From an uncultured Sulfurovum sp. (GTDB taxonomy: Bacteria > Campylobacterota > Campylobacteria > Campylobacterales > Sulfurovaceae): 64,000 bases of DNA. Of the stretch, positions 1-64,000 are shown piece after piece (the first letter of the stretch is position 1; every line of letters begins with the position of its first letter). The DNA lies in the NCBI GenBank assembly GCA_902727855.1, contig CACVAS010000107.1:124001-188000 (forward strand). Reading direction: 5' to 3'. The notes below the pieces were generated by a model, which was not told where the DNA came from, searched no databases, and worked only from the letters and a program-made list of their open reading frames with translations. Made by a program: the position numbers and the translations under genes.

Positions 1-716
1 ATATGGTTGGCTAATGTATATTCATAGGCATGAAGCTTGTCTAAAGGATAGGAAGATCGCTTCATAATAGCTTTTGAAAGGGTTCTTATAGTACCACCAA
101 TACCAATAGCAAGATGATGCTTAAAATGCGAAGGAAGTGATAATAATTCATTTTGTATATAGGCTCTAGCCTTTGCATGCTTAGTAGCACTGTCTAAATC
201 TTTGTCAAAAAAGAGTTCTTTGAGTCGTACTGTGCCAAGGTCAAGTGAATAGGTATCAATAATTTCATTATTATGTATAAGAGACATATCGCTTGAGCCA
301 CCACCAATATCGATAGTGATACCAGAATGTACGGGAAGGAGGTTGTTGGCTGCAATGGCACCGTAAAGGGCTTCTTTTTTGCCATCTATAACATTTATGT
401 TTAACCCCAATTCATTATGAACCCACGAAATAAAATCTTGTGCATTAGGTGCATCTCTTAATGCAGATGTTGCGACACAATGGGTTTTTATTACTTGGTA
501 TTTTTGGATTGTATAAAGGAATGATTTAAGTGTAAGAAAGGCACGGGTAATACCAGGTACTTGAAGATGGCCCTTTTTTTCATAGGCACCTTCTCCAATA
601 CGAACTTTGGATTTTTGTTCACATATAAGGTGAAATCCATAACGACTTGTTTGTTCAAATATAACAAGTCTTGCTGAATTAGAACCAATATCAATGATAG
701 CAGTTCTAGTTAGCAT
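1..716 (-). CDS. Ppx/GppA-type phosphatase, 3' part cut by window edge
   Basis: Reading the minus strand from an ATG at 716 gives an open frame that runs off the left edge, so only about 238 N-terminal residues are visible. It begins MLTRTAIIDIGSNSARLVIF, the first phosphate-binding motif of the exopolyphosphatase / pppGpp phosphohydrolase (ASKHA-fold) family. A second motif, IDIGGGSSDMSL, and a GIGGTIRTL segment follow. The family hydrolyses polyphosphate and/or pppGpp in the cytoplasm; which activity this protein has cannot be decided here. The ATG lies one base after the ferredoxin stop codon, so the two genes are probably co-transcribed. Confidence 0.85.
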   Translation of the reverse strand, partial: MLTRTAIIDIGSNSARLVIFEQTSRYGFHLICEQKSKVRIGEGAYEKKGHLQVPGITRAFLTLKSFLYTIQKYQVIKTHCVATSALRDAPNAQDFISWVHNELGLNINVIDGKKEALYGAIAANNLLPVHSGITIDIGGGSSDMSLIHNNEIIDTYSLDLGTVRLKELFFDKDLDSATKHAKARAYIQNELLSLPSHFKHHLAIGIGGTIRTLSKAIMKRSSYPLDKLHAYEYTLANH

Positions 717-717
717 A

Positions 718-975
718 TTATGCGTTCAACTCTTCTTGTAACTTATGGTATTTAAACATAAGCTCTTCAGCATTTTCAACATTGTCAGGGTCCGAAATAA
801 TACAATCTACAGGACAAACTGCTATACATTGAGGTTCATCAAAATGACCTACACATTCAGTACATACATCAGGGTCGATAAGATATATTGGATCATTCTC
901 TTCTATTGCTTCATTTGGACACTCTTCTCTACAAGCATCACATGCGATACATTCGTCAGTTATTGTTAATGCCAT
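718..975 (-). CDS. YfhL-family 2[4Fe-4S] ferredoxin
   Basis: An 85-residue protein with two cysteine clusters. The first is CIACDACREECP; the second is CTECVGHFDEPQCIAVCP, with the longer insertion typical of YfhL/Alvin-type bacterial ferredoxins. It should be a soluble low-potential electron carrier. I chose the ATG at 975 (MALTITDECI) rather than the upstream ATG at 996 because an AGAGGA ribosome-binding sequence precedes it at the right distance, and family members start just before the first cluster. It is directly followed by the ppx/gppA-type gene. Confidence 0.9.
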   Translation of the reverse strand: MALTITDECIACDACREECPNEAIEENDPIYLIDPDVCTECVGHFDEPQCIAVCPVDCIISDPDNVENAEELMFKYHKLQEELNA

Positions 976-1157
976 GGCGTTTCCTCTATAGTTCATTAGA
1001 TATTATTTATAAGGAGTTATAACTCAAGATAGCTTACGCCCAAATTAAAAGAGAAGTAAAAAAAAATAATTTATAATATAATTTTTAAAAGAGTGGATAT
1101 ATCTCGCCTTTTGCAAGATATAGGTGTATAGTATGTAGAAAGTGTTAGAGAAAATGT

Positions 1158-1832
1158 TTAGGTGAGTTTTTTAGGAAAACAAAATCTATAGCCACGTCTT
1201 CGTACAGTTTCAATTGTTGAGATATCTAAAGGTTTATCCATTTTCTGACGAATTTGGTTAATAGCAACTTCTATAACGTTAGGTGTAACAAGTTCAGGTT
1301 CTTCCCAAATAGCATCCAAAAGTTGCTCTTTAGAAACAATCTGGTCTTTGTGCATGGCTAAGTGAGTTAAGACTTCAAACGGCTTACCTTTAAGCTCAAT
1401 CTCATTACCTTGGTAGATAATTTTTTCTTCTTCTGGATTGATTATCAGCTCATCTATTTCGATAATATTGGAAGCACCAAAACGTAATTTTGCTTCGATT
1501 CTAACGAGTAAAATGTCATAGTCTAGAGGTTTTTGTATAAAGTCATCTGCACCACTTTTAAGTGCAGATATTTCGCTCTGTTTATTTGTGTCTTCAGAGA
1601 GTACTATAACAGATGTCTTATGTGCGTTTTTTTTGATATCTGTGACAAAAGAGATATTTGTAGTTCCTGAAGGCTCCCAGCCTAACAAGACAAGATCATA
1701 GTTTCGGATATCAAGGTAATACTTTGCATCATTAATATTTTCAGCTACATCAGATTGATACTCTTTTTCTTGTAATGTCTTTGAAAGTAATTTTCCAAGT
1801 TCAATGTCATCTTCAATCACTAGTACTCTCAT
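1158..1832 (-). CDS. hsrA: HsrA-type orphan OmpR-family response regulator
   Basis: A 224-residue protein with a receiver domain (about 1-115) and a winged-helix Trans_reg_C DNA-binding domain (about 125-222). The DNA-binding half, including EVLTHLA, VSKEQLLDAIWEEPE and NVIEVAINQIRQKMDKP, closely resembles H. pylori HP1043/HsrA and C. jejuni Cj0355 as I remember them. Those are essential regulators that work without a cognate kinase. The normal phospho-acceptor aspartate is absent: the strand reads YDLVLLGWEP, with Gly at about residue 51. The acidic pocket near residues 7-9 and the lysine in the IQKP motif are kept. Control is therefore probably independent of phosphorylation. It appears monocistronic. 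Confidence 0.92.
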   Translation of the reverse strand: MRVLVIEDDIELGKLLSKTLQEKEYQSDVAENINDAKYYLDIRNYDLVLLGWEPSGTTNISFVTDIKKNAHKTSVIVLSEDTNKQSEISALKSGADDFIQKPLDYDILLVRIEAKLRFGASNIIEIDELIINPEEEKIIYQGNEIELKGKPFEVLTHLAMHKDQIVSKEQLLDAIWEEPELVTPNVIEVAINQIRQKMDKPLDISTIETVRRRGYRFCFPKKLT

Positions 1833-1864
1833 CTGAATATCCTTAATTTTAAGATTTATTTAAT

Positions 1865-1873
1865 ATTATAGCA
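1865..1873 (-). promoter_or_regulatory. Extended -10 promoter of hsrA
   Basis: On the minus strand this reads TGCTATAAT, a consensus extended -10 box. It ends about 33 bases before the hsrA ATG, leaving a leader of roughly 25 bases with an AAGGA ribosome-binding site. No convincing -35 is seen, as is usual for Campylobacterota sigma-70 promoters. Confidence 0.6.
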
Positions 1874-1910
1874 TAAAATAAAAGTTTCTGATACTAAAGT
1901 AACTAAAAAA

Positions 1911-2237
1911 TTAAAATGTCCATTTTGCACTAAGAGCGACTATACAATGTGGCAGTATATCTGGTTTTTCAATTTTAATTTGTAACGACTCAATATGTGG
2001 GTAAGTATGATGAATAAGTACTTTGAGACCAAGTAGCGCATCCTCAAGGAGTTCATAGCGTTTTTCTTTAAGCTCATTTTCAATGAGTTGTACTATATCT
2101 GCATAGTCAATGAAGTTTTTGGCACTATAGTTGTAACAAGCTTCAACATGTATGACAACACTTTGAGGTTTTTCTCTTTCAAAATCTAAAAGACCAATAA
2201 TGACATTAAAAGTCAGTGCATCTATATGTATGGTCAT
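1911..2237 (-). CDS. folB: Dihydroneopterin aldolase
   Basis: A 108-residue protein of the FolB/FolX fold, a little shorter than E. coli FolB. It would convert 7,8-dihydroneopterin to 6-hydroxymethyl-dihydropterin plus glycolaldehyde in folate synthesis. Family features seen are the N-terminal IDALTFNVIIGLLDFERE segment with the substrate-binding glutamate region, a central YADI motif, and KIEKPDILPH carrying the conserved lysine near the C-terminus. It starts 4 bases after the plsY stop codon, forming a plsY-folB operon that is also common in related bacteria. Confidence 0.85.
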   Translation of the reverse strand: MTIHIDALTFNVIIGLLDFEREKPQSVVIHVEACYNYSAKNFIDYADIVQLIENELKEKRYELLEDALLGLKVLIHHTYPHIESLQIKIEKPDILPHCIVALSAKWTF

Positions 2238-2241
2238 AGGG

Positions 2242-2865
2242 TTAAACTTTTGTTTCTTCTTTGTTAAATAATCTTACTATATTAGGAATATGTTTGTATG
2301 TAATAACAAGAGCAATAATCCATATGGGTGCATGAGAAATAATGCCGGGTACTTCCGGGTAGAGTACATAAGATGCAATAATAAATGCTGCCAAACCAAT
2401 GAGTGATGAAATAGACGAAATTTTTAATCCTTTGGCTGCAACTGCCCAAACAATAATAGCAATAAGTGCAGGGACTGGCATCATAACAAGTAGTACACCA
2501 AAACCTGTAGCAACACCTTTCCCCCCCTCAAAAAATAAAAAAGCTGAAAAACAGTGGCCCAGTACTGCGAGGACTGCAAGTGTCCAAAGAACACCTTCTG
2601 AAGCGCCTAAATATTGTGCAACTAAAATAACAAGTACACCTTTAATCGCATCTAAAAAGAGGGTAATAGCACCAAGTTTTTTAGCAAGTTTAGGATCCTT
2701 TTCTTTGACTACACGTAAGACATTGGTAGCACCAATGTTACCCGAACCTTCGTTTTTAATGTCTACACCTGCGAACTGTTTTGCCAGTATGTAGCCAAAA
2801 GGAATACCTGCTATGAGGTATGCAGCCAAATAGAGTAAGATGTTTTGATTTGTAAATAAGTCCAT
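2242..2865 (-). CDS. plsY: Acyl-phosphate:glycerol-3-phosphate acyltransferase PlsY
   Basis: A 207-residue integral membrane protein with about five hydrophobic segments. It would transfer an acyl chain from acyl-phosphate to glycerol-3-phosphate, the first step of phospholipid synthesis. The three conserved cytoplasmic motifs are visible: the glycine-rich GSGNIGATNVLR near residue 40, FEGGKGVATGFG in the middle, and the later HIPNIVRL segment. Length matches the family. It is the upstream gene of a two-gene operon with folB. Confidence 0.93.
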   Translation of the reverse strand: MDLFTNQNILLYLAAYLIAGIPFGYILAKQFAGVDIKNEGSGNIGATNVLRVVKEKDPKLAKKLGAITLFLDAIKGVLVILVAQYLGASEGVLWTLAVLAVLGHCFSAFLFFEGGKGVATGFGVLLVMMPVPALIAIIVWAVAAKGLKISSISSLIGLAAFIIASYVLYPEVPGIISHAPIWIIALVITYKHIPNIVRLFNKEETKV

Positions 2866-2999
2866 GATTGTTCCACAATTTTAATTTATAGTGTATGTAT
2901 ATATAGTGTACCTTTGATTAATAGGTGCACTACACAAGTTAATACTGCAATTTTAGCCGAATTTTGTTAAAATAGCTACAATTAGATGAAGGATAGGTA

Positions 3000-4007
3000 A
3001 TGAGTATTGACTTTAAAGCAGAAATAAATAGAATGAAAAAAGAGCTGGACGTTACAGTTGTGGCACACTATTATCAACGTGATGAAGTATTTGAAATGGC
3101 TGATATCGTGGGTGATAGCTTGGAGCTTGCACGTAGATGTCAAGCCAATGACAACAAGTGGGTAGTGTTTTGCGGTGTGGGGTTTATGGGGCAGTCTGTT
3201 AAGATTATAGACCCCCAGAAGCGTGTACTTATGCCAAAAATTGCTTGTTGTGCGATGGCGAGAATGATGGATGGCTCCTATTTTGAAGAATCTGTGCAGT
3301 ACATGGTTGATAATGGTGTATCTAAAGATGACATTTTACCTATTACTTACATTAATTCTGATGCTTCAGTGAAAGCAAAAGTAGGAGAGATGGGTGGACT
3401 TGTATGTACTTCTTCAAATGCTTTTAAAATTATAGAAAAAGGGTTAGAGAGTGGTAAAAAAATACTTTTTGTACCAGACAGATGTTTAGGACAAAATTTT
3501 GCTATACAGATGGGTTTAAAGTCTTGTGTGATTGGTGTGGAAGAAGATGGTAAAGCATGTGACCCAAAAGAAGCAGATATTATCTGTTTTAATGGTTTTT
3601 GTTCTGTGCACCAGCTTTTTACTGTAGATGACATAGAGTTTTATCGTAACAAGTTTCCAGATATTAAAATAGCTGTACACCCTGAGTGTGATCCTTCAGT
3701 TGTCGCTGCTGCTGACTTTTCAGGTTCTACTTCTCAACTTATAAAGTATGTCAATGACCTAGACCCAGAACAAAAAGTAGCTATTGGTACAGAGTACAAC
3801 CTTGTAAACCGTATGAGAAAAGGTAACACATATGTACTCTCGTCAACGAAGCCAGAGTGTCCTACTATGAATGAAACAACTTTAGAGGATTTATATAACA
3901 CATTAAAGTCCATAGAAGATGATAAACCTATGAATGAGATAGTTGTTGACCCTGAGGTTAGAAAGTACGCAAACATGGCGTTAGAACGTATGTTGGCGTT
4001 AAAATAA
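3000..4007 (+). CDS. nadA: Quinolinate synthase A
   Basis: A 335-residue cytoplasmic iron-sulfur enzyme that condenses iminoaspartate with dihydroxyacetone phosphate to give quinolinate in NAD synthesis. Family signatures are VVAHYYQRDEVFEMADIVGD at the N-terminus, FCGVGFMGQS, GFCSVHQLF, AVHPECDPSV and the late KPECPTMNETTLEDLYNTL. The cysteines in the first, second and last of these fit the [4Fe-4S] ligands of NadA. A GAAGGA ribosome-binding site precedes the ATG, and two -10-like boxes (TAAAAT near 2968 and TACAAT at 2977) lie just upstream. The stop overlaps the start of nadC by one base. Confidence 0.97.
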   Translation: MSIDFKAEINRMKKELDVTVVAHYYQRDEVFEMADIVGDSLELARRCQANDNKWVVFCGVGFMGQSVKIIDPQKRVLMPKIACCAMARMMDGSYFEESVQYMVDNGVSKDDILPITYINSDASVKAKVGEMGGLVCTSSNAFKIIEKGLESGKKILFVPDRCLGQNFAIQMGLKSCVIGVEEDGKACDPKEADIICFNGFCSVHQLFTVDDIEFYRNKFPDIKIAVHPECDPSVVAAADFSGSTSQLIKYVNDLDPEQKVAIGTEYNLVNRMRKGNTYVLSSTKPECPTMNETTLEDLYNTLKSIEDDKPMNEIVVDPEVRKYANMALERMLALK

Positions 4008-4825
4008 TGCTAAAAGAACAATTTTTACAAGCACTTGTAAGGGAAGATATAGGACGTGGGGACTTATTTTCTCGCATTTCTGTAGGTAAATATATACGTG
4101 CTTACATAATTGCAAAAAGTGATGGAGTGTTCGCAGGGCAAGAGTATGTGGAAACATTAGCCAAAATGTATGACCTTTCTCTGTCATGGAAAGTAAATGA
4201 TGGTGAGTCGTTTAGCAAGGGCGAGAAACTGCTTTTCATCTCTGGTGATTCTAAAACGATACTTTCATTAGAGCGTTCTATTTTAGATATGGTGCTTCAT
4301 GCAAGTTCTATTGCAACTTTGACTTCTAAGTATGTGAGTGCTATTGCAAATACAGGTGTCAAGTTGTTAGACACGAGAAAGACAAGACCACTTTTACGCG
4401 AATTTGAAAAGTATGCAGTACGTTGTGGGGGTGGCATTAACCATCGTATGGGATTAGATGACTGTCTAATGCTGAAAGATACACATTTAAAAACGATAGA
4501 TAACTTGGAAGGATTCATGGTAAAAGTACGCCAAAAAATACCTTTTACCTCTAAAGTAGAGATAGAGTGTGAGAGTTTAGAGATGGCACAAAATGCCATG
4601 AAGGCAGGAGCAGATATTGTGATGTGTGATAACATGAGCTTAGAAGAAACCAAAGAAGTTGTCGCTTACAGAAATGCAAACTATACACATATTTTATTGG
4701 AAGCTTCAGGGAATGTCACTTTAGATACAATAGAGCAGATAGCGACGACGGGTGTGGATGCCATTAGTTCAGGTGCTGTAATACATCAAGCCAATTGGAT
4801 TGACTTGTCCATGAAAGTTGAATAG
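4007..4825 (+). CDS. nadC: Nicotinate-nucleotide pyrophosphorylase (carboxylating)
   Basis: A 272-residue enzyme that converts quinolinate and PRPP to nicotinate mononucleotide, the step after NadA. Seen are LLDTRKTRPLLREFEKYAVR (phosphate and quinolinate binding), CGGGINHRMGLDD, LKDTH, the VEIECESLEMA strand and the C-terminal GVDAISSGA barrel motif. Length is normal. The ATG overlaps the nadA stop (TAATG), and the stop overlaps the GTG of the next gene, so nadA, nadC and the DHH gene form a tightly coupled operon. Confidence 0.97.
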   Translation: MLKEQFLQALVREDIGRGDLFSRISVGKYIRAYIIAKSDGVFAGQEYVETLAKMYDLSLSWKVNDGESFSKGEKLLFISGDSKTILSLERSILDMVLHASSIATLTSKYVSAIANTGVKLLDTRKTRPLLREFEKYAVRCGGGINHRMGLDDCLMLKDTHLKTIDNLEGFMVKVRQKIPFTSKVEIECESLEMAQNAMKAGADIVMCDNMSLEETKEVVAYRNANYTHILLEASGNVTLDTIEQIATTGVDAISSGAVIHQANWIDLSMKVE

Positions 4826-5823
4826 TGAGAAAAAGTAGCGTAACTCAAGCACCTACAACAAAACAGCTTCTTCCTCATAAGAAAGTAGAAGAAAAAATAG
4901 AAAATGCAACATCTGTCACGATACTTTCACATGTAAACCCTGATGCTGATGCTTTAGGTACTGCCTTGGGTATCTATGTTTTACTCAAGTACAATGCTAA
5001 TGTAAAAGTAGAAGTAGTGAATGCCTCTAACATATTACCAAAGTACCTAGATTTTTTACCATATTTTCATAAAATAAAAAAACATATAAACTATGCAGAT
5101 TCACTTATTATTTCTTGTGATTGTGCATCTGTTGATAGACTAGGTTTTGAACTTAAGCATAGAGATATTATTAATATCGATCATCATGAGAGTAATACAA
5201 TGTTTGGGAACATTAATGTTGTATTAGATAAGTATGCTTCTTCATCACACGTTGCATTTAGGTTGTTTGAAAAAATATACACAATAAATAAAGATGCCGC
5301 TACATGTTTTTATGCAGCGTTACTTTCAGATACTAGACATTTTACAACAAGGTCAGTGGATTATGAGGTGTTTAGTGTTGCAAAGGTATTAGTAGAAAAT
5401 GGCGCAAAGCCTGATGAGATTGCGTCAAAGATGACACAAAGAAAATCATTGGCATCTATGCGAATATTAGAAAAGGCATTGGCATCTTTATCTTTTTACA
5501 ATGATGCAAAAGTAGCAGTTTTAACAGTCAGCCAAGAAGAAATTTTACAAACAGGTGCTAATGTACCTGATATGGAAGGTATTGTAGAATTTGCAGCTGC
5601 TTTAGTGACAGTAGAAATGGCTATTTTTGCGATGGAGTTAAAAGATAGTGTACGTATTTCTTTAAGAAGTAAAGGTATAGATGTATCAAAAATTGCTAAG
5701 AGTTTAGGTGGAGGTGGTCACAGGTTAGCAGCTGGATTTAGTATAAATGGTGGTAACCTGGAAGAGAGTATAGAAACAACTCTGGCTAAGGTTAAAATGT
5801 TAGAATCTTTGTCAAATTTATAA
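4825..5823 (+). CDS. DHH-family phosphoesterase (NrnA-like)
   Basis: A 332-residue DHH/DHHA1 protein. The DHH domain (about 20-175) has SHVNPDADALGTALGIY, CDCAS, NIDHHESN and LLSDTRHFTTR, which hold the metal-binding aspartates and histidines. The DHHA1 domain near the end has GGGGHRLAAGF. This is the layout of bifunctional nanoRNase/pAp phosphatase (NrnA), which degrades 2-5 nt RNAs and recycles 3'-phosphoadenosine 5'-phosphate; which substrates it uses is an inference. The start is a GTG overlapping the nadC stop (TAGTG). Confidence 0.85.
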   Translation: MRKSSVTQAPTTKQLLPHKKVEEKIENATSVTILSHVNPDADALGTALGIYVLLKYNANVKVEVVNASNILPKYLDFLPYFHKIKKHINYADSLIISCDCASVDRLGFELKHRDIINIDHHESNTMFGNINVVLDKYASSSHVAFRLFEKIYTINKDAATCFYAALLSDTRHFTTRSVDYEVFSVAKVLVENGAKPDEIASKMTQRKSLASMRILEKALASLSFYNDAKVAVLTVSQEEILQTGANVPDMEGIVEFAAALVTVEMAIFAMELKDSVRISLRSKGIDVSKIAKSLGGGGHRLAAGFSINGGNLEESIETTLAKVKMLESLSNL

Positions 5824-5840
5824 AGTAAGTTAGGAAAAAA

Positions 5841-7223
5841 ATGCGAAATAGAAGTAGTAGTAATAGTGGATTTAAAATTATAATAGGGATACTCTTAGTA
5901 GGCATAATAGTTGGTGCGGGGTATGTTTATACCGCACCTGAGTTTGAAAGAGAATCTCCTATTATTGAGAGCCAGAAAAATATTTTTTGGAATAGAACTG
6001 ACCCTTTAAAGCTTAAGTTCACAGATAATTTTGCATTGAAGCATTACGAACTCATTTTAAGTGATGGTGTAAAACGTATCATGATTGGTAGTGGTGATTT
6101 TGAAAAAACAGTAAAAGAACAAACTTTATTGGTACATTATCCTAAGAGCAATACACTCAATAAAAAAGCAAAAAAACTACAGTTGAGTGTCAGCGTAGAT
6201 GATAATAGTATGTGGAATTTTTTTCAAGGTAATAAAACGCTCAAAACTATTGATATACAAATAGATCATAAACGTCCTACTATTAATATACTTGCTAACT
6301 CGTATAGTATTACACAAGGTGGATCTGCGCTAGTTGTATTTTACGCAGAAGATAAAAATTTAGACACCTTACATGTTGAGGTTGGAGATAAAGAATTTAA
6401 GGTACAGCCATACAAAAAAGAGGGATATTTTGCGGCACTTATTGCATGGCCGTTTAATAAAAAAGATTTTGATGCAAAAATTGTTGCTACAGATAAGGCT
6501 AATAATAAACGTATTACAGAGATACCTTTCTATCTGAAAAATCGTTCTTATAAGGTATCATGGATTAGGGTTAAAGATAAGTTCTTAGATGGAAAAATTA
6601 CTGATCTTGCATCTGCAGATCCAGAGTATGCAGATATTACAGATAAAATAGAGAAGTTTGTTGCAGTGAATGAAAAAATGCGTTTAAAAAATGAAGAAAA
6701 AATACATATATTAAGTAGTGGAATCTCGTCAAAGATATTAGACAAGTGGAAAATTAAAAAGTTCTATCCATTAAAGAATGGTGCAAAAGTGGCTAGTTAT
6801 GGTGATGAACGACATTATTATTATGGAACTAAAGATAATGAAGTGTCGACTTCATATCATGTGGGGTATGATCTAGCAAGTACTAAAATGGCAGTCATTA
6901 AAACATCAAATGCAGGAAAAGTAGTGTTTTCAAATGAAAATGGTATTTACGGAAATATGCCTATGATTGATCACGGTTTAGGATTGTATTCATTGTATGG
7001 ACATTGTTCTCAACTTTTGGTAAAAGAGGGCGATGAAGTAGTTGCTGGACAAGCCATAGCCAAAACAGGCATATCTGGGCTTGCACTCGGAGATCATTTA
7101 CACTTTGGCATTTTAGTTCAGGGTATTGAAGTAAGACCTGTTGAATGGTTTGATAGTGAGTGGATACGTAAAAATATAGATATAGTATTCAGTAAAGCAG
7201 ATAAGATTATTTTTCCATCATAA
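5841..7223 (+). CDS. Membrane-anchored M23 (LytM) peptidoglycan endopeptidase
   Basis: A 460-residue protein with an N-terminal transmembrane anchor (residues about 10-32) and a long periplasmic region of beta-rich sequence. The C-terminal M23 domain (about 320-430) has YHVGYDLAS with the first zinc ligands, YSLYGHCSQL and the closing GDHLHFGI motif (HxH). All zinc and catalytic residues seem present, so it should be an active peptidoglycan cross-link hydrolase, the class that sets cell shape in Helicobacter and Campylobacter. It starts 17 bases after the DHH gene and precedes lpxC, as in C. jejuni. Confidence 0.9.
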   Translation: MRNRSSSNSGFKIIIGILLVGIIVGAGYVYTAPEFERESPIIESQKNIFWNRTDPLKLKFTDNFALKHYELILSDGVKRIMIGSGDFEKTVKEQTLLVHYPKSNTLNKKAKKLQLSVSVDDNSMWNFFQGNKTLKTIDIQIDHKRPTINILANSYSITQGGSALVVFYAEDKNLDTLHVEVGDKEFKVQPYKKEGYFAALIAWPFNKKDFDAKIVATDKANNKRITEIPFYLKNRSYKVSWIRVKDKFLDGKITDLASADPEYADITDKIEKFVAVNEKMRLKNEEKIHILSSGISSKILDKWKIKKFYPLKNGAKVASYGDERHYYYGTKDNEVSTSYHVGYDLASTKMAVIKTSNAGKVVFSNENGIYGNMPMIDHGLGLYSLYGHCSQLLVKEGDEVVAGQAIAKTGISGLALGDHLHFGILVQGIEVRPVEWFDSEWIRKNIDIVFSKADKIIFPS

Positions 7224-7286
7224 TCAAGTAAAATAAAATAAAAATTTATCTATTGTGAATTTATTACACATTATTTTACAAAAGTG

Positions 7287-7295
7287 TGCTATAAT
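7287..7295 (+). promoter_or_regulatory. Extended -10 promoter of the lpxC operon
   Basis: TGCTATAAT, a perfect extended -10 element, lies 43 bases upstream of the lpxC ATG in the 115-base gap after the M23 gene. No good -35 is visible. A GAAAGGAGAG ribosome-binding sequence precedes the ATG. Confidence 0.6.
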
Positions 7296-7338
7296 TCTTT
7301 ATAAATTTATATAATAGCTTGAAAGGAGAGAACTTCAT

Positions 7339-8226
7339 ATGCAACAAAGAACCATTAATAAAGCTGTAGAAGTTGTAGGGATAGGTTTACATAAAGGTGA
7401 GCCAATTAAGCTTCGTTTAGAGCCTTTAGGTACAGATGCCGGTATTGTGTTTTACCGTGAAGACTTAGCATTAAATATAGCACTCTCTCCAGATGCTGTC
7501 ATAGACACTCGTATGGCTACTGTCATAGGAGATAAAGAAAAAGGGTATATCTCTACGATAGAACATTTTTTATCTGCTGTATATGCATATGGTATAGACA
7601 ATATGCGTGTCATTGTGAATGGCAATGAGATGCCAATTATGGATGGCTCAGCTATTTCATTTTGTCTTCTTCTTGATGAAGCAGGGATTAAAGAACAAGA
7701 AATTTCAAAAAAAATATTACGTGTAAAAAAAGTTGTTGAAGTACAAGATGGTGATAAGTTTGTGCGCATGCGTCCAAGTGATGATGCTACATTTAATTTT
7801 GAAATTGACTTTAATCATCCTGTTATTGGGAAACAAAAAGAGAGCTTTCACTTTTCTATGTATGATTTTGTCGAAGAGATAGCAAGAGCTAGAACTTTTG
7901 GTTTTGCAAAAGATATACAGTATCTACAAAGTCAAAACTTAGCGTTAGGAGCTTCTTTAAAAAATGCTATAGGTTTAGATGATCACAAGGTATTAAATCC
8001 TGAAGGATTACGGTTTAATAATGAGTTTGCAAGACATAAAATATTAGATGCCATGGGCGATATGATGGTGTGTGGTCACAATATTTTAGGGGCATATGAG
8101 TCATTTGCTGGAAGTCATCACCTCAATTATGAATTGACATCTAAGCTGCTTTCAGATGCTTCTAACTATGAGCTTGTTGCTGTTGAATCTTTGCAAAGTA
8201 GAGCATTTGCAAAATCTTTTGCCTAA
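7339..8226 (+). CDS. lpxC: UDP-3-O-acyl-N-acetylglucosamine deacetylase
   Basis: A 295-residue zinc deacetylase that performs the committed step of lipid A synthesis. Visible are the N-terminal QRTINKAVEVVGIGLHKGE, STIEHFLSAV (zinc-ligand histidine), NGNEMPIMDGSA, RARTFGF, and FARHKILDAMGDM, which contains the HKxxDxxGD zinc and catalytic motif. The C-terminal GSHHLN matches the catalytic histidine region. Length is normal for the family. It is the first gene after an extended -10 promoter, and the tsaB-like gene overlaps its end. Confidence 0.97.
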   Translation: MQQRTINKAVEVVGIGLHKGEPIKLRLEPLGTDAGIVFYREDLALNIALSPDAVIDTRMATVIGDKEKGYISTIEHFLSAVYAYGIDNMRVIVNGNEMPIMDGSAISFCLLLDEAGIKEQEISKKILRVKKVVEVQDGDKFVRMRPSDDATFNFEIDFNHPVIGKQKESFHFSMYDFVEEIARARTFGFAKDIQYLQSQNLALGASLKNAIGLDDHKVLNPEGLRFNNEFARHKILDAMGDMMVCGHNILGAYESFAGSHHLNYELTSKLLSDASNYELVAVESLQSRAFAKSFA

Positions 8227-8677
8227 GAAGTATACACTTCTGATTATTTCTATATCATCACCTATTCTTGTAGGTGTGTATGAGGATGGACTTTTAATAA
8301 AAAAAATAGAGTCCACAAAAAAAACATCTGAAATTTTACTCCCAATTATTGTCAAAGAACTTGACCTCTATGATATTTCTAATATTATTTATACAAGAGG
8401 ACCAGGGTCATATATGGCCATTAAGTTAACATATATTATTCTTAAAACTATTGAAATTACAAGAAATATTCATTGTATCGGATGTAGTGGATTTTTATTA
8501 AATGATAATAAGCCTATTAAAGCGATAGGTAACCTTTATTTTATCAAGGAAAAAGAGACTATAATAACAAAAAAATATGAGCAGCCGGTCAATATTAATT
8601 TTATATTACCTCAAAGTATTCATGATCTCCCTATAGATGAAGAATCAACCCCTGAGTATATATTGCCAGCTGTATAA
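8219..8677 (+). CDS. TsaB-like tRNA threonylcarbamoyladenosine protein, short form
   Basis: A 152-residue protein if translation starts at the TTG at 8219, just inside the lpxC stop. A longer frame from the ATG at 8156 would overlap lpxC by 71 bases and adds only residues unlike the family. The N-terminus LLIISISSPILVGVYEDG and the internal YTRGPGSYMAIKLTYIILKT match the TsaB pattern (phosphate-binding beta-hairpin and GPGSFTGLR-like loop). It is much shorter than the 220-230 residues of E. coli TsaB, as in other Campylobacterota at this position. It would act with TsaD and TsaE in making t6A on tRNA. Function rests on motif and gene order. Confidence 0.65.
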   Translation: MPKKYTLLIISISSPILVGVYEDGLLIKKIESTKKTSEILLPIIVKELDLYDISNIIYTRGPGSYMAIKLTYIILKTIEITRNIHCIGCSGFLLNDNKPIKAIGNLYFIKEKETIITKKYEQPVNINFILPQSIHDLPIDEESTPEYILPAV

Positions 8678-8692
8678 TGAAAGAAGTAATGA

Positions 8693-9574
8693 ATGTTTGT
8701 ATCTGTACCGGCAACCTCCGCTAACTTAGGACCAGGCTTTGATACTTTAGGTTTAGCTGTTGATTTAAGAAATGAGATTATTATTAAGCCTTCAAAATTT
8801 TTGAGCCTCTCTACACATGGAGAAGGGGCAGAAAATGCAAAAATTAAAAAGAATTCACTTTTTCTTAGTATTTTCAATGAAAATTATAAAATTTTGACAG
8901 GAAGAGATGATAATTTTAGATTTGAATTTCATAATCGTATACCTATATCAAGAGGATTAGGCTCATCTTCTGCTGTGATTGTGGCTGCATTAAGTGGCGC
9001 TTATGCATCTGCAGGTAAAAAATACAATAAAAGAGAAATTTTAAATTTAGCATTGAAGTATGAAAATCATCCAGACAATATCACACCCGCTGTAATGGGT
9101 GGCTTTAATGTGGCATGTGTTGAAGGTGATAGAGTTTATAGTAAAAAAAGACGTTTACCCGAGTACTTAAAAGCAGTTGTAGTAGTACCCAATCGTACTA
9201 TTTCTACAGCTAAATCACGTACAATATTACCAAAGATGTATCGAAAAGATGAAGCTGTATACTCTCTTTCAAGGTCATCCTATATGACTGCACTTTTTAT
9301 GTCAGAGTCTTGGGACTTACTGCGTATAGCATCCAAAGACAAGTTACATCAATCAAGACGTATGAAAATGATACCTGAATTATTTGATGTTCAGAAGTTG
9401 GCATTAAAACATGGTGCTTTAATGTCAACACTTTCAGGTTCAGGATCTACATTTTTCAACCTTGTGTATGAAAAAGATGCAGAGAAAATAGCAAAGTTAC
9501 TACAGACAAAGTTTCCAAATTTTAGGGTTTTTACACTTGATTTAGATAACAGTGGTGTGATCACAAAAGGCTAG
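8693..9574 (+). CDS. thrB: Homoserine kinase
   Basis: A 293-residue GHMP-family kinase that phosphorylates homoserine in threonine synthesis. Motifs seen are [19 protein letters not shown] (substrate-binding N-terminus), the ATP-binding [19 protein letters not shown] (PxxxGLGSSAA type), [16 protein letters not shown], and the C-terminal [14 protein letters not shown] glycine-rich loop. Length is typical. It follows the tsaB-like gene by 15 bases. Confidence 0.95.
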
Positions 9575-9597
9575 GGTGCTCTTAATATCTTTTAGGG

Positions 9598-9603
9598 TAT
9601 AAT
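9598..9603 (+). promoter_or_regulatory. TATAAT box directly before ylxR
   Basis: A perfect -10 hexamer ends only 5 bases before the ylxR ATG. If used, transcription would start at or near the start codon, giving a nearly leaderless message for the ylxR-infB-rbfA-rimP operon. There is no good -35, and an AGGG at 9594-9597 could instead be a distant ribosome-binding site, so this is tentative. Confidence 0.35.
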
Positions 9604-9608
9604 ACGCG

Positions 9609-9872
9609 ATGAAAAATTCACAGCCTATACGTATGTGCATTGCTTGCCGAAGTAAACAACCTCAAAATACTTTAGTTCGATTCAAACATGAGGGGAAGTT
9701 AATAGTGGCATCCAACGGTTTTGGTAGAAGCTTTTATCTATGTCAACATTGTATGGAAAATGAGAAAAAAGTCAAAGGTCTTATAAAGCGTTTTGGACAA
9801 GAAAAAGCGTATTTTATGGCGTTAATGACAGAGATGACAACTACGTCAACTTATGCGATGAATCGCATTTAA
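9609..9872 (+). CDS. ylxR: YlxR-family (DUF448) RNA-binding protein
   Basis: An 87-residue basic protein starting with the family hallmark PIRMCIACRSKQPQNTLVRF and ending in a KVKGLIKRFG helix. YlxR proteins are small nucleic-acid-binding proteins encoded beside nusA/infB. Here the gene lies 19 bases upstream of infB, in the usual order. Its role is not fully settled in the family; proposals include regulation of gene expression and RNase P association. Confidence 0.9.
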   Translation: MKNSQPIRMCIACRSKQPQNTLVRFKHEGKLIVASNGFGRSFYLCQHCMENEKKVKGLIKRFGQEKAYFMALMTEMTTTSTYAMNRI

Positions 9873-9891
9873 TTTAAGGAGTTTAGAAATA

Positions 9892-12618
9892 ATGGATAAA
9901 GTTAAAATCCAAGAAATAGCAGAAGAGGCAGGTCTTTCGAACCAAAACCTATTAGAAAAAGCAAAAGAATTAGGTTTTGACGTAAAAGCTGCAAATAGTA
10001 CTATCAGCTATGATGATGCAGGCGTACTAGTGGATTATGCTATTTCAGGTACATTACCAAAAGGCTTTAAAAAAGCAGGTGATAAATCTAAAATTACAGT
10101 TGTTAAGAAAAAAGTTGTGACCAAAAAAGTTGAAGACACTATAAAAGAAGATAATGATGTAGAGGCTACAGTTATATCTGAGTCCAAAGAAACACCTCAA
10201 GAAGAATCATCAGATGATAGTATCAAAGAGAGCAAAGAGCTTCCCAACAAGGTTGAAGAAGTAGCTGAAGTTGATACATCAACTCAGGTTGAACCTGAAG
10301 AAAAGATAGTTACACCACCTAAAGAGGTGAAAAAGCGTAGAGGTATTTCAGTTGTGAGTAAAACACCTGAAGAAACTGCTACTATTAAAAAGGCAGAAGA
10401 GTCTACTCAACCTAGAAAAAGAGGACTCTCTCGTGGTGGTATAAAGATTGTAAGAAAAGCGAAGCCAGCACCTACTAGAGCAGCAGCAAATATTTCTTTG
10501 GGAAAAACATTTGGAAACAAAGATTATGAACCTTATGTCGCTAAGAAAAAAGCAAAAAAAATCGCAGAAGCAAGAGACAGTGGTAAAAAAATAGATATTT
10601 TTAACCATGACTCAATGTCTAATGAGATTGATAGTGGTTTTGGAGAAGAAGAGGTAGTACTCTTAGACTTTTCAGATAAAAATATTTATGAAGACATGAT
10701 GAGACAAGAGCAAAAACGTAAAGAAGAGATGAAAAAACGTGAAGCTCAAAATGGTGGTCCAGCTCGAGGGAGACAAGCTTTCCGTCCTCAACAAAAGCGT
10801 TCATTAAAACGTGGTGGTAAACGTAAAAAGTATGTGAAAGAAGAAAATACAGAAATAGTGACATCTGTTGAGATTCCTGAAAATGTAAGAGTCTATGAGT
10901 TTGCAGAAAAGGTGAACCGTACGATGAGTGAAGTGATTTCTGTACTATTTGCTTTAGGTATGATGGTTACTAAGAATGACTTTTTATCAAAAGATGAAAT
11001 TGAAATACTTGCGGAAGAATTTGAAGTAGAGGTAACAACCATAAATCCTCTTGATGAACTTGATTATGCAGATGCGTACGATGCAATTGAAGATGAAAAT
11101 GCAACAGAAAGACCACCTGTTATCACGATTATGGGGCATGTTGACCATGGAAAGACTTCACTCTTAGACAAAATACGTGAAGCTAGAGTCGCAGATAGAG
11201 AAGCAGGTGGTATTACCCAACATGTTGGTGCATATCAAGTAGAAAAAAGTGGTAAAAAAATCACTTTTGTTGATACCCCAGGACATGAAGCATTTACTGA
11301 AATGCGTTCACGTGGTGCTCAAGCAACTGATATTGTAATTATTGTTGTGGCCGCTGACGATGGTGTAATGCCACAAACAAAAGAGGCTATATCACATACA
11401 AAAGCAGCAGGCGTACCTATGATTATTGCTGTGAATAAAATGGATAAAGAATCTGCAAATCCAGATAATGTTAAAGCACAACTTTCAGAAATAGGTGTTA
11501 TGGCAACAGATTGGGGTGGAGAGTATGAGTTTGTTCCTGTATCAGCACATTCTGGCATGGGGATAGATGATTTACTTGAAACTATTTTGCTTCAAGCAGA
11601 ACTTATGGAGCTTAAAGCAGATGCGAAGAGAGATGCGAAAGCAGTCGTAGTTGAAGCATCACTTGAAAAAGGTTTTGGCCCAGTTGCAAATGTTATTATT
11701 CAAAATGGTACCCTTAAAGTAGGTGACAATGTTATTGTAGGGACAACTTATGGACGTATTAAAGCCATTAAGTTAGATGATGGTAGTAATACAAAAGAGA
11801 TTGGACCATCAACACCAGCAGCTATTGTAGGTCTTAATGAAGTACCAGGCGCTGGAGAAGAACTGATTGTAATGACTACAGATAAAGAAGTCCGTGAACT
11901 GGCTGAAAAAAGAGCAGAATATGATAGAGCCAAAGATCTTTCTAAGAGTACAAAAGCAACGCTTGATGATTTATCTGCACTTATTGCAGAGGGTCAACTT
12001 AAAGCCCTACCTGTTATTATTAAAGCAGATGTACAAGGTTCACTTGAGGCAATTAAAGGTTCATTAGAGAAGCTTAGAAATGAAGAGGTAAAAGTAAATA
12101 TTATTCATGAAGGTGTTGGTGGCGTTACAGAATCAGACTTAACACTTGCAGATGCTTCTGAGCATGCAGTGGTACTTGGGTTTAATGTACGTCCTACTGG
12201 TGCGGTGAAGAAGAAGTCAAAAGAGTTAGGTGTAGAGATACGTTCATACTCAATTATTTACGATTTACTTGATGATGTGAAGTCATTACTTGGTGGTATG
12301 ATGAGCCCTGTATTCTCGGAAGAGGTAACTGGGCAAGCTGAAGTTCGTGAGACTTTTGTTGTAGGTAAAGTAGGTACTATTGCTGGTTGTAAAGTATCTG
12401 ATGGTTCTATTACAAGAAACTCTAAAGCTAGACTTATCCGTGATGGTGTGGTTGTTTATGAAAGTTCTATTTCATCACTCAAGCGTCATACAGAAGATGC
12501 TAAAGAGGTCAAAAATGGTTACGAGTGTGGTATTATGCTTGAAAACTTCAATGATATTAAAGAAGGTGATGTAATTGAGACCTTTAAAGATGTTGAAGAA
12601 CAAGTGAAAATGGACTAA
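9892..12618 (+). CDS. infB: Translation initiation factor IF-2
   Basis: A 908-residue GTPase that brings fMet-tRNA to the ribosome. It has an IF2_N domain at the start, a long charged Lys/Glu-rich linker (about 75-320), a second IF2_N-like region (about 325-390), then the G domain with GHVDHGKTSLLD (G1), DTPGHEAF (G3) and NKMDK (G4). Domains II-IV follow, including the IF-2 DVQGSLEAIKGSL segment. Length is within the bacterial range. It belongs to the ylxR-infB-rbfA-rimP translation operon. Confidence 0.98.
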   Translation: MDKVKIQEIAEEAGLSNQNLLEKAKELGFDVKAANSTISYDDAGVLVDYAISGTLPKGFKKAGDKSKITVVKKKVVTKKVEDTIKEDNDVEATVISESKETPQEESSDDSIKESKELPNKVEEVAEVDTSTQVEPEEKIVTPPKEVKKRRGISVVSKTPEETATIKKAEESTQPRKRGLSRGGIKIVRKAKPAPTRAAANISLGKTFGNKDYEPYVAKKKAKKIAEARDSGKKIDIFNHDSMSNEIDSGFGEEEVVLLDFSDKNIYEDMMRQEQKRKEEMKKREAQNGGPARGRQAFRPQQKRSLKRGGKRKKYVKEENTEIVTSVEIPENVRVYEFAEKVNRTMSEVISVLFALGMMVTKNDFLSKDEIEILAEEFEVEVTTINPLDELDYADAYDAIEDENATERPPVITIMGHVDHGKTSLLDKIREARVADREAGGITQHVGAYQVEKSGKKITFVDTPGHEAFTEMRSRGAQATDIVIIVVAADDGVMPQTKEAISHTKAAGVPMIIAVNKMDKESANPDNVKAQLSEIGVMATDWGGEYEFVPVSAHSGMGIDDLLETILLQAELMELKADAKRDAKAVVVEASLEKGFGPVANVIIQNGTLKVGDNVIVGTTYGRIKAIKLDDGSNTKEIGPSTPAAIVGLNEVPGAGEELIVMTTDKEVRELAEKRAEYDRAKDLSKSTKATLDDLSALIAEGQLKALPVIIKADVQGSLEAIKGSLEKLRNEEVKVNIIHEGVGGVTESDLTLADASEHAVVLGFNVRPTGAVKKKSKELGVEIRSYSIIYDLLDDVKSLLGGMMSPVFSEEVTGQAEVRETFVVGKVGTIAGCKVSDGSITRNSKARLIRDGVVVYESSISSLKRHTEDAKEVKNGYECGIMLENFNDIKEGDVIETFKDVEEQVKMD

Positions 12619-12629
12619 TAAGGTCTAAG

Positions 12630-13022
12630 ATGACACAAGAAGAAATAAAACGTCACCGAGTTGAGTCTGTACTCAAAGAGATTATTCCTGAGGCATTGGG
12701 TACACTTGATGATGAGCGTATTAACGGTTTATCTGTTACAGATGTTGTGTGTTCTAAAGGACGTTCCGATGCCAAAGTGTATATGGATAAATCATTTTTA
12801 AATGATAAAGAGCAGGGAGAAGCACTCAAGCAGTTACGTCGAGTGGCAGGATATATACAAAACCATTGTAAACAAAGTGAAGGTTGGTTTAAGGCCCCAC
12901 GTTTTGTTTTTGAATTTGATCATCAACCAGAGCATCAATCTAAGATGGAAGACCTATTTAAACAGATATCCAAGAGAAAAACAAATAATGAAAATCCTGA
13001 GGACAATAGTGATGAATCTTGA
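12630..13022 (+). CDS. rbfA: Ribosome-binding factor A
   Basis: A 130-residue KH-like 30S maturation factor. Seen are the N-terminal IKRHRVESVLKEIIPEAL helix, the central SVTDVVCSKGRSDAKVYM strand and VAGYIQNHCK, then a Lys/Asp-rich tail that is probably disordered. It lies 11 bases after infB, and its 3' end overlaps rimP by 11 bases, so translation of the two is likely coupled. Confidence 0.9.
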   Translation: MTQEEIKRHRVESVLKEIIPEALGTLDDERINGLSVTDVVCSKGRSDAKVYMDKSFLNDKEQGEALKQLRRVAGYIQNHCKQSEGWFKAPRFVFEFDHQPEHQSKMEDLFKQISKRKTNNENPEDNSDES

Positions 13023-13443
13023 AGTACAAATAGCTAAAATCATAGAAGCAAATGGTGCGGCACTCTATGATACTGAAGTTGTTACAGAGTTTGAAGAGAC
13101 TATCTATAGAGTGCTTATTACAAAAGTTGGTGGTGTAAATCTTGACTTATGTGCAACTATCTCCCATGAGCTTTCACCTTTTTTAGATGTTCATCCTCCA
13201 ATGAGTCAGGCTTATCGTTTAGAAATATCGTCGCCAGGTATTGAGCGTAAACTTGCGAAACCAGTGCATTTTAAGAATGCTATAGGTGAAAAAGTAAAAC
13301 TTAAATTAGGTGGAGGTGAAAAGCTCAAAGGTGAGCTTAAATCTGCAGATAATGATGGTATAGTTATCATGACTAAACAAGGTGATGAAACATTTAAATA
13401 TACTGAGCTTAATACTTCTAAAACGTATTTTGATTGGAATTAA
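13012..13443 (+). CDS. rimP: Ribosome maturation factor RimP
   Basis: A 143-residue protein starting MNLEVQIAKIIEANGAALYD at an ATG inside the rbfA end. The same frame stays open to 12802, but the upstream part only shadows rbfA. Family features are the N-terminal GAALYDTEVV domain, LDLCATISHELSPFLD, and the RLEISSPGIERKL motif that precedes the Sm-like C-terminal domain (about 90-143). It helps assemble the 30S subunit. Confidence 0.9.
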   Translation: MNLEVQIAKIIEANGAALYDTEVVTEFEETIYRVLITKVGGVNLDLCATISHELSPFLDVHPPMSQAYRLEISSPGIERKLAKPVHFKNAIGEKVKLKLGGGEKLKGELKSADNDGIVIMTKQGDETFKYTELNTSKTYFDWN

Positions 13444-13466
13444 AAGGTAACTAAAGGAGCGTTGCA

Positions 13467-14459
13467 ATGAGCCATGAGTTTTATATGCAACTAGCCCTAA
13501 ATAAAGCTTGGGAGTACCAAGGTTTAACTTACCCTAACCCTTCTGTAGGTGCAGTGGTAACTATGGATGGTCAGATATTAGCTGTAGAGGCACATCAAAA
13601 AGCGGGTACTTCCCATGCAGAGGTGTTAGCTTTACTTCGAACATATGAGACCTTACAAAAATCAAAAATAGATTTTGATCCTATGGATTCACAAAAAGCA
13701 CACAACTTTTTACTCTCTTTACCAAAAGGTTTTTTTAGTCAATGTAGCATTTATGTGACTTTAGAACCATGTTCTCATGTAGGACAAACCCCTTCGTGCG
13801 CTTCTTTATTACAAGTATTAGAATTAGACAAAGTTATCATAGGGACTCAAGATCCCATAGAGGGACATGATAATGGAGCCAACAAATTACAACATATCAC
13901 ATTTGGAGTATTGGAACAAGAGTGTAAAAATTTACTTGAACCTTTTATGATATGGCAAAAACGTGCCTTTGTATTATTTAAAATTGCACAGACCAGTAAT
14001 GGACGTATTGGTGGTGGTTACCTTAGCTCTAAAGAGTCATTAAAACATGTACATCAATTAAGAGGGGTATGTAGCACATTATTTATTGGAGGTAATACCA
14101 TAAGAGTGGATAGGCCTACATTGGACTGCCGTTTTACAAAGGATAAAGCCCCTGATATTGTTATTTATACAAATGAAGACAATTTTGATAGAGATATACC
14201 TCTATTTTCTGTACCAGATAGAAATGTAGAAGTGACAAATAATTTAGACTTTTTAGACAAGCCGTCTTTTGTGATAGTTGAAGGGGGAGAAGGTATGCTT
14301 AAGGCTTTAAAAGAGAAGATAGATTGGATGCTTATATATCAAACATCTAAGCTTTCTACAAATACTTTAACCTATAATACTACTATGAATTTATCGTTTT
14401 TACATCAAAGTAAAAAAGATGTAGATTTGATGATATGGAGTAAGAAAATTGGGCATTGA
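13467..14459 (+). CDS. ribD: Bifunctional riboflavin deaminase/reductase RibD
   Basis: A 330-residue protein. The N-terminal deaminase domain (about 1-150) holds the zinc site HAEV and VTLEPCSHVGQTPSC; it deaminates diaminohydroxyphosphoribosylaminopyrimidine. The C-terminal reductase-like domain has FKIAQTSNGRIG, LFIGGNTIRVDRPTLDCRF and FVIVEGGEGML. The reductase half is slightly shorter than in E. coli RibD (367 residues) and diverges towards its end. The stop overlaps the TTG start of ubiE by 11 bases. Confidence 0.9.
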   Translation: MSHEFYMQLALNKAWEYQGLTYPNPSVGAVVTMDGQILAVEAHQKAGTSHAEVLALLRTYETLQKSKIDFDPMDSQKAHNFLLSLPKGFFSQCSIYVTLEPCSHVGQTPSCASLLQVLELDKVIIGTQDPIEGHDNGANKLQHITFGVLEQECKNLLEPFMIWQKRAFVLFKIAQTSNGRIGGGYLSSKESLKHVHQLRGVCSTLFIGGNTIRVDRPTLDCRFTKDKAPDIVIYTNEDNFDRDIPLFSVPDRNVEVTNNLDFLDKPSFVIVEGGEGMLKALKEKIDWMLIYQTSKLSTNTLTYNTTMNLSFLHQSKKDVDLMIWSKKIGH

Positions 14460-15186
14460 AAAATTGACAAATAAAGAAGAAAAACAAGATAAAATAGTGC
14501 ATATGTTTAATGACATTGCCTCTACTTATGATAAAGCAAATAGAGTACTTAGTATGGGTATAGATATTCAATGGCGTAAAAAAGGGTGTGATAAAGCTTT
14601 TGAAATACTAGCAAGCAAAGAGCTAGGTCAAGTTACTGATGTCGCAACAGGTACAGGGGATTTACTTGTTTATTGGAAAGAGCAAGCAGAACAAAATGGT
14701 GTCACTATTAACAATTATGTTGGTATAGACCCATCAGTTGGCATGCTGGAGGTAGCACGTAGTAAAGTAGACTTTGCAGAATTCATAGAAGGTAAAGCAC
14801 AAGATCTACCAGTAGATGATGAAAGCACGGATGTTATTTCTATTAGTTATGGTATACGTAATGTGGTAGATCGTGTAGAAGCACTGCAAGAATTTCATAG
14901 GGCATTAAAGCCTGGTGGTCTTGTTGTCATACTTGAGTTTACCAAACAAGAGAGATCTGGTATGTTAGATAAAATGGTAGATTTTGGCATGAAAAATATA
15001 TTACCACGTGTAGGTGGATTTATCTCGAAGAATTATGAAGCTTACAAATATTTACCAGAGTCTATTGAAGAGTTTTTAACGACAGAAATGTTGGCACAAG
15101 AACTGGAAGTTACTGGTTTTAAGATGAAATATACCAAATCTTTTTCCATGGGTATTTCGACACTGTTAATTGCACAAAAAGTGTAG
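14449..15186 (+). CDS. ubiE: UbiE/MenG quinone C-methyltransferase
   Basis: A 245-residue SAM-dependent methyltransferase starting at a TTG inside the end of ribD. It has MFNDIASTYDKANRVLSMG, the SAM motif VTDVATGTGDLL, GIRNVVDRVEALQEFHRALK and PGGLVVILEFT, all diagnostic of UbiE/MenG. In Campylobacterota it would methylate demethylmenaquinone (made by the futalosine route), the last step of menaquinone synthesis; that is an inference from the lineage. Confidence 0.93.
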   Translation: MGIEKLTNKEEKQDKIVHMFNDIASTYDKANRVLSMGIDIQWRKKGCDKAFEILASKELGQVTDVATGTGDLLVYWKEQAEQNGVTINNYVGIDPSVGMLEVARSKVDFAEFIEGKAQDLPVDDESTDVISISYGIRNVVDRVEALQEFHRALKPGGLVVILEFTKQERSGMLDKMVDFGMKNILPRVGGFISKNYEAYKYLPESIEEFLTTEMLAQELEVTGFKMKYTKSFSMGISTLLIAQKV

Positions 15187-15255
15187 GATGTGATTGCCAC
15201 CACATCACATGATAAAAATTTATAAAACAAATCATCGCCATATGGGTTTATTAAA

Positions 15256-15279
15256 GGTGCGTTGTTAAACGTACCCTAC
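15256..15279. repeat. GTAGGG-type intergenic palindrome (copy 1)
   Basis: An 8-bp stem (GGTGCGTT / AACGTACC, one G-T pair) with a GTTA loop, followed by CTAC. On the minus strand it begins GTAGGGT and ends GCACC, the same frame as the palindromes at 28958, 29034, 30742, 37818 and 37857. It lies in the 104-base gap between ubiE and xseA. It may be a REP-like element or a processing/terminator hairpin; there is no T-run. Confidence 0.5.
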
Positions 15280-15290
15280 GGGGGAATATA

Positions 15291-16550
15291 ATGTCTCAAA
15301 ATATGATGTCCGTCTCATCACTTAACACTAAAATAAAATCACTCTTGGAAGCTACCTTTATGCATACCATGGTTGAAGGAGAGGTCTCTTCAGCTACTTA
15401 CCATACCTCAGGGCATCTTTATTTTTCTATTAAAGATGAAAATTCGTCTATTAAGTGTGTTATGTGGCGTTCTTCAGTAGCAAAGATGAAATTTCGTATA
15501 GAAAGAGGTATGCACATTGTGGTTGAAGGATCGGTATCAGTCTATACACCACGTGGAGAATATCAATTTCAAACAGTGAAAATAGAGCCTTATGGTCAAG
15601 GAGCCTTAGCCTTAGCATATGAACAACTCAAGCAGAAGCTTAAAGCAAAAGGTTATTTTGATATTCAAAGAAAAAAATCTATACCTCAATACATTCAACG
15701 TGTTGCTTTAGTGACAGCGAAAAACAGTGCAGCTCTACATGATATGTTAAAGATTGTAGAAAAACGTTGGCCACTACTTGATATAACCGTGGTAGATACA
15801 TTGGTACAAGGAGAGCAAGCCAGTATACAAATAGTAAAAGCATTACAGTATGCAGATAAACTCAATGTCGATGTCATAGTCACAGGGAGAGGTGGTGGTT
15901 CTACAGAAGATTTATGGGCATTTAATGAAGAGTTGGTTGCTGATGCTATTTATAATCTTAAAACACCCGTTGTCTCTGCAGTAGGACACGAGGTAGATAC
16001 TTTAATCTCTGATTATACCGCAGACCTACGTGCACCCACACCTTCTGCAGCAATGGAGATGATATTACCAGATATCGCTGAGATTCGTTATTTATTGGAT
16101 GATTTTACTATAAGATTTGGACACCAGTTTAAACATATACTACAGCATAAAACAGCAACTTTAACCACGTTAGATGAAACCTTACGTAGTGTCTCACCTA
16201 AAGAGAAGTTAAAGATATTAGAGACACTGTTTCGTAACCAAGAAGAAGCATTTATACGTACAATGAAATTTAGTATGACAAATAAAAAAAATAAACTTCC
16301 GAACTTACGTGATATATTGATACAACAGAAACGTTTTATTGAGCAAAGAAAAATAGATGCGTTAGAACAGATAGAAAAAAAATTCCAAATGCATAATCCT
16401 AAACTACAGTGCCACACAGGATGGGCTCAGGTGATTGTAGATGGAAAAAAAATAAACTTAGAGAGTTTATCTCTAAATCAAACTTTTTTTCTTGTAGATG
16501 AAACTAGGAAGATTGAAGCCGTGTGTACCGATGTTAAATCATTTGTATAA
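15291..16550 (+). CDS. xseA: Exodeoxyribonuclease VII large subunit
   Basis: A 419-residue protein. It has an N-terminal OB-fold (VEGEVSSATYHTSGHLYFSI, about 15-100), the central nuclease domain with VALVTAKNSAALHDML, VIVTGRGGGSTEDLWAFNEE and VVSAVGHEVDTLISDYTADL, then a coiled-coil stretch (about 265-385) and a short C-terminal segment. It degrades single-stranded DNA together with XseB, which is not in this window. Length is within range for epsilonproteobacterial XseA. Confidence 0.95.
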   Translation: MSQNMMSVSSLNTKIKSLLEATFMHTMVEGEVSSATYHTSGHLYFSIKDENSSIKCVMWRSSVAKMKFRIERGMHIVVEGSVSVYTPRGEYQFQTVKIEPYGQGALALAYEQLKQKLKAKGYFDIQRKKSIPQYIQRVALVTAKNSAALHDMLKIVEKRWPLLDITVVDTLVQGEQASIQIVKALQYADKLNVDVIVTGRGGGSTEDLWAFNEELVADAIYNLKTPVVSAVGHEVDTLISDYTADLRAPTPSAAMEMILPDIAEIRYLLDDFTIRFGHQFKHILQHKTATLTTLDETLRSVSPKEKLKILETLFRNQEEAFIRTMKFSMTNKKNKLPNLRDILIQQKRFIEQRKIDALEQIEKKFQMHNPKLQCHTGWAQVIVDGKKINLESLSLNQTFFLVDETRKIEAVCTDVKSFV

Positions 16551-16621
16551 TTTTTTATATATTTTTGGTTAAATATCTTATGATACTATAGAAGTGAAGC
16601 TTAGATGAGGCATATATTATT

Positions 16622-18004
16622 ATGATACATAAAATGAAAAATTTTTTTACAAAAGAAGACAATGGTGAGAGTCAAGTGGCACAGTTACTTAGTACACTTA
16701 AACACCCTTTAACACAACTCCCAAACAAAACCAAAGCTATTAATGATCTAAAAAGTGCCTATGCAAAACTTCATATAGAGGAAAATCATATCGCAATTGC
16801 TGCTTTGGACTTTGAAAACTATTTATTGTTTAATACCTTGCTGGGCAATGAAAAGTCTACAAAAGTACTCTACGAATATGCACAGTATTTAGATGCAGTG
16901 AGTAAAAGCTTGAATATTACGCTGTACCATACGATAGACAATTATTTTTTACTTCTTTTAAGCAATAAAAAAACAACCAATGAAATTGTTTCTGTGGTGG
17001 AAACATTTCAGAAAAAAGCTTTATTATTTACCTCTTCAATTATGGATATAAAGCTACCACTAAATATGCTTGCAGGTCTAGCAATATATCCTTACAGTGA
17101 TAATATCAATCATCTATTAGATGATGCATATAGTGCTTTACTAAAAGGTAAAAGAAATGGTAATAATAATGTAACCATTTATAGCGATAAACAGATATCT
17201 ATAGATAGTACAAAAGGATATGGTGAAAAGTTGTTATTTGAAGATATACAAAATGCATTAGACAATAATGAATTTATAGTATATTATCAAGCATTAGTAG
17301 ATGTTAAGACAACGAATGTAGTTGGAGCAGAAGCACTTATTCGTTGGAATCATCCAAAATATGGGCTAGTCTCTCCTCTTGAGTTTATACCTCTGTTAGA
17401 AAAGACTGGACACATTATTGATTTGGGACAATATATACTCAAAACGGTACTCAAGCAGCAAAAAAGTTGGGATATATTTAATTTTAGGCAAATACAAGTC
17501 TCTATTAATGTTTCTATGAAAGAGATTGAGAGTAAAAACTTTGTACAACATATTGAAAAAGAACTTATACACTATAACGTGAGACCAGAACGTATAAAGT
17601 TTGAATTAACCGAAAGTATGGCAATGGGTAATCCGGAAGATACCCTGATGTATTTAAAAGCGTTAAAAAATCTAGGGGTGGGTCTTGCATTAGATGATTT
17701 TGGAACAGGATATACGTCGTTTAGTTATTTAAAAGATATCCCCGCTGATACATTAAAAATTGATAAAATCATGGTAGATAATATTTTAAAAAATGATGAA
17801 GATAAACGTATTGTTAAAGGTATTATAGAACTTGGACATAGTTTAGGTATGAAAATTACAGTTGAAGGTATAGAAAACAAGGCCGCGGCTGATATAGTTA
17901 TCTCTTTAGGGTGTGATTATATACAAGGATACTATTATGCAAAACCATTACCTCTATTTGAATTTCAAGAATTTATTAGAAATAATGGCATGGAACTCAT
18001 ATAG
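16622..18004 (+). CDS. GGDEF-EAL protein with degenerate GGDEF and intact EAL
   Basis: A 460-residue cytoplasmic protein with no membrane segment. Residues about 35-190 look like a GGDEF domain that has lost the GG[DE]EF signature (only KGKRNGNNNVTIY remains). Residues about 205-455 are an EAL domain with EALIRWNHP, SINVSMKEI, FELTES, LDDFGTGYTSFSYLKDIP, LKIDK and VEGIE. The metal and catalytic residues are present, so it is probably a c-di-GMP phosphodiesterase whose GGDEF part is regulatory. It stands alone and converges with groEL. Confidence 0.85.
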   Translation: MIHKMKNFFTKEDNGESQVAQLLSTLKHPLTQLPNKTKAINDLKSAYAKLHIEENHIAIAALDFENYLLFNTLLGNEKSTKVLYEYAQYLDAVSKSLNITLYHTIDNYFLLLLSNKKTTNEIVSVVETFQKKALLFTSSIMDIKLPLNMLAGLAIYPYSDNINHLLDDAYSALLKGKRNGNNNVTIYSDKQISIDSTKGYGEKLLFEDIQNALDNNEFIVYYQALVDVKTTNVVGAEALIRWNHPKYGLVSPLEFIPLLEKTGHIIDLGQYILKTVLKQQKSWDIFNFRQIQVSINVSMKEIESKNFVQHIEKELIHYNVRPERIKFELTESMAMGNPEDTLMYLKALKNLGVGLALDDFGTGYTSFSYLKDIPADTLKIDKIMVDNILKNDEDKRIVKGIIELGHSLGMKITVEGIENKAAADIVISLGCDYIQGYYYAKPLPLFEFQEFIRNNGMELI

Positions 18005-18022
18005 TTTTTATGTAAACTATAT
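17999..18022. terminator. Possible bidirectional terminator between EAL gene and groEL
   Basis: A perfect 9-bp inverted repeat (ATATAGTTT / AAACTATAT) with a 6-base loop spans the EAL stop codon, in the 34-base gap between two convergent genes. The stem is AT-rich and lacks a strong T-tract, so efficiency is uncertain. Confidence 0.4.
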
Positions 18023-18038
18023 AATGTCAAGTCCCATT

Positions 18039-19676
<1,638 letters not shown>

Positions 19677-19690
19677 TTATCTCCGTATAT

Positions 19691-19957
19691 TTATTTGATT
19701 AATCCAAGTATATTTTTACTCTCTAAGATAAGATATTCAATACCTTCTAGAGTAATTTCTGTACCAGTATAGTTTGCAAACACAACAGTATCATCTACAT
19801 TGATACCATCTTCTTTTGCATCAGGTCCTGCTGCAATCACTTTACCCTCAAGTGGTTTCTCTTTAGCTGTTTCTGGAATGTACAGCCCAGAAGAGGTTTG
19901 GTTTGATTGCTGTTGTCGAAGAACAAGTAGCCTGTCTTTTAATGGTTCAAATGCCAT
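19691..19957 (-). CDS. groES: Co-chaperonin GroES
   Basis: An 88-residue GroES subunit. It has the N-terminal FEPLKDRLLVLR strand, the mobile loop around SNQTSSGLYIPETAKEKP, and the GKVIAAGPD segment. It is the first gene of groES-groEL and is preceded by an AAAAAGGAGT ribosome-binding sequence. It is somewhat shorter than the E. coli protein (97 residues) but complete. Confidence 0.97.
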   Translation of the reverse strand: MAFEPLKDRLLVLRQQQSNQTSSGLYIPETAKEKPLEGKVIAAGPDAKEDGINVDDTVVFANYTGTEITLEGIEYLILESKNILGLIK

Positions 19958-19996
19958 AGTGACTCCTTTTTATGAATATTATATATTTGTAGATGA

Positions 19997-20025
19997 ATTG
20001 TAGTGATTTTTCCTAAAAATGTCAA
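19997..20025 (-). promoter_or_regulatory. Sigma-70 promoter of groES-groEL
   Basis: On the minus strand TTGACA (20020-20025), a 17-base spacer and TACAAT (19997-20002) form a near-consensus promoter. Transcription would start about 30 bases upstream of the groES ATG. No CIRCE element is visible. Confidence 0.75.
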
Positions 20026-20052
20026 TAAGTTTAAAGTTATTTTTCAACTAGT

Positions 20053-20071
20053 TTTAGTCACATTGACTAAA
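20053..20071. promoter_or_regulatory. Palindrome upstream of the groES promoter, possible operator
   Basis: TTTAGTCA and TGACTAAA form a perfect 8-bp inverted repeat around a 3-base centre, about 28 bases upstream of the groES -35 and 35 bases from the divergent tRNA-Met -35. The short gap and position suit a dimeric DNA-binding protein better than a terminator. The binding protein is unknown; the sequence differs from CIRCE and from the HspR HAIR element. Confidence 0.4.
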
Positions 20072-20105
20072 CTATGATTGATTTTAATATTTTTTGAAAT
20101 TACTA

Positions 20106-20134
20106 TTGACAATAAAGCTTTCTTTTGCTAAAAT
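20106..20134 (+). promoter_or_regulatory. Promoter of tRNA-Met
   Basis: TTGACA (20106-20111), a 17-base spacer and TAAAAT (20129-20134) place the start of transcription about 12 bases before the mature tRNA 5' end. This is a strong consensus-like promoter, as expected for a stable RNA. Confidence 0.75.
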
Positions 20135-20152
20135 TCCGTCTCTTCACATTAA

Positions 20153-20229
20153 GTCAAGGTAGCTCAGCTGGTTAGAGCGCTGGTCTCATAAGCCGGAGGT
20201 CGAGGGTTCAAGTCCCTCTCTTGACACCA
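20153..20229 (+). tRNA. tRNA-Met (anticodon CAT)
   Basis: A 77-nt cloverleaf. The acceptor stem is GTCAAGG / TCTTGAC with one G-U pair, followed by ACCA, so CCA is encoded. The D arm contains AGCTCAGCTGGTTAGAGC. The anticodon arm is CTGGT-CTCATAA-GCCGG with anticodon CAT, and the T arm contains GGTTCAAGTCC. The paired first acceptor base and lack of three G-C pairs in the anticodon stem argue against the initiator. Elongator Met is most likely, though tRNA-Ile2 (modified CAT) cannot be excluded. Confidence 0.92.
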
Positions 20230-20403
20230 CTTTAATATAATCTAAATCTATAACTTACAAATCTTAATCTAAATAATTACACTCTTCTATTTCATTCTAT
20301 ATAATATTTTTAAATATTTAATCTTAAAAAATATAAAAATATGTTATTCTTGTGAAAGGTTGCATATTTTGCATGAATTTTAATGAAGATAAAGGGGTTT
20401 TTT

Positions 20404-20931
20404 ATGATGAGAAAAATAGGAATTGTACTTTTTTGTACGGTATTTGTAGGTACACTTTATGCGCGTGATATTACAGAGAGTCAAAAGTTTATTGGTATTG
20501 AAGCGGGTATTTCTGAGGTACAAGGTGGGATTGCAAGTGAAATAGATGGTAGTACTAGTAAAGGTACCACCTTTGGTTTACGTGTAGGAGCAAGGGCAGA
20601 AGAGTGGAGAACACTTTTTTCTGTCAATAACTTTGATGATGAAGGTCGCAATGTTGAGAAACTTCTTTTAGCCGTAGATTATCTATTTTTAGGTGAGGAT
20701 GCATTGGTTGATTATGCTATGCAACCCTATATTGGGCTGAATGCAGGATATGCAAACTATGAGAGTCTAGGTGTAGATGAAGATGGTTTTTTGTACGGTG
20801 GGCAAGCAGGTATTATTGTTGACATTGTAGAAGAGCTTAGTTTAGATATTGGGTTTAGGTATTCACTCTCTTCTTCAGATGCGCTAGATCATACACAAGA
20901 CATTATCTTTGGTATGGACTATAAGTTTTAG
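20404..20931 (+). CDS. Small outer-membrane beta-barrel protein
   Basis: A protein of about 175 residues with a Sec signal peptide (MMRKIGIVLFCTVFVGTLYA, cut before RD). Alternating amphipathic strands and Gly-rich turns follow (AGISEVQGG, GLRVGAR, QPYIGLNAGYANYE, FLYGGQAGIIVD), and it ends in DYKF with a terminal aromatic residue as in OmpA-type/porin-like barrels. An AAAGGGG sequence lies before the ATG pair at 20404/20407; the ATG at 20383 would add seven residues before the signal peptide. Specific function is not recognisable. The lipoprotein gene follows after 27 bases. Confidence 0.7.
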   Translation: MMRKIGIVLFCTVFVGTLYARDITESQKFIGIEAGISEVQGGIASEIDGSTSKGTTFGLRVGARAEEWRTLFSVNNFDDEGRNVEKLLLAVDYLFLGEDALVDYAMQPYIGLNAGYANYESLGVDEDGFLYGGQAGIIVDIVEELSLDIGFRYSLSSSDALDHTQDIIFGMDYKF

Positions 20932-20958
20932 AAGAGTAAGTTTAAAAAGGATAAATAA

Positions 20959-22353
20959 ATGAGAGTAATTATACATAGCATTGCTACATTTACATTGTTA
21001 GTACTTTTGTCTGCATGTGGAAGTAACAGTATTACGGATCCAGTGCAAAGTACTACCAGTGCTAGTGTAAATGGATATAAATTTAGTGAAGTAACAGATG
21101 CCATTACCATAGATTCTTACAAATCTTATAACATAAAGTTTAAATTGACTAAAGATGGTGTTGTTTTGCCTGATCAGACAGTGACATTTAAAGATTTTGA
21201 TTCTAAATATGGAACTCTGGAGAGCCCATTTACAACTACCAATAGTTCAGGTATAGGGTATTTTCGCTATACCCCACCAGTTGATATGCCAGCATCTGGG
21301 ACGCAGGTCACTTTACAGTTTTTTATCGCTACAACCAGTGAGACAACATCTTTAAGTCGAGATTTAAAACAAAATGTCATTTTAACATTTGGGTTTGATG
21401 CAAATGATGGTGGTGATGGTAGAGCAACAACATTGTCTATAAACTACTTAACAAGCACATGTGATGTAAACAAGGGTATGATAGGACATTACAATGTACA
21501 TGCCGTTGATGAGCGTTCAAATGTACCTATAGTGGGTATGGATGTTGAGGTATCACTCATTAATGGTGTAAAAAAACTTAATGGTAGTGCGATACAACAA
21601 GCAAGTGGAAGCTTACAAAATACAACACCATTCACATTTTCAGATTCAAGTGTTAATTTTGCAAGTTCGGGTATTACAGCAAATGATAATTTAATTGTTT
21701 TCCCAACCAGTGGAGCATATGAAATACCATACTTGGGTGGTTGGAATATTAACAATGTATCCAATAGTTTAGAACTATTTGGAAATTATAATAATATTAA
21801 TAGTATCAATAACCTCACTTATATTATAGGAAATGAAAAACGTATCTTAGGTGGAGAGAATGGTAGTGTAGGGGTATTGACTGCAGCACATATTGAAGTA
21901 ACAGATGCAATTACTGACAGTCAAGGTTATGCTTCTTTTGATGTAGTATTTGATCCTAGGCTCTCTGGACATACAGTGGTTATAGAAGCACATGGTGATG
22001 AGAATGGTCAACGTTATGGTATTGCAAAGAAAACATTTTTAAGATTACCTGGTGATGACTTTAATGCACCAGATGTAGAGATATTTAACACTGGTGGTAT
22101 ACGTACGGTGGGTGTTCCTATAACTATAAACCCATCATGTACAGGGACAGAAGCTCTGATAGATGTACCAATTTCTTTCAGTAGTTTTACTGTTGAACCG
22201 ACTGAAAACTGTGCGATTGTGGGAGGAGATTTTCATACAAATTCCGGAGGTGTTACAAGTGTAGAGGTTTTAACAGATGGTAACATTACAGCATCCGAGA
22301 CTTGTACGATTTCATGGGAAGGTGGACCTCAATCATTAAGATATGAGTACTAA
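20959..22353 (+). CDS. Lipoprotein with Ig-like domains
   Basis: A 464-residue protein with a lipoprotein signal peptide; the lipobox LSAC places the lipidated cysteine at about residue 20. The body is Ser/Thr/Asn-rich beta-sandwich sequence. A segment at about 35-125 (LPDQTVTFKDFDSKYGTL...TNSSGIGYFRYTPP) resembles bacterial Ig-like (Big_1-type) repeats, and a second such segment around 295-350 contains DSQGYASFDVVFDP. It is probably a surface or periplasmic lipoprotein, possibly a partner of the preceding barrel protein. I recognise no enzyme motif. Confidence 0.65.
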   Translation: MRVIIHSIATFTLLVLLSACGSNSITDPVQSTTSASVNGYKFSEVTDAITIDSYKSYNIKFKLTKDGVVLPDQTVTFKDFDSKYGTLESPFTTTNSSGIGYFRYTPPVDMPASGTQVTLQFFIATTSETTSLSRDLKQNVILTFGFDANDGGDGRATTLSINYLTSTCDVNKGMIGHYNVHAVDERSNVPIVGMDVEVSLINGVKKLNGSAIQQASGSLQNTTPFTFSDSSVNFASSGITANDNLIVFPTSGAYEIPYLGGWNINNVSNSLELFGNYNNINSINNLTYIIGNEKRILGGENGSVGVLTAAHIEVTDAITDSQGYASFDVVFDPRLSGHTVVIEAHGDENGQRYGIAKKTFLRLPGDDFNAPDVEIFNTGGIRTVGVPITINPSCTGTEALIDVPISFSSFTVEPTENCAIVGGDFHTNSGGVTSVEVLTDGNITASETCTISWEGGPQSLRYEY

Positions 22354-22470
22354 TTTCTACTTCTGCGTTAACTATAGATAGTTGGGGTTCTACCCTGGCT
22401 ATACTTCAAGCATAAACTTCAATACTTTCTACTATAATTTCAGCATATATTTCATAACTTAGGTATTACG

Positions 22471-23736
22471 ATGATAGATTTAAAATACATACAGAAAAAT
22501 TTTGATGAAGCAAGTGTAAAGCTTCAAAAAAAAGGTGTTGATACTCAAACACTTACAGAACTTGAAAAGCGTTTTAGTGAACTCAAAGAGGCAAATGCAA
22601 CGTTAGAGTCTATGAAAGCGGAGCAAAACAGTATGTCTAAACTCTTTGGTCAGTACAAAAGAGAAGGTAAGGATATTGTAGAGCTAAAAGCCAAAGTAGA
22701 TGCCAATAAAGAAGCAATGGTACCCATGCAAGAGAAGGCAAGGGAAGCAGAAGAAGCACTCAATGCTTTAGCTCTGTCTATGCCTAACTTCCCAGATGAC
22801 TCTGTACCAGCGGGTGCTGATGAAGAGGATAATGTAGAGTTGCGTAGGATTTTAGAACCTAAAACATTTTCTTTCACACCAAAAGAGCATTGGGAACTCT
22901 CGGAAATCAATGGATGGATAGACTTTGAACGTGGTGTAAAACTTGCAAAATCTCGTTTTGCTATTTTAAAAGGTGAAGCTTCTAGGTTAGAGCGTGCACT
23001 CATTAATTTCTTTTTAGACATGAACCGTGATCAAGGTTTTGTAGAGTACTCTGTACCGTTTATCAATAATGCTACGATGCTACAAGGTACAGGACAACTT
23101 CCAAAGTTTGGAGATGATTTGTTTAAGATAGATGATGAAGATTTATATCTCATCCCTACAGCAGAAGTGCCGTTAACCAATATGTATCATGATGAGATAC
23201 TCTCTGAGAAAGATTTGCCACTACTTATGACAGGGTATACACCATGTTTTAGAAAAGAAGCAGGTTCAGCAGGTCGTGATACAAGAGGTATTATAAGGCA
23301 ACACCAGTTTAACAAGGTAGAGATGGTTGCCATAGCCCATCCAGAAAAATCTCAAGAAGTTTTTGAAATGATGGTTGATAATGCATCCAATATACTTACA
23401 CAGTTGGGTCTTCCTCATAGAGTCGTAGAGTTATGTGGAGGTGACTTAGGTTTCTCCGCAGCCACAACCATAGACTTAGAAGTATGGTTACCTGGACAAA
23501 ACCAATACCGCGAAATCTCTTCTATTTCAAATACTCGAGACTTCCAAGCAAGACGCGCAAAGATTCGTTTTAAAGCAGAGGCTTCAGACGATAAAAAGAG
23601 TAAGAAAAATAGATTGGTACATACTCTTAACGGTTCTGCATTGGCTGTGGGACGTACTATTGTGGCTATTATGGAGAATTATCAAAATGAAGATGGAAGT
23701 ATTGAGATTCCTGAGGTGTTAAAAGCATACATGTAG
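22471..23736 (+). CDS. serS: Seryl-tRNA synthetase
   Basis: A 421-residue class II synthetase. The N-terminal antiparallel coiled-coil arm (about 25-105) binds tRNA-Ser. The catalytic core has the [15 protein letters not shown] segment, motif 2 ([20 protein letters not shown]) and motif 3 ([19 protein letters not shown]). Length and domain order are normal. It ends the left housekeeping block, just before the DGR. Confidence 0.98.
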
Positions 23737-23839
23737 GGTGTTTTTATTGGTCATTACCTTTCGTTGATGCGATAGCAATCAACCCTTACAGTTACCAAAG
23801 CACCCAAAACCATAATTTAAGTTTATTTTAAGCTAAAAT

Positions 23840-23868
23840 TTGAGAGAGAGAGAGCTATTTGCTATACT
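23840..23868 (+). promoter_or_regulatory. Promoter of the large DGR target with GA repeat in spacer
   Basis: TTGAGA (23840-23845), a 17-base spacer and TATACT (23863-23868) fit a sigma-70 promoter. The -35 and first half of the spacer are a dinucleotide tract, (GA)6G at 23842-23854. Gain or loss of one GA unit would keep TTGAGA but change the spacing to 19 or 15, so expression could be phase-variable. The promoter call is by eye; the variability is inference. Confidence 0.55.
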
Positions 23869-23895
23869 GATAACAAAATATTATGAGGGTTAAAA

Positions 23896-26800
23896 ATGTT
23901 CTATCTCAAAAAACGACTACTGTCTCTCTTCCTTGTGGCTTCTATGTCGCTTACGTCACTTCAAGCATCATCAGAAGAGCATAATCTTACTGACGAACAA
24001 TTGCATGCGTTCATGGGTATCATCACTAACTTTATACTAAGCTCTCCTACTCAAAAAGAACTGGTTTTTGAAAAGATAGAAGCGTATGCACAAAGTGATG
24101 GTAACACCAGTACTCCTAACATAAACGACTATACCCACGCACAAGTAACAGGTGTAGACAACAGAACCATTACGCCACTCAATGAGGCTATAGCTTTACT
24201 GGATACCACAGAGGTAGACAGTACAGCTAAGATACAAGAGATACTAGACACCATACTCTCCACCCCTCCAGCCCTTACCCTTGTGGGGGATGCAAACTTC
24301 ACACTAGAAGTCAACACACCTTACACAGAGCTAGGTGCCACAGCCATAGACGTACTAGATGGAAATCTTACATCTAGCATCGTCATAAGTGGAAGTGTAG
24401 ACATGCAGACTTTAGGGAGACAAACACTCACCTACAGTGTTACAGATATGGACAACAACACTGCCACAGTAGAGAGAAATGTAAGCGTAGTAGACAGCAC
24501 CCCACCAGTCATAGCCTTAACTGGGGCTAACCCACAAACCATAGAAGTACACACCCCTTACACAGAACTAGGTGCTACAGCCACAGATAACTATGATACC
24601 AACCTCACAGGGAATATAGTCATCAACATTACAGACACAAATATCAATGTTGTAGGGACTTACAATGTGTACTATGATGTAAATGATACCTCTGGTAATG
24701 AAGCACTACAAGTGACCAGAACCGTCCATGTAGCAGACACCACCCCACCCACATTCACCTCAGAGGACAACACCACAGTAGCAGAAAACCAAACAGATGC
24801 CATTACCCTGCAAGCCACAGATGCGAGTGCTATTACCTACAGCATTAGTGGAGGAGACAGTGCAGACTTTGATGTCAATGCTACTACCGGAGTAGTTACC
24901 TTTAAAGTAGCATCTGACTTTGAGACAAAAGACCTCTACACATTTACCGCAACCGCTACAGATGTGTATGGAAATGAGAGTACGCAAGAGGTGACGGTAA
25001 ACATTTCAAACCTTAATGATAATCCTCCTATGCTGAATACATCTCATTATAATGTTGTATGGGGTTCTCATCTTATAAGTGTTTCTGGTAGTGGTTTAAC
25101 TACTTTTGCCATTGATGATATGAATGGTGATGATAGCTTAGATTTTGTAGTAGGAAATGATGGTGATAATAATATAATATTGTTAGATAATGATGGAAAT
25201 ACAACTTTTTCAGAAAGTTTTGCCACATCAAATATAGAATCCGAATCTGTGTTTATTATAGATATGGATTTAGATGGAGACAAAGATATCGTCTCTGCAG
25301 AAGATGATTCAGATTCAGTAAGATGGTATGAAAATGATGGGAATCAAACATTTACAGAACATGTTATCTCAAGCAATGCAGATGGTGCATTTTCTGTTAT
25401 GGTTGCAGATGTAGACAATGATGGAGACATGGATGTGCTCTCTGCATCACAAAATGATAATAAGATAGCATGGTACGAGAATGATGGGAATCAAACATTT
25501 ACAGAACATGTTATCTCAAGCAATGCAAGCGGTGCCATTTCTGTGCAGGTTGCAGATGTAGACAGTGATGGAGACATGGATGTGCTCTCTGCATCACAAA
25601 ATGATAATAAGATAGCATGGTACGAGAATGATGGGAATCAAACATTTACAGAACATGTTATCTCAAGCAATGCAAGCGGTGCCATTTCTGTGCAGGTTGC
25701 AGATGTAGACAGTGATGGAGATATGGATGTGCTCTCTGCATCACAATATGATGATAAGATAGCATGGTACGAGAATGATGGTAATCAAACATTTACAGAA
25801 CATGTTATCTCAAGCAATGCAGATGGTGCATATACCGTGAATATAGAAGACATAGACAATGATGGAGATATAGATGTACTTTCTACTTCTGTAAATGATG
25901 ACAAAATTGCATGGTACGAGAATGATGGTAACCAAACATTTACTGAGCACATTGTATCTACCTCTCTAATAAACCCACATAATATATTTGCAAGAGATAT
26001 AAATAACAATGGTAAACAAAATATTGTATCTGCTTCCTATAATTCAAATGATATAGCATGGTATGAGCAAAATCTAGGGTTGTTTGTAATAGAGAACAAT
26101 GAAACAGTAGGTACCCTAGTAGCCACAGACCAAGATGGTGATATGTTAACCTATAGTCTATCTGGAGAGGATGCAGCACTCTTTAACATAGATAGCCATA
26201 CGGGAGCATTAACCTTTATAGGTGCACCAAACTTTGAAAATCCAATAGACAGTAATGGAGATAATGATTACAATATCATCGTATCAGTCACTGATGGAAA
26301 TGCTACAGTGGAGGAAGAACTCATTATTCGAATAGAAGATGAAGCGGATGTTGTACCTATACTCAACAACGCTACGTTCACTGTAATAGAAAATGCACTA
26401 GACAATCACTACATAGGTAGAGTAAGCATAAGCAACTCTGGTGATACTCCTATCACAAGTTATAGACTAGAGGGTAGTACAGACTTTGACATTGATAGTA
26501 GTGGTAACATACGTGTGGCATCTGGAGCAGATATAGACTATGAAACGACAATATCTTATGCACTAACCGTATATGCTTCTAACGATGCAGGGGAGAGTAA
26601 TGAAGCCAATGTGACTATAAATGTGTTGGATATTACTGTACCTGTACTGGTTACGACACCACTTTACAGTAGTGACAGTAATTTCACCTTTGAAGTACTA
26701 GGTGATGATGCAGACATTATGTTTCTTGATGGGGTAGATACTACATATATGTTTGATGGAACTACAGTAGAACATACCTTACAAAAAGATGAGAACAATA

Positions 26801-28278
26801 CTGTAACAATACAAGCAAACAGTATCCTGAATGAAGTAGCCTCTTTTACACTGCTTGAGACCCTAGATATCAATTTAACAGATCAAAGTATTACTCCTGT
26901 TATAAACTCTATAAATAGAAGTAATAGCTACGCAAAGTATTATAGTTTTAAAACAGACAGAGAACATAATCTTACCATAGATATGATGGCAAGTTTTGAT
27001 ACCTATCTATTCTTGTTAGATGCAAATAAAACACAACTCTATAGTAATGATGATGGTGGAGAAGGTGTCAATTCTAGATTTACTGACCTTATATTGCCAG
27101 CAGGTAAGTACTTTATAGAAGCTACGACATTTGGTAGTCACACTACTGGACTATTTAATTTGAATATCAAAGATAATACAGAACAAAATGACACAACTCC
27201 ACCAGAAGAACCTACTCTAACAGCAGAAGCTCCAACTGAAACCAGTGACACCAACACAACAGTAGAGGTCAACGGAGAAGTAGGTGCTACGGTGTATGTC
27301 AATGGTCAGGCAGTGGGTGTCATAGGGGCAGACGGTAAAGTACTTGTGACTCTCCCTTTAGTATTGGGAGACAATACTTTTAGTGTAACCCTTAAAGATG
27401 AGGCAGGTAATGAGAGTAGTGTATTGAGTATTGAAGTGACGATGTTAGACACTACGCCACCACTCTTCACCTCAGATGACAATGCCACAGTAGCAGAAAA
27501 CCAAATAGATGCCATTACCCTACAAGCCACAGATGCAAGTACTATTACCTACAGCATCAGTGGAGGAGACAGTGCAGACTTTGATGTCAATGCTACTACC
27601 GGAGTAGTCACCTTTAAAGTAGCACCTGACTTTGAGACAAAAGACCTCTACACATTTACAGCCACTGCTACGGATGCCTATGGGAATGAGGGTACGCAAG
27701 AGGTGGCGGTAAGCATTTTAGATGTGGTGGAAACTGTAGGGCTTAAGAAGACAGGACAGACTACCGTTTATGTGGCTAATGACGATGGTGACTACCAAAA
27801 AGGTGTCACACCAAGCTACACTAGAGATGACAATAAGAGCATAGTCACAGACCACATCACAGGACTACAGTGGGCAGATGATGTCAACGTCAGTAGCTCT
27901 AGCATGAGAAAACAGTGGCTCACACCAACCAACTACGACATCTGTAGAGGGCAAAACGGACAGACACAAGACACAAATAAATGTACAGATACTTTTGGAG
28001 ATACAGCAACTACGTATTGTACCAATCTTACTTTGGGTGGGTATAACGATTGGCGATTACCAAATATAGAAGAGCTCGTATTTATCACAGACAAAGGTAG
28101 GGTAAGTCCAGCCATTAACCCTGTATTTGAAAATGTTAGCACTAACAATTATTGGTCGTCTACCACGCACGCTTCTAACACGAGTAGCGCGTGGGTTGTC
28201 AACTTCTACTACGGCTATGACTATGGCAATATCAAGACCGCTAGCCTCTATGTTCGGTGCGTAAGAGACGGACAGTAA
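23896..28278 (+). CDS. DGR target 1: large modular secreted protein with C-terminal variable DUF1566/C-type-lectin-like domain
   Basis: A 1460-residue protein. Domain order by eye: Sec signal peptide (to about residue 25, SLQA-SS); two DUF5011-like Ig modules (about 125-285); a cadherin-like module (about 285-375); FG-GAP/VCBS-like 49-residue repeats with calcium-type DxDxDGD loops (about 400-720); further cadherin-like modules (about 725-920); a pre-peptidase C-terminal (PPC)-like domain (about 1015-1095); an Ig-like module; a near copy of the first cadherin module (about 1190-1275); and a DUF1566 domain (about 1330-1460) with NDWRLPNIEEL. Residues about 1414-1460 are variable region 1, matching the template at 28444-28590. 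The modular stalk suggests an exported adhesin or receptor that displays the variable ligand-binding face. Its ligand is unknown. Confidence 0.88.
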   Translation: MFYLKKRLLSLFLVASMSLTSLQASSEEHNLTDEQLHAFMGIITNFILSSPTQKELVFEKIEAYAQSDGNTSTPNINDYTHAQVTGVDNRTITPLNEAIALLDTTEVDSTAKIQEILDTILSTPPALTLVGDANFTLEVNTPYTELGATAIDVLDGNLTSSIVISGSVDMQTLGRQTLTYSVTDMDNNTATVERNVSVVDSTPPVIALTGANPQTIEVHTPYTELGATATDNYDTNLTGNIVINITDTNINVVGTYNVYYDVNDTSGNEALQVTRTVHVADTTPPTFTSEDNTTVAENQTDAITLQATDASAITYSISGGDSADFDVNATTGVVTFKVASDFETKDLYTFTATATDVYGNESTQEVTVNISNLNDNPPMLNTSHYNVVWGSHLISVSGSGLTTFAIDDMNGDDSLDFVVGNDGDNNIILLDNDGNTTFSESFATSNIESESVFIIDMDLDGDKDIVSAEDDSDSVRWYENDGNQTFTEHVISSNADGAFSVMVADVDNDGDMDVLSASQNDNKIAWYENDGNQTFTEHVISSNASGAISVQVADVDSDGDMDVLSASQNDNKIAWYENDGNQTFTEHVISSNASGAISVQVADVDSDGDMDVLSASQYDDKIAWYENDGNQTFTEHVISSNADGAYTVNIEDIDNDGDIDVLSTSVNDDKIAWYENDGNQTFTEHIVSTSLINPHNIFARDINNNGKQNIVSASYNSNDIAWYEQNLGLFVIENNETVGTLVATDQDGDMLTYSLSGEDAALFNIDSHTGALTFIGAPNFENPIDSNGDNDYNIIVSVTDGNATVEEELIIRIEDEADVVPILNNATFTVIENALDNHYIGRVSISNSGDTPITSYRLEGSTDFDIDSSGNIRVASGADIDYETTISYALTVYASNDAGESNEANVTINVLDITVPVLVTTPLYSSDSNFTFEVLGDDADIMFLDGVDTTYMFDGTTVEHTLQKDENNTVTIQANSILNEVASFTLLETLDINLTDQSITPVINSINRSNSYAKYYSFKTDREHNLTIDMMASFDTYLFLLDANKTQLYSNDDGGEGVNSRFTDLILPAGKYFIEATTFGSHTTGLFNLNIKDNTEQNDTTPPEEPTLTAEAPTETSDTNTTVEVNGEVGATVYVNGQAVGVIGADGKVLVTLPLVLGDNTFSVTLKDEAGNESSVLSIEVTMLDTTPPLFTSDDNATVAENQIDAITLQATDASTITYSISGGDSADFDVNATTGVVTFKVAPDFETKDLYTFTATATDAYGNEGTQEVAVSILDVVETVGLKKTGQTTVYVANDDGDYQKGVTPSYTRDDNKSIVTDHITGLQWADDVNVSSSSMRKQWLTPTNYDICRGQNGQTQDTNKCTDTFGDTATTYCTNLTLGGYNDWRLPNIEELVFITDKGRVSPAINPVFENVSTNNYWSSTTHASNTSSAWVVNFYYGYDYGNIKTASLYVRCVRDGQ
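25324..26061 (+). repeat. Five tandem 147-bp repeats inside DGR target 1
   Basis: The TGGTA(C/T)GA segment recurs at 25324, 25471, 25618, 25765, 25912 and, more diverged, 26059, always 147 bases apart. The units starting 25471 and 25618 are nearly identical. Each encodes 49 residues with WYENDGNQTFTEHV and a DxDxDGDxDV loop, an FG-GAP/VCBS-like blade. The array could expand or contract by recombination without a frameshift. Confidence 0.9.
28132..28278 (+). repeat. DGR variable region 1 (VR1)
   Basis: 147 bases aligned without gaps to the template at a fixed offset of 312. There are 13 substitutions at template adenines, spread over 10 AAY codons, plus one G to C at 28273. The 3' part from TATGTTCGG to the stop is otherwise identical and would be the IMH region. 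It encodes the last 49 residues of target 1, with changes such as Asn to His, Ser, Tyr, Gly, Ile, Ala and Leu. It ends exactly at the stop codon. Confidence 0.95.
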
Positions 28279-28443
28279 CTTGACCTTTGGTTTTAGGGTG
28301 TTGTGTACGGTTACGCCAGAGTTTGCAGACCAACATCTGCAAAGCGTGCGACATTTACTGTGCGGCCCTTTTGCCAAAGTGCATAAAGATACGGCTGTGG
28401 TTATTGAAAGCTCTCTAATCATAGCCAATAAAATAAAGGGTTT
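28279..28443 (+). other. Spacer between VR1 and TR
   Basis: No gene. It contains a perfect 8-bp hairpin, TTTGCAGA / TCTGCAAA with a 6-base loop, at 28322-28343, starting 44 bases after VR1. The base composition is more GC-rich than the surroundings. Transcription of the template RNA probably begins in or before this spacer, but I see no clear promoter. Confidence 0.5.
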
Positions 28444-28590
28444 AATGTTAGCACTAACAATTATTGGTCGTCTACCACGAACGCTTCTAACACGAGTAAC
28501 GCGTGGGTTGTCAACTTCAACAACGGCAATGACAATAACAATAACAAGACCAATAGCAACTATGTTCGGTGCGTAAGAGACGGAGAGTAA
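28444..28590 (+). repeat. DGR template repeat (TR)
   Basis: An invariant donor of about 147 bases with 15 AAC/AAT codons at the positions that vary in the targets. Read in the target frame it would be an Asn-rich version of the lectin-like end, terminating in GAG-TAA where both VRs have CAG-TAA. AAY codons cannot mutate to stops when the first two bases change, a known design feature of DGR templates. It ends 22 bases before the avd start, so the avd leader may form part of the structured template RNA. Confidence 0.95.
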
Positions 28591-28612
28591 ATATATAAAA
28601 GAGGAGAAAAAC

Positions 28613-28960
28613 ATGGGTAGTGAAAATCTTCCTATTTTTAAGTCAGCTTTAGAGTTAGCTGTCTATATGGAGCAGATAGTCAAAGGTTTTGAAAAGTACC
28701 ATAAGTATACCATGGGAGTAGACTTGCGTGAAAAGAGTAAAGATATACTCTACCTCATAAACAGAGCAAACCTAAGCGACAATAAAAAACTAGCCATCAC
28801 CAACTTGCGTGATGGCTGTGAAGACATGAAGATGCTTATACAGCTAAGTAAAGAACTAGAAGCATTTAAGTCATTTAAGCAGTTTGAGTATAGTTCTATG
28901 CTTGTAGTGGGTGTGTGTAAGCAAGCCCAAGGATGGCTAGGTAAGCAACGCGTTGTGTAG
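28613..28960 (+). CDS. avd: Avd-like four-helix-bundle protein of the DGR
   Basis: A 115-residue, mostly helical protein with basic patches (MGVDLREKSKDILYLINRAN, SDNKKLAITNLRDGCEDMK, SKELEAFKSFKQFEY). It resembles the accessory variability determinant / S23-type four-helix family. In BPP-1, Avd forms a pentamer that binds the RT and template RNA and is needed for mutagenic retrohoming. It has a GAGGAG ribosome-binding site and lies between TR and RT, a typical position. The assignment rests on size, helical character and context. Confidence 0.85.
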   Translation: MGSENLPIFKSALELAVYMEQIVKGFEKYHKYTMGVDLREKSKDILYLINRANLSDNKKLAITNLRDGCEDMKMLIQLSKELEAFKSFKQFEYSSMLVVGVCKQAQGWLGKQRVV

Positions 28961-28980
28961 GGGGTGATTTCTATCACACC
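28958..28980. repeat. GTAGGG-type intergenic palindrome (copy 2)
   Basis: It begins GTAGGGG at the avd stop codon and contains a GTGAT / ATCAC stem with a TTCT loop, ending CACC. The outer frame matches the palindromes at 30742 and 37818. It may act as a terminator or processing site between avd and the RT, but no T-run follows. Confidence 0.45.
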
Positions 28981-29033
28981 AATAAAAACATGAATGAGAT
29001 AAAAGGTTGTTTTGTAATATATATACAAATAGT

Positions 29034-29077
29034 GCGATGGCATATCCCAAGGGTATTTCCGTTGGAATCGCCCCTAC
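29034..29077. repeat. Larger GTAGGG-type palindrome in the RT leader (copy 3)
   Basis: GCGAT at 29034-29038 pairs with ATCGC at 29067-29071, with a smaller ATATCCC / GGGTAT foldback inside, followed by CCCTAC. It lies 15 bases before the RT start codon, overlapping the region upstream of its AAAGGAG ribosome-binding site. It could be a repeat element or structured leader RNA affecting RT translation. Confidence 0.4.
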
Positions 29078-29092
29078 AACAAAGGAGAAATA

Positions 29093-30229
29093 ATGTTCAC
29101 ATTTCAAAACATTTACAAAGCATACAAGCAATGTCGTAAACATAAAACAAATACTATAAATGCCTTGCAATTTGAACAAAACCTTTTAGAAAACCTATGG
29201 GATTTGACCCATGCTTTGCAACAGAAAACCTACAAGATAGACACATCTATCTGTTTTTTAACACACTCACCAAAACTTAGAGAGGTTTTTGCAGCAGATT
29301 TTCGTGACCGTGTGGTACATCACTTGGTGGTGGGAGAGTTAGAAGCATTGTATGAGAGAAAGTTCATTTATGATGTATACAATAACCGTAAAAATAAAGG
29401 CACACACAGTGCAGTCAAACGTGCAAAAAAGTATATGTTGAGTCAAAAAGAAGGCTACTATTTGCAGTTGGATATTAAGGGATTTTTTTATAATTTAGAT
29501 AAGCATATACTTTTCAAAACACTCTTAGATGACATAGAACCAAGTAGACTAAAAGACAAAAGTAATTTACTGTGGTTACTGCATAAAATTATTTTCCATG
29601 ACCCTACAAAAGATTATGTGTTTAAGGGTAACAAAAAGAACTTAGACAAATTGCCAGACCACAAGACGCTTTTTAAGATACCCAAAACAAAAGGACTCCC
29701 CATAGGTAACCTTACAAGTCAGTTTTTTGCCAATGTGTATATGAGCCGTTTTGACCATTTTGTCAAAAGAGAGCTTAAAATAAAAGGCTACATTCGCTAC
29801 GTAGATGACTTTGTACTTTTTGACCCCTCTAAAAAGAAGCTTGAAAAGTGTAAAGAGGAGATAGGGCTATACCTTAAAGAGCATTTAGGTTTACGCTTAA
29901 GAGAAGACAGTAGACTGAGGAAATCTACACAAGGTTTAGACTTTTTAGGCTACATTATACGACCACACTACATACTTGTACGTAAAAGGGTGGTACATAA
30001 CTACAAAGCCAAAAAAGCCAAATACCTAGATGACTACGAAAAACAAAAAGGAAATATGAGCCTTGTAGAGATAAAACAGTTTTTATCTGTACAAGCTTCA
30101 TTTGCTTCACACTGTAAGCATGTGCCCGACCGCAGGGACAAATGCCCTTGGGGTGCGAATAGCTTTAATTTAACACACAAAGTAGGAAGATTAGATGAAA
30201 CAAATCCTTTTGATTATAGCAGGGCTTAG
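29093..30229 (+). CDS. DGR reverse transcriptase
   Basis: A 378-residue RT. Palm motifs seen are YLQLDIKGFF (catalytic Asp about 127), GLPIGNLTSQ (about 201-210) and IRYVDDFVLF (YVDD about 236-239), then GLDFLGYIIRP and a thumb-like basic helix. The motif IGxxxSQ in place of QGxxxSP is the hallmark of the DGR clade and is linked to its low fidelity at adenines. There is no maturase, endonuclease or msr-msd-like structure, which argues against group II intron or retron. The 3' end overlaps target 2 by 35 bases. Confidence 0.95.
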   Translation: MFTFQNIYKAYKQCRKHKTNTINALQFEQNLLENLWDLTHALQQKTYKIDTSICFLTHSPKLREVFAADFRDRVVHHLVVGELEALYERKFIYDVYNNRKNKGTHSAVKRAKKYMLSQKEGYYLQLDIKGFFYNLDKHILFKTLLDDIEPSRLKDKSNLLWLLHKIIFHDPTKDYVFKGNKKNLDKLPDHKTLFKIPKTKGLPIGNLTSQFFANVYMSRFDHFVKRELKIKGYIRYVDDFVLFDPSKKKLEKCKEEIGLYLKEHLGLRLREDSRLRKSTQGLDFLGYIIRPHYILVRKRVVHNYKAKKAKYLDDYEKQKGNMSLVEIKQFLSVQASFASHCKHVPDRRDKCPWGANSFNLTHKVGRLDETNPFDYSRA

Positions 30230-30617
30230 TAGCCTTTTGATGGCTGATTTTAGTAGAGATAATGGTACACAAATAGTGACAGATAGCAGCACAAACTTGC
30301 AATGGCAAGACGATGTAGTAGGAAGTACTATGAACTGGGAGTCTGCCATAAGTCACTGTGAGGCACTGACCCTTAATGGGCATGACGATTGGCGACTGCC
30401 TAACTTTAACGAACTCTACTCTATAGCAGATAGAAGCACATACAACCCTGCTATGGATCCTGCATTTTCAGCTGTTAGCACTAGCTATTATTGGTCGTCT
30501 ACCACGGACGCTTCTCACACGAGTGTCGCGTGGGTTGTCGACTTCTACCTCGGCTATGACGATAACGTTTACAAGACCGGTAGCTGCTATGTTCGGTGCG
30601 TAAGAGACGGACAGTAA
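30195..30617 (+). CDS. DGR target 2: small secreted DUF1566 variable protein
   Basis: A 140-residue protein with a signal peptide (MKQILLIIAGLSSLLMA) followed by a single DUF1566/C-type-lectin-like domain: DSSTNLQWQDD, HDDWRLPNFNEL, then the variable YYWSSTTDAS...YVRCVRDGQ end. It is a stripped-down relative of the last domain of target 1. Variable region 2 covers about residues 94-140. It starts inside the RT gene with an AGGAAG ribosome-binding site, so it is probably made from the RT message. Whether it stays periplasmic or is secreted is not visible. Confidence 0.88.
   Translation: MKQILLIIAGLSSLLMADFSRDNGTQIVTDSSTNLQWQDDVVGSTMNWESAISHCEALTLNGHDDWRLPNFNELYSIADRSTYNPAMDPAFSAVSTSYYWSSTTDASHTSVAWVVDFYLGYDDNVYKTGSCYVRCVRDGQ
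30473..30617 (+). repeat. DGR variable region 2 (VR2)
   Basis: 145 bases aligned gap-free to TR 28446-28590. There are 19 substitutions at template adenines in 14 of 15 AAY codons, plus the same single G to C (30612) as VR1. Unlike VR1, the first two AAY codons are also mutated (Asn-Asn to Ser-Tyr). Shared constant codons lie between the variable ones. Confidence 0.95.
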
Positions 30618-30633
30618 TCTGCGGATGCAGATT
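30616..30633 (+). other. DGR-type hairpin at the end of VR2
   Basis: AATCTGC / GCAGATT form a perfect 7-bp stem with a GGAT tetraloop, starting in the VR2 stop codon. In BPP-1 a hairpin or cruciform with a 4-base loop just downstream of the IMH is needed for efficient target recognition; this fits that role. It may also act in termination. Confidence 0.7.
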
Positions 30634-30641
30634 GGGCTTTG

Positions 30642-30659
30642 ATTTTTGATTTCAAAAAT
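30642..30659. terminator. AT-only hairpin after the DGR
   Basis: ATTTTTGA / TCAAAAAT is a perfect 8-bp inverted repeat with a 2-base loop. It is a weak terminator candidate between the DGR and convergent leuA. Confidence 0.25.
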
Positions 30660-30741
30660 TCTAGATTCTATGTTAAAAAAAGCTGATGGGATATTTTATG
30701 TAATCATTAAATATTTATAAAAAATAAAAATATGTTAATTC

Positions 30742-30767
30742 GGTGTTGTCAGGGGACAACCCCCTAC
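30742..30767. repeat. GTAGGG-type intergenic palindrome (copy 4)
   Basis: GGTGTTGTC / GACAACCCC with an AGGG loop, ending CCTAC, just after the leuA stop codon. It is nearly identical to the copy at 37857-37881, with a compensatory change at the loop-closing pair (C-G here, G-C there). Confidence 0.55.
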
Positions 30768-30768
30768 A

Positions 30769-32325
30769 TTAAACCGTCTTAGAAGAATCTACATAACGTG
30801 ACTTCAATTTCCCTTCCATACTCAAATAGCTATTTAATGCACCGATGTAAGCTCTCGCAGAGGCTAACATAGTGTCTATGTTAAGTCCATGTCCTATGAT
30901 GGCAGGGTCATCGTTGAATGAGACCTTGACTGTCACATTGGCTAAAGCATCTTTTCCCTCTGAGACAGACTTTACTTTATAGTCATCTAATCTTCCTACT
31001 TGTCCTGTAATACGGTCAATGGTTTTAAATATTGCATCAATGGTACCTTCACCTATACTAGCATCAATAATTTCATTGTCGTCTTTTTTAATGCTCACTG
31101 CTGCACTTGGTACACCATTGGAGCAGTCCATTAACTGCAATGAGATTAACTCATACACTTGTGTGGCTTTGGTCATTTCATTGGTGACTAAAGCTCTTAA
31201 GTCATCATCATAAATCTCTTTTTTTCTGTCAGCTAAAATTTTAAATCGTTCAAATGAAGCATTTAAAGCATCATCATCTAAGGTAAATCCTAATTTACTT
31301 AACTTGTCTTTAAACGCAGCTCTTCCAGAGTGTTTACCTAACACTAAGGTATCGTCCATATCTAAGCCAATATCTGCGGGGCTTATAATTTCGTAGGTTT
31401 CTTTATTTTTTAACATACCATCTTGGTGTATACCTGACTCATGAGCAAATGCATTTTTACCCACGATAGCTTTATTAGGTTGAGGTTCTATACCTGTAAT
31501 GTTGGCTATCAATCTACTTGATGGGTATATCTCTTTGGTGTTGATATTGGTCGTATAGTCAGAAAATACATCTGAACGTGTTTTTAATGCCATCACTATT
31601 TCTTCAAGCGCTGCATTTCCTGCACGCTCACCTAATCCATTGATGGTACATTCTACCTGTCTTGCACCATTGACGACAGCTTCTAAAGAGTTGGCAACAC
31701 CCAAGCCTAAGTCATTGTGGTTATGTACGGAGATGATGGCTCTATTTTTTGTGTATTCGCTCATTTCTTTTACCATAGCACCTATTTCAAAAGGAAGTCT
31801 AAACCCAACAGTATCTGGCAAGTTTATGGTACTAGCACCCGCTTCTATGACAGCGTCAGAGATCTCTTTCATAAAGCCTATGTCTGAACGTCCTGCATCT
31901 TCACAAGAAAACTCTACATCATTTACAAAGGTACGTGCATATTCTACGGCACGAACGGCACGTTTTATGACTTCATCGGGTGCCATTTTTAACTTATGTT
32001 CCATGTGTATGCTTGAAGTAGCTATAAATGTATGTATACGCTTCATATTGGCTTTGGCTACAGCTTCTCCTGCTGCTTTTACATCTGCATCTATGGCTCT
32101 TGCTAATGAACATACTGTGGAGTTAGTGACACGCTGGGCTATTTTATCTATAGCGTCAAAGTCTCCTGGACTAGCTGCTGCAAAACCTGCTTCAATGATG
32201 TCTACTCCCAAACGTTCTAATTGTGCAGCAATTTGGATTTTCTCTTCGGTGTTCATGGAAGCCCCTGGGCTCTGCTCACCATCTCTTAATGTTGTGTCAA
32301 ATATTTTAATGGTTTCTGTACTCAT
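30769..32325 (-). CDS. leuA: 2-isopropylmalate synthase
   Basis: A protein of about 518 residues that condenses acetyl-CoA with 2-oxoisovalerate, the first step of leucine synthesis. It has [14 protein letters not shown] (metal and substrate binding), the barrel motif [19 protein letters not shown] with HNH metal ligands, [17 protein letters not shown], and a C-terminal LeuA regulatory domain (about 385-515), the site of leucine feedback. I chose the ATG at 32325, which has AAGG upstream, over the frame start at 32355, which overlaps the attenuator terminator. Expression is probably controlled by the leader at 32452-32526. Confidence 0.97.
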
Positions 32326-32342
32326 TGTAATAACCTTATTGT

Positions 32343-32362
32343 TATAAAAAGCCATTTGGCTT
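32343..32362 (-). terminator. Attenuator terminator before leuA
   Basis: On the minus strand AAGCC-AAAT-GGCTT is followed at once by TTTAT, a short intrinsic terminator, 18 bases before the leuA ATG. A competing foldback (ATAGTTT-T-AAACTAT) lies between it and the leader peptide. The 5-bp stem is short, so strength is uncertain. Confidence 0.65.
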
Positions 32363-32451
32363 GAAAAATTGTCTAATTTTACCTAAATCTTGGTTAGGAA
32401 TATTAGAATAGTAATAATTGAGTTTGTAAAAAAGTGGATAGTTTAAAACTA

Positions 32452-32526
32452 TTAGAGTGCGAGCAGTAGCAGGAGAGTATTATTTTCTTTTGTGAAAATT
32501 GTTTGTATGTTTGTAGTATTTTTCAT
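32452..32526 (-). CDS. leuL: Leucine leader peptide of the leuA attenuator
   Basis: A 24-residue ORF with an AGGAG ribosome-binding site. It ends NTLLLLLAL: five consecutive Leu codons (CTC CTG CTA CTG CTC), then GCA, another CTC, and TAA. Six of the last seven codons are Leu. Placed between a sigma-70-like promoter and a terminator directly before leuA, this is the arrangement of ribosome-mediated attenuation: low charged tRNA-Leu would stall the ribosome and favour read-through. The peptide itself probably has no other function. Confidence 0.85.
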   Translation of the reverse strand: MKNTTNIQTIFTKENNTLLLLLAL

Positions 32527-32550
32527 AATGTTCTCCTGTGATTTTTTGTA

Positions 32551-32579
32551 AGTATAGCAAAAAGAAAAGAGAAAGGCAA
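32551..32579 (-). promoter_or_regulatory. Promoter of leuL-leuA
   Basis: On the minus strand TTGCCT (32574-32579), a 17-base spacer and TATACT (32551-32556). It directly follows the ftsH stop codon. Transcription would begin about 18 bases before the leader-peptide ATG. Confidence 0.6.
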
Positions 32580-34574
32580 CTACTCTTTATCTTCTGCGTC
32601 TTGTTTCTCTTTTTGTTCTTTTGCAAAAGCCTCTGCTTTGGCTATTTTATCACCATGTGCTAGGCGACTTTGCATGTTGTTTTCTTTTTCAAACTCTTCT
32701 ATGATAGAACGTACTTTTTTACCTTCAATTACTTCAACATCTAGTAGGACATTGGTCATGTTTTCTATGGCTTGGTTGTATTCGCCCAATGTTTTCTTTA
32801 CAAAGTTATAACGTTCATTCAGTGTACCTTTTATAAAGTTATCCATATCTTCAGACATCTTATCGCTATAGTCAGTACTTACAGCACCACCACCTAAAAA
32901 TGAGTTTTGTGAACGTGATAGCACCATAAGACCAGCGACATCTGTCATACCATAGACAGAAATCATATCTTTAAGTATAGCTGTAGCACGGTCTAGGTCA
33001 TTTCCTGCACCTGTACTAATTTCTCCTAGGAAAACTTCTTCAGCTGCACGACCACCAAGAAGTACATCTACTTCTGCCATAAGTTCATGTTTCTGCTTTA
33101 AAAATCTGTCTTCATCATCTGGTAGGTGTAGTGTATAACCTAAAGCTCCAAGTCCTCTAGGGATGATGGAAACTTTTGTAACACGTGTTGCACCTTTTGT
33201 AAGTTCTGCCATGAGGGCATGTCCACTTTCATGGTAAGCAACAATACGTTTTTCAACATCTGAAATTTTTCTATTTTTCTTTTCTAAACCTACAAATGAA
33301 CGCTCTATAGACTCTAGTAAGTCAGATTGTTCTATCTCTTTTTTGTTAGAACGTCCAGCAAGTAAGGCTGCTTCATTGATGATGTTTGCTAGATCTGCTC
33401 CTGCTAGTCCCGCTGTTTGCTTAGCAACAACAGAGAGGTCAACACTTCTAGAGAGTTTTACACCTTTTGAATGCACTTTTAATATAGCAAGACGTCCATC
33501 AAAGTCGGGTTTGTCTACAAGTACTTGTCTGTCAAAACGTCCTGCACGAAGTAGTGCAGCATCGAGTGTTTCTGGTCTATTGGTAGCTGCAAGTACAATG
33601 ACTGGAGTGTCTGTACCAAAACCATCCATCTCAGCTAAAAGTTGGTTGAGTGTCTGCTCTCTTTCATCATTTCCACCCATTTGTCCACCACTTGCTCTAG
33701 ACTTACCAATAGCATCTATCTCGTCTATAAATATGATGGAAGGTGCTTCTTTTTTAGCCTGTGCAAAAAGGTCACGTACACGACTTGCACCAACCCCTAC
33801 AAACATTTCTATAAACCCTGAACCACTTACCGAGAAAAATGGTACAGAAGCCTCACCTGCTACAGCTTTAGCAAGGAGTGTTTTACCAGTTCCGGGAGGT
33901 CCTACAAGTAGTAGACCTTTTGGTATTTTGGCACCTAGTTCCATGTAGCGTTCAGGAAACTTAAGGAAATCTACAATCTCTTTGACCTCATCTTTTGCTT
34001 CTTCAACCCCTTGTACATCTGAGAACTTTGTTTCTGGTTTTTCAGAGTTTATGAGCTTATCTGCTTTACCAGGGTTACCTAACATTCCACCCATGCCTTT
34101 GGACATTTTTTTTGCAAGAAAAATCCAAATACCAAAGAAAATAAGAATAGGAAGTAGTGAGCCTAAAAGGTCAGACATAAAGCCTCCCCCCATAATACCC
34201 TCATAGGTAATTTTTTTCTCTTCTAGAAGTGGGATGAGCTCTTTGTCATAGGTTGGCACATTTTGTGCCACATATCGTGTGATTCTCCCGTTTGTCTCAG
34301 ATAAGGCTTCTATTGTAGTAGGGGTAAGTTTTACAGAGGTAATAACACCTTCTAAAATTTTGCTTTTTACTTCAGAGTACTTTACACTGTGTGTTTGTGT
34401 TATCTTTGAGCCTGAGTTCATCATGTTCCCCAGTCCACCCGAAGCATCATCACCAACAAATGATTTAAATATTAAGATAATTACAATAGAAAAGATTCCA
34501 AAAGCCAACAGTGGGTTGTTATTGAAAAAATTATTATTTTTATCATCATTATTTTTATTGTCGTTGTTTGCCAT
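32580..34574 (-). CDS. ftsH: ATP-dependent zinc metalloprotease FtsH
   Basis: A 664-residue membrane protease. It has an N-terminal transmembrane segment (about 22-40), a periplasmic domain (about 45-125), a second transmembrane segment (about 130-152), the AAA domain with GPPGTGKTLLAKA (Walker A), IIFIDEIDAIG (Walker B) and ATNRPETLDAALLRAGRFDR (arginine finger region), and the M41 domain with HESGH zinc site. It removes misfolded membrane proteins and, in many bacteria, regulates LpxC, also encoded in this window. It lies 23 bases downstream of prmA. Confidence 0.98.
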   Translation of the reverse strand: MANNDNKNNDDKNNNFFNNNPLLAFGIFSIVIILIFKSFVGDDASGGLGNMMNSGSKITQTHSVKYSEVKSKILEGVITSVKLTPTTIEALSETNGRITRYVAQNVPTYDKELIPLLEEKKITYEGIMGGGFMSDLLGSLLPILIFFGIWIFLAKKMSKGMGGMLGNPGKADKLINSEKPETKFSDVQGVEEAKDEVKEIVDFLKFPERYMELGAKIPKGLLLVGPPGTGKTLLAKAVAGEASVPFFSVSGSGFIEMFVGVGASRVRDLFAQAKKEAPSIIFIDEIDAIGKSRASGGQMGGNDEREQTLNQLLAEMDGFGTDTPVIVLAATNRPETLDAALLRAGRFDRQVLVDKPDFDGRLAILKVHSKGVKLSRSVDLSVVAKQTAGLAGADLANIINEAALLAGRSNKKEIEQSDLLESIERSFVGLEKKNRKISDVEKRIVAYHESGHALMAELTKGATRVTKVSIIPRGLGALGYTLHLPDDEDRFLKQKHELMAEVDVLLGGRAAEEVFLGEISTGAGNDLDRATAILKDMISVYGMTDVAGLMVLSRSQNSFLGGGAVSTDYSDKMSEDMDNFIKGTLNERYNFVKKTLGEYNQAIENMTNVLLDVEVIEGKKVRSIIEEFEKENNMQSRLAHGDKIAKAEAFAKEQKEKQDAEDKE

Positions 34575-34597
34575 TTACACCCTTTGCATTTATTTTG

Positions 34598-35413
34598 TTA
34601 TTTTTTATAGACAAGTGTCACCCACTCGTCAATTTGTATACGTTTTTCTAAGTCGAGGTCATTATAGACATCGTGTACGCTTTTCTCTTTTTTGTCTAAA
34701 ATTCCTGAGAGTATGAGATAACCATCTATTTGTGTGGCTTCTTTTAACTCTTTTGCTATAAATCTCAGTACATCAGGGATAATATTTGCGATGACTATAT
34801 CATAATTTTTCTCAGTTTTGTTAATGGAACCTTCCCAAAGTGCATCATACATTACATCATTGAGTGTAAAATTCTCTTTTGTATTTTCTATAGAGACGGG
34901 GTCAGTATCACAAAGTGAAACTTTGGCACCCAACTTTTTACACGCAAGACCAAGTATGCCAGAGCCACATCCGACGTCAATAATCTCATCACTATTTTTT
35001 ACATAGGAACTAATAGCTTCTAGACAAGCAAAGGTAGTAGGGTGGTGCCCTGAACCAAATGCTAGTGCTGGGTCTATGATGATGTTTATGCTATCAGCTT
35101 TGGGTTCATACCAAGAAGGAGAGATGTAAAACTTTCCTGCTTCAACAGGTTGTACCGAATCTTGATAGTTTTGTATCCAGTCTTGATTTTGTTTCTCTTC
35201 AAGTTTTATAGACATGTTTATACTATTCCCAAGTGTTTCTTCTAAAGCAACAAGTTCTCCTTTAACATTAGAGAGGTCACTTTCACTGCGTACGACTATT
35301 TGACCATTTTCAAGTTCAACACCGCTTTGTGCAATGTTCGCTACAAAGTCTGCTATAAATTCTGTATAGACTTCATCTAGAGAAATGGTAAGTTCATAGT
35401 ATGTCTCTTTCAT
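34598..35413 (-). CDS. prmA: Ribosomal protein L11 methyltransferase
   Basis: A protein of about 271 residues. The N-terminal substrate domain begins [18 protein letters not shown]; the SAM-binding domain has [40 protein letters not shown] and [11 protein letters not shown]. It methylates L11 on lysines and the N-terminus. The frame is open to 35452, where a TTG with a close AAAGGA could also start translation; I prefer the ATG at 35413, which fits the family N-terminus, though it has no clear ribosome-binding site. Confidence 0.93.
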
Positions 35414-35492
35414 GATACTTGTTTGTTTTGTAATGGAGATAGCCCCGTACAAATTCCTTTCATGGAAGCTCTACTTTTAACAAGGTAGCAAA

Positions 35493-36203
35493 TCATTTAT
35501 TTGCTACCTTAAATGCCTCTTCCAAATCAAGTGTGCCCTCATAAAATGCTTTCCCAACAATGGTTCCATTAATCCCAGCTTCAATCAGTCCATTAATATC
35601 TGTCATATCTTTAAGACCTCCAGAAGCAATGGTTTCTAGTCCTGAAGCCTCTTGAATCTCTTTGGTAAACTCTATATTTACACCGGTCATCATCCCATCA
35701 CGCCCTACATCTGTACAGATAATAGCTTCAACACCACAAGCTGCAAACTCTTTAGCCAAATCCGTCGCTTTCATGTCAGAAGTCTCTGCCCAACCTTCAA
35801 CAGCTACCATACCATCTATAGCATCTATACCTACGACTATAGGATACTTAGCAGCCATATCTTTAACAAACTGAGCATCTTTTACAGCAATAGAACCTAA
35901 AATGAGTCTATCAATACCAAGTTCCAAATACATCTTAATGGTCTCCTCATCACGGATGCCCCCACCAAGTTCTAGTTTTAGGTTACAATTCTCACGAATC
36001 TTTTTAATCTGCTCTAAGTTTTCAGGTTTACCTGCAAAGGCACCATTTAGGTCAACCAAGTGAACCCACTCGCTTCCTAGCTCTTCAAACTTCTTAGCCA
36101 CTTGCCAAGGCTCATCAGAATATATTTTGGCAGACTCCATGAGTCCTTTGCTTAGTCTTACTGCTTTTCCGTCTTTTAGGTCAATTGCGGGTAGTATTGT
36201 CAT
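35493..36203 (-). CDS. hisA: HisA, ProFAR isomerase of histidine synthesis
   Basis: A 236-residue half-barrel-duplicated TIM-barrel enzyme. Visible are the N-terminal [18 protein letters not shown] with catalytic Asp, [23 protein letters not shown] and, in the second half, [14 protein letters not shown] and [11 protein letters not shown]. It isomerises ProFAR to PRFAR, the substrate of HisH/HisF. Its ATG abuts the stop codon of the TOPRIM-like gene, which separates it from hisH in an otherwise his-type operon. Confidence 0.97.
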
Positions 36204-36746
36204 TTAGCTTTCTTCCTTGAATAGGGTTTGTAGTTTTTGTTTGAGGGTGTTGAAGTTTGGATGTTCGAAATCAAAAGGCTCTTTTTTTTGTTTATAAAAA
36301 GAGTTATATGCCCATTTATCAGTAAGTTCATATTTATAACAATCTCTAAATTTTTGAATACACTCTTTTTGTGTATCGTCTAAAATGGAGAGTAAAAAAG
36401 ACTCTAAGTTGCCTTCATTGTTTTCATCACACATGATGTAATAATCAATAGGTACAAAAAAACTTAAACCTTTTATTGTTTCTTTTAATTTATTTTCAGA
36501 GGCTATAAACCCTCTATTTGGATTGGGGTCTTTCTCATTGTCTGCATCTACCACTAAAAGTATTTTATTAACTTTAGAAAGGAAATTCTTTTCTATTTCA
36601 TCATAATATTGATGACTAATGTTAAAAAGGTTATCCTTTCCCTCAAAATCATAATAATACACGCTATCTTTATCAAGGCCACAGGTATCTAGTAAGCTAT
36701 CAAAAAACTCTCCATCAGATTTTCCTTCGTAGGCTATGATTACCAT
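36204..36746 (-). CDS. TOPRIM-like (DUF3226/OLD-type) protein paired with an ATPase
   Basis: A 180-residue protein with the TOPRIM-like pattern: a first strand IIAYEGKSDGEF with Glu-7 and a later ILLVVDADNEKD with Asp-67 and Asp-69, then an acidic and aromatic C-terminal part. Such proteins bind Mg2+ and act as nucleases or phosphotransferases. It overlaps the ATPase gene by 7 bases. AAA ATPase plus TOPRIM pairs are known in phage defence (OLD/Gabija domains, PARIS AriA-AriB, RloA/RloB-like systems). Which family this belongs to cannot be settled by eye. Confidence 0.65.
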   Translation of the reverse strand: MVIIAYEGKSDGEFFDSLLDTCGLDKDSVYYYDFEGKDNLFNISHQYYDEIEKNFLSKVNKILLVVDADNEKDPNPNRGFIASENKLKETIKGLSFFVPIDYYIMCDENNEGNLESFLLSILDDTQKECIQKFRDCYKYELTDKWAYNSFYKQKKEPFDFEHPNFNTLKQKLQTLFKEES

Positions 36747-37789
36747 CCACGTACCTCATTGCCTAGTGCTATGAATCTTTGGAACATTTCACTATCCATC
36801 ACGGTAGAATCAAGTTTATTTTCTTTGTTGCGACCTAGTTCGATAAAGGTTATCTCTTCATCTTCCAACTTCTTAGCCACTCTAGCATAAGACTCAATAC
36901 ACTCTTTTGAATGGGTTGTGGCGAAGACTTGGACGTTTGCTTCTTTTGAAATAGTGAGGATGATTTCCCATAGTTTGTCTAGGTTTGTGTAGTGGATTCC
37001 GTTTTCTATTTCATCAATAAAGATAAAATCATCTTTTAATAAAAGTATTGAAGCTATTATATTAATAAATGTTTTAATACCTTGTCCTAATTGCGATAAT
37101 TCTTTATATTTACCATCAGACTTTATCATAGGCTTATTTTTTATAATATCAATAGACGTAACATTAAAAACTTCTAAAAGATGTTTATTAAGAGTTTCAT
37201 ATTTATTGTCATTCAATTTACTATCACCAATAATAGTTTCAAGTTCTCTATTTGAATTAGAATATGAAGAAATGAAATTTTTACTAAATTGGTATCTTGC
37301 ATTTTTTATATTAAAGTCTAGCCTCATGACAAGGTCTGAATAAGAGTAATGCATTGATTCCTGGTCACCTTGGTGTCGCATGTCATATTTAGTATAAATA
37401 TGAACATTTCCTTTTTGGCTATTTTCTTTTATTTCTACCAAGCCAATTGGATACTTATGCTCAGGATTATTAGGTTCTTCAGCTTCAATATTAAGAGATA
37501 TTGATAGCTTGGTATACTTCCGTACTAGTTTTCGAAATGCCTCTTCTCTATTTTTTGGTAGAAATAATAAATTGTTTATAACATCTCTATGCGTATCTAT
37601 TTCGAGTAACTTTGTATATAATTTAGTAGGTGATGAAGCTTGTGATAAATAACACGCCTCCATAAAAGCTGTCTTCCCCACATTATTCTTTCCACCGATG
37701 AGATTAACCCTACCAAAGCCTTCTGCTTTGAAGTCTTGGAAACATTTGAAGTTTTTTATCTCTATTTCACGTACAAAATGTTCACTCAT
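36740..37789 (-). CDS. AAA15/21-type (OLD-like, ABC-fold) ATPase
   Basis: A 349-residue ATPase. It starts with REIEIKNFKCFQDF, then Walker A GGKNNVGKT (about 32-40), a long charged helical and beta insertion, a QLGQGIKTFINIIASILLL signature-like helix, Walker B DDFIFIDEIENGIHY and the ATTHSKECI switch histidine. This is the SMC/RecF/OLD arrangement with a short arm. It lies 89 bases downstream of hisH and overlaps the TOPRIM-like gene. Its central part is visibly more AT-rich than hisH and hisA, which suggests acquisition. Confidence 0.8.
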   Translation of the reverse strand: MSEHFVREIEIKNFKCFQDFKAEGFGRVNLIGGKNNVGKTAFMEACYLSQASSPTKLYTKLLEIDTHRDVINNLLFLPKNREEAFRKLVRKYTKLSISLNIEAEEPNNPEHKYPIGLVEIKENSQKGNVHIYTKYDMRHQGDQESMHYSYSDLVMRLDFNIKNARYQFSKNFISSYSNSNRELETIIGDSKLNDNKYETLNKHLLEVFNVTSIDIIKNKPMIKSDGKYKELSQLGQGIKTFINIIASILLLKDDFIFIDEIENGIHYTNLDKLWEIILTISKEANVQVFATTHSKECIESYARVAKKLEDEEITFIELGRNKENKLDSTVMDSEMFQRFIALGNEVRGW

Positions 37790-37817
37790 TGGTTTCTCCT
37801 TTTTGTTGATTGTTTGG

Positions 37818-37842
37818 TAGGGTGTTGTCCCATGACAACACC
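37818..37842. repeat. GTAGGG-type intergenic palindrome (copy 5)
   Basis: GGTGTTGTC / GACAACACC, a perfect 9-bp stem with a CCAT loop (stem starts 37821), preceded by TAG so that the element begins TAGGGTG. It is one half of a back-to-back pair with 37857-37881, between hisH and the ATPase gene. Confidence 0.6.
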
Positions 37843-37856
37843 AATTTTATCTTTTT

Positions 37857-37881
37857 GGTGTTGTGAGGGCACAACACCCTA
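37857..37881. repeat. GTAGGG-type intergenic palindrome (copy 6)
   Basis: GGTGTTGTG / CACAACACC, a perfect 9-bp stem with an AGGG loop, ending CCTA inside the hisH stop region. Together with copy 5 it forms a 64-base inverted pair bounded by TAGGGTGTTGT and ACAACACCCTA, like a REP/BIME unit, at the left border of the ATPase-TOPRIM insertion. Confidence 0.6.
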
Positions 37882-38502
37882 TAGTTTCGTAAAGTTTTCA
37901 ATGATTTTCAAACCATTCTCATGGCTTTTTTCTGGGTGAGGCTGTATGCCGTAGATATTGTTGTTTTGTACAGCAGAGACAAACTGGTATCCATAGTGGG
38001 TTTTGCCTATGGCATATTTGTCGTCACACTCTGCATGGAATGAGTGTACAAAATAGAGATAAAAATCTTTATCTAGCCCATCAAACAATGCTGTGTCACT
38101 TTGTACAAATAATTCATTCCAACCCATGTGAGGTACTTTATTTGGGTGATCAAATTTTGATTCATCAAAAGCTATGACTTTACCAGGTATGAGTCCTAAG
38201 CCTTGTGTACCATTGCTATCTTTTGCAAACTCTTGAGAACTTTCAAAAAGTAGTTGCATACCAAGACAGATGCCCAGTAGAGGTTTGCCACTGTTTGCAA
38301 ACGCTTTAACCGCTTCATCCATGCCATTGCTTTGCAGGTGTTCCATAGCATCACCAAATGCACCAACCCCTGGGAGTATAAGTTTGTCATAGTCACAGAG
38401 TTTAGAGGGGTCACTCTCAAGGCGTGCATTTGCACCTACCTTTGTAAAGGCATTAATCACAGAGGCGAGGTTACCCATGTTATAATCGACGATGCCAATC
38501 AT
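37879..38502 (-). CDS. hisH: Imidazole glycerol phosphate synthase glutaminase subunit
   Basis: A 207-residue class I glutamine amidotransferase. It has GIVDYNMGNLASV, ILPGVGAFGDAMEHL, the nucleophile motif GICLGMQLLFE, YFVHSFHAE, and the His-Glu pair in GIQPHPEKSHENGLKIIENF. It feeds ammonia to HisF (not in the window). It is the first gene of a probable hisH-ATPase-TOPRIM-hisA operon. Confidence 0.97.
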   Translation of the reverse strand: MIGIVDYNMGNLASVINAFTKVGANARLESDPSKLCDYDKLILPGVGAFGDAMEHLQSNGMDEAVKAFANSGKPLLGICLGMQLLFESSQEFAKDSNGTQGLGLIPGKVIAFDESKFDHPNKVPHMGWNELFVQSDTALFDGLDKDFYLYFVHSFHAECDDKYAIGKTHYGYQFVSAVQNNNIYGIQPHPEKSHENGLKIIENFTKL

Positions 38503-38594
38503 GATATTTCCTTTGAAATTTTATAGGATGTGTACGTGATGAGAAGTGAGGGATGAATGTTTCGCACGTTCTTGCCTTGCTTTAAATTACTGTG

Positions 38595-38603
38595 ATTATA
38601 GCA
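38595..38603 (-). promoter_or_regulatory. Extended -10 promoter upstream of hisH
   Basis: On the minus strand this reads TGCTATAAT, about 93 bases before the hisH ATG, with T-rich sequence upstream and no clear -35. It would drive the hisH operon, divergent from waaC. Confidence 0.55.
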
Positions 38604-38666
38604 AAAAGAGTTAAAAGCTAATATTTACTGTGTTAAAATAACTTTAAAATTGCAAGGAGTGTCAAG

Positions 38667-39662
38667 ATGAAAGTAGCTATAGTAAAACTTTCTGCGATGG
38701 GTGACATTATCCATGCGATGGTAGCGTTACAATATATTAAACAATTCAACCCAACCATACAGATAGATTGGGTGGTTGAACTGGGCTTTAAGTCAGTTTT
38801 AGAGGGGAACCCTCATATTGACAACATACTCACTGTCAATTTAAAAGCCATTAAAAAAGATAAAAAAGCCATAATAGAACAAATAAAGCTCGTAAGAGAG
38901 TATGCAAAACGTCACTATGATTTGGTCATTGATGCGCAAGGACTCGTTAAATCTGCAATGACGGCTATGCTGTTAGGTAAAAATAGAGCAGGATTTTCAA
39001 AAGATTCTATACGTGAAGGAGTAGCTTCTTATTTTTATAGTCAAAAAGTAGACATTGCGTATGATGCAAATACTATTGACCGTAATGCGAGAGTAATGTC
39101 TGAACCTTTGGGCGTGAATATTAGTCCACAAATGATACATGATAAGCTTCCATTTTTGTACTATAGTGATGTGTCAGAAGTAGAGCAGTACTTAAAACAA
39201 GAAAAGAAAAATATTGTTTTTGTGATTGGCTCAACATGGGAAAGCCGTAACTATCCAAAAGAAAAGTTTCTGGCCATAGCAAATGCTTTGAAGCAGAATG
39301 TGTTGATTGCCTGGGGTAATGAAGAGGAACATAGTAGAGCACTGTGGATAGCGGATAACTCAGAGTTTGCAACTGTACTACCTCATATAAATCTTAATGG
39401 TCTCAAAGCAGTGATAGCCAATGCTGATTTACTCATAGGTAATGATACGGGTCCTACACATATGGCATGGGGGCTTAACGTACCATCTATCACAATCTTT
39501 GGACCTACGCCTGTGAACCGTGTGTATGAAACTACCATCAACAAGGTGATTAAGTCTGACTCTATAGTGAATCATTTTAAATTGGATAAAAATGATTTTT
39601 CTATTGTAGATATTGATGCAGCTAAGGTTGTATCTATGGCGAGGGAGCTTTTGGATGCTTGA
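38667..39662 (+). CDS. waaC: Lipopolysaccharide heptosyltransferase I
   Basis: A 331-residue GT9-family glycosyltransferase that adds the first heptose to Kdo2-lipid A. It has the N-terminal VAIVKLSAMGDIIHAMVAL with catalytic Asp, VIDAQGLVKSAM, GSTWESRNYPKEKF and the nucleotide-sugar motif LIGNDTGPTHMAWGLNVPSI. Length is typical. It is the first gene of the plus-strand LOS cluster and overlaps the acyltransferase gene by 8 bases. Confidence 0.95.
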   Translation: MKVAIVKLSAMGDIIHAMVALQYIKQFNPTIQIDWVVELGFKSVLEGNPHIDNILTVNLKAIKKDKKAIIEQIKLVREYAKRHYDLVIDAQGLVKSAMTAMLLGKNRAGFSKDSIREGVASYFYSQKVDIAYDANTIDRNARVMSEPLGVNISPQMIHDKLPFLYYSDVSEVEQYLKQEKKNIVFVIGSTWESRNYPKEKFLAIANALKQNVLIAWGNEEEHSRALWIADNSEFATVLPHINLNGLKAVIANADLLIGNDTGPTHMAWGLNVPSITIFGPTPVNRVYETTINKVIKSDSIVNHFKLDKNDFSIVDIDAAKVVSMARELLDA

Positions 39663-40545
39663 CTATATGTATTTAGGTCTATATAAACTGTTTGCTTTTT
39701 TTGTTTGGATTTTACCTGAAAGTTGGTTTCGAGGTTTCATACGGTTCCTAGCAAAATTTGCCTACTATGCAAGTAGTAAAAGGCGAAAGATTATGCATGA
39801 TAATCTTGATTTAGCATTTCAATACAGTATGAGTGAAAATCAGAAAAAAGAGATAGGTATTTTTGCGTATATGAATCTTTTAGATACCACATTTGGTCTC
39901 ATGAAACGTGACAATATGAGTATAGATGAGGTGATGAAAAATGTTTCTTTTGAAGGTGAAGAGACAGTCAAACAATACCAAAACGAGGGTAAGCCTTTTT
40001 TGTTTGTTTCTGGACATTATGGTAACTGGGAGCTTATTGCACCAGCGATTGCTGCTAAATTTGATATTACCTTTGTAGTGGTAGGACGTAAGTTAGACAG
40101 TGATGTTATGGATCGTGTACTAAAAGAGAGTCGTGAAACCTTTAATGTAGAGTTAGTCTACAAAAATGGTGCTACAAAAGGGTGCATAAAAGCAATTAAC
40201 AAGGGTAAGACTGTGGGGATTTTAATCGACCAGAGTATACGTAAAAACCAGTCTGTTGATGTAACATTCTTCGGTAAACAAGCCACGCATACACCATTGG
40301 CTTCTATTTTATCTAGAAAGTTTGAGATGGATATGATACCTATTTATATTTCTACCGACGACTATAAAGCGTACAAGGTAAAAATATATGCGCCTATAAA
40401 AACAATCAAAACAGACAATGCTGAAGAAGATTTAGCCTTACTCACACAACAACAAGCTGACGCCATGGAAAAAGTGATTAAAGAGGATCCTAGACAATGG
40501 TTTTGGATGCATAAAAGATGGAAAGGTTTTAACCATGAAGTATGA
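39655..40545 (+). CDS. Lipid A acyltransferase (LpxL/HtrB family)
   Basis: A protein of about 296 residues starting MLDYMYLGLYKLFAFFVW, with one N-terminal membrane anchor. The frame is open to an ATG at 39613, but that part only shadows waaC. The family motif FVSGHYGNWELIAPAIA holds the HX4E-type acyltransferase catalytic pair (His and Glu, about 120-125). GILIDQSIRKNQSVDVTFFG and QWFWMHKRWKG follow. It adds a secondary acyl chain to lipid A at the inner membrane. Confidence 0.9.
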   Translation: MLDYMYLGLYKLFAFFVWILPESWFRGFIRFLAKFAYYASSKRRKIMHDNLDLAFQYSMSENQKKEIGIFAYMNLLDTTFGLMKRDNMSIDEVMKNVSFEGEETVKQYQNEGKPFLFVSGHYGNWELIAPAIAAKFDITFVVVGRKLDSDVMDRVLKESRETFNVELVYKNGATKGCIKAINKGKTVGILIDQSIRKNQSVDVTFFGKQATHTPLASILSRKFEMDMIPIYISTDDYKAYKVKIYAPIKTIKTDNAEEDLALLTQQQADAMEKVIKEDPRQWFWMHKRWKGFNHEV

Positions 40546-41596
40546 TGTCGTTTTTTATGTGGCGTATCCTTACTACTACCCACACTTCTTACCTATAGGT
40601 AAAGCACTGAGTATCGCAGGTCTTAAGGTACATTATGTACTTTCAGAAAAACAAAATACACTACTGATGGAAACAATAGCTAAAGATGAAAAACTCTCTT
40701 ACTCTCTAGGAGACGCATTTTTAGAGACCATAGAAACAGATGTGATACTGTTTGCTTCTGTACCTAGTGAAACGCTAGAGACACAAGCAAAGACAGTTTT
40801 TTTGTGTCATGGAACAGGTACAAAACAGTGTGGTTTTGAAAAGGCACTTGAACGCTGTGATATTGTCTTGGTTGAGGGTGACTATAGATACAGTTACTAT
40901 ACAAGCGAATTTCCTCAGTTTACTCAGAAGATTAAACAAGTAGGATATTCAAAGCTTGATGAGATTGTCAATACATCTTCAAATGATGTTGTGAAACTCA
41001 AAGAGAAGTATCATATAAACAATACAAAAAAAACTATTTTATATGCACCTACATTTTTTCCATCATCCATAGAGAAGATGTCAGATACATTTCCTGATGA
41101 TTTTAAAGAGTGTAATATTTTGGTAAAACCACACTATTTGACATGGGAGCGAAAACGGTATGCCGCGCAGCGTAAAAAACTTCAAATATGGAAGCAGTAT
41201 GACAACTGTTACATTTTTGATGCAAGCGAGTATAACCTTATTCCTTTTCTTATTATTTCAGATGTAATGATCTCGGATGAAAGCTCGGCGATTTTTGAGT
41301 TTGCTTCACTCAATAAACCCGTTATTATCAATAAATTTTTAAAATTGCGTTGGTCATATTATTTAAATCCTAAGAAACTTTTTAAACGTATGGATGCAAA
41401 TATGAACCGTTATAGAGTGGTGGGAGAGAACCCTGTAAGTTATAAAGAGATGCTAAAAGTTACAAAAAAAACTTTGGAAGATAGTAGCGACTTTGAACAA
41501 GCTAGACTCACTTTGGCACAAGATATTTGTGGTACAATTGATGGCAAAGTATCTGAACGGATAGTAGATGTTATAAAGGAACTGCGTGCCAACTAA
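40535..41596 (+). CDS. CDP-glycerol glycerophosphotransferase-like protein
   Basis: A 353-residue protein of the TagB/TagF (GT-B, Glyphos_transf) type. Visible are KTVFLCHGTGTKQCGF (N-terminal His-containing loop), ILYAPTFFPSS, NILVKPHYL and DVMISDESSAIFEFASLNKPVI, the conserved C-terminal SDxSSxxxE(F/Y) motif. TagF enzymes transfer glycerol-phosphate from CDP-glycerol. With the TagD-like gene just downstream it probably adds glycerol-phosphate or another polyol-phosphate to the LOS. It overlaps its neighbours by 11 bases at both ends. Confidence 0.75.
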   Translation: MKYDVVFYVAYPYYYPHFLPIGKALSIAGLKVHYVLSEKQNTLLMETIAKDEKLSYSLGDAFLETIETDVILFASVPSETLETQAKTVFLCHGTGTKQCGFEKALERCDIVLVEGDYRYSYYTSEFPQFTQKIKQVGYSKLDEIVNTSSNDVVKLKEKYHINNTKKTILYAPTFFPSSIEKMSDTFPDDFKECNILVKPHYLTWERKRYAAQRKKLQIWKQYDNCYIFDASEYNLIPFLIISDVMISDESSAIFEFASLNKPVIINKFLKLRWSYYLNPKKLFKRMDANMNRYRVVGENPVSYKEMLKVTKKTLEDSSDFEQARLTLAQDICGTIDGKVSERIVDVIKELRAN

Positions 41597-42050
41597 AACT
41601 GTATTAACCTATGGGACTTTTGACATGTTTCATATAGGGCATCTAGAACTACTTAAAAGACTAAAAGGTTTAGGTACTAAACTGATTGTTGCAGTCTCTA
41701 CGGATGAATTTAATGAGATAAAAGGTAAAAAAACCATTATACCTTATGCACAAAGAGCAAGTATTGTTGAAGCTATAAAATATGTAGATATGGTGATTCC
41801 CGAAAATAACTGGGAACAAAAAGTTTCAGATGTTGAAAAGTATGGTGTCGATGTTTTTGCTATTGGCGATGATTGGGAAGGAAAATTTGATTTTTTAAAA
41901 GAACAATGTGAAGTAGTTTATTTGACACGAACAAGTGGTATTTCATCGACAGACCTAAAAGAGCAACTCGAAAAAATATCTAAAATTAATTTGAACGATA
42001 TTAATACAGCCTTTGAAATACTTCAACAGTTAAAGAGTGATTTTGAATAA
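41586..42050 (+). CDS. Glycerol-3-phosphate cytidylyltransferase-like (TagD family)
   Basis: A 154-residue nucleotidyltransferase starting at a GTG in the end of the previous gene. It has VLTYGTFDMFHIGHLELL (the GTFDxxHxGH CTP-binding motif), AVSTDEFNEIKGKK, the RASIVEAIKYVDMVIPE segment and the RTSGISSTDL signature. It would make CDP-glycerol (or a related CDP-polyol) from CTP. It is somewhat longer than B. subtilis TagD (129 residues). It supplies the presumed donor for the adjacent TagF-like proteins. Confidence 0.85.
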   Translation: MPTKTVLTYGTFDMFHIGHLELLKRLKGLGTKLIVAVSTDEFNEIKGKKTIIPYAQRASIVEAIKYVDMVIPENNWEQKVSDVEKYGVDVFAIGDDWEGKFDFLKEQCEVVYLTRTSGISSTDLKEQLEKISKINLNDINTAFEILQQLKSDFE

Positions 42051-43251
42051 TACAACACATTTGGATTATACAAAGTACATTAACCATGTTGCCGTTGCCT
42101 ATGCTTTGGTATTTCCTCTTTCTCGAGCAGGTATCTCTTTTTTTACAGCTTTACTGTTACTCCTTTGGCTTTTAGAGGGTGGGTTTAAAAGAAAGTTTTC
42201 ACTTATGGCACGTAATAGTGTTGTTTTATCTATCTCTGCTTTTCTGGCTTTTAATTTAATTTCTCTTTTATGGACCAATCACCTAGGTGAATCTTTTGAT
42301 TATATAAGACGTTACTGGTATTTGTCTATTATTATAGTGTTCTTTACGAGTATTCAAAAAGATTTTATACCCAAAATACTCTCTTTTTTTATTTTAGGGA
42401 TGTTTATTAGTGAAGTCATATCTTATGGTGTCTTTTTTGAGTGGTGGGAGTTCAAACATGCCACGACAGCAAATATTTCTCCATTTATGCATCACATTGA
42501 GTATAGTGTTTACTTGGCATTAGCAGCGCTAATTATCATGGGTCGTATATTTTCGCACCGTATGATAAAGACAAAACTCATTTATATAGCCTTTTTTATT
42601 ACGATGAGTGGGAATTTATTTTTAACCGAAGGGCGTACTGGTCAATTGGCATTGGTCTTAGGCTTGTTGACCTTAGCCCTTGTGAACTTTAAAAATAAAT
42701 TTAAAGCATTTTTTATCTCTAGTGTCATTTCCTTAACGCTCTTAAGCGCTGCCTATGTGTTTAGTGATACATTTCAACACCGTGTTGCTGATGCAAGTAG
42801 TAGTTTGATTAATGTGATCAACAATCAAGATTACTGTTCATCATGGGGTGCACGGGTTGGTGCTTATATTACTGCAAAAGACATTGTTGTGACTCACCCA
42901 ATTATTGGGGTGGGAATAACCGATAATATGGATATCTTTCGAGGCTTACTAGATACTAAGTATCAATACATGGGTTGCATACGTGAATTGGCACACATGC
43001 ACAATCAGTATCTTCAAGTACTAACACAATTGGGTTTTTTAGGACTCTTTATATTTATATCCATTTTTTATAATTTAGGTAATATCAAAATAAAAAATCG
43101 AGAGTTTAGAAATATTAAATATGTCTATCTTGCTATTTTATTTGTGGGGTTTATCGCCGAAGTACTCTTTCATAGGGCTTTTTCTTTAGCACTTTACTCG
43201 GTAATGGTTGGTTTGATTTTGGCTCAAAATAGGGTTGAAAATGAAGTATAA
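42037..43251 (+). CDS. O-antigen ligase-family (WaaL/Wzy-like) membrane protein
   Basis: A 404-residue protein with about 10-12 hydrophobic segments and the Wzy_C-type region: TEGRTGQLALVLGLLTLAL, a large periplasmic loop around SSWGARVGAYITAKDIV and GVGITDNMD, and HMHNQYLQVLTQLGFLGLF. These are features of O-antigen ligases that attach glycans to lipid A-core. The start is a GTG at 42037 (or TTG at 42043) inside the TagD-like gene. Ligase versus polymerase cannot be told from sequence by eye. Confidence 0.8.
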   Translation: MILNNTTHLDYTKYINHVAVAYALVFPLSRAGISFFTALLLLLWLLEGGFKRKFSLMARNSVVLSISAFLAFNLISLLWTNHLGESFDYIRRYWYLSIIIVFFTSIQKDFIPKILSFFILGMFISEVISYGVFFEWWEFKHATTANISPFMHHIEYSVYLALAALIIMGRIFSHRMIKTKLIYIAFFITMSGNLFLTEGRTGQLALVLGLLTLALVNFKNKFKAFFISSVISLTLLSAAYVFSDTFQHRVADASSSLINVINNQDYCSSWGARVGAYITAKDIVVTHPIIGVGITDNMDIFRGLLDTKYQYMGCIRELAHMHNQYLQVLTQLGFLGLFIFISIFYNLGNIKIKNREFRNIKYVYLAILFVGFIAEVLFHRAFSLALYSVMVGLILAQNRVENEV

Positions 43252-43975
43252 AGTACTATCTAAGAGTTACACAAATTTAGTGGAGAATGTGAGAGAATAT
43301 TTTCTTGAAGCCGATACGAATATATGGGATAGAAGAAATAAAATAAAAATACTTTTGTTTCAAAAAGAAGAAATCACTATCAAGTCATTTAAAATTCCCC
43401 ATATTATCAATAAAATTGCCTATACTTTTTTTCGTGATTCAAAAGCAAAGAAATCTTATGAGAACTCTTTAAAAATTATTGATTTTGTACCTAAGCCTAT
43501 TGGTTATGCAGAATTTTTTCAATTTGGATTGCTGCATGAGAGTTATTTTTTGTGTGAGAAGTTTAATTATGATTTTACCATTAGGGAAGTACTTGTAAAC
43601 AATCATTATGAGGATAAGAATACTATTTTTCAGGCTTTTGCAGCGTTTACCTACAAGTTACATGAAAAAGGGATAGAACACTTAGATTATTCTCCAGGTA
43701 ATATTTTAATTAGAAAATTAGACAATAGCTATGAATTTAAAATTATTGATGTGAATAGAATGAGATTTAAAAAGTTTACCATTGAAGAGCGATTAGAAAA
43801 CTTTGCAAAACTTTGGGCAAAAGATGACGATTTACGAAGTATTGTCAATGCATATGTAGCGTTCATCGATATAGATAAAGACAGAGCAATAGATATAGCA
43901 CTAAAAGCATCACAAAAACATAAAGATAAAAAGAATTTAAAGAAAAAGCTTAAAGGAAAAGAAATTGTCGATTAA
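43241..43975 (+). CDS. LPS core kinase-like protein (WaaP/Kdo-kinase-like)
   Basis: A protein of about 244 residues of the protein-kinase-like fold. It has an N-terminal basic part, a catalytic loop IEHLDYSPGNILI (HxDxxxxN) and a metal-binding FKIIDVNRM segment. Such kinases phosphorylate heptose or Kdo in the LPS inner core. The ATG at 43241 is preferred over TTG at 43235, with AGGG upstream. It overlaps the ligase gene by 11 bases and the next glycosyltransferase by 11. Confidence 0.75.
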   Translation: MKYKVLSKSYTNLVENVREYFLEADTNIWDRRNKIKILLFQKEEITIKSFKIPHIINKIAYTFFRDSKAKKSYENSLKIIDFVPKPIGYAEFFQFGLLHESYFLCEKFNYDFTIREVLVNNHYEDKNTIFQAFAAFTYKLHEKGIEHLDYSPGNILIRKLDNSYEFKIIDVNRMRFKKFTIEERLENFAKLWAKDDDLRSIVNAYVAFIDIDKDRAIDIALKASQKHKDKKNLKKKLKGKEIVD

Positions 43976-44726
43976 TCATATATCTGTGGTAATCATGGCA
44001 AAAAATGCAGAAGAGACTATTAAACAGTGTTTAGCATCATTAAGTGATTTTTCTGAAGTGGTTCTTTATTTAAATGATTCGACCGATATGACAGAGAACA
44101 TTGCCCTTGGCTATAGCAATGTGAAGATAGTAAAAGGCAAATTTATTGGTTTTGGAGAAACAAAAAACAGAGCTGCTGAGTATAGTACGAATGACTGGAT
44201 ACTCTCATTAGACAGTGATGAGATTTTAGATTCAACGTTAACCAATGAGATTCAAAGTTTGGATACAAACAATATAAAAAAAATATATCAATTAAAGCGT
44301 GACAACTATTTCTTAGGACATCAAACACAAAGTCAAGATACCATCACACGACTTTACAATAAAAAATTTACTAAATTTAATGATAATGCAGTGCATGAAA
44401 AAGTGATACATCCTGAAGGGGCTCTTATTAATACGTTAAAGCATAGTTTTGTACATCTTAATATTACCAATATCAATCAAACGCTTACAAAGATTATACA
44501 ATATACTGATTTAGGGGCTGAAAATAAAAAAACATGTTTTTTTCTTATTGTCATTGCTAAGTCTCTTTTTGCATTTTTTAAGACGTACATCATTCAAGGG
44601 AATATCCTCAAGGGGTGGGTAGGGTTTGCACTTGGGGTAAACTCTGCAAATAAACGCTATTATAAGTATTTAAAACAGTATATATACTGTCAAAATGAAA
44701 AAACGAAACCTACAATAGACAAATGA
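43965..44726 (+). CDS. Family 2 glycosyltransferase, WaaE/KdtX-like
   Basis: A 253-residue GT-A enzyme starting at TTG. It has ISVVIMAKNAEETIKQCLAS, the WILSLDSDEILD motif (DxD), and NAVHEKVIHPEG, as in LPS core beta-1,4-glucosyltransferases of the WaaE/KdtX type. It probably adds a hexose to the first heptose of the inner core. It ends ATGA with the next gene. Confidence 0.85.
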   Translation: MSINHISVVIMAKNAEETIKQCLASLSDFSEVVLYLNDSTDMTENIALGYSNVKIVKGKFIGFGETKNRAAEYSTNDWILSLDSDEILDSTLTNEIQSLDTNNIKKIYQLKRDNYFLGHQTQSQDTITRLYNKKFTKFNDNAVHEKVIHPEGALINTLKHSFVHLNITNINQTLTKIIQYTDLGAENKKTCFFLIVIAKSLFAFFKTYIIQGNILKGWVGFALGVNSANKRYYKYLKQYIYCQNEKTKPTIDK

Positions 44727-45757
44727 AACGGTTTCTAATTTATATTTCTCAACCCTATAGTATACCTATTGGAAAACCATTAGAAATGGAGATAGAAAAA
44801 CGTGGATATATTTGTAAATGGTTTTGTGATGAAAAACTGACACAAGACAATTTTTCTGATACATCCAGACTATTACAAAATGTAGAAGATGTTATGCATT
44901 ATCATCCAGATATTGTATTGGTGGCTACAAATGTAGTACCAGATTTTTTCCCTGGTATCAAAGTACAAGTATTTCATGGGTTTTCAGTGGGTAAACGTTC
45001 AGCATCTAAAGGTCATTTTAACATACGAGGTTTTTTTGACCTTTACTGTACACAAGGACCTAGTACGACTGAACCATTTATGATACTCCAAGATAAGTAT
45101 CAATATTTTGAAGTAATTGAGACGGGTTGGTCTAAAGTAGACCCATTATTTCCTCTTCTTATGACTAAGAAAGAAGAGGATAGACTACCTACTGTTATGA
45201 TTAGTTCAACCTTTACAACGCGTTTGAGTTTAGCTAAAAATGAAGAAATGATAAACGAGATCAAGAGACTGTCCTATTTAGGTAAATGGCATTTTATTGC
45301 CGTTTTACACCCAAAAATGGAAAAAGAGGTTGTAGAACAATTCAAAGCAATGGAGCATGAGTATTTTACTTTTTATGATACAACAGAGCTTATACCACTT
45401 TTTCAACAAGCCGATGTCATGCTCTCAGATACGACTTCTGCCATTGCAGAGTTTGTCTTACAAAAAAAACCTGTAGTGACTATACGTAATAATCAACCAG
45501 AATCATACATGGTAAACATTGAAGTACATGGTGAGATGGAAGATGCACTTGAGGTAGCATTGTCAAAACCCAATGCACTGATGCAAGAGATTGATTTTTT
45601 TATAGCACGTACACATCCATCTAATGACGGAAAATCATCAGCAAGAGTTATAGACGCATCTCTTAAAGTTTTGGATAGAGGTAGCAAACGTAAACCTTTA
45701 AATCTTATACGTCGGTTTAAGATACGAAAAAAATTAAACTATTGGAAGGTGTGGTAG
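44723..45757 (+). CDS. Second CDP-glycerol glycerophosphotransferase-like protein
   Basis: A 344-residue TagB/TagF-type protein, distinct from the one at 40535. Seen are VQVFHGFSVGKRSASKGH (His loop), DLYCTQGPSTTEPF, TVMISSTFTTRLSLAKN, FIAVLHPKM and DVMLSDTTSAIAEFVLQKKP with the conserved C-terminal SDxxSAxxE motif. It may transfer a second glycerol-phosphate, or a different polyol-phosphate. It begins inside the stop of the preceding gene and ends TAGTG with the next. Confidence 0.75.
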   Translation: MKRFLIYISQPYSIPIGKPLEMEIEKRGYICKWFCDEKLTQDNFSDTSRLLQNVEDVMHYHPDIVLVATNVVPDFFPGIKVQVFHGFSVGKRSASKGHFNIRGFFDLYCTQGPSTTEPFMILQDKYQYFEVIETGWSKVDPLFPLLMTKKEEDRLPTVMISSTFTTRLSLAKNEEMINEIKRLSYLGKWHFIAVLHPKMEKEVVEQFKAMEHEYFTFYDTTELIPLFQQADVMLSDTTSAIAEFVLQKKPVVTIRNNQPESYMVNIEVHGEMEDALEVALSKPNALMQEIDFFIARTHPSNDGKSSARVIDASLKVLDRGSKRKPLNLIRRFKIRKKLNYWKVW

Positions 45758-46806
45758 TGCGTCATCCGTTTATTTGGGATAAGTATTCAGACCAACCGTA
45801 TCCCCTACAAGATAAGAAGTACAAAAAACAGATGCGAAAAAAGCATATGTGGGCGTATGTTCCTTTATTTATCACTAATATTTTTTTATTTCCATTAAGT
45901 GTCTTGATAATGAAATTTTTTAAGGGTCAAACAATAGATAAAGAATCTTTCTATGGGATGGGCGTTGATGTAGATAAGGGTGAAGTACAAAAAGAATTAG
46001 TTGAAGAATTAGGCATAAAATATTTACTTATACGCATGCCATTATGGGAGATGCATAGGGTAGAAGAGTATGTCAACTTTGCTAAATCTTTTGGAGAGGA
46101 TAAACAGATACTTCTCAATATTTTACAAGATAGAGAACATATTGAAGATAAAGAACTACTACAAAAAAATATTGAAATTATTTTTGAGAAATTTGGTGAT
46201 TTTGTCAGTGAATATCAGGTAGGAAATGCCATAAACCGTACTAAATGGGGTTTTTTCTCTATGGATGAATATTTAGCATGGTATGAAGTGGTTCAGAGCA
46301 TTCGTGATACCAAATATCCAAAGTTAAAGCTTATTGGTTCCTCAGTAATTGACTTTGAATACCACTATACCATTCGTACACTTTTTCACTTTTTTAATGT
46401 TAAATATGACAAGTTTTCTTCACTGTTGTATGTTGATAGAAGGGGCGCACCCGAAAATGTTCAAATGGGTATCTTTGATACTACAAATAAAATAAATATG
46501 CTTTATGCTCTGACAAAGTTATCACCTAAAACGTCTAGTCAGATATATATCACTGAGGTGAATTGGCCACTTTCAAATACTGCACCTTATGCACCTACCT
46601 CTGAAGTAGAATGTGTCAATGAAGAGGATTACGAGAAGTTTATGGACTCTTATCATACTATAGCGTTAGAGAGTGGTAAAATACAAAGAGTATACTGGCA
46701 TCAACTCATTGCAGCTGGTTATGGTCTTGTTGATGATAGGGGTGAGATGATTCGAAAAACTAAAGCATTTGAAAGCTATAAACGAATGATTAAAGCTTCA
46801 AATTAA
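45757..46806 (+). CDS. Glycoside-hydrolase-like TIM-barrel protein in the LOS operon
   Basis: A protein of about 349 residues starting at a GTG that overlaps the previous stop. A basic N-terminus and one hydrophobic segment (about 28-50) suggest a membrane anchor. The rest looks like a GH clan A-type (beta/alpha)8 barrel: GMGVDVDKGEVQKELVEELG, LLIRMPLWE, YQVGNAINRTKWG, IGSSVIDFEYHY and QIYITEVNWPLSN, where the last Glu fits a barrel nucleophile. The usual acid/base Glu after Asn is not evident (VGNAIN). It could be a hydrolase, a transglycosylase or an inactive relative. Confidence 0.5.
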   Translation: MRHPFIWDKYSDQPYPLQDKKYKKQMRKKHMWAYVPLFITNIFLFPLSVLIMKFFKGQTIDKESFYGMGVDVDKGEVQKELVEELGIKYLLIRMPLWEMHRVEEYVNFAKSFGEDKQILLNILQDREHIEDKELLQKNIEIIFEKFGDFVSEYQVGNAINRTKWGFFSMDEYLAWYEVVQSIRDTKYPKLKLIGSSVIDFEYHYTIRTLFHFFNVKYDKFSSLLYVDRRGAPENVQMGIFDTTNKINMLYALTKLSPKTSSQIYITEVNWPLSNTAPYAPTSEVECVNEEDYEKFMDSYHTIALESGKIQRVYWHQLIAAGYGLVDDRGEMIRKTKAFESYKRMIKASN

Positions 46807-47324
46807 ATCTTTATAGAAGTAATCATCTCTTGACATGTTTGTATGTTTGGAAATGTATAGGTCGAGCCAGAAAGTCTTGTCTCGGAAATGGCAATAGACT
46901 TTCCTATTTTTGCATTGAGTGCTAATTGTATGTCACTTGGCTTATCGCCTATAAGCCACGATTGATTTAAGTCTACATTGTACTGCTTTAAACAGGTTTC
47001 GATCATTCCTATTTTTGGTTTACGACAATCACACTGGGCATCAGGTGTATGTGGACAATGGTAAACTTCTTGTATAGTGATATGATGTTCTTCAAATTTG
47101 GAAAGCATCCATGACGTAAGGGTATTAAAATCTTCAGCAGTATAGTAACCACGTCCTATACCAGACTGATTGGTCACAATAAAAATTAAGAAATCATGTT
47201 TTACAAAATAAGATACAAGCTCAAATATACCTTGGGTAAATTCAAAATCTTCTATTTTGTATACATAGCCATGGTCTAGATTAATAATACCATCGCGATC
47301 TAGGAAAAGAGCTTTGTTTTTCAT
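46803..47324 (-). CDS. gmhB: D-glycero-D-manno-heptose-1,7-bisphosphate 7-phosphatase
   Basis: A protein of about 173 residues (HAD superfamily, histidinol-phosphatase/GmhB type). It has KALFLDRDGIINLDHGYVY (nucleophile Asp), FIVTNQSGIGRGYY, the zinc loop CPHTPDAQCDCRKPKIGM and LIGDKPSDIQLA. It dephosphorylates heptose bisphosphate on the way to ADP-heptose, the donor used by WaaC. The ATG at 47324 is preferred over the frame start at 47357, which overlaps the preceding gene further. Confidence 0.9.
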   Translation of the reverse strand: MKNKALFLDRDGIINLDHGYVYKIEDFEFTQGIFELVSYFVKHDFLIFIVTNQSGIGRGYYTAEDFNTLTSWMLSKFEEHHITIQEVYHCPHTPDAQCDCRKPKIGMIETCLKQYNVDLNQSWLIGDKPSDIQLALNAKIGKSIAISETRLSGSTYTFPNIQTCQEMITSIKI

Positions 47325-47328
47325 AAAA

Positions 47329-48645
47329 CTAGTAAGCTCCATCTTTTTGTAATACAACTTTTATCGTTTTTATGAGGATGACTATATCTAACCAAAGTGA
47401 CCAATTAAGTACATACCATTTATCTGTTTTAACCCTGTACTCATAGTCCGTGTCACTTCGACCACTTACTTGCCATAGTCCAGTAATGCCAGGCTTTACC
47501 ATAAGATAATATTCTGCATAGGATTTATAATATTTCTCAAGTTCTTCTTGTAAGACAGGTCTAGGACCTACAAAGTTCATTTCTCCACGAAGTACATTAA
47601 AAATTTGTGGTAATTCATCTAAAGAGGTTCTTCGTAAAAATTTCCCAATTTTAGTAACGCGTGGGTCATCTTTAAGTTTAAAACTATTTTCCCACTCTTC
47701 TTTTAACAATTCATCTTCTGATAAAAGTAGTTCAAGTCGATCTTGTGCATCACTATACATGCTTCTAAACTTATATGTTGGGACTATTTTTCCATTTTGT
47801 CCTACACGATTATGAGCAAAGAAAACAGGTCCTGAGGATTCTTTTTTAATGAGGATGGTAATAATGCCAATAATTGGTAGTAATATTGGTAATGAAAGAA
47901 TGGCTAGAAAATAGTTAAACATCAGTTGTATTAAACGTCTGTACCAACTAACGAGCCTATTTTGGTAAATAATAAGGTTTGTACGGGTATTAGAAAGTTC
48001 ATAAATATGAGAATGTGTTAAATCATAATCTCCAATCAGTGGAATAAATATCACTTCATCTTTATATTTCATTTGTGAGTCTAGAATTTTTTGAAGTGTT
48101 TGTTGATCATTACCTTTTGAATTAATAAAAACAGTTGAGAACTTTTCATTTGTTTTTGCTTTTACATAACCTAAATAAGGGTTTCCATATATCTCTTCTG
48201 TTAAAAAAGGGTCATCACCATGGATTTTTGCTTTTTTTTGCCATAATCCAATACGAAAAAGAAATTTTTTACTTAAGTTTTTAGCAAGAGGAATGAAGAA
48301 TGCCATAAAAATGAATGCACCTCCAATGACAAGTCTTGAGTAGTTTTCTATAGATTTTGTCATAGCCAAATAGGCAAAGACTAAAATAGCTGCAAAGAGC
48401 AAAACTTTTATGACTATCCGACTTTCATGCCAAAAATCATAACGATATGTATAGATACCTTCATACAAAAATAGTGAAAGCACTATGATATATAGCGGGT
48501 AAAAATTGAAATATGTCTGAAAGGAGATGTTATGTATATTTATTAGGTCAAATGAATTTCTTACCGTAAAAGCAATATATAAAGAGAGTATAACCATCAG
48601 TATATCTAAACCAATAAATATACTTTTTGAGAGGATATTTTTCAT
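47329..48645 (-). CDS. Undecaprenyl-phosphate sugar phosphotransferase (WbaP/WcaJ type)
   Basis: A 438-residue polyprenyl-phosphate sugar-1-phosphate transferase. It has four N-terminal hydrophobic segments (about 5-115), a CoA-binding-like central domain and a C-terminal catalytic domain from about 235: NRVGQNGKIVPTYKFRSM, KIGKFLRRTSLDELPQIFNV, MNFVGPRPVLQEELEKYY and KPGITGLWQVSGR. It starts the lipid-linked glycan repeat (O-antigen/exopolysaccharide). The sugar is not predictable here. Confidence 0.93.
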   Translation of the reverse strand: MKNILSKSIFIGLDILMVILSLYIAFTVRNSFDLINIHNISFQTYFNFYPLYIIVLSLFLYEGIYTYRYDFWHESRIVIKVLLFAAILVFAYLAMTKSIENYSRLVIGGAFIFMAFFIPLAKNLSKKFLFRIGLWQKKAKIHGDDPFLTEEIYGNPYLGYVKAKTNEKFSTVFINSKGNDQQTLQKILDSQMKYKDEVIFIPLIGDYDLTHSHIYELSNTRTNLIIYQNRLVSWYRRLIQLMFNYFLAILSLPILLPIIGIITILIKKESSGPVFFAHNRVGQNGKIVPTYKFRSMYSDAQDRLELLLSEDELLKEEWENSFKLKDDPRVTKIGKFLRRTSLDELPQIFNVLRGEMNFVGPRPVLQEELEKYYKSYAEYYLMVKPGITGLWQVSGRSDTDYEYRVKTDKWYVLNWSLWLDIVILIKTIKVVLQKDGAY

Positions 48646-48669
48646 AAATTACTTCTTTAAATTAAGGCA

Positions 48670-48903
48670 TTAGGTTTGTGGAAGAATGGTTGCGTTACCC
48701 TCAAGTAAAATAACAGTCGACTGTTCACTTTTGTCTTCATGTATCACTTTCAAAAGAGCATCTTCAGAGTTTTTAACAATTTGTTCACCTTTTGAAACAG
48801 TGTACTCCTCATTAATAGTCATGACTCTATTTCCTTTTGCTCCATCACTTCCACAACCTAGTATGAAGAGACTAAACAGTGTATAAATAAATAAATTTTT
48901 CAT
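48670..48903 (-). CDS. Small lipoprotein of unknown function
   Basis: A 77-residue protein with a lipoprotein signal; FILGC places the lipidated Cys at about residue 17. The remainder is short, charged and without a recognisable domain. It lies 8 bases after the SGNH hydrolase gene and 24 bases before the sugar-transferase gene, so it is probably co-transcribed. Confidence 0.6.
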   Translation of the reverse strand: MKNLFIYTLFSLFILGCGSDGAKGNRVMTINEEYTVSKGEQIVKNSEDALLKVIHEDKSEQSTVILLEGNATILPQT

Positions 48904-48911
48904 TTTAATCC

Positions 48912-50066
48912 TTAAAAAAGTATGCCATTTTCAGGTATACGTGTAATAAATGTAACAGAGTTAGAAACTTCATCGATACTCACAGATTCAATATAGGGTG
49001 TAGGTACAATACTAGAAGGGTATGCATCTAGAGAACTGTTTGAATAGTCTATTGTAATAGTTGCTGGTTCAGAAGTTTCATTTTCTTCATCACTTACAGT
49101 ATACTGTACGGGAGTAGGATCATTTGTAAATGACTTATTTGGCGTAAATGTCATAATACCTACTTCATCTACTGACCATTTTCCTTCACCATCAACAGAG
49201 AGTACGTTATTATCGTTGTCGTTATCTGTATCTTCTCCACCCACAAAACTCACACTATTTACTGAGATATCATTTTGTCGGTCTGTATCATTTGCTAAAA
49301 TATTATAACTAATAATACTACCGGTCTCTGCACTGATTTTATCTTCATTTGCAATAGGTGCAGAAGTATATTTGACGTAAGGTGTTTGTATTGCTTTTAG
49401 CCAGACACTAGCCATCTTTTCATATCCACTAGCATTGGGGTGTGTTCTTGTAGAATAGTCACTTTGTTTAAGGTTAGCTTCTTCTTCCATGTCAACCAAG
49501 GTAAGTATGTCACCTTTTTCCCAACGTGTATAAAATAATTCTTCTACATTTTTATTGAATCCTGCTATGTTTAAATCATATTCACGTCTATTGATAATCT
49601 TTGCGAGAAAAACTCTAACTGTTTGACCTGTTTGTACTTCATAAGCATCTATTTCATTTAAAATTGCATTGAGACCATAAATAGATGTACTATTGTCATT
49701 TGCACCAATATGTAATAAGACATTATGTGGCTTTGCACTATATACAAAGGAGTATGTTTTTTCTGCTATGTCATAGCTTGTCCAGTCTGGATGTCCTTCA
49801 TGGTGTGCATCAAATGGGGGAGTTGCAGATGATCCACTTATTTGAGAGCCTACAAAATCAACGTCCATTCCTGTACTTTTTAGTGAATTCCATAAGGATT
49901 GTCTATAGCCAACACGTATGTTTATTTTTTCAGTTAGCTCTTCATCAGTGACCCCATCTGTGATAGAGTCACCTAATGGCATGATTCTTACCGTATCTGC
50001 TGAGAGTGAGAATGTAAATATTGAGAGTGTAAATAGTATTGTGGATAATAAATTACGATATGACAT
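48912..50066 (-). CDS. Secreted SGNH/GDSL hydrolase with cadherin-like domain
   Basis: A 384-residue protein with a signal peptide (to about residue 23). The SGNH hydrolase domain (about 25-225) shows RIMPLGDSITDG (nucleophile Ser), GSQISG, HIGANDNS and the Asp-His-containing RTHPNASGYEKM. A cadherin-like module follows (about 235-345; SYNILANDTD, PVQYTVSDEEN). Probably an esterase acting on glycans or acyl groups outside the cytoplasm. It resembles the hydrolase at 56389 in its catalytic part. Confidence 0.8.
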   Translation of the reverse strand: MSYRNLLSTILFTLSIFTFSLSADTVRIMPLGDSITDGVTDEELTEKINIRVGYRQSLWNSLKSTGMDVDFVGSQISGSSATPPFDAHHEGHPDWTSYDIAEKTYSFVYSAKPHNVLLHIGANDNSTSIYGLNAILNEIDAYEVQTGQTVRVFLAKIINRREYDLNIAGFNKNVEELFYTRWEKGDILTLVDMEEEANLKQSDYSTRTHPNASGYEKMASVWLKAIQTPYVKYTSAPIANEDKISAETGSIISYNILANDTDRQNDISVNSVSFVGGEDTDNDNDNNVLSVDGEGKWSVDEVGIMTFTPNKSFTNDPTPVQYTVSDEENETSEPATITIDYSNSSLDAYPSSIVPTPYIESVSIDEVSNSVTFITRIPENGILF

Positions 50067-50249
50067 TAGTTACCTACTTAAAATTTTTTTGTGATCGCTT
50101 AAAGTAATATGTACTTAAACGGAATAATACACTTTTTTGACTAAATAAGTGGTTATAGATGGTAATCAAGCAAAGTTTTTATATAATGATTACTTTTAAA
50201 AAATGTATTGGAGCTATAGTGAATTTTATAGGTCTTTTTAAGGATATAA

Positions 50250-51308
50250 ATGAAAGTACTTTTCACATGTGGTGATAGACCACTTATGGCAAGAAATAAA
50301 TATTATCGTAATTTACTCAAAGAGAAATATGACTATAGTGAATGTGTATCACATGGGAAAACCTATGCGACTAGGCTGCCAAGTATTTTTGCGAGGCTCC
50401 CTTTTATGCTTTGGAAAAAAGATATGTTTTTTGTAAGTTATATGGGGTATTTTTTAGTTATATTTATACGACTTTTTTCAAAAAAACCAATTGTGTTTGA
50501 TTATTATGTCTCTTTACACGACATGATGACAGGAGATAGAAAGTTATTTTCTCCAGATAGCTGGAGGGGTAAATTTACTTTTTGGCTAGATAAACGTTCA
50601 TTGGAATTAGCCGATTACATTATTGTAGATACCACACCACTGATTGAACAAGCGGTTAAGACATATGGGATAGATAGAAAGAAGTTTTTAAGACTACCTG
50701 TTGCTGTGAATGAGGAGTTAATATATTCTACAAAAGTTGCAAGACATAAGGAAGTATTTACATTAGTCTATATGGGAAGTTATATTCCTTTTCATGGTGT
50801 CGATAAAGTGATGGAAGCGGCGAAAATACTACAAGACAAAGAGGTTAATGTACATTTTTTAATGTTAGGTAAAGGTCAAACTTATGATGAAAATGTTCAG
50901 CGTGCAAAAGAGTTAGGGCTTAACAATGTCGAGTTTATTTCTTATGTTACGATGGAAGAGTTAAATATATATTACAATGCATCTGATGTAACACTTGGTA
51001 CATTTAGTGGTAGTGAACGATCAAAACTCTACATTACAAATAAAGGCTACGAATCTTTTGCTGTAGGTAAACCACATTTAACCCTTGAAAATAATGCCTT
51101 AAATGAACTTTTTACAGACAATAAAGATATATTTTATATAAAAGAACCATCATCTCAAGCATTAGCAGAGAGAATCATTGAAATAAAAGAGAATAAACAC
51201 TTATGTGAAGAAGTTGCCAATAATGCGTTAGCACTGTACAATAGCACGCTGAATAATGAGAGTGTTACAAGAATATTAGAAGAGGGGATATTAAGTAAGT
51301 TTAAATAA
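50250..51308 (+). CDS. Family 4-like glycosyltransferase
   Basis: A 352-residue GT-B enzyme. The N-terminal half has MKVLFTCGDRP and DYYVSLHDMMTGDRKLFSPD; the C-terminal GT1-type domain has LVYMGSYIPFHGVDKVMEAA, HFLMLGKGQTYDENV, VEFISYVTMEELNIYYNASD and GYESFAVGKPHLT with an E near the end of the donor-binding loop. It stands alone on the plus strand between two minus-strand operons. Acceptor and sugar are unknown. Confidence 0.85.
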   Translation: MKVLFTCGDRPLMARNKYYRNLLKEKYDYSECVSHGKTYATRLPSIFARLPFMLWKKDMFFVSYMGYFLVIFIRLFSKKPIVFDYYVSLHDMMTGDRKLFSPDSWRGKFTFWLDKRSLELADYIIVDTTPLIEQAVKTYGIDRKKFLRLPVAVNEELIYSTKVARHKEVFTLVYMGSYIPFHGVDKVMEAAKILQDKEVNVHFLMLGKGQTYDENVQRAKELGLNNVEFISYVTMEELNIYYNASDVTLGTFSGSERSKLYITNKGYESFAVGKPHLTLENNALNELFTDNKDIFYIKEPSSQALAERIIEIKENKHLCEEVANNALALYNSTLNNESVTRILEEGILSKFK

Positions 51309-51327
51309 CTTACTTAATTGGATACGT

Positions 51328-51735
51328 TTAATAGAGTTGTACAGCTATGGTATCTACAGGATTGTAGAGTTCATCTGTATACGCAAGAAGTAAAAAAGGT
51401 TCTTCTTGTGTATTGTTAAATGCATGTGCAATGTTGGGTGGAATAACAATCGTTTTAGGTTCATCAGCATCTAGTTGTAGATTCAGCATCTCTTTGGTAT
51501 TCATATCCATAAGTCGTAACTCACACTGACCTTGCAAGAGGATGAACCATTCAGTTGCCTTGTCATGATAGTGATTACCCCTTATTTGGCCTTTCCCCGA
51601 GGCATGGGTAAGGTAAATTTCTCCGGTATGTTTAGGTAGGTTTTTTTCATGACCATCTATCACTTTCATAAACCAGCCTCGAGCATCACCTAGCTTTTTA
51701 CGCTCAATAATGGTTATGTTGTTTGTAAGTAGCAT
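51328..51735 (-). CDS. Cupin-type sugar 3,4-ketoisomerase/acyltransferase-like protein (FdtA/WxcM-like)
   Basis: A protein of about 135 residues with a cupin fold: GDARGWFMKVI, GQIRGNHYHDKATEWFILLQG and VIPPNIAHAFNNTQEEPFLL. The family includes TDP-4-keto-6-deoxyhexose 3,4-ketoisomerases (FdtA/QdtA) and the C-terminal part of WxcM. It may act on the 4-keto-6-deoxyhexose made by the operon upstream. The ATG at 51735 overlaps the previous stop region (TAATATG); an in-frame ATG at 51750 is an alternative. Confidence 0.7.
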   Translation of the reverse strand: MLLTNNITIIERKKLGDARGWFMKVIDGHEKNLPKHTGEIYLTHASGKGQIRGNHYHDKATEWFILLQGQCELRLMDMNTKEMLNLQLDADEPKTIVIPPNIAHAFNNTQEEPFLLLAYTDELYNPVDTIAVQLY

Positions 51736-51736
51736 A

Positions 51737-53017
51737 TTAAAAGTTCTCATTAACTACATTTTTTCCAGTTAGTACACATTGATCTGTCCATAAGTATGCC
51801 CATTGACCAAATCTTCCTACACCATGAATATTGAGTGAACTTAAGTAATCAAGTACAATTTGTCTGTCATCTTCCATACCATCGTAGAAGACAACATTTC
51901 CATATGGAAGTACTCTTGCATCTTTGACTATAATGTCTTCTTTTTTAAAGATTTCCATCTCTAAACCTTTTGTAATAATGTGTTCAACTAAGTCATCGCC
52001 TTGTAGAGCTAAATCTTTTTCTTTTGAAAAATAGATTTCAAATTGTACAGAAGAACATCCTTTAGGTGCATTTTCTGGGGACTTAATACTAGGAGAATAG
52101 CAACGTGCTGGTAGAATATCTTCATCATAGATATAGTACCAGAGGTGTTTTGCTAAATCAGGTTTATTAAACCCTAGTGAGACAATGGCTACTGATGAAG
52201 CAAAAAGGTTTTCACTTGCATCTATGACATCCTGAGGTACATTAGGCAATAATGTAATCATGTGTGGTATAGGTAAACTAGATACAAGGTTCTCGTAGCT
52301 TTCTTCACTCCCATCAGAAAAGGTGATACTTTTTTTAGATGGGTCAATAGCAGTTGCTTCTTTATTGAGTTTAATAGTACATGCTTTTTTCATAGTCGTT
52401 AAAAAACTTTTATAGCCACCAACTTTAGGATAACGCATCTCTTTTGCATAATAGGCATTAGGAATATCATCTGTGTATGAACCTAGTAGAACTTGCTCCA
52501 TATCAGGTTGAGACATTCTGCCTCCAGCCCATGTAGTAGAGAGGTCTTTAGCATCAATAGTCCAGTATTTTCTTGTATATTTCATAGGAAAGTTTTCGGC
52601 AAAGTAGTTTCCATATTGAGCCCTAAGCCAATCCTCATAATTTGAAATAGAGTGTTCTTTACCCTCATTTTTTATAAAGTCAGAGATAATGCTGACTTTA
52701 GTCTTTGCAGGTAAGGGGAAGAGGTTGTTTTGTGCGGGGTGTTTTACCCAACAACCTTCATAATAGTTTGAAGCTTCAGGCTTGTGTCTGTAAAAAGGTG
52801 TCTCACCATACATAAGTTCTTGTACGTATTCATCGCTGGCAAAAGAGAGATGTACAGCTTTGTCAAATCTAAATCCATCTATCGTAAAATTTCCACAAAG
52901 ACCTCCCCATTCAGCATCTTTTTCGTAGACAGTTGCATCTATATTTTTGAGTCCGAGGTGGTAGGCTGCTGAAAGACCAGATATTCCCGAACCTAGTACG
53001 ATAGTTTTATTACTCAT
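51737..53017 (-). CDS. FAD-dependent amine-oxidase/UDP-galactopyranose-mutase-like protein
   Basis: A 426-residue flavoprotein with an N-terminal dinucleotide-binding motif IVLGSGISGLSAAYHLG, the YEKDAEWGGLCGNF segment and, near the end, GVGRFGQWAYLWTDQCVLTG closing the FAD site. It belongs to the protoporphyrinogen oxidase-like / NAD(P)-binding Rossmann group often found in surface-sugar operons. The exact substrate is not clear; a sugar-ring mutase or oxidoreductase is plausible. It is the fifth gene of the rfbF operon. Confidence 0.7.
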   Translation of the reverse strand: MSNKTIVLGSGISGLSAAYHLGLKNIDATVYEKDAEWGGLCGNFTIDGFRFDKAVHLSFASDEYVQELMYGETPFYRHKPEASNYYEGCWVKHPAQNNLFPLPAKTKVSIISDFIKNEGKEHSISNYEDWLRAQYGNYFAENFPMKYTRKYWTIDAKDLSTTWAGGRMSQPDMEQVLLGSYTDDIPNAYYAKEMRYPKVGGYKSFLTTMKKACTIKLNKEATAIDPSKKSITFSDGSEESYENLVSSLPIPHMITLLPNVPQDVIDASENLFASSVAIVSLGFNKPDLAKHLWYYIYDEDILPARCYSPSIKSPENAPKGCSSVQFEIYFSKEKDLALQGDDLVEHIITKGLEMEIFKKEDIIVKDARVLPYGNVVFYDGMEDDRQIVLDYLSSLNIHGVGRFGQWAYLWTDQCVLTGKNVVNENF

Positions 53018-53029
53018 GTATTTCTTCCT

Positions 53030-53914
53030 TTAACTTTGACTTGTTTTTATAATAGCATCTTCTAATGATGTATTTTGCTTCCATCCTGGTACTAGCTCAC
53101 CTTTATTCCATGGAAGCATCACTTCTCTTTCACGATATGGGCGTTCCCCCCACGTAATATCAAGTGTTTTACCTGTAGCATTTTCGTAGACTTTAGCGAG
53201 TTTTTTAAGAGACATACACTCTGATGAACTTACTACAAAGGCTTTACCCGCATAACTGAAATCACTATCTGATACCAGTGCTTGTATCATCAGTGTATAC
53301 GCTTCTACAATATCTTCAATATAACTAATGTCTATAACTTGATTTCCTGGAGACATACCTAAATTCTCTCCAGATGCTGCCAAGCCTTTCCAGAGATTAA
53401 AGACTTTTTTACGTGTATCACCTGGACCAAATGTATCATTTAGCTTGATAGTGACAAAGTTAAGTTTTTTTGTTTCATAATAAAATTTTGCTATATCTTG
53501 AAACGCTTGTTTCGTAGCAGCATAAAGATTTACTGGACTATACTCTTGATTTTCATAGTGCTGCCAAAATGTACCTGTGTTAATGAACCATTTTGTATCT
53601 GAGTTGACCGATGCTTCTAAAAGTCTTGTTCCAAAGGTGATATTTGAGAGTATCAGTGAGTCTATGTCATCTTCTTGATGTTGTGCTAAAAAAAGTGAAG
53701 CTAAATGGAGTACCCCATCAGGCTTGATGGATTGAAAATATTCAACAAGTGCCTGGGTGCTCCCGTTGTCTTCATAAAAGATAGCTTTCTCATTTATGCC
53801 AGATGTATTTGAGTGTTCTCTTATAATGGCGTGTATTTCATGCCCTTGTGAGACCAGTGTGTCTATGATTGACTTGGCAACAAACCCTGTACTACCTGTG
53901 ACAATAATTTTCAT
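53030..53914 (-). CDS. NAD-dependent epimerase/reductase (SDR) of the CDP-deoxyhexose operon
   Basis: A 294-residue extended SDR enzyme with IIVTGSTGFVAKSIIDTL (nucleotide binding) and the catalytic YAATK motif preceded by INTGTFWQ. It resembles RfbJ-type CDP-abequose synthases/4-keto reductases. It would reduce the 4-keto group of the CDP-hexose formed by RfbG and possibly epimerised by the next enzyme. It follows the 3,5-epimerase-like gene by 4 bases. Confidence 0.75.
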   Translation of the reverse strand: MKIIVTGSTGFVAKSIIDTLVSQGHEIHAIIREHSNTSGINEKAIFYEDNGSTQALVEYFQSIKPDGVLHLASLFLAQHQEDDIDSLILSNITFGTRLLEASVNSDTKWFINTGTFWQHYENQEYSPVNLYAATKQAFQDIAKFYYETKKLNFVTIKLNDTFGPGDTRKKVFNLWKGLAASGENLGMSPGNQVIDISYIEDIVEAYTLMIQALVSDSDFSYAGKAFVVSSSECMSLKKLAKVYENATGKTLDITWGERPYREREVMLPWNKGELVPGWKQNTSLEDAIIKTSQS

Positions 53915-53918
53915 GTGC

Positions 53919-54461
53919 TTATCCTATAAATGGAGTTTCAAAGTCGCAGAGATTTGGAAATGTCAAATCTCTATCTGAGACTATCGGTTCTGTTACACCC
54001 CAATTAAAACCTAAAGAGTGAGGATTAATGCCACCATCATTATTTGGTGCATACATACTTGTTTGCATATAGGTGACATTTGTATCGTCTTCTAAAGATA
54101 AAAATCCATGTGCACACCCTTTAGGAATATAAAATATATAGCCATTTTCTTCACTAAGCGTTTGGCTAATATATTGTCCATAGGTTGGGGAGTTCTTTCG
54201 TATATCTACGACTACATCTAAGATTGATCCTCTTGAGACGTATACCATTTTTTCATGGTCTTCAGGAGGTGTTTGGAAATGCATACCTCTAAGTACATTT
54301 TTTTGGGAAGTAGAATAGTAACTTTCTTGAAAGTCATATTTTAATCCATACTCTTTAAAAGTATCTGCATGAAATGTCTTAACAAATTTACCTCTACTAT
54401 CTCCTAATATTTTAGGTTTGATAAGATAAAGCCCTTCAATTTTAGTTTCTATAAATTCCAT
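53919..54461 (-). CDS. RmlC-like NDP-4-keto-6-deoxyglucose 3,5-epimerase
   Basis: A 180-residue RmlC-family cupin. It has DSRGKFVKTFHADTFKEYGL, FQESYYSTSQKNVLRGMHFQ, VVDVRKNSPTYGQ and YIPKGCAHGFLSLED, with the conserved His and Tyr residues. In this operon the substrate is more likely CDP-4-keto-6-deoxyglucose than the dTDP form, because rfbF and rfbG are adjacent and rmlA/rmlB are not seen. Its ATG overlaps the rfbG stop by one base. Confidence 0.82.
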   Translation of the reverse strand: MEFIETKIEGLYLIKPKILGDSRGKFVKTFHADTFKEYGLKYDFQESYYSTSQKNVLRGMHFQTPPEDHEKMVYVSRGSILDVVVDIRKNSPTYGQYISQTLSEENGYIFYIPKGCAHGFLSLEDDTNVTYMQTSMYAPNNDGGINPHSLGFNWGVTEPIVSDRDLTFPNLCDFETPFIG

Positions 54462-55558
54462 TATTTCGTCCAGTCTAGTGCTTTTTTCTTGGCATCAGTT
54501 ATATATGTATTTAAATCTTCTTCTGTAGATATGAGGGTATTTGTATAATATTCTTTATACCATAGTACCGTTTTTTCAAAAGTCATGTGACTGTTCCAAA
54601 CACTTTTCCACTCTAAAAGTATATTTGCCTTAGAACAATCTAGTTTTAGTAAATTTGCTTCATGTAGAGGCTTATCACCTTTTGCAATGGTGTAGTCAAT
54701 GTCACTCCAATGCTCTTTGACAGACTCAACTACCTTTTGTACAGTAATGGAACCTTCATTTTCAGGACCAAAGTTCCATCCTTCTGCAAACGCTTGTTTG
54801 CCTTCAAGCAGTTTTTGACCAATGGCTAGATAGCCACTTAAGGGTTCAAGCACATGTTGCCAAGGTCGTGTGGCATGAGGGCTTCTAATATCAACTTTTA
54901 ATCCTTGACTTACTGAGAGCATGATATCTGTCATTAATCTATCTTGCGCCCAGTCACCACCACCTATGACATTCCCAGCTCTACAACTTGCCAGTAAAAT
55001 GTTATGTGTTTTACCATAGTCATTCAAATTGAAAAATGAGTTTCTATAAGAGTTCACCACAAGTTCTGCACAGCCTTTAGATGCACTGTATGGGTCATAC
55101 CCACCCATTGGGTCATTTTCTCTATATCCCCATATCCATTCTTTATTTTCGTAGGCTTTATCACTGGTAATATTGACAATGGCTTTGACTGAAGGTGTTT
55201 TTTTAGCAGCCTCAAAAACCTTGATAGTTCCCATGACATTCGTCTCAAATGTATCTACTGGCTCATCGTAAGAGAGTCTTACTAAGGGTTGTGCTGCTAG
55301 ATGAAAAACAATATCAGGTTGGTATGTGGCAAATGTTTCATCTAACTTTTGTTGATCTCTAATATCTGCGATGACGGAGATCATTTTAAAATCAAGAAGA
55401 CTTAGATGGTTTGGTGTTGTAGGTGCTTCAAGGGAATACCCAACAACCTTAGCACCCATCTTACTCAACCAATAAGCCAACCATGAACCTTTAAATCCTG
55501 TGTGCCCAGTGAGGAGCACAGTTTTGTCTTTATATATGCCTTTAAAAAGATCAGTCAT
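54461..55558 (-). CDS. rfbG: CDP-glucose 4,6-dehydratase
   Basis: A 365-residue extended SDR. It has VLLTGHTGFKGSWLAYWLSK, VVGYSLEAPTTPNHL, HLAAQPLVRLSYDEPVDTF, NITSDKAYENKEW and YSASKGCAELV with catalytic Tyr/Lys, features that separate RfbG from dTDP-glucose dehydratases. It forms CDP-4-keto-6-deoxyglucose from CDP-glucose. It overlaps rfbF by 8 bases. Confidence 0.93.
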   Translation of the reverse strand: MTDLFKGIYKDKTVLLTGHTGFKGSWLAYWLSKMGAKVVGYSLEAPTTPNHLSLLDFKMISVIADIRDQQKLDETFATYQPDIVFHLAAQPLVRLSYDEPVDTFETNVMGTIKVFEAAKKTPSVKAIVNITSDKAYENKEWIWGYRENDPMGGYDPYSASKGCAELVVNSYRNSFFNLNDYGKTHNILLASCRAGNVIGGGDWAQDRLMTDIMLSVSQGLKVDIRSPHATRPWQHVLEPLSGYLAIGQKLLEGKQAFAEGWNFGPENEGSITVQKVVESVKEHWSDIDYTIAKGDKPLHEANLLKLDCSKANILLEWKSVWNSHMTFEKTVLWYKEYYTNTLISTEEDLNTYITDAKKKALDWTK

Positions 55559-56330
55559 TCCAAACTATCCAAGGGGCTTCATTGGCATTGTACATATCGT
55601 TAAGAGCAATTTTATCACGAAGCGTATCCATAGGTTTCCAAAACCCTTCATGTCTGAATGCATTGATTTGGCTGTCTTTTGCTAAATTTACCAATGGTGC
55701 CTGTTCAAATACAGTGCTGTCACCTTCAGTAATGTAGTCTAGTACTTTTGGTTCACAGACAAAGAATCCTGCGTTAATCCAGTGGCCGTCACCTCGTGGT
55801 TTCTCTATAAAACTAGATACATGACCATCCTTGTCTATTTCAAGTGCACCAAAGCGACCTTCAGGTTGGACAGATGTCATAGTGAGTGCTTCACCATGTG
55901 ATTTATGAAAAGTAACAAGCTCCTTAATATTTATGTCTGAGACACCATCTCCATAGGTGAGCATAAAAGGTTCATCACCAATGTGCTCTTGAGCTCTTTT
56001 GATGCGTCCACCAGTCATTGTGTTAAGTCCGGTGTCAAGGAGTGTGATTTTCCATGGTTCACTGCTATTATTGTGTACTTCCATGTTACCATTCTTAATA
56101 TCAATAGTTACATCACTTTGGTGTAAAAAATAGTTATGAAAATACTCTTTTATCATATAGCTTTTGTAGCCAAGTAAAATAATAAATTCATTATACCCGT
56201 AGTGTGAATATTGTTTCATGATATGCCATAATATAGGCTTACCACCTATTTCAACCATTGGTTTTGGTTTTGATACTGACTCTTCACTTATTCTTGTCCC
56301 AAATCCACCTGCTAATAGTACTACTTTCAA
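55551..56330 (-). CDS. rfbF: Glucose-1-phosphate cytidylyltransferase
   Basis: A 259-residue nucleotidyltransferase with VVLLAGGFGTRISEESVSKP, KPMVEIGGKPILWHIMKQYS, YGDGVSDINIKEL and FRHEGFWKPMDTLRDK, all typical of RfbF. It makes CDP-glucose from CTP and glucose-1-phosphate and is the first gene of the six-gene minus-strand operon ending at 51328. Confidence 0.95.
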   Translation of the reverse strand: MKVVLLAGGFGTRISEESVSKPKPMVEIGGKPILWHIMKQYSHYGYNEFIILLGYKSYMIKEYFHNYFLHQSDVTIDIKNGNMEVHNNSSEPWKITLLDTGLNTMTGGRIKRAQEHIGDEPFMLTYGDGVSDINIKELVTFHKSHGEALTMTSVQPEGRFGALEIDKDGHVSSFIEKPRGDGHWINAGFFVCEPKVLDYITEGDSTVFEQAPLVNLAKDSQINAFRHEGFWKPMDTLRDKIALNDMYNANEAPWIVWND

Positions 56331-56388
56331 TGCTTACACCTTGTTTCAAAGATTTTAAATAGAAGTATACAGTTTTAATGATTAGGTA

Positions 56389-57807
56389 CTAATTTAATAT
56401 CACATGATACACCGCAGGAAGCCATCCATAATCATCTTTGGTTGTAAATGAAACAGAAGAGGTAGATGACTCCCCAGAACTATTGTAGGCGGTGACACTA
56501 TAAGTGTATGCTGTCCTTGTGATTAAATTACTTAATTGGTATTGGGTTACATTACTACCTACTGTTGCAATATGTACATTGTCTGCATATATTTTAAAGC
56601 CACTTTCATAAGTGGCGTTGTCCTGCCATTGTAGCAGTGCAGCAGAAGTTTCCAATGCACTTACTTGTAGATTACTTGGTGCTGCAGGTATGGGCAATGG
56701 GTCTGTGGTAAAGGTGACATAAGATGTATTGGAATTACCGTTACCATTTGAAGAGACAATTGCTAAGGTATATGATGTATTGGGTTGGAGATTACTTAGC
56801 GTATGTTGTGTGACATTCGCACTTAGTGTGGCTAAACGTGTGTTCCCATTATATATTTTAAACGCAGTTTCATTGTTTGAGTTGTCTGTCCATGTAAGTG
56901 TAACAGAATTATGGGTTATCGATGTGGATTGAAAATTAGTTGGTTGTGAAGGCGTAGGTGAACCTAATATATTTTCTAAAGCATTAAACCAGACAGTTGC
57001 CATCTTAGCATAGCCACTGTCAGTAGGGTGAAGGTAGTCAGCCATATCCCTACTATCATAGTAGATACCTGCACCACTGTACATATTTACTATGACTATA
57101 TCATCACCATTGTTGATACGGCTATTAGCTAAATTAACCAAATTACTATTATAACCTGCAAAGATTGCATCTCTGCCTGGGTGATTTTCATCAGTAGATC
57201 CTAAGATTCTAGCAAGTACGACTGTTATGTCATGGTTATTATTGGTTTCATAGGTGTCAATTTTATCTAGAATACTGTTAAGACCAGAGACATTGGTTGA
57301 TTGATCGTTTGTCCCAAGATGAATGAGAATAATATCTGGGTTTGTAGCAGAGAGTATAGAGTTCATATAACCATTAATGTCATAAGTCGTTGCTCCAGGA
57401 TATCCGTCATTATCCCCATCAAAAGAAGGTGAAACATCCCAACCCGTATTTCTCCTACCTACAAAATTAACAGAATATCCAGCATCTTGTAGTTTATACC
57501 ATAAATGACTTCTATAACTGTGTCGCATGCTATCATCAGTCCTGGTGTCTCCTATAAATATTCCAAAAGTGATGGAGTCTCCTAAAGGTAATATCCTCAC
57601 TGGAGATGAGGATTTAGTGTTAGAAGAAGGTGTCAAGGAAGGCACTTTTTGTTCTAGTTCTTCTAAAAGTTGTAAAGATTTTTCTCGTTCTTCTTCTAAA
57701 AAGTAGTCATATGCTTCTACTTCATACTGATCTACTTCAGCTAGCAAGAGAGATGTTAAAAGATATAATAGTGAGATAATAAAGAATATAGGTCTAATTG
57801 TTTTCAT
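56389..57807 (-). CDS. Secreted SGNH hydrolase with two fibronectin type III domains
   Basis: A 472-residue protein with a signal peptide (to about residue 23), a short Glu-rich helical linker, and an SGNH hydrolase domain (about 65-280) with RILPLGDSITFG, HLGTNDQS and YLHPTDSGYAKM. Two FN3 domains follow (about 285-370 and 375-460; QPTNFQSTSITHNSVTLTW and PAAPSNLQVSALETSAALL). FN3 modules often tether hydrolases to glycans. It may remove acetyl or acyl groups from the surface polysaccharide. The start is likely the ATG at 57807, next to the divergent MBOAT gene. Confidence 0.8.
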   Translation of the reverse strand: MKTIRPIFFIISLLYLLTSLLLAEVDQYEVEAYDYFLEEEREKSLQLLEELEQKVPSLTPSSNTKSSSPVRILPLGDSITFGIFIGDTRTDDSMRHSYRSHLWYKLQDAGYSVNFVGRRNTGWDVSPSFDGDNDGYPGATTYDINGYMNSILSATNPDIILIHLGTNDQSTNVSGLNSILDKIDTYETNNNHDITVVLARILGSTDENHPGRDAIFAGYNSNLVNLANSRINNGDDIVIVNMYSGAGIYYDSRDMADYLHPTDSGYAKMATVWFNALENILGSPTPSQPTNFQSTSITHNSVTLTWTDNSNNETAFKIYNGNTRLATLSANVTQHTLSNLQPNTSYTLAIVSSNGNGNSNTSYVTFTTDPLPIPAAPSNLQVSALETSAALLQWQDNATYESGFKIYADNVHIATVGSNVTQYQLSNLITRTAYTYSVTAYNSSGESSTSSVSFTTKDDYGWLPAVYHVILN

Positions 57808-57898
57808 AATTAAAGATTCCTTTTTAAATCACATTATAACATATCTGTGATTAAGCCCATAAAAGTTATAATCCCCCTAAAAAATCAGGAGAATACAT

Positions 57899-59341
57899 TT
57901 GTTATTTAACTCCTATGAATTTATATTTTTATTTCTTCCCTTTAGTTTTTTTGTCTATTTTTATCTCAATAAAAAACACTATACAGAGTTAAGTAAAGGT
58001 TTTTTGGTAGCAGCGTCACTTTTCTTTTATTCATGGTGGAATATTATTTATTTGCCACTTATATTGCTCTCTTTGATGTTTAATTACAATGTTGGAAAAT
58101 TATTAAGTAGAAAACATAAATCAAAACTATTTTTAGCCATCGGTATTACGGCTAATTTAGCACTGCTGGGTTATTTTAAATACGCAGATTTTTTTATTGG
58201 CAATATAAATAGTGTGGCGGGCACACAAATACCCTTACTTTATTTGGCACTGCCACTTGCAATTAGCTTTTATACTTTTCAACAAATTGCATACTTGGTA
58301 GATAGCTATAGAAATGAAACAAAAGAGTATAACTTTTTAAACTATGCAGTCTTTGTAACTTTTTTCCCTCAGCTCATTGCAGGGCCAATTGTCCATCATT
58401 CGGAGATGATGCCACAGTTTGCTAAGATAAAAAATAAAGTCATTAATTATCGTAACATTGCACTGGGTTTATTTATATTTTCAATGGGATTGTTTAAAAA
58501 GGTTGCCATTGCAGATAGCTTTGCCGTATGGGCAAGTCAAGGTTTTGATGCAGTAGATAAACTCAATATGCTCGAAGGTTGGATTACTTCACTCTCCTAT
58601 ACTTTTCAACTCTATTTTGATTTTTCCGGTTATACCGATATGGCAATTGGTGCAGCGTTACTCTTTAACATCAAACTTCCTATTAACTTCAATTCACCCT
58701 ATAAAGCATTGAACATTCAAGATTTTTGGAGAAGATGGCATATGACTTTAAGTAGGTTTCTAAAAGACTATATCTACATTCCTCTAGGGGGCAATAGAAA
58801 AGGTGAATTTAGAACCTATACAAATCTTTTTGCAACATTCGTATTGGGTGGTATTTGGCATGGTGCGGGGTGGACATTTGTATTTTGGGGCGTACTTCAT
58901 GGCTTAGCACTTGTTATCCATAGAGCTTGGCAAAAACTAGGCTTTAAAATGTACAAAATATTGGCTTGGTTTATTACGTTTAATTTTATTAATGTTGCTT
59001 GGGTTTTCTTTAGGGCAAAAAGTTTTGATGATGCACTAACCCTACTCAGTGCCATGTTTATGGGTGACTTTGTTGTACCTTCGTTTATTAGACGTATGTA
59101 TCCTGTTATAACAGAATGGGGCATAAAGTCAGACTATTGGTGGTTAAAGTTTTATCAAAATGATGTGTATATTCTATTGTGGTTGGTGGCAGGAACGGCT
59201 GTTGTGCTCTTATTACCAAACTCTATGCAGTGGATGAAAAAATTTAGAGCAAATCCTTTTTATATATCATTTACAATAGCTTTATTTATGGCTGTTTTTT
59301 TACTTCACAGAAAAAGTGAATTTATCTATTTTAATTTTTAG
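57899..59341 (+). CDS. MBOAT-family O-acyltransferase (AlgI-like)
   Basis: A 480-residue polytopic membrane protein starting at TTG (MLFNSYEFIFLFLP, the usual family N-terminus) with AGGAG upstream. Family features are FFPQLIAGPIVHHSEMMPQF, YFDFSGYTDMAIGAALLF, NIQDFWRRWHMTLSRFLKDY, YIPLGGNRKG and GGIWHGAGWTFVFWGVLHG with the catalytic His. It moves acetyl groups across the membrane for polysaccharide O-acetylation with the SGNH-type partner encoded next. Confidence 0.93.
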   Translation: MLFNSYEFIFLFLPFSFFVYFYLNKKHYTELSKGFLVAASLFFYSWWNIIYLPLILLSLMFNYNVGKLLSRKHKSKLFLAIGITANLALLGYFKYADFFIGNINSVAGTQIPLLYLALPLAISFYTFQQIAYLVDSYRNETKEYNFLNYAVFVTFFPQLIAGPIVHHSEMMPQFAKIKNKVINYRNIALGLFIFSMGLFKKVAIADSFAVWASQGFDAVDKLNMLEGWITSLSYTFQLYFDFSGYTDMAIGAALLFNIKLPINFNSPYKALNIQDFWRRWHMTLSRFLKDYIYIPLGGNRKGEFRTYTNLFATFVLGGIWHGAGWTFVFWGVLHGLALVIHRAWQKLGFKMYKILAWFITFNFINVAWVFFRAKSFDDALTLLSAMFMGDFVVPSFIRRMYPVITEWGIKSDYWWLKFYQNDVYILLWLVAGTAVVLLLPNSMQWMKKFRANPFYISFTIALFMAVFLLHRKSEFIYFNF

Positions 59342-59349
59342 GAGAGAAT

Positions 59350-60342
59350 ATGAAGTATGTAAAAACAAATAGCTTAAGTTACAGAAAATACGTTCGTTTA
59401 TTATTGAGTATACTAACGCTTATTGTTGGAAGTACATTTTTATATTCCTATCATTATTCTAAATATTATCCTGTACCTATTACTAATAGAGTATCTTTAG
59501 ACGCAAAATTGATGTTTATTCGAGATTTTGAAAATAGAGATAAGGTGGATACCATCATCATGGGTTCATCTATTGGTTTAGATAACGTGGATGGAAAGGT
59601 TTTGGAAAGTGCTTCAAAAACTGTGAATAATGTCTTGAATATATCGGCATTTAGTATGGAAATTTCACATATGGCACAACTTACAGAACTTATTGCACTG
59701 TTTCCTAATACCAAACGTATTGTATACTCTGCGCAGAGTTTAGATTTTACAGGCTCATCTAGATATAAACATCCAAATATAAATTTTATTAAAGAGTATA
59801 TATATTTGGGAAAAGAAAATACAAATTTTAAATATACATTTTTGACATTCAAAAATTTTATTAATATACTCAAACGAAGAATGGAATGGAATAAAAAATA
59901 TATGGCACATAACAATTTTCACAACCTAGACTTTGATTATACTGGGGGAATTTCCCTAGAAATTTATGGAAAAGATATTATTCAAGAAAGATGGAATAGG
60001 GATTTTATAGCCCGTACCAATCAAGGCAGTTATGATGCACTTGATGGGTTAATCAAAAAACTAAAAGAGCAAGATATAAAGTTTTACTTCTTTGCGCAAC
60101 CCTATAGACAACAACTGGTAAAAGAGCATAAGAAAATTAGAACCATACTTACAAAGTTTCATAAGAAATCTGAAGCAGTTGTTGTAGATAATCAAGCATA
60201 TTTTTTAAATCTTCATGATACAACAAATCTCCAAGATGCATATTTCGCAGACCGGATACATTTAAATGCCAAAGGTAGTGTGATTATGGCAAAAGAGATT
60301 GCATCATTTATCGATAATCACGAAAGTAAAGTGAATAGGTAA
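59350..60342 (+). CDS. SGNH-type partner of the MBOAT acyltransferase (DltD/AlgX-like)
   Basis: A 330-residue protein with one N-terminal membrane anchor (about 15-35) and a periplasmic SGNH-like domain: VDTIIMGSSIGLDNVDG (GSS nucleophile) and YFADRIHLNAKGSVIMA with the Asp-x-x-His pair. Such proteins take the acetyl group from MBOAT and place it on the glycan. It lies 8 bases after the MBOAT gene. Confidence 0.75.
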   Translation: MKYVKTNSLSYRKYVRLLLSILTLIVGSTFLYSYHYSKYYPVPITNRVSLDAKLMFIRDFENRDKVDTIIMGSSIGLDNVDGKVLESASKTVNNVLNISAFSMEISHMAQLTELIALFPNTKRIVYSAQSLDFTGSSRYKHPNINFIKEYIYLGKENTNFKYTFLTFKNFINILKRRMEWNKKYMAHNNFHNLDFDYTGGISLEIYGKDIIQERWNRDFIARTNQGSYDALDGLIKKLKEQDIKFYFFAQPYRQQLVKEHKKIRTILTKFHKKSEAVVVDNQAYFLNLHDTTNLQDAYFADRIHLNAKGSVIMAKEIASFIDNHESKVNR

Positions 60343-60351
60343 GAATAAGGT

Positions 60352-61785
60352 ATGACATTAAAGAAAAGAGTATTTGGTGGGGTAAAGTGGGTAGCATTTG
60401 CGAACATAGCCCAACAAGTAGTTTCCCTTATTGGAATCATAGTATTTGCAAAATTACTTTCTCCAGAGGATTTTGGTACATTTAGTATCTTAATGGTTTT
60501 TGTTGGGTTCCTCATTATTTTTAGTGATTTAGGTATTTCTGCTGCACTCATACACTTCGAGAATGCTTCAGAAGAGTTGTTGTCAAGTATGTTTTTTTTC
60601 AATGTCTTCATAGGGTTTACGCTGGCTTTGTTGTTAATACTCTCAGCAGAGCCTATTGCAAAGTTTTTTGACTCCGTGCAACTTAAGCCTTTACTACAAA
60701 TTACAGCGTTAAACTTTATTATTATCAGTTTTAGTATAGTCCAAAAAGCGATACTTCAAAAAAATATTGATTTTAAATATTTATCTTTGATTAATAGTTT
60801 TTCTCTTCTTGTAGGGCTTGTTGTGGGTATTGGGGCTGCTTATTATGGTTATGGTGTCTACAGTCTTGTTATCCAAGTCATCATAGCATCGTTGTTAACT
60901 TCTGTGCTTATTTGGTACTATTCTCAGTGGCGACCTAAATGGTATTTTTCATTTGGTGAGATTAAAAAAATATGGAAATATACCTCTAATCTTTCTTTGT
61001 TTAATATTATTAACTATTTTTCTAAAAATGCAGATAATTTTTTAATTGGTAAATATTTATCTATGTCAGCATTGGGTGTTTATAGTATTGCTTATAAAAT
61101 CATGCTTTATCCTATCCAAAATATCACGAATATTTTGATTCATGTGCTTTTCCCTGCTTTTGCAAAATTACAAGAGGATAATGAAAGATTTAAAAAAGCG
61201 TATTTGCAAGTTATCTTTTACATTGCACTTATTACATTTCCTTTGATGATAGGACTCATGACAGTAGCTGACCTATTAGTCAATTTACTTTTTGAAGATA
61301 AATGGACAGGATTAGCACTTCTTCTGTTTATTTTAGCGCCTGTAGGTATGTTACGCTCTATTTTATCAACAGTTGGTATGATTTATATGTCTAAGGGAAG
61401 TACTGATGTACAACTTAAGTTAGGAACAGTCAATGCTATTGTTATTATTGTTGGGTTTCTCATTGGCTTACAGTTTGGTGTCGTAGGTGTGGCTGTTTCA
61501 TACTTTGTATCTCATATAATTATGTTTTACCCAGTTTTAAAGATTTCATGGAAACAGATAGACTTAGATGTTTATGAAGGATTAGCAAAGATTATGCCAG
61601 TTTTGATCATATCAATGATGATGGGTGCCAGTATTTATTTGTTCGAGGTACTATGGTTCGTAGAAATAGCCAATCATTTTTTACGATTGTTGGTTATGTT
61701 AACTGTGGGCACATTATTGTATTTGGGTATGATTCGTATAAGGTATGGTAGTTTACGTACACTGATACGAAGTGTAAAAAGTTAG
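60352..61785 (+). CDS. Wzx/WzxC-type polysaccharide flippase
   Basis: A 477-residue MATE/MOP-superfamily protein with about 12-14 hydrophobic segments. The N-terminus LKKRVFGGVKWVAFANIAQQ and KLLSPEDFGTFSIL match the WzxC/polysaccharide-biosynthesis group, as does KYLSMSALGVYSIAYKIM. It would flip the lipid-linked glycan unit to the periplasm, downstream of the sugar transferase at 47329. Confidence 0.9.
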   Translation: MTLKKRVFGGVKWVAFANIAQQVVSLIGIIVFAKLLSPEDFGTFSILMVFVGFLIIFSDLGISAALIHFENASEELLSSMFFFNVFIGFTLALLLILSAEPIAKFFDSVQLKPLLQITALNFIIISFSIVQKAILQKNIDFKYLSLINSFSLLVGLVVGIGAAYYGYGVYSLVIQVIIASLLTSVLIWYYSQWRPKWYFSFGEIKKIWKYTSNLSLFNIINYFSKNADNFLIGKYLSMSALGVYSIAYKIMLYPIQNITNILIHVLFPAFAKLQEDNERFKKAYLQVIFYIALITFPLMIGLMTVADLLVNLLFEDKWTGLALLLFILAPVGMLRSILSTVGMIYMSKGSTDVQLKLGTVNAIVIIVGFLIGLQFGVVGVAVSYFVSHIIMFYPVLKISWKQIDLDVYEGLAKIMPVLIISMMMGASIYLFEVLWFVEIANHFLRLLVMLTVGTLLYLGMIRIRYGSLRTLIRSVKS

Positions 61786-61861
61786 TTTGAAAAATCAAAT
61801 AATGTTGTATTCTTGGGTTAATGTATTATATAATAGAAGTTATGTTTAAAAAGGTTAGAAT

Positions 61862-63673
61862 ATGATATTTATACATGTACTTATTGGTTTATTATCAATT
61901 TTTGTGTCACCACATATACTTTTACATAAATTATATAAACATATAAATCTTTCTCTTCGTTTTAGTTACGGAATCATTATTTCATACACGGTAGTATGGA
62001 TACTTGTACTTATTAATTATTATCTTAATTTACCGGATGTTTTTACACTTATTTTTGTTTATATTATTTTTCTATTGTCTGTTATTGATTTTTTACGTAG
62101 TAAATACAATTTTGAAAATACTTCCAAAACTCTTATCCTCTTGTTAGTCAGCCTTGTCATACTTATACCACTATTTAGTCACATTGGTGTAGGATTTAGA
62201 ATTATTGATGCCCTTGCCAGTTGGAATAAGTGGGGCATCGAACTTTACAATAATGAATATAACCCAATTAATGCGGCTTATCCAGTATTGCAACCTGGGA
62301 TTTGGTCACTTATCTATAAAATACAGGGTAATAGTGACATATGGTGGACAGCACAGTTAACATTATTTGCTATACCTCTGCTCGTTATTCTACAACTTAT
62401 TATACTTTATAATGAAAGTAAAAATATTACTTATATTATTATGTCAATTTTATTACTTCCTTACTTTTATTCATCTCATGTTTACAATGGAAATATGGAT
62501 ATACCAGTTATGTTACTTGGAATGTTGAGTTTAATTATATTATATACTGCGGAACTACATAAAAATGAAAAATCATTTGAATACTACATTTATGCTTCAT
62601 TGTTATTGGCTGGTATTGCGTCTATTACTAAGCAAGCTGGTCTTGCGTTTATTGTTTTTAATGTTATTTATATACTATTCAATGTAAAGTCTTTTACCTA
62701 TAAAAAACGATTATTGTATGTTATTATAGGTTCTATGTTATATTTTATTTCCTATCTGTCTTTGTACTATCAAAACAATATTGCTCCTCCTCTTGGAAAT
62801 ATAGATCATTTAGCAGAAATAGCTGAGTACCGGTACAATAAAGAATCTATATCTGAGATTCTAGCATGGGCATATAAAAACTTTTTTCTACTTCCTGAAA
62901 AATTGCCTCTTATTGACACAATTAAAGTAAAATATTTCACTCTTAGCTTAATGATACTTGGGCTTATATTGTTTATGTTCAAAGACTTACGAAAATACAA
63001 TAATATTGCTTTTTTATCTGCTGTATATTTCATACTTTCAAGTATACTTTGGTTTTTTTATTTTTCTTATGATGAACGAAATGCTTTGTGGGTTAAAACA
63101 TTTTATATAATATTCTTCTCTATCAATATCAGTTATTTAATTTCTTATTTCCCGTACAATCTAAAATATATTACTGCATCCATTTTTATACTATTGGTTG
63201 GCTTTTTATTTAATAAGAACGATTTAGCATATCGGGTTCAAGAAAAGTCTCAACAAGGTATTTGCGAGAAATACAAATGTGTAAATTCTGTCAATGAAGC
63301 AAAAAAATTATTAGATGCACATCAAGATAATACTTGTATGCAGATTTATACTAATGAGATGGTAATGCATGCAGATGCACTTGTGAAAGCATATAAGAAT
63401 AAGTTTATTTTAGTGGGAAGAGATTATCATTATCAAAATTTTGAATTTCTTGAACATGATTGTGTCAAAGGGAGATATATTATTTTTAGACAAAACTCTA
63501 CATTACGAACATATGAATGGTCAAAAGTGATTAAGCTTCATGAAGAACGGGTCATCCAACGTGTAAAAAATACCAAGGGCTTAGTTTTCTTTGTCCCTGC
63601 AAATACAAAATTACCAGATGATTACTTTAACAATATGCCCTCAAACCATGGTAATACTGAAGGTACACTCTAA
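61862..63673 (+). CDS. Polytopic membrane protein, possible GT-C glycosyltransferase
   Basis: A 603-residue protein with about 11-12 hydrophobic segments and a soluble C-terminal portion of about 160 residues. A periplasmic loop after the early segments (IDALASWNKWGIELYNNEYN, then AAYPVLQPGIWSLIYK) resembles the GT39/GT83-type dolichol/undecaprenyl-sugar transferase layout with conserved acidic and Trp residues. I do not recognise a specific family. Context suggests decoration of the surface glycan. Confidence 0.5.
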   Translation: MIFIHVLIGLLSIFVSPHILLHKLYKHINLSLRFSYGIIISYTVVWILVLINYYLNLPDVFTLIFVYIIFLLSVIDFLRSKYNFENTSKTLILLLVSLVILIPLFSHIGVGFRIIDALASWNKWGIELYNNEYNPINAAYPVLQPGIWSLIYKIQGNSDIWWTAQLTLFAIPLLVILQLIILYNESKNITYIIMSILLLPYFYSSHVYNGNMDIPVMLLGMLSLIILYTAELHKNEKSFEYYIYASLLLAGIASITKQAGLAFIVFNVIYILFNVKSFTYKKRLLYVIIGSMLYFISYLSLYYQNNIAPPLGNIDHLAEIAEYRYNKESISEILAWAYKNFFLLPEKLPLIDTIKVKYFTLSLMILGLILFMFKDLRKYNNIAFLSAVYFILSSILWFFYFSYDERNALWVKTFYIIFFSINISYLISYFPYNLKYITASIFILLVGFLFNKNDLAYRVQEKSQQGICEKYKCVNSVNEAKKLLDAHQDNTCMQIYTNEMVMHADALVKAYKNKFILVGRDYHYQNFEFLEHDCVKGRYIIFRQNSTLRTYEWSKVIKLHEERVIQRVKNTKGLVFFVPANTKLPDDYFNNMPSNHGNTEGTL

Positions 63674-63742
63674 TCATATGTATAAGCTTTGACAGTTTAG
63701 GTACAAATTAGATAAAATTACTTTATATAAAAGGATACAATA

Positions 63743-64000
63743 ATGAAAAATAAACAATATGGTTTTACTATTCCTGCCTATAACCCAGATGAAAACTTAT
63801 TGACTATTGTTAAAAGCATATTAGCACAGAGTGACAATATGATTTTTATTATTGATGATGGTAGCAACCCCAAATCTGAACCAATATTTAGGGCATTAGA
63901 ACAAGATTTCGATAGTGAAAATATTGTGTTTATACGACATGCTGTTAATTTAGGTAAAGGTGCAGCACTAAAAACCATTTTTAATCATATCTTAACGAGC
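63743..64000 (+). CDS. Family 2 glycosyltransferase, 3' part cut by window edge
   Basis: The visible 86 residues start YGFTIPAYNPDENLLTIVKS and contain FIIDDGSNPKSEPIF and FIRHAVNLGKGAALKTIFNH, the nucleotide-binding half of a GT2 (GT-A) enzyme. It starts with AAAGGA upstream. The product and acceptor cannot be inferred from this part. Confidence 0.85.
   Translation, partial: MKNKQYGFTIPAYNPDENLLTIVKSILAQSDNMIFIIDDGSNPKSEPIFRALEQDFDSENIVFIRHAVNLGKGAALKTIFNHILTS

Follow-up and report, generated by a model that had tools for sequence, protein, structure and literature searches.

The recognition of template RNA by diversity-generating retroelements (DGRs), and the start and stop of their cDNA synthesis, are known mainly from one phage element. 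In the Bordetella phage BPP-1 DGR, organized as mtd-avd-TR-brt, the avd gene abuts the template repeat (TR), and a 144-nt spacer separates the TR from the reverse transcriptase (RT) gene brt. This spacer, 3´ of the TR, folds, recruits bRT–Avd and primes the cDNA, whose synthesis is stopped by a motif in the 3´ end of avd (PMC12875486). Efficient homing in BPP-1 needs a downstream hairpin (PMC3240598). DUF1566 ranks with the most frequent target domains of DGRs (PMC4159848, PMC6642488), and a single TR with two DUF1566 targets has already been described (PMC6642488). The Vibrio cholerae 1311-69 element, a DGR with one TR, two variable repeats (VRs) and DUF1566/Lcl_C targets, is like the locus analysed here in this respect.

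The window is a stretch of 64,000 nucleotides from contig C107 (CACVAS010000107.1), part of a 3.1-Mb draft genome with an estimated completeness of 100 and contamination of 9%. The host genus includes a genome named Sulfurovum, and no second genome of the host species was found. Between serS (22471–23736) and leuA (30769–32355, minus strand) lies a complete DGR cassette, ordered on the plus strand as target 1 with VR1, a non-coding stretch with the TR, avd, the RT gene and target 2 with VR2. The initial annotation had placed all DGR components on one strand, and every part was found on the plus strand, at the positions given below. It had also seen no adjacent phage genes, in agreement with surroundings composed of housekeeping genes (serS, leuA, ftsH, prmA and groEL). 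Five relatives have an empty site, with serS directly beside leuA, so the cassette was inserted as a single block.

The description of a complete DGR with one template and two targets withstood every test that could be run, and the cassette is, with very high confidence, a genuine DGR. The class was rightly called known. One TR with two adenine-directed VRs occurs in about 20 Campylobacterota cassettes, and no DGR of the host lineage was found in the searched open-access papers. The element shares with BPP-1 the RT, Avd, the adenine-directed TR-to-VR transfer, an IMH/IMH* difference and a variable protein with a C-type-lectin fold. It differs from BPP-1 in having a folded RNA 5´ of the TR, a TR that precedes avd, two targets and a chromosomal location. 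As a DGR, the window element is ordinary; its new features are the leader RNA, the moved leader–TR module and the scrambled template of a sister element.

The RT (29093–30229, plus strand; 378 aa; RVT_1, 60.8 bits) carries YVDD and the DGR-type IGNLTSQ ([I/L/V]GN..SQ replacing QG..SP), and its closest solved structure is the BPP-1 DGR reverse transcriptase (8ub7, E 9e-31), in keeping with the DGR type indicated by the two motifs. The accessory variability determinant, Avd (28613–28960, plus strand; 115 aa), matches PHROG 3206, 'Avd protein of DGR' (E 1e-14); its matches to Pfam bAvd and NCBIfam DivGenRetAVD fall below the cut-offs of those models, and a PDB sequence search with Avd gave no match. 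RTs about 50–71% identical occur in Campylobacterota MAGs. Since viral RT relatives in the collections searched are at most 44% identical, the RT clade appears cellular, and a viral origin was rejected (phage records reach at most 40%). A few records titled with other phyla (L045 as Patescibacteria, L054 as Gracilibacteria) have RTs within the Campylobacterota RT clade, which reflects either misbinning or transfer, the two being indistinguishable.

The TR (28447–28590) has 144 nt, with 51 adenines and AAY codons at the diversified sites, while VR1 (28135–28278) and VR2 (30474–30617) form the 3´ ends of the target 1 and target 2 ORFs; all three lie on the plus strand. Differences from the TR fall at template adenines in 13 of 14 cases for VR1 (hypergeometric p 5e-6) and in 19 of 20 for VR2 (p 3e-9), reproducing exactly the counts that had been made by hand alignment. 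The sole non-A difference, common to both VRs, is G28585>C at the IMH/IMH* position: the TR reads GGAGAG, VR1 reads GGACAG with its C at 28273, and VR2 has its C at 30612 (plus strand). Across the clade this site is GGAC in most VRs and GGAG or GGAT in TRs, with the exception of the VR1 of L059 and that of the sister element, which have the TR-type base, and of L050, L052 and L058, which end differently.

Compared with each other, VR1 and VR2 differ at 19 sites, all of them template adenines. At template non-A sites they are identical (93/93), whereas their upstream flanks agree at only 33 of 60 positions (55%), a contrast that points to recent retrohoming. Diverged domains that are identical exactly at template non-A sites are what repeated overwriting from one TR would predict. 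Just 3´ of VR2 there is a 7-bp inverted repeat with the loop GGAT (AATCTGC/GCAGATT; 30616–30633, plus strand), but no such hairpin was detected downstream of VR1. In many loci of the clade (e.g. L046 5171–5200), both targets have a recurrent T-rich motif, TTTGA..TTTGA, after the VR stop codon; it occupies the place of the BPP-1 hairpin and is absent from VR2 of the sister element.

Target 1 (23896–28278, plus strand; 1460 aa) comprises a signal peptide, bacterial Ig-like and cadherin domains, six FG-GAP repeats and a C-terminal Lcl_C (DUF1566) domain with VR1. Target 2 (30195–30617, plus strand; 140 aa) consists of a signal peptide and an Lcl_C domain with VR2; both signal peptides were judged by inspection. 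The AlphaFold model of target 2, built with 33 sequences (pLDDT 81.5), adopts a C-type-lectin-like fold. Its best PDB match is the C-terminal domain of Legionella Lcl (8q4e; Z 13.3, 121 residues, 21% identity), which has the same fold, and the next structural matches are many C-type-lectin-like domains; a PDB sequence search with target 2 gave no match.

The initial annotation had proposed that a cellular surface protein is being diversified. The cellular setting holds, but two targets are involved rather than one protein, and a surface location is suggested by the signal peptides and the Ig, cadherin and FG-GAP domains, no surface anchor having been found on either target. Given how often DUF1566 has been reported in DGR targets, the standard inference is that both proteins probably serve for variable binding, either on the cell surface or extracellularly. 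The start of target 2 lies within the 3´ end of the RT gene, in a 35-nt overlap (30195–30229), and the RT tail NPFDY with the same overlap recurs in several relatives, which suggests translational coupling. The N-terminal ~370 aa of target 1 (window 23896–25014) are 87% identical to those encoded by the sister element (L020 7621–9291), against 67–69% for the RTs, a contrast suggesting that cassettes exchange target modules.

On contigs of sufficient length, the usual cassette of the relatives comprises a large target, avd, the TR, the RT and a small target. For REARRANGEMENT, the arrangement is avd-leader-TR-RT in the intact relatives examined and leader-TR-avd-RT in the window. The gene order of the window is also found in L045, the sister of the window element (DGR-A) in the RT tree (support 85/87). 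Set against the order in the relatives, that of the window and L045 indicates that leader and TR move as a unit. The L045 locus (2496–2853) is decayed, a single deletion joining the 5´ part of the TR to about codon 47 of avd. In L160 (G083; 3265–5621), avd, the leader, an A-rich TR and both targets persist, but all of the RT except its C-terminal part has been lost.

Only 22 nt separate the TR from avd in the window, and a structured 3´ spacer of the BPP-1 type between TR and RT is absent. In most relatives the gap between TR and RT is no longer than about 30 nt, and a longer one with intergenic palindromes is seen in a few Sulfurovum-type loci, including the sister element. A functional 3´ RNA hidden in the 5´ coding region of the RT was considered and rejected, as folding predictions for 16 sequences gave no pairs in the initial 158 nt of the RT ORF. 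With no fold predicted in this region, the only conserved fold found is the one located 5´ of the TR.

This structured leader (28312–28445, plus strand) is formed by a P1 hairpin and a long-range P2 helix, and scores 100 bits with the covariance model R1, of which it is a training sequence. P1 (28314–28350) has closing pairs at 28314–28316/28348–28350 and an 8-bp hairpin at 28322–28329/28336–28343. The 5´ strand of P2, GGCCCTTT (28364–28371), pairs with the 3´ strand, AAAGGGTT (28435–28442), with 99.3% of the cells paired across 19 loci; all of these elements are on the plus strand. The distance from the end of P2 to the TR is 4 nt in the window and at most a few nt across the aligned loci. 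Over the whole leader alignment of 19 loci, 96.9% of the cells are paired (71.4% after shuffling), two-sided changes occupy 92 cells (26 after shuffling), and the covariation score is 0.733, in comparison with 0.208 for shuffled alignments and at most 0.158 when the structure is slid by 1–3 columns. These counts are biased in favour of the structure, which was derived from the alignment being scored, but they exceed the controls by a wide margin.

No Rfam family matched the leader at gathering scores, and nothing credible appeared at E up to 5. Model R1 retrieves leaders in whole genomes without using the RT, including those of L160, L161, L162 and L164, cassettes whose RT is largely missing, fragmentary or not on the contig. 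Among more distant DGRs, those of Rhodanobacter, of a gammaproteobacterium and of viral contigs gave weak matches, and BPP-1 gave none. Two further groups, mostly from viral contigs, have a P2-like helix of their own beside the TR with compensatory changes, in small sets (10 and 7 sequences) whose covariation was scored without a shuffling control. A conserved structure upstream of the TR is not described in the searched literature, which was limited to open-access papers, so that an earlier description is possible; the searched papers on DGRs with DUF1566/Lcl_C targets likewise gave no description of a leader RNA.

The same draft genome harbours a second DGR, here called DGR-B, on contig C147 (L020, G000:C147:28000-46000). 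Both contigs probably come from one organism, because serS (C107) and ychF (C147) are each single copy with the same best relative, and the GC content of the contigs agrees. DGR-B has the same parts as the window element, in the order avd-TR-RT typical of the relatives, and the two RTs are 67–69% identical. A recent duplication was rejected, since the RT tree groups DGR-B with L049 and L046 and the window element with L045. The RT, Avd and leader of DGR-B are intact, but its template, TR-B (L020 about 7079–6945, minus strand), is adenine-depleted and resembles a VR. It contains 20 adenines and 3 AAY codons per 100 nt, against 33–45 and 10–16 in 15 intact TRs; VRs range from 17 to 36 adenines and from 0 to 9 AAY codons. 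TR-B departs from the TRs of L046 and L049, the loci closest to it, mainly at the adenines of those TRs (19/30 and 21/29), whereas intact TRs show few differences from L046 at its adenines (2/14, 2/20 and 3/27). TR-B is also a poor template for its own VRs, as adenines account for only 8/22, 6/23 and 8/28 of the differences.

The most economical interpretation is that TR-B itself underwent adenine-mutagenic retrohoming or that a VR replaced it. VR1 of DGR-B and a copy on contig C36 have the TR-type GGAG at the IMH site, and the erosion fits a loss of IMH-type protection of the template. The C36 copy, a VR-like sequence of the DGR-B family with GGAG present, is the end of a 113-aa ORF (L022 8513–8854, minus strand); the ORF, with no signal peptide evident as called, is probably a remote third target of DGR-B. 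TR-B is the only clear eroded template among the loci compared. Erosion following the loss of the RT was rejected as a cause, as L160 is mostly without RT and yet has an A-rich TR.

Taken together, the window very probably holds a recently active DGR of a Sulfurovum-like bacterium. The TR would be transcribed as an RNA beginning with the folded leader, the RT and Avd would copy it with errors opposite adenines, and the mutated cDNA would replace the matching 3´ ends of the two target genes by mutagenic retrohoming, with C at the IMH position marking a sequence as recipient. The predicted outcome is that two secreted proteins, one large and repeat-containing and one small, have residues of their C-type-lectin-like domains randomized. 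The lack of a BPP-1-like hairpin downstream of VR1, the exceptions at the IMH site and the contamination estimated for the draft genome count against this explanation. Further Lcl_C genes in the host genome would suit a different origin of the repeats, as ordinary gene-family duplicates homogenised by gene conversion, but this is extremely improbable given that 32 of the 34 differences are at template adenines, that an intact DGR-type RT and Avd lie between the repeats, and that the geometry recurs in about 20 loci. It is also rather improbable that the element worked until lately and is now silent. Related cassettes are often broken, as indicated by the RT mostly lost in L160, the partial deletion of TR and avd in L045 and the eroded template of DGR-B; in the window, however, all ORFs are intact, the TR is A-rich and the 93 non-A VR sites show no drift.

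As to the leader, copying has to terminate at the TR boundary, and the closure of P2 only 4 nt upstream of it suggests a stop for cDNA synthesis. A role as a handle that loads RT/Avd, as such a stop, or as both may be held with roughly even confidence. As a structured 5´ region upstream of ORFs, the leader could instead be an attenuator or ligand-sensing RNA that regulates avd–RT expression and does not act with RT/Avd on the template. This seems unlikely, because the leader immediately precedes the TR both in the window, where avd comes next, and in all intact relatives, where the RT does, with P2 ending a few nt from the TR in the aligned loci. For DGR-B, a plausible though somewhat doubtful alternative to erosion by retrohoming is that its template was replaced by recombination with a VR, or that TR-B is in fact a third VR, the true TR being absent from the draft. 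Some derived bases common to TR-B and VR1-B, and the draft state of the genome, speak for it; against it, TR-B occupies the canonical place behind an intact leader, and no other A-rich copy for DGR-B was found in the assembly.

A broader proposal, slightly more doubtful than the role of the leader itself, can be advanced tentatively. In a large class of DGRs, the window element and several phage DGRs included, the functional fold of the template RNA may lie 5´ and not 3´ of the TR, with the P1/P2 leader loading RT/Avd and stopping the cDNA at the TR boundary; the module would be mobile relative to avd, and once the IMH/IMH* difference is lost an element could rewrite and so inactivate the template it depends on, DGR-B being an example. 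If true, a leader that covaries in cellular and phage DGRs alike would constitute a second kind of DGR RNA. Experiments and DGR-based diversification tools would gain from it an exact site to mutate. DGR-B is a natural test of whether the template is protected by the IMH/IMH* difference.

Finally, several cassettes contain additional sequences. A transposase-like ORF lies between the TR and the RT in L053 (about 5300–5950), and L062 (about 2230–2560) has a four-helix-bundle-like ORF ahead of its truncated TR; both ORFs were identified by eye. Palindromic intergenic repeats of the GGGGCGAT...ATCGCACC type are present in the avd–RT gap of the window (28961–29092) and in the TR–RT gaps of L020 and L062. 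Such repeats recur in the corresponding gaps of several Sulfurovum-type cassettes and resemble small mobile elements.
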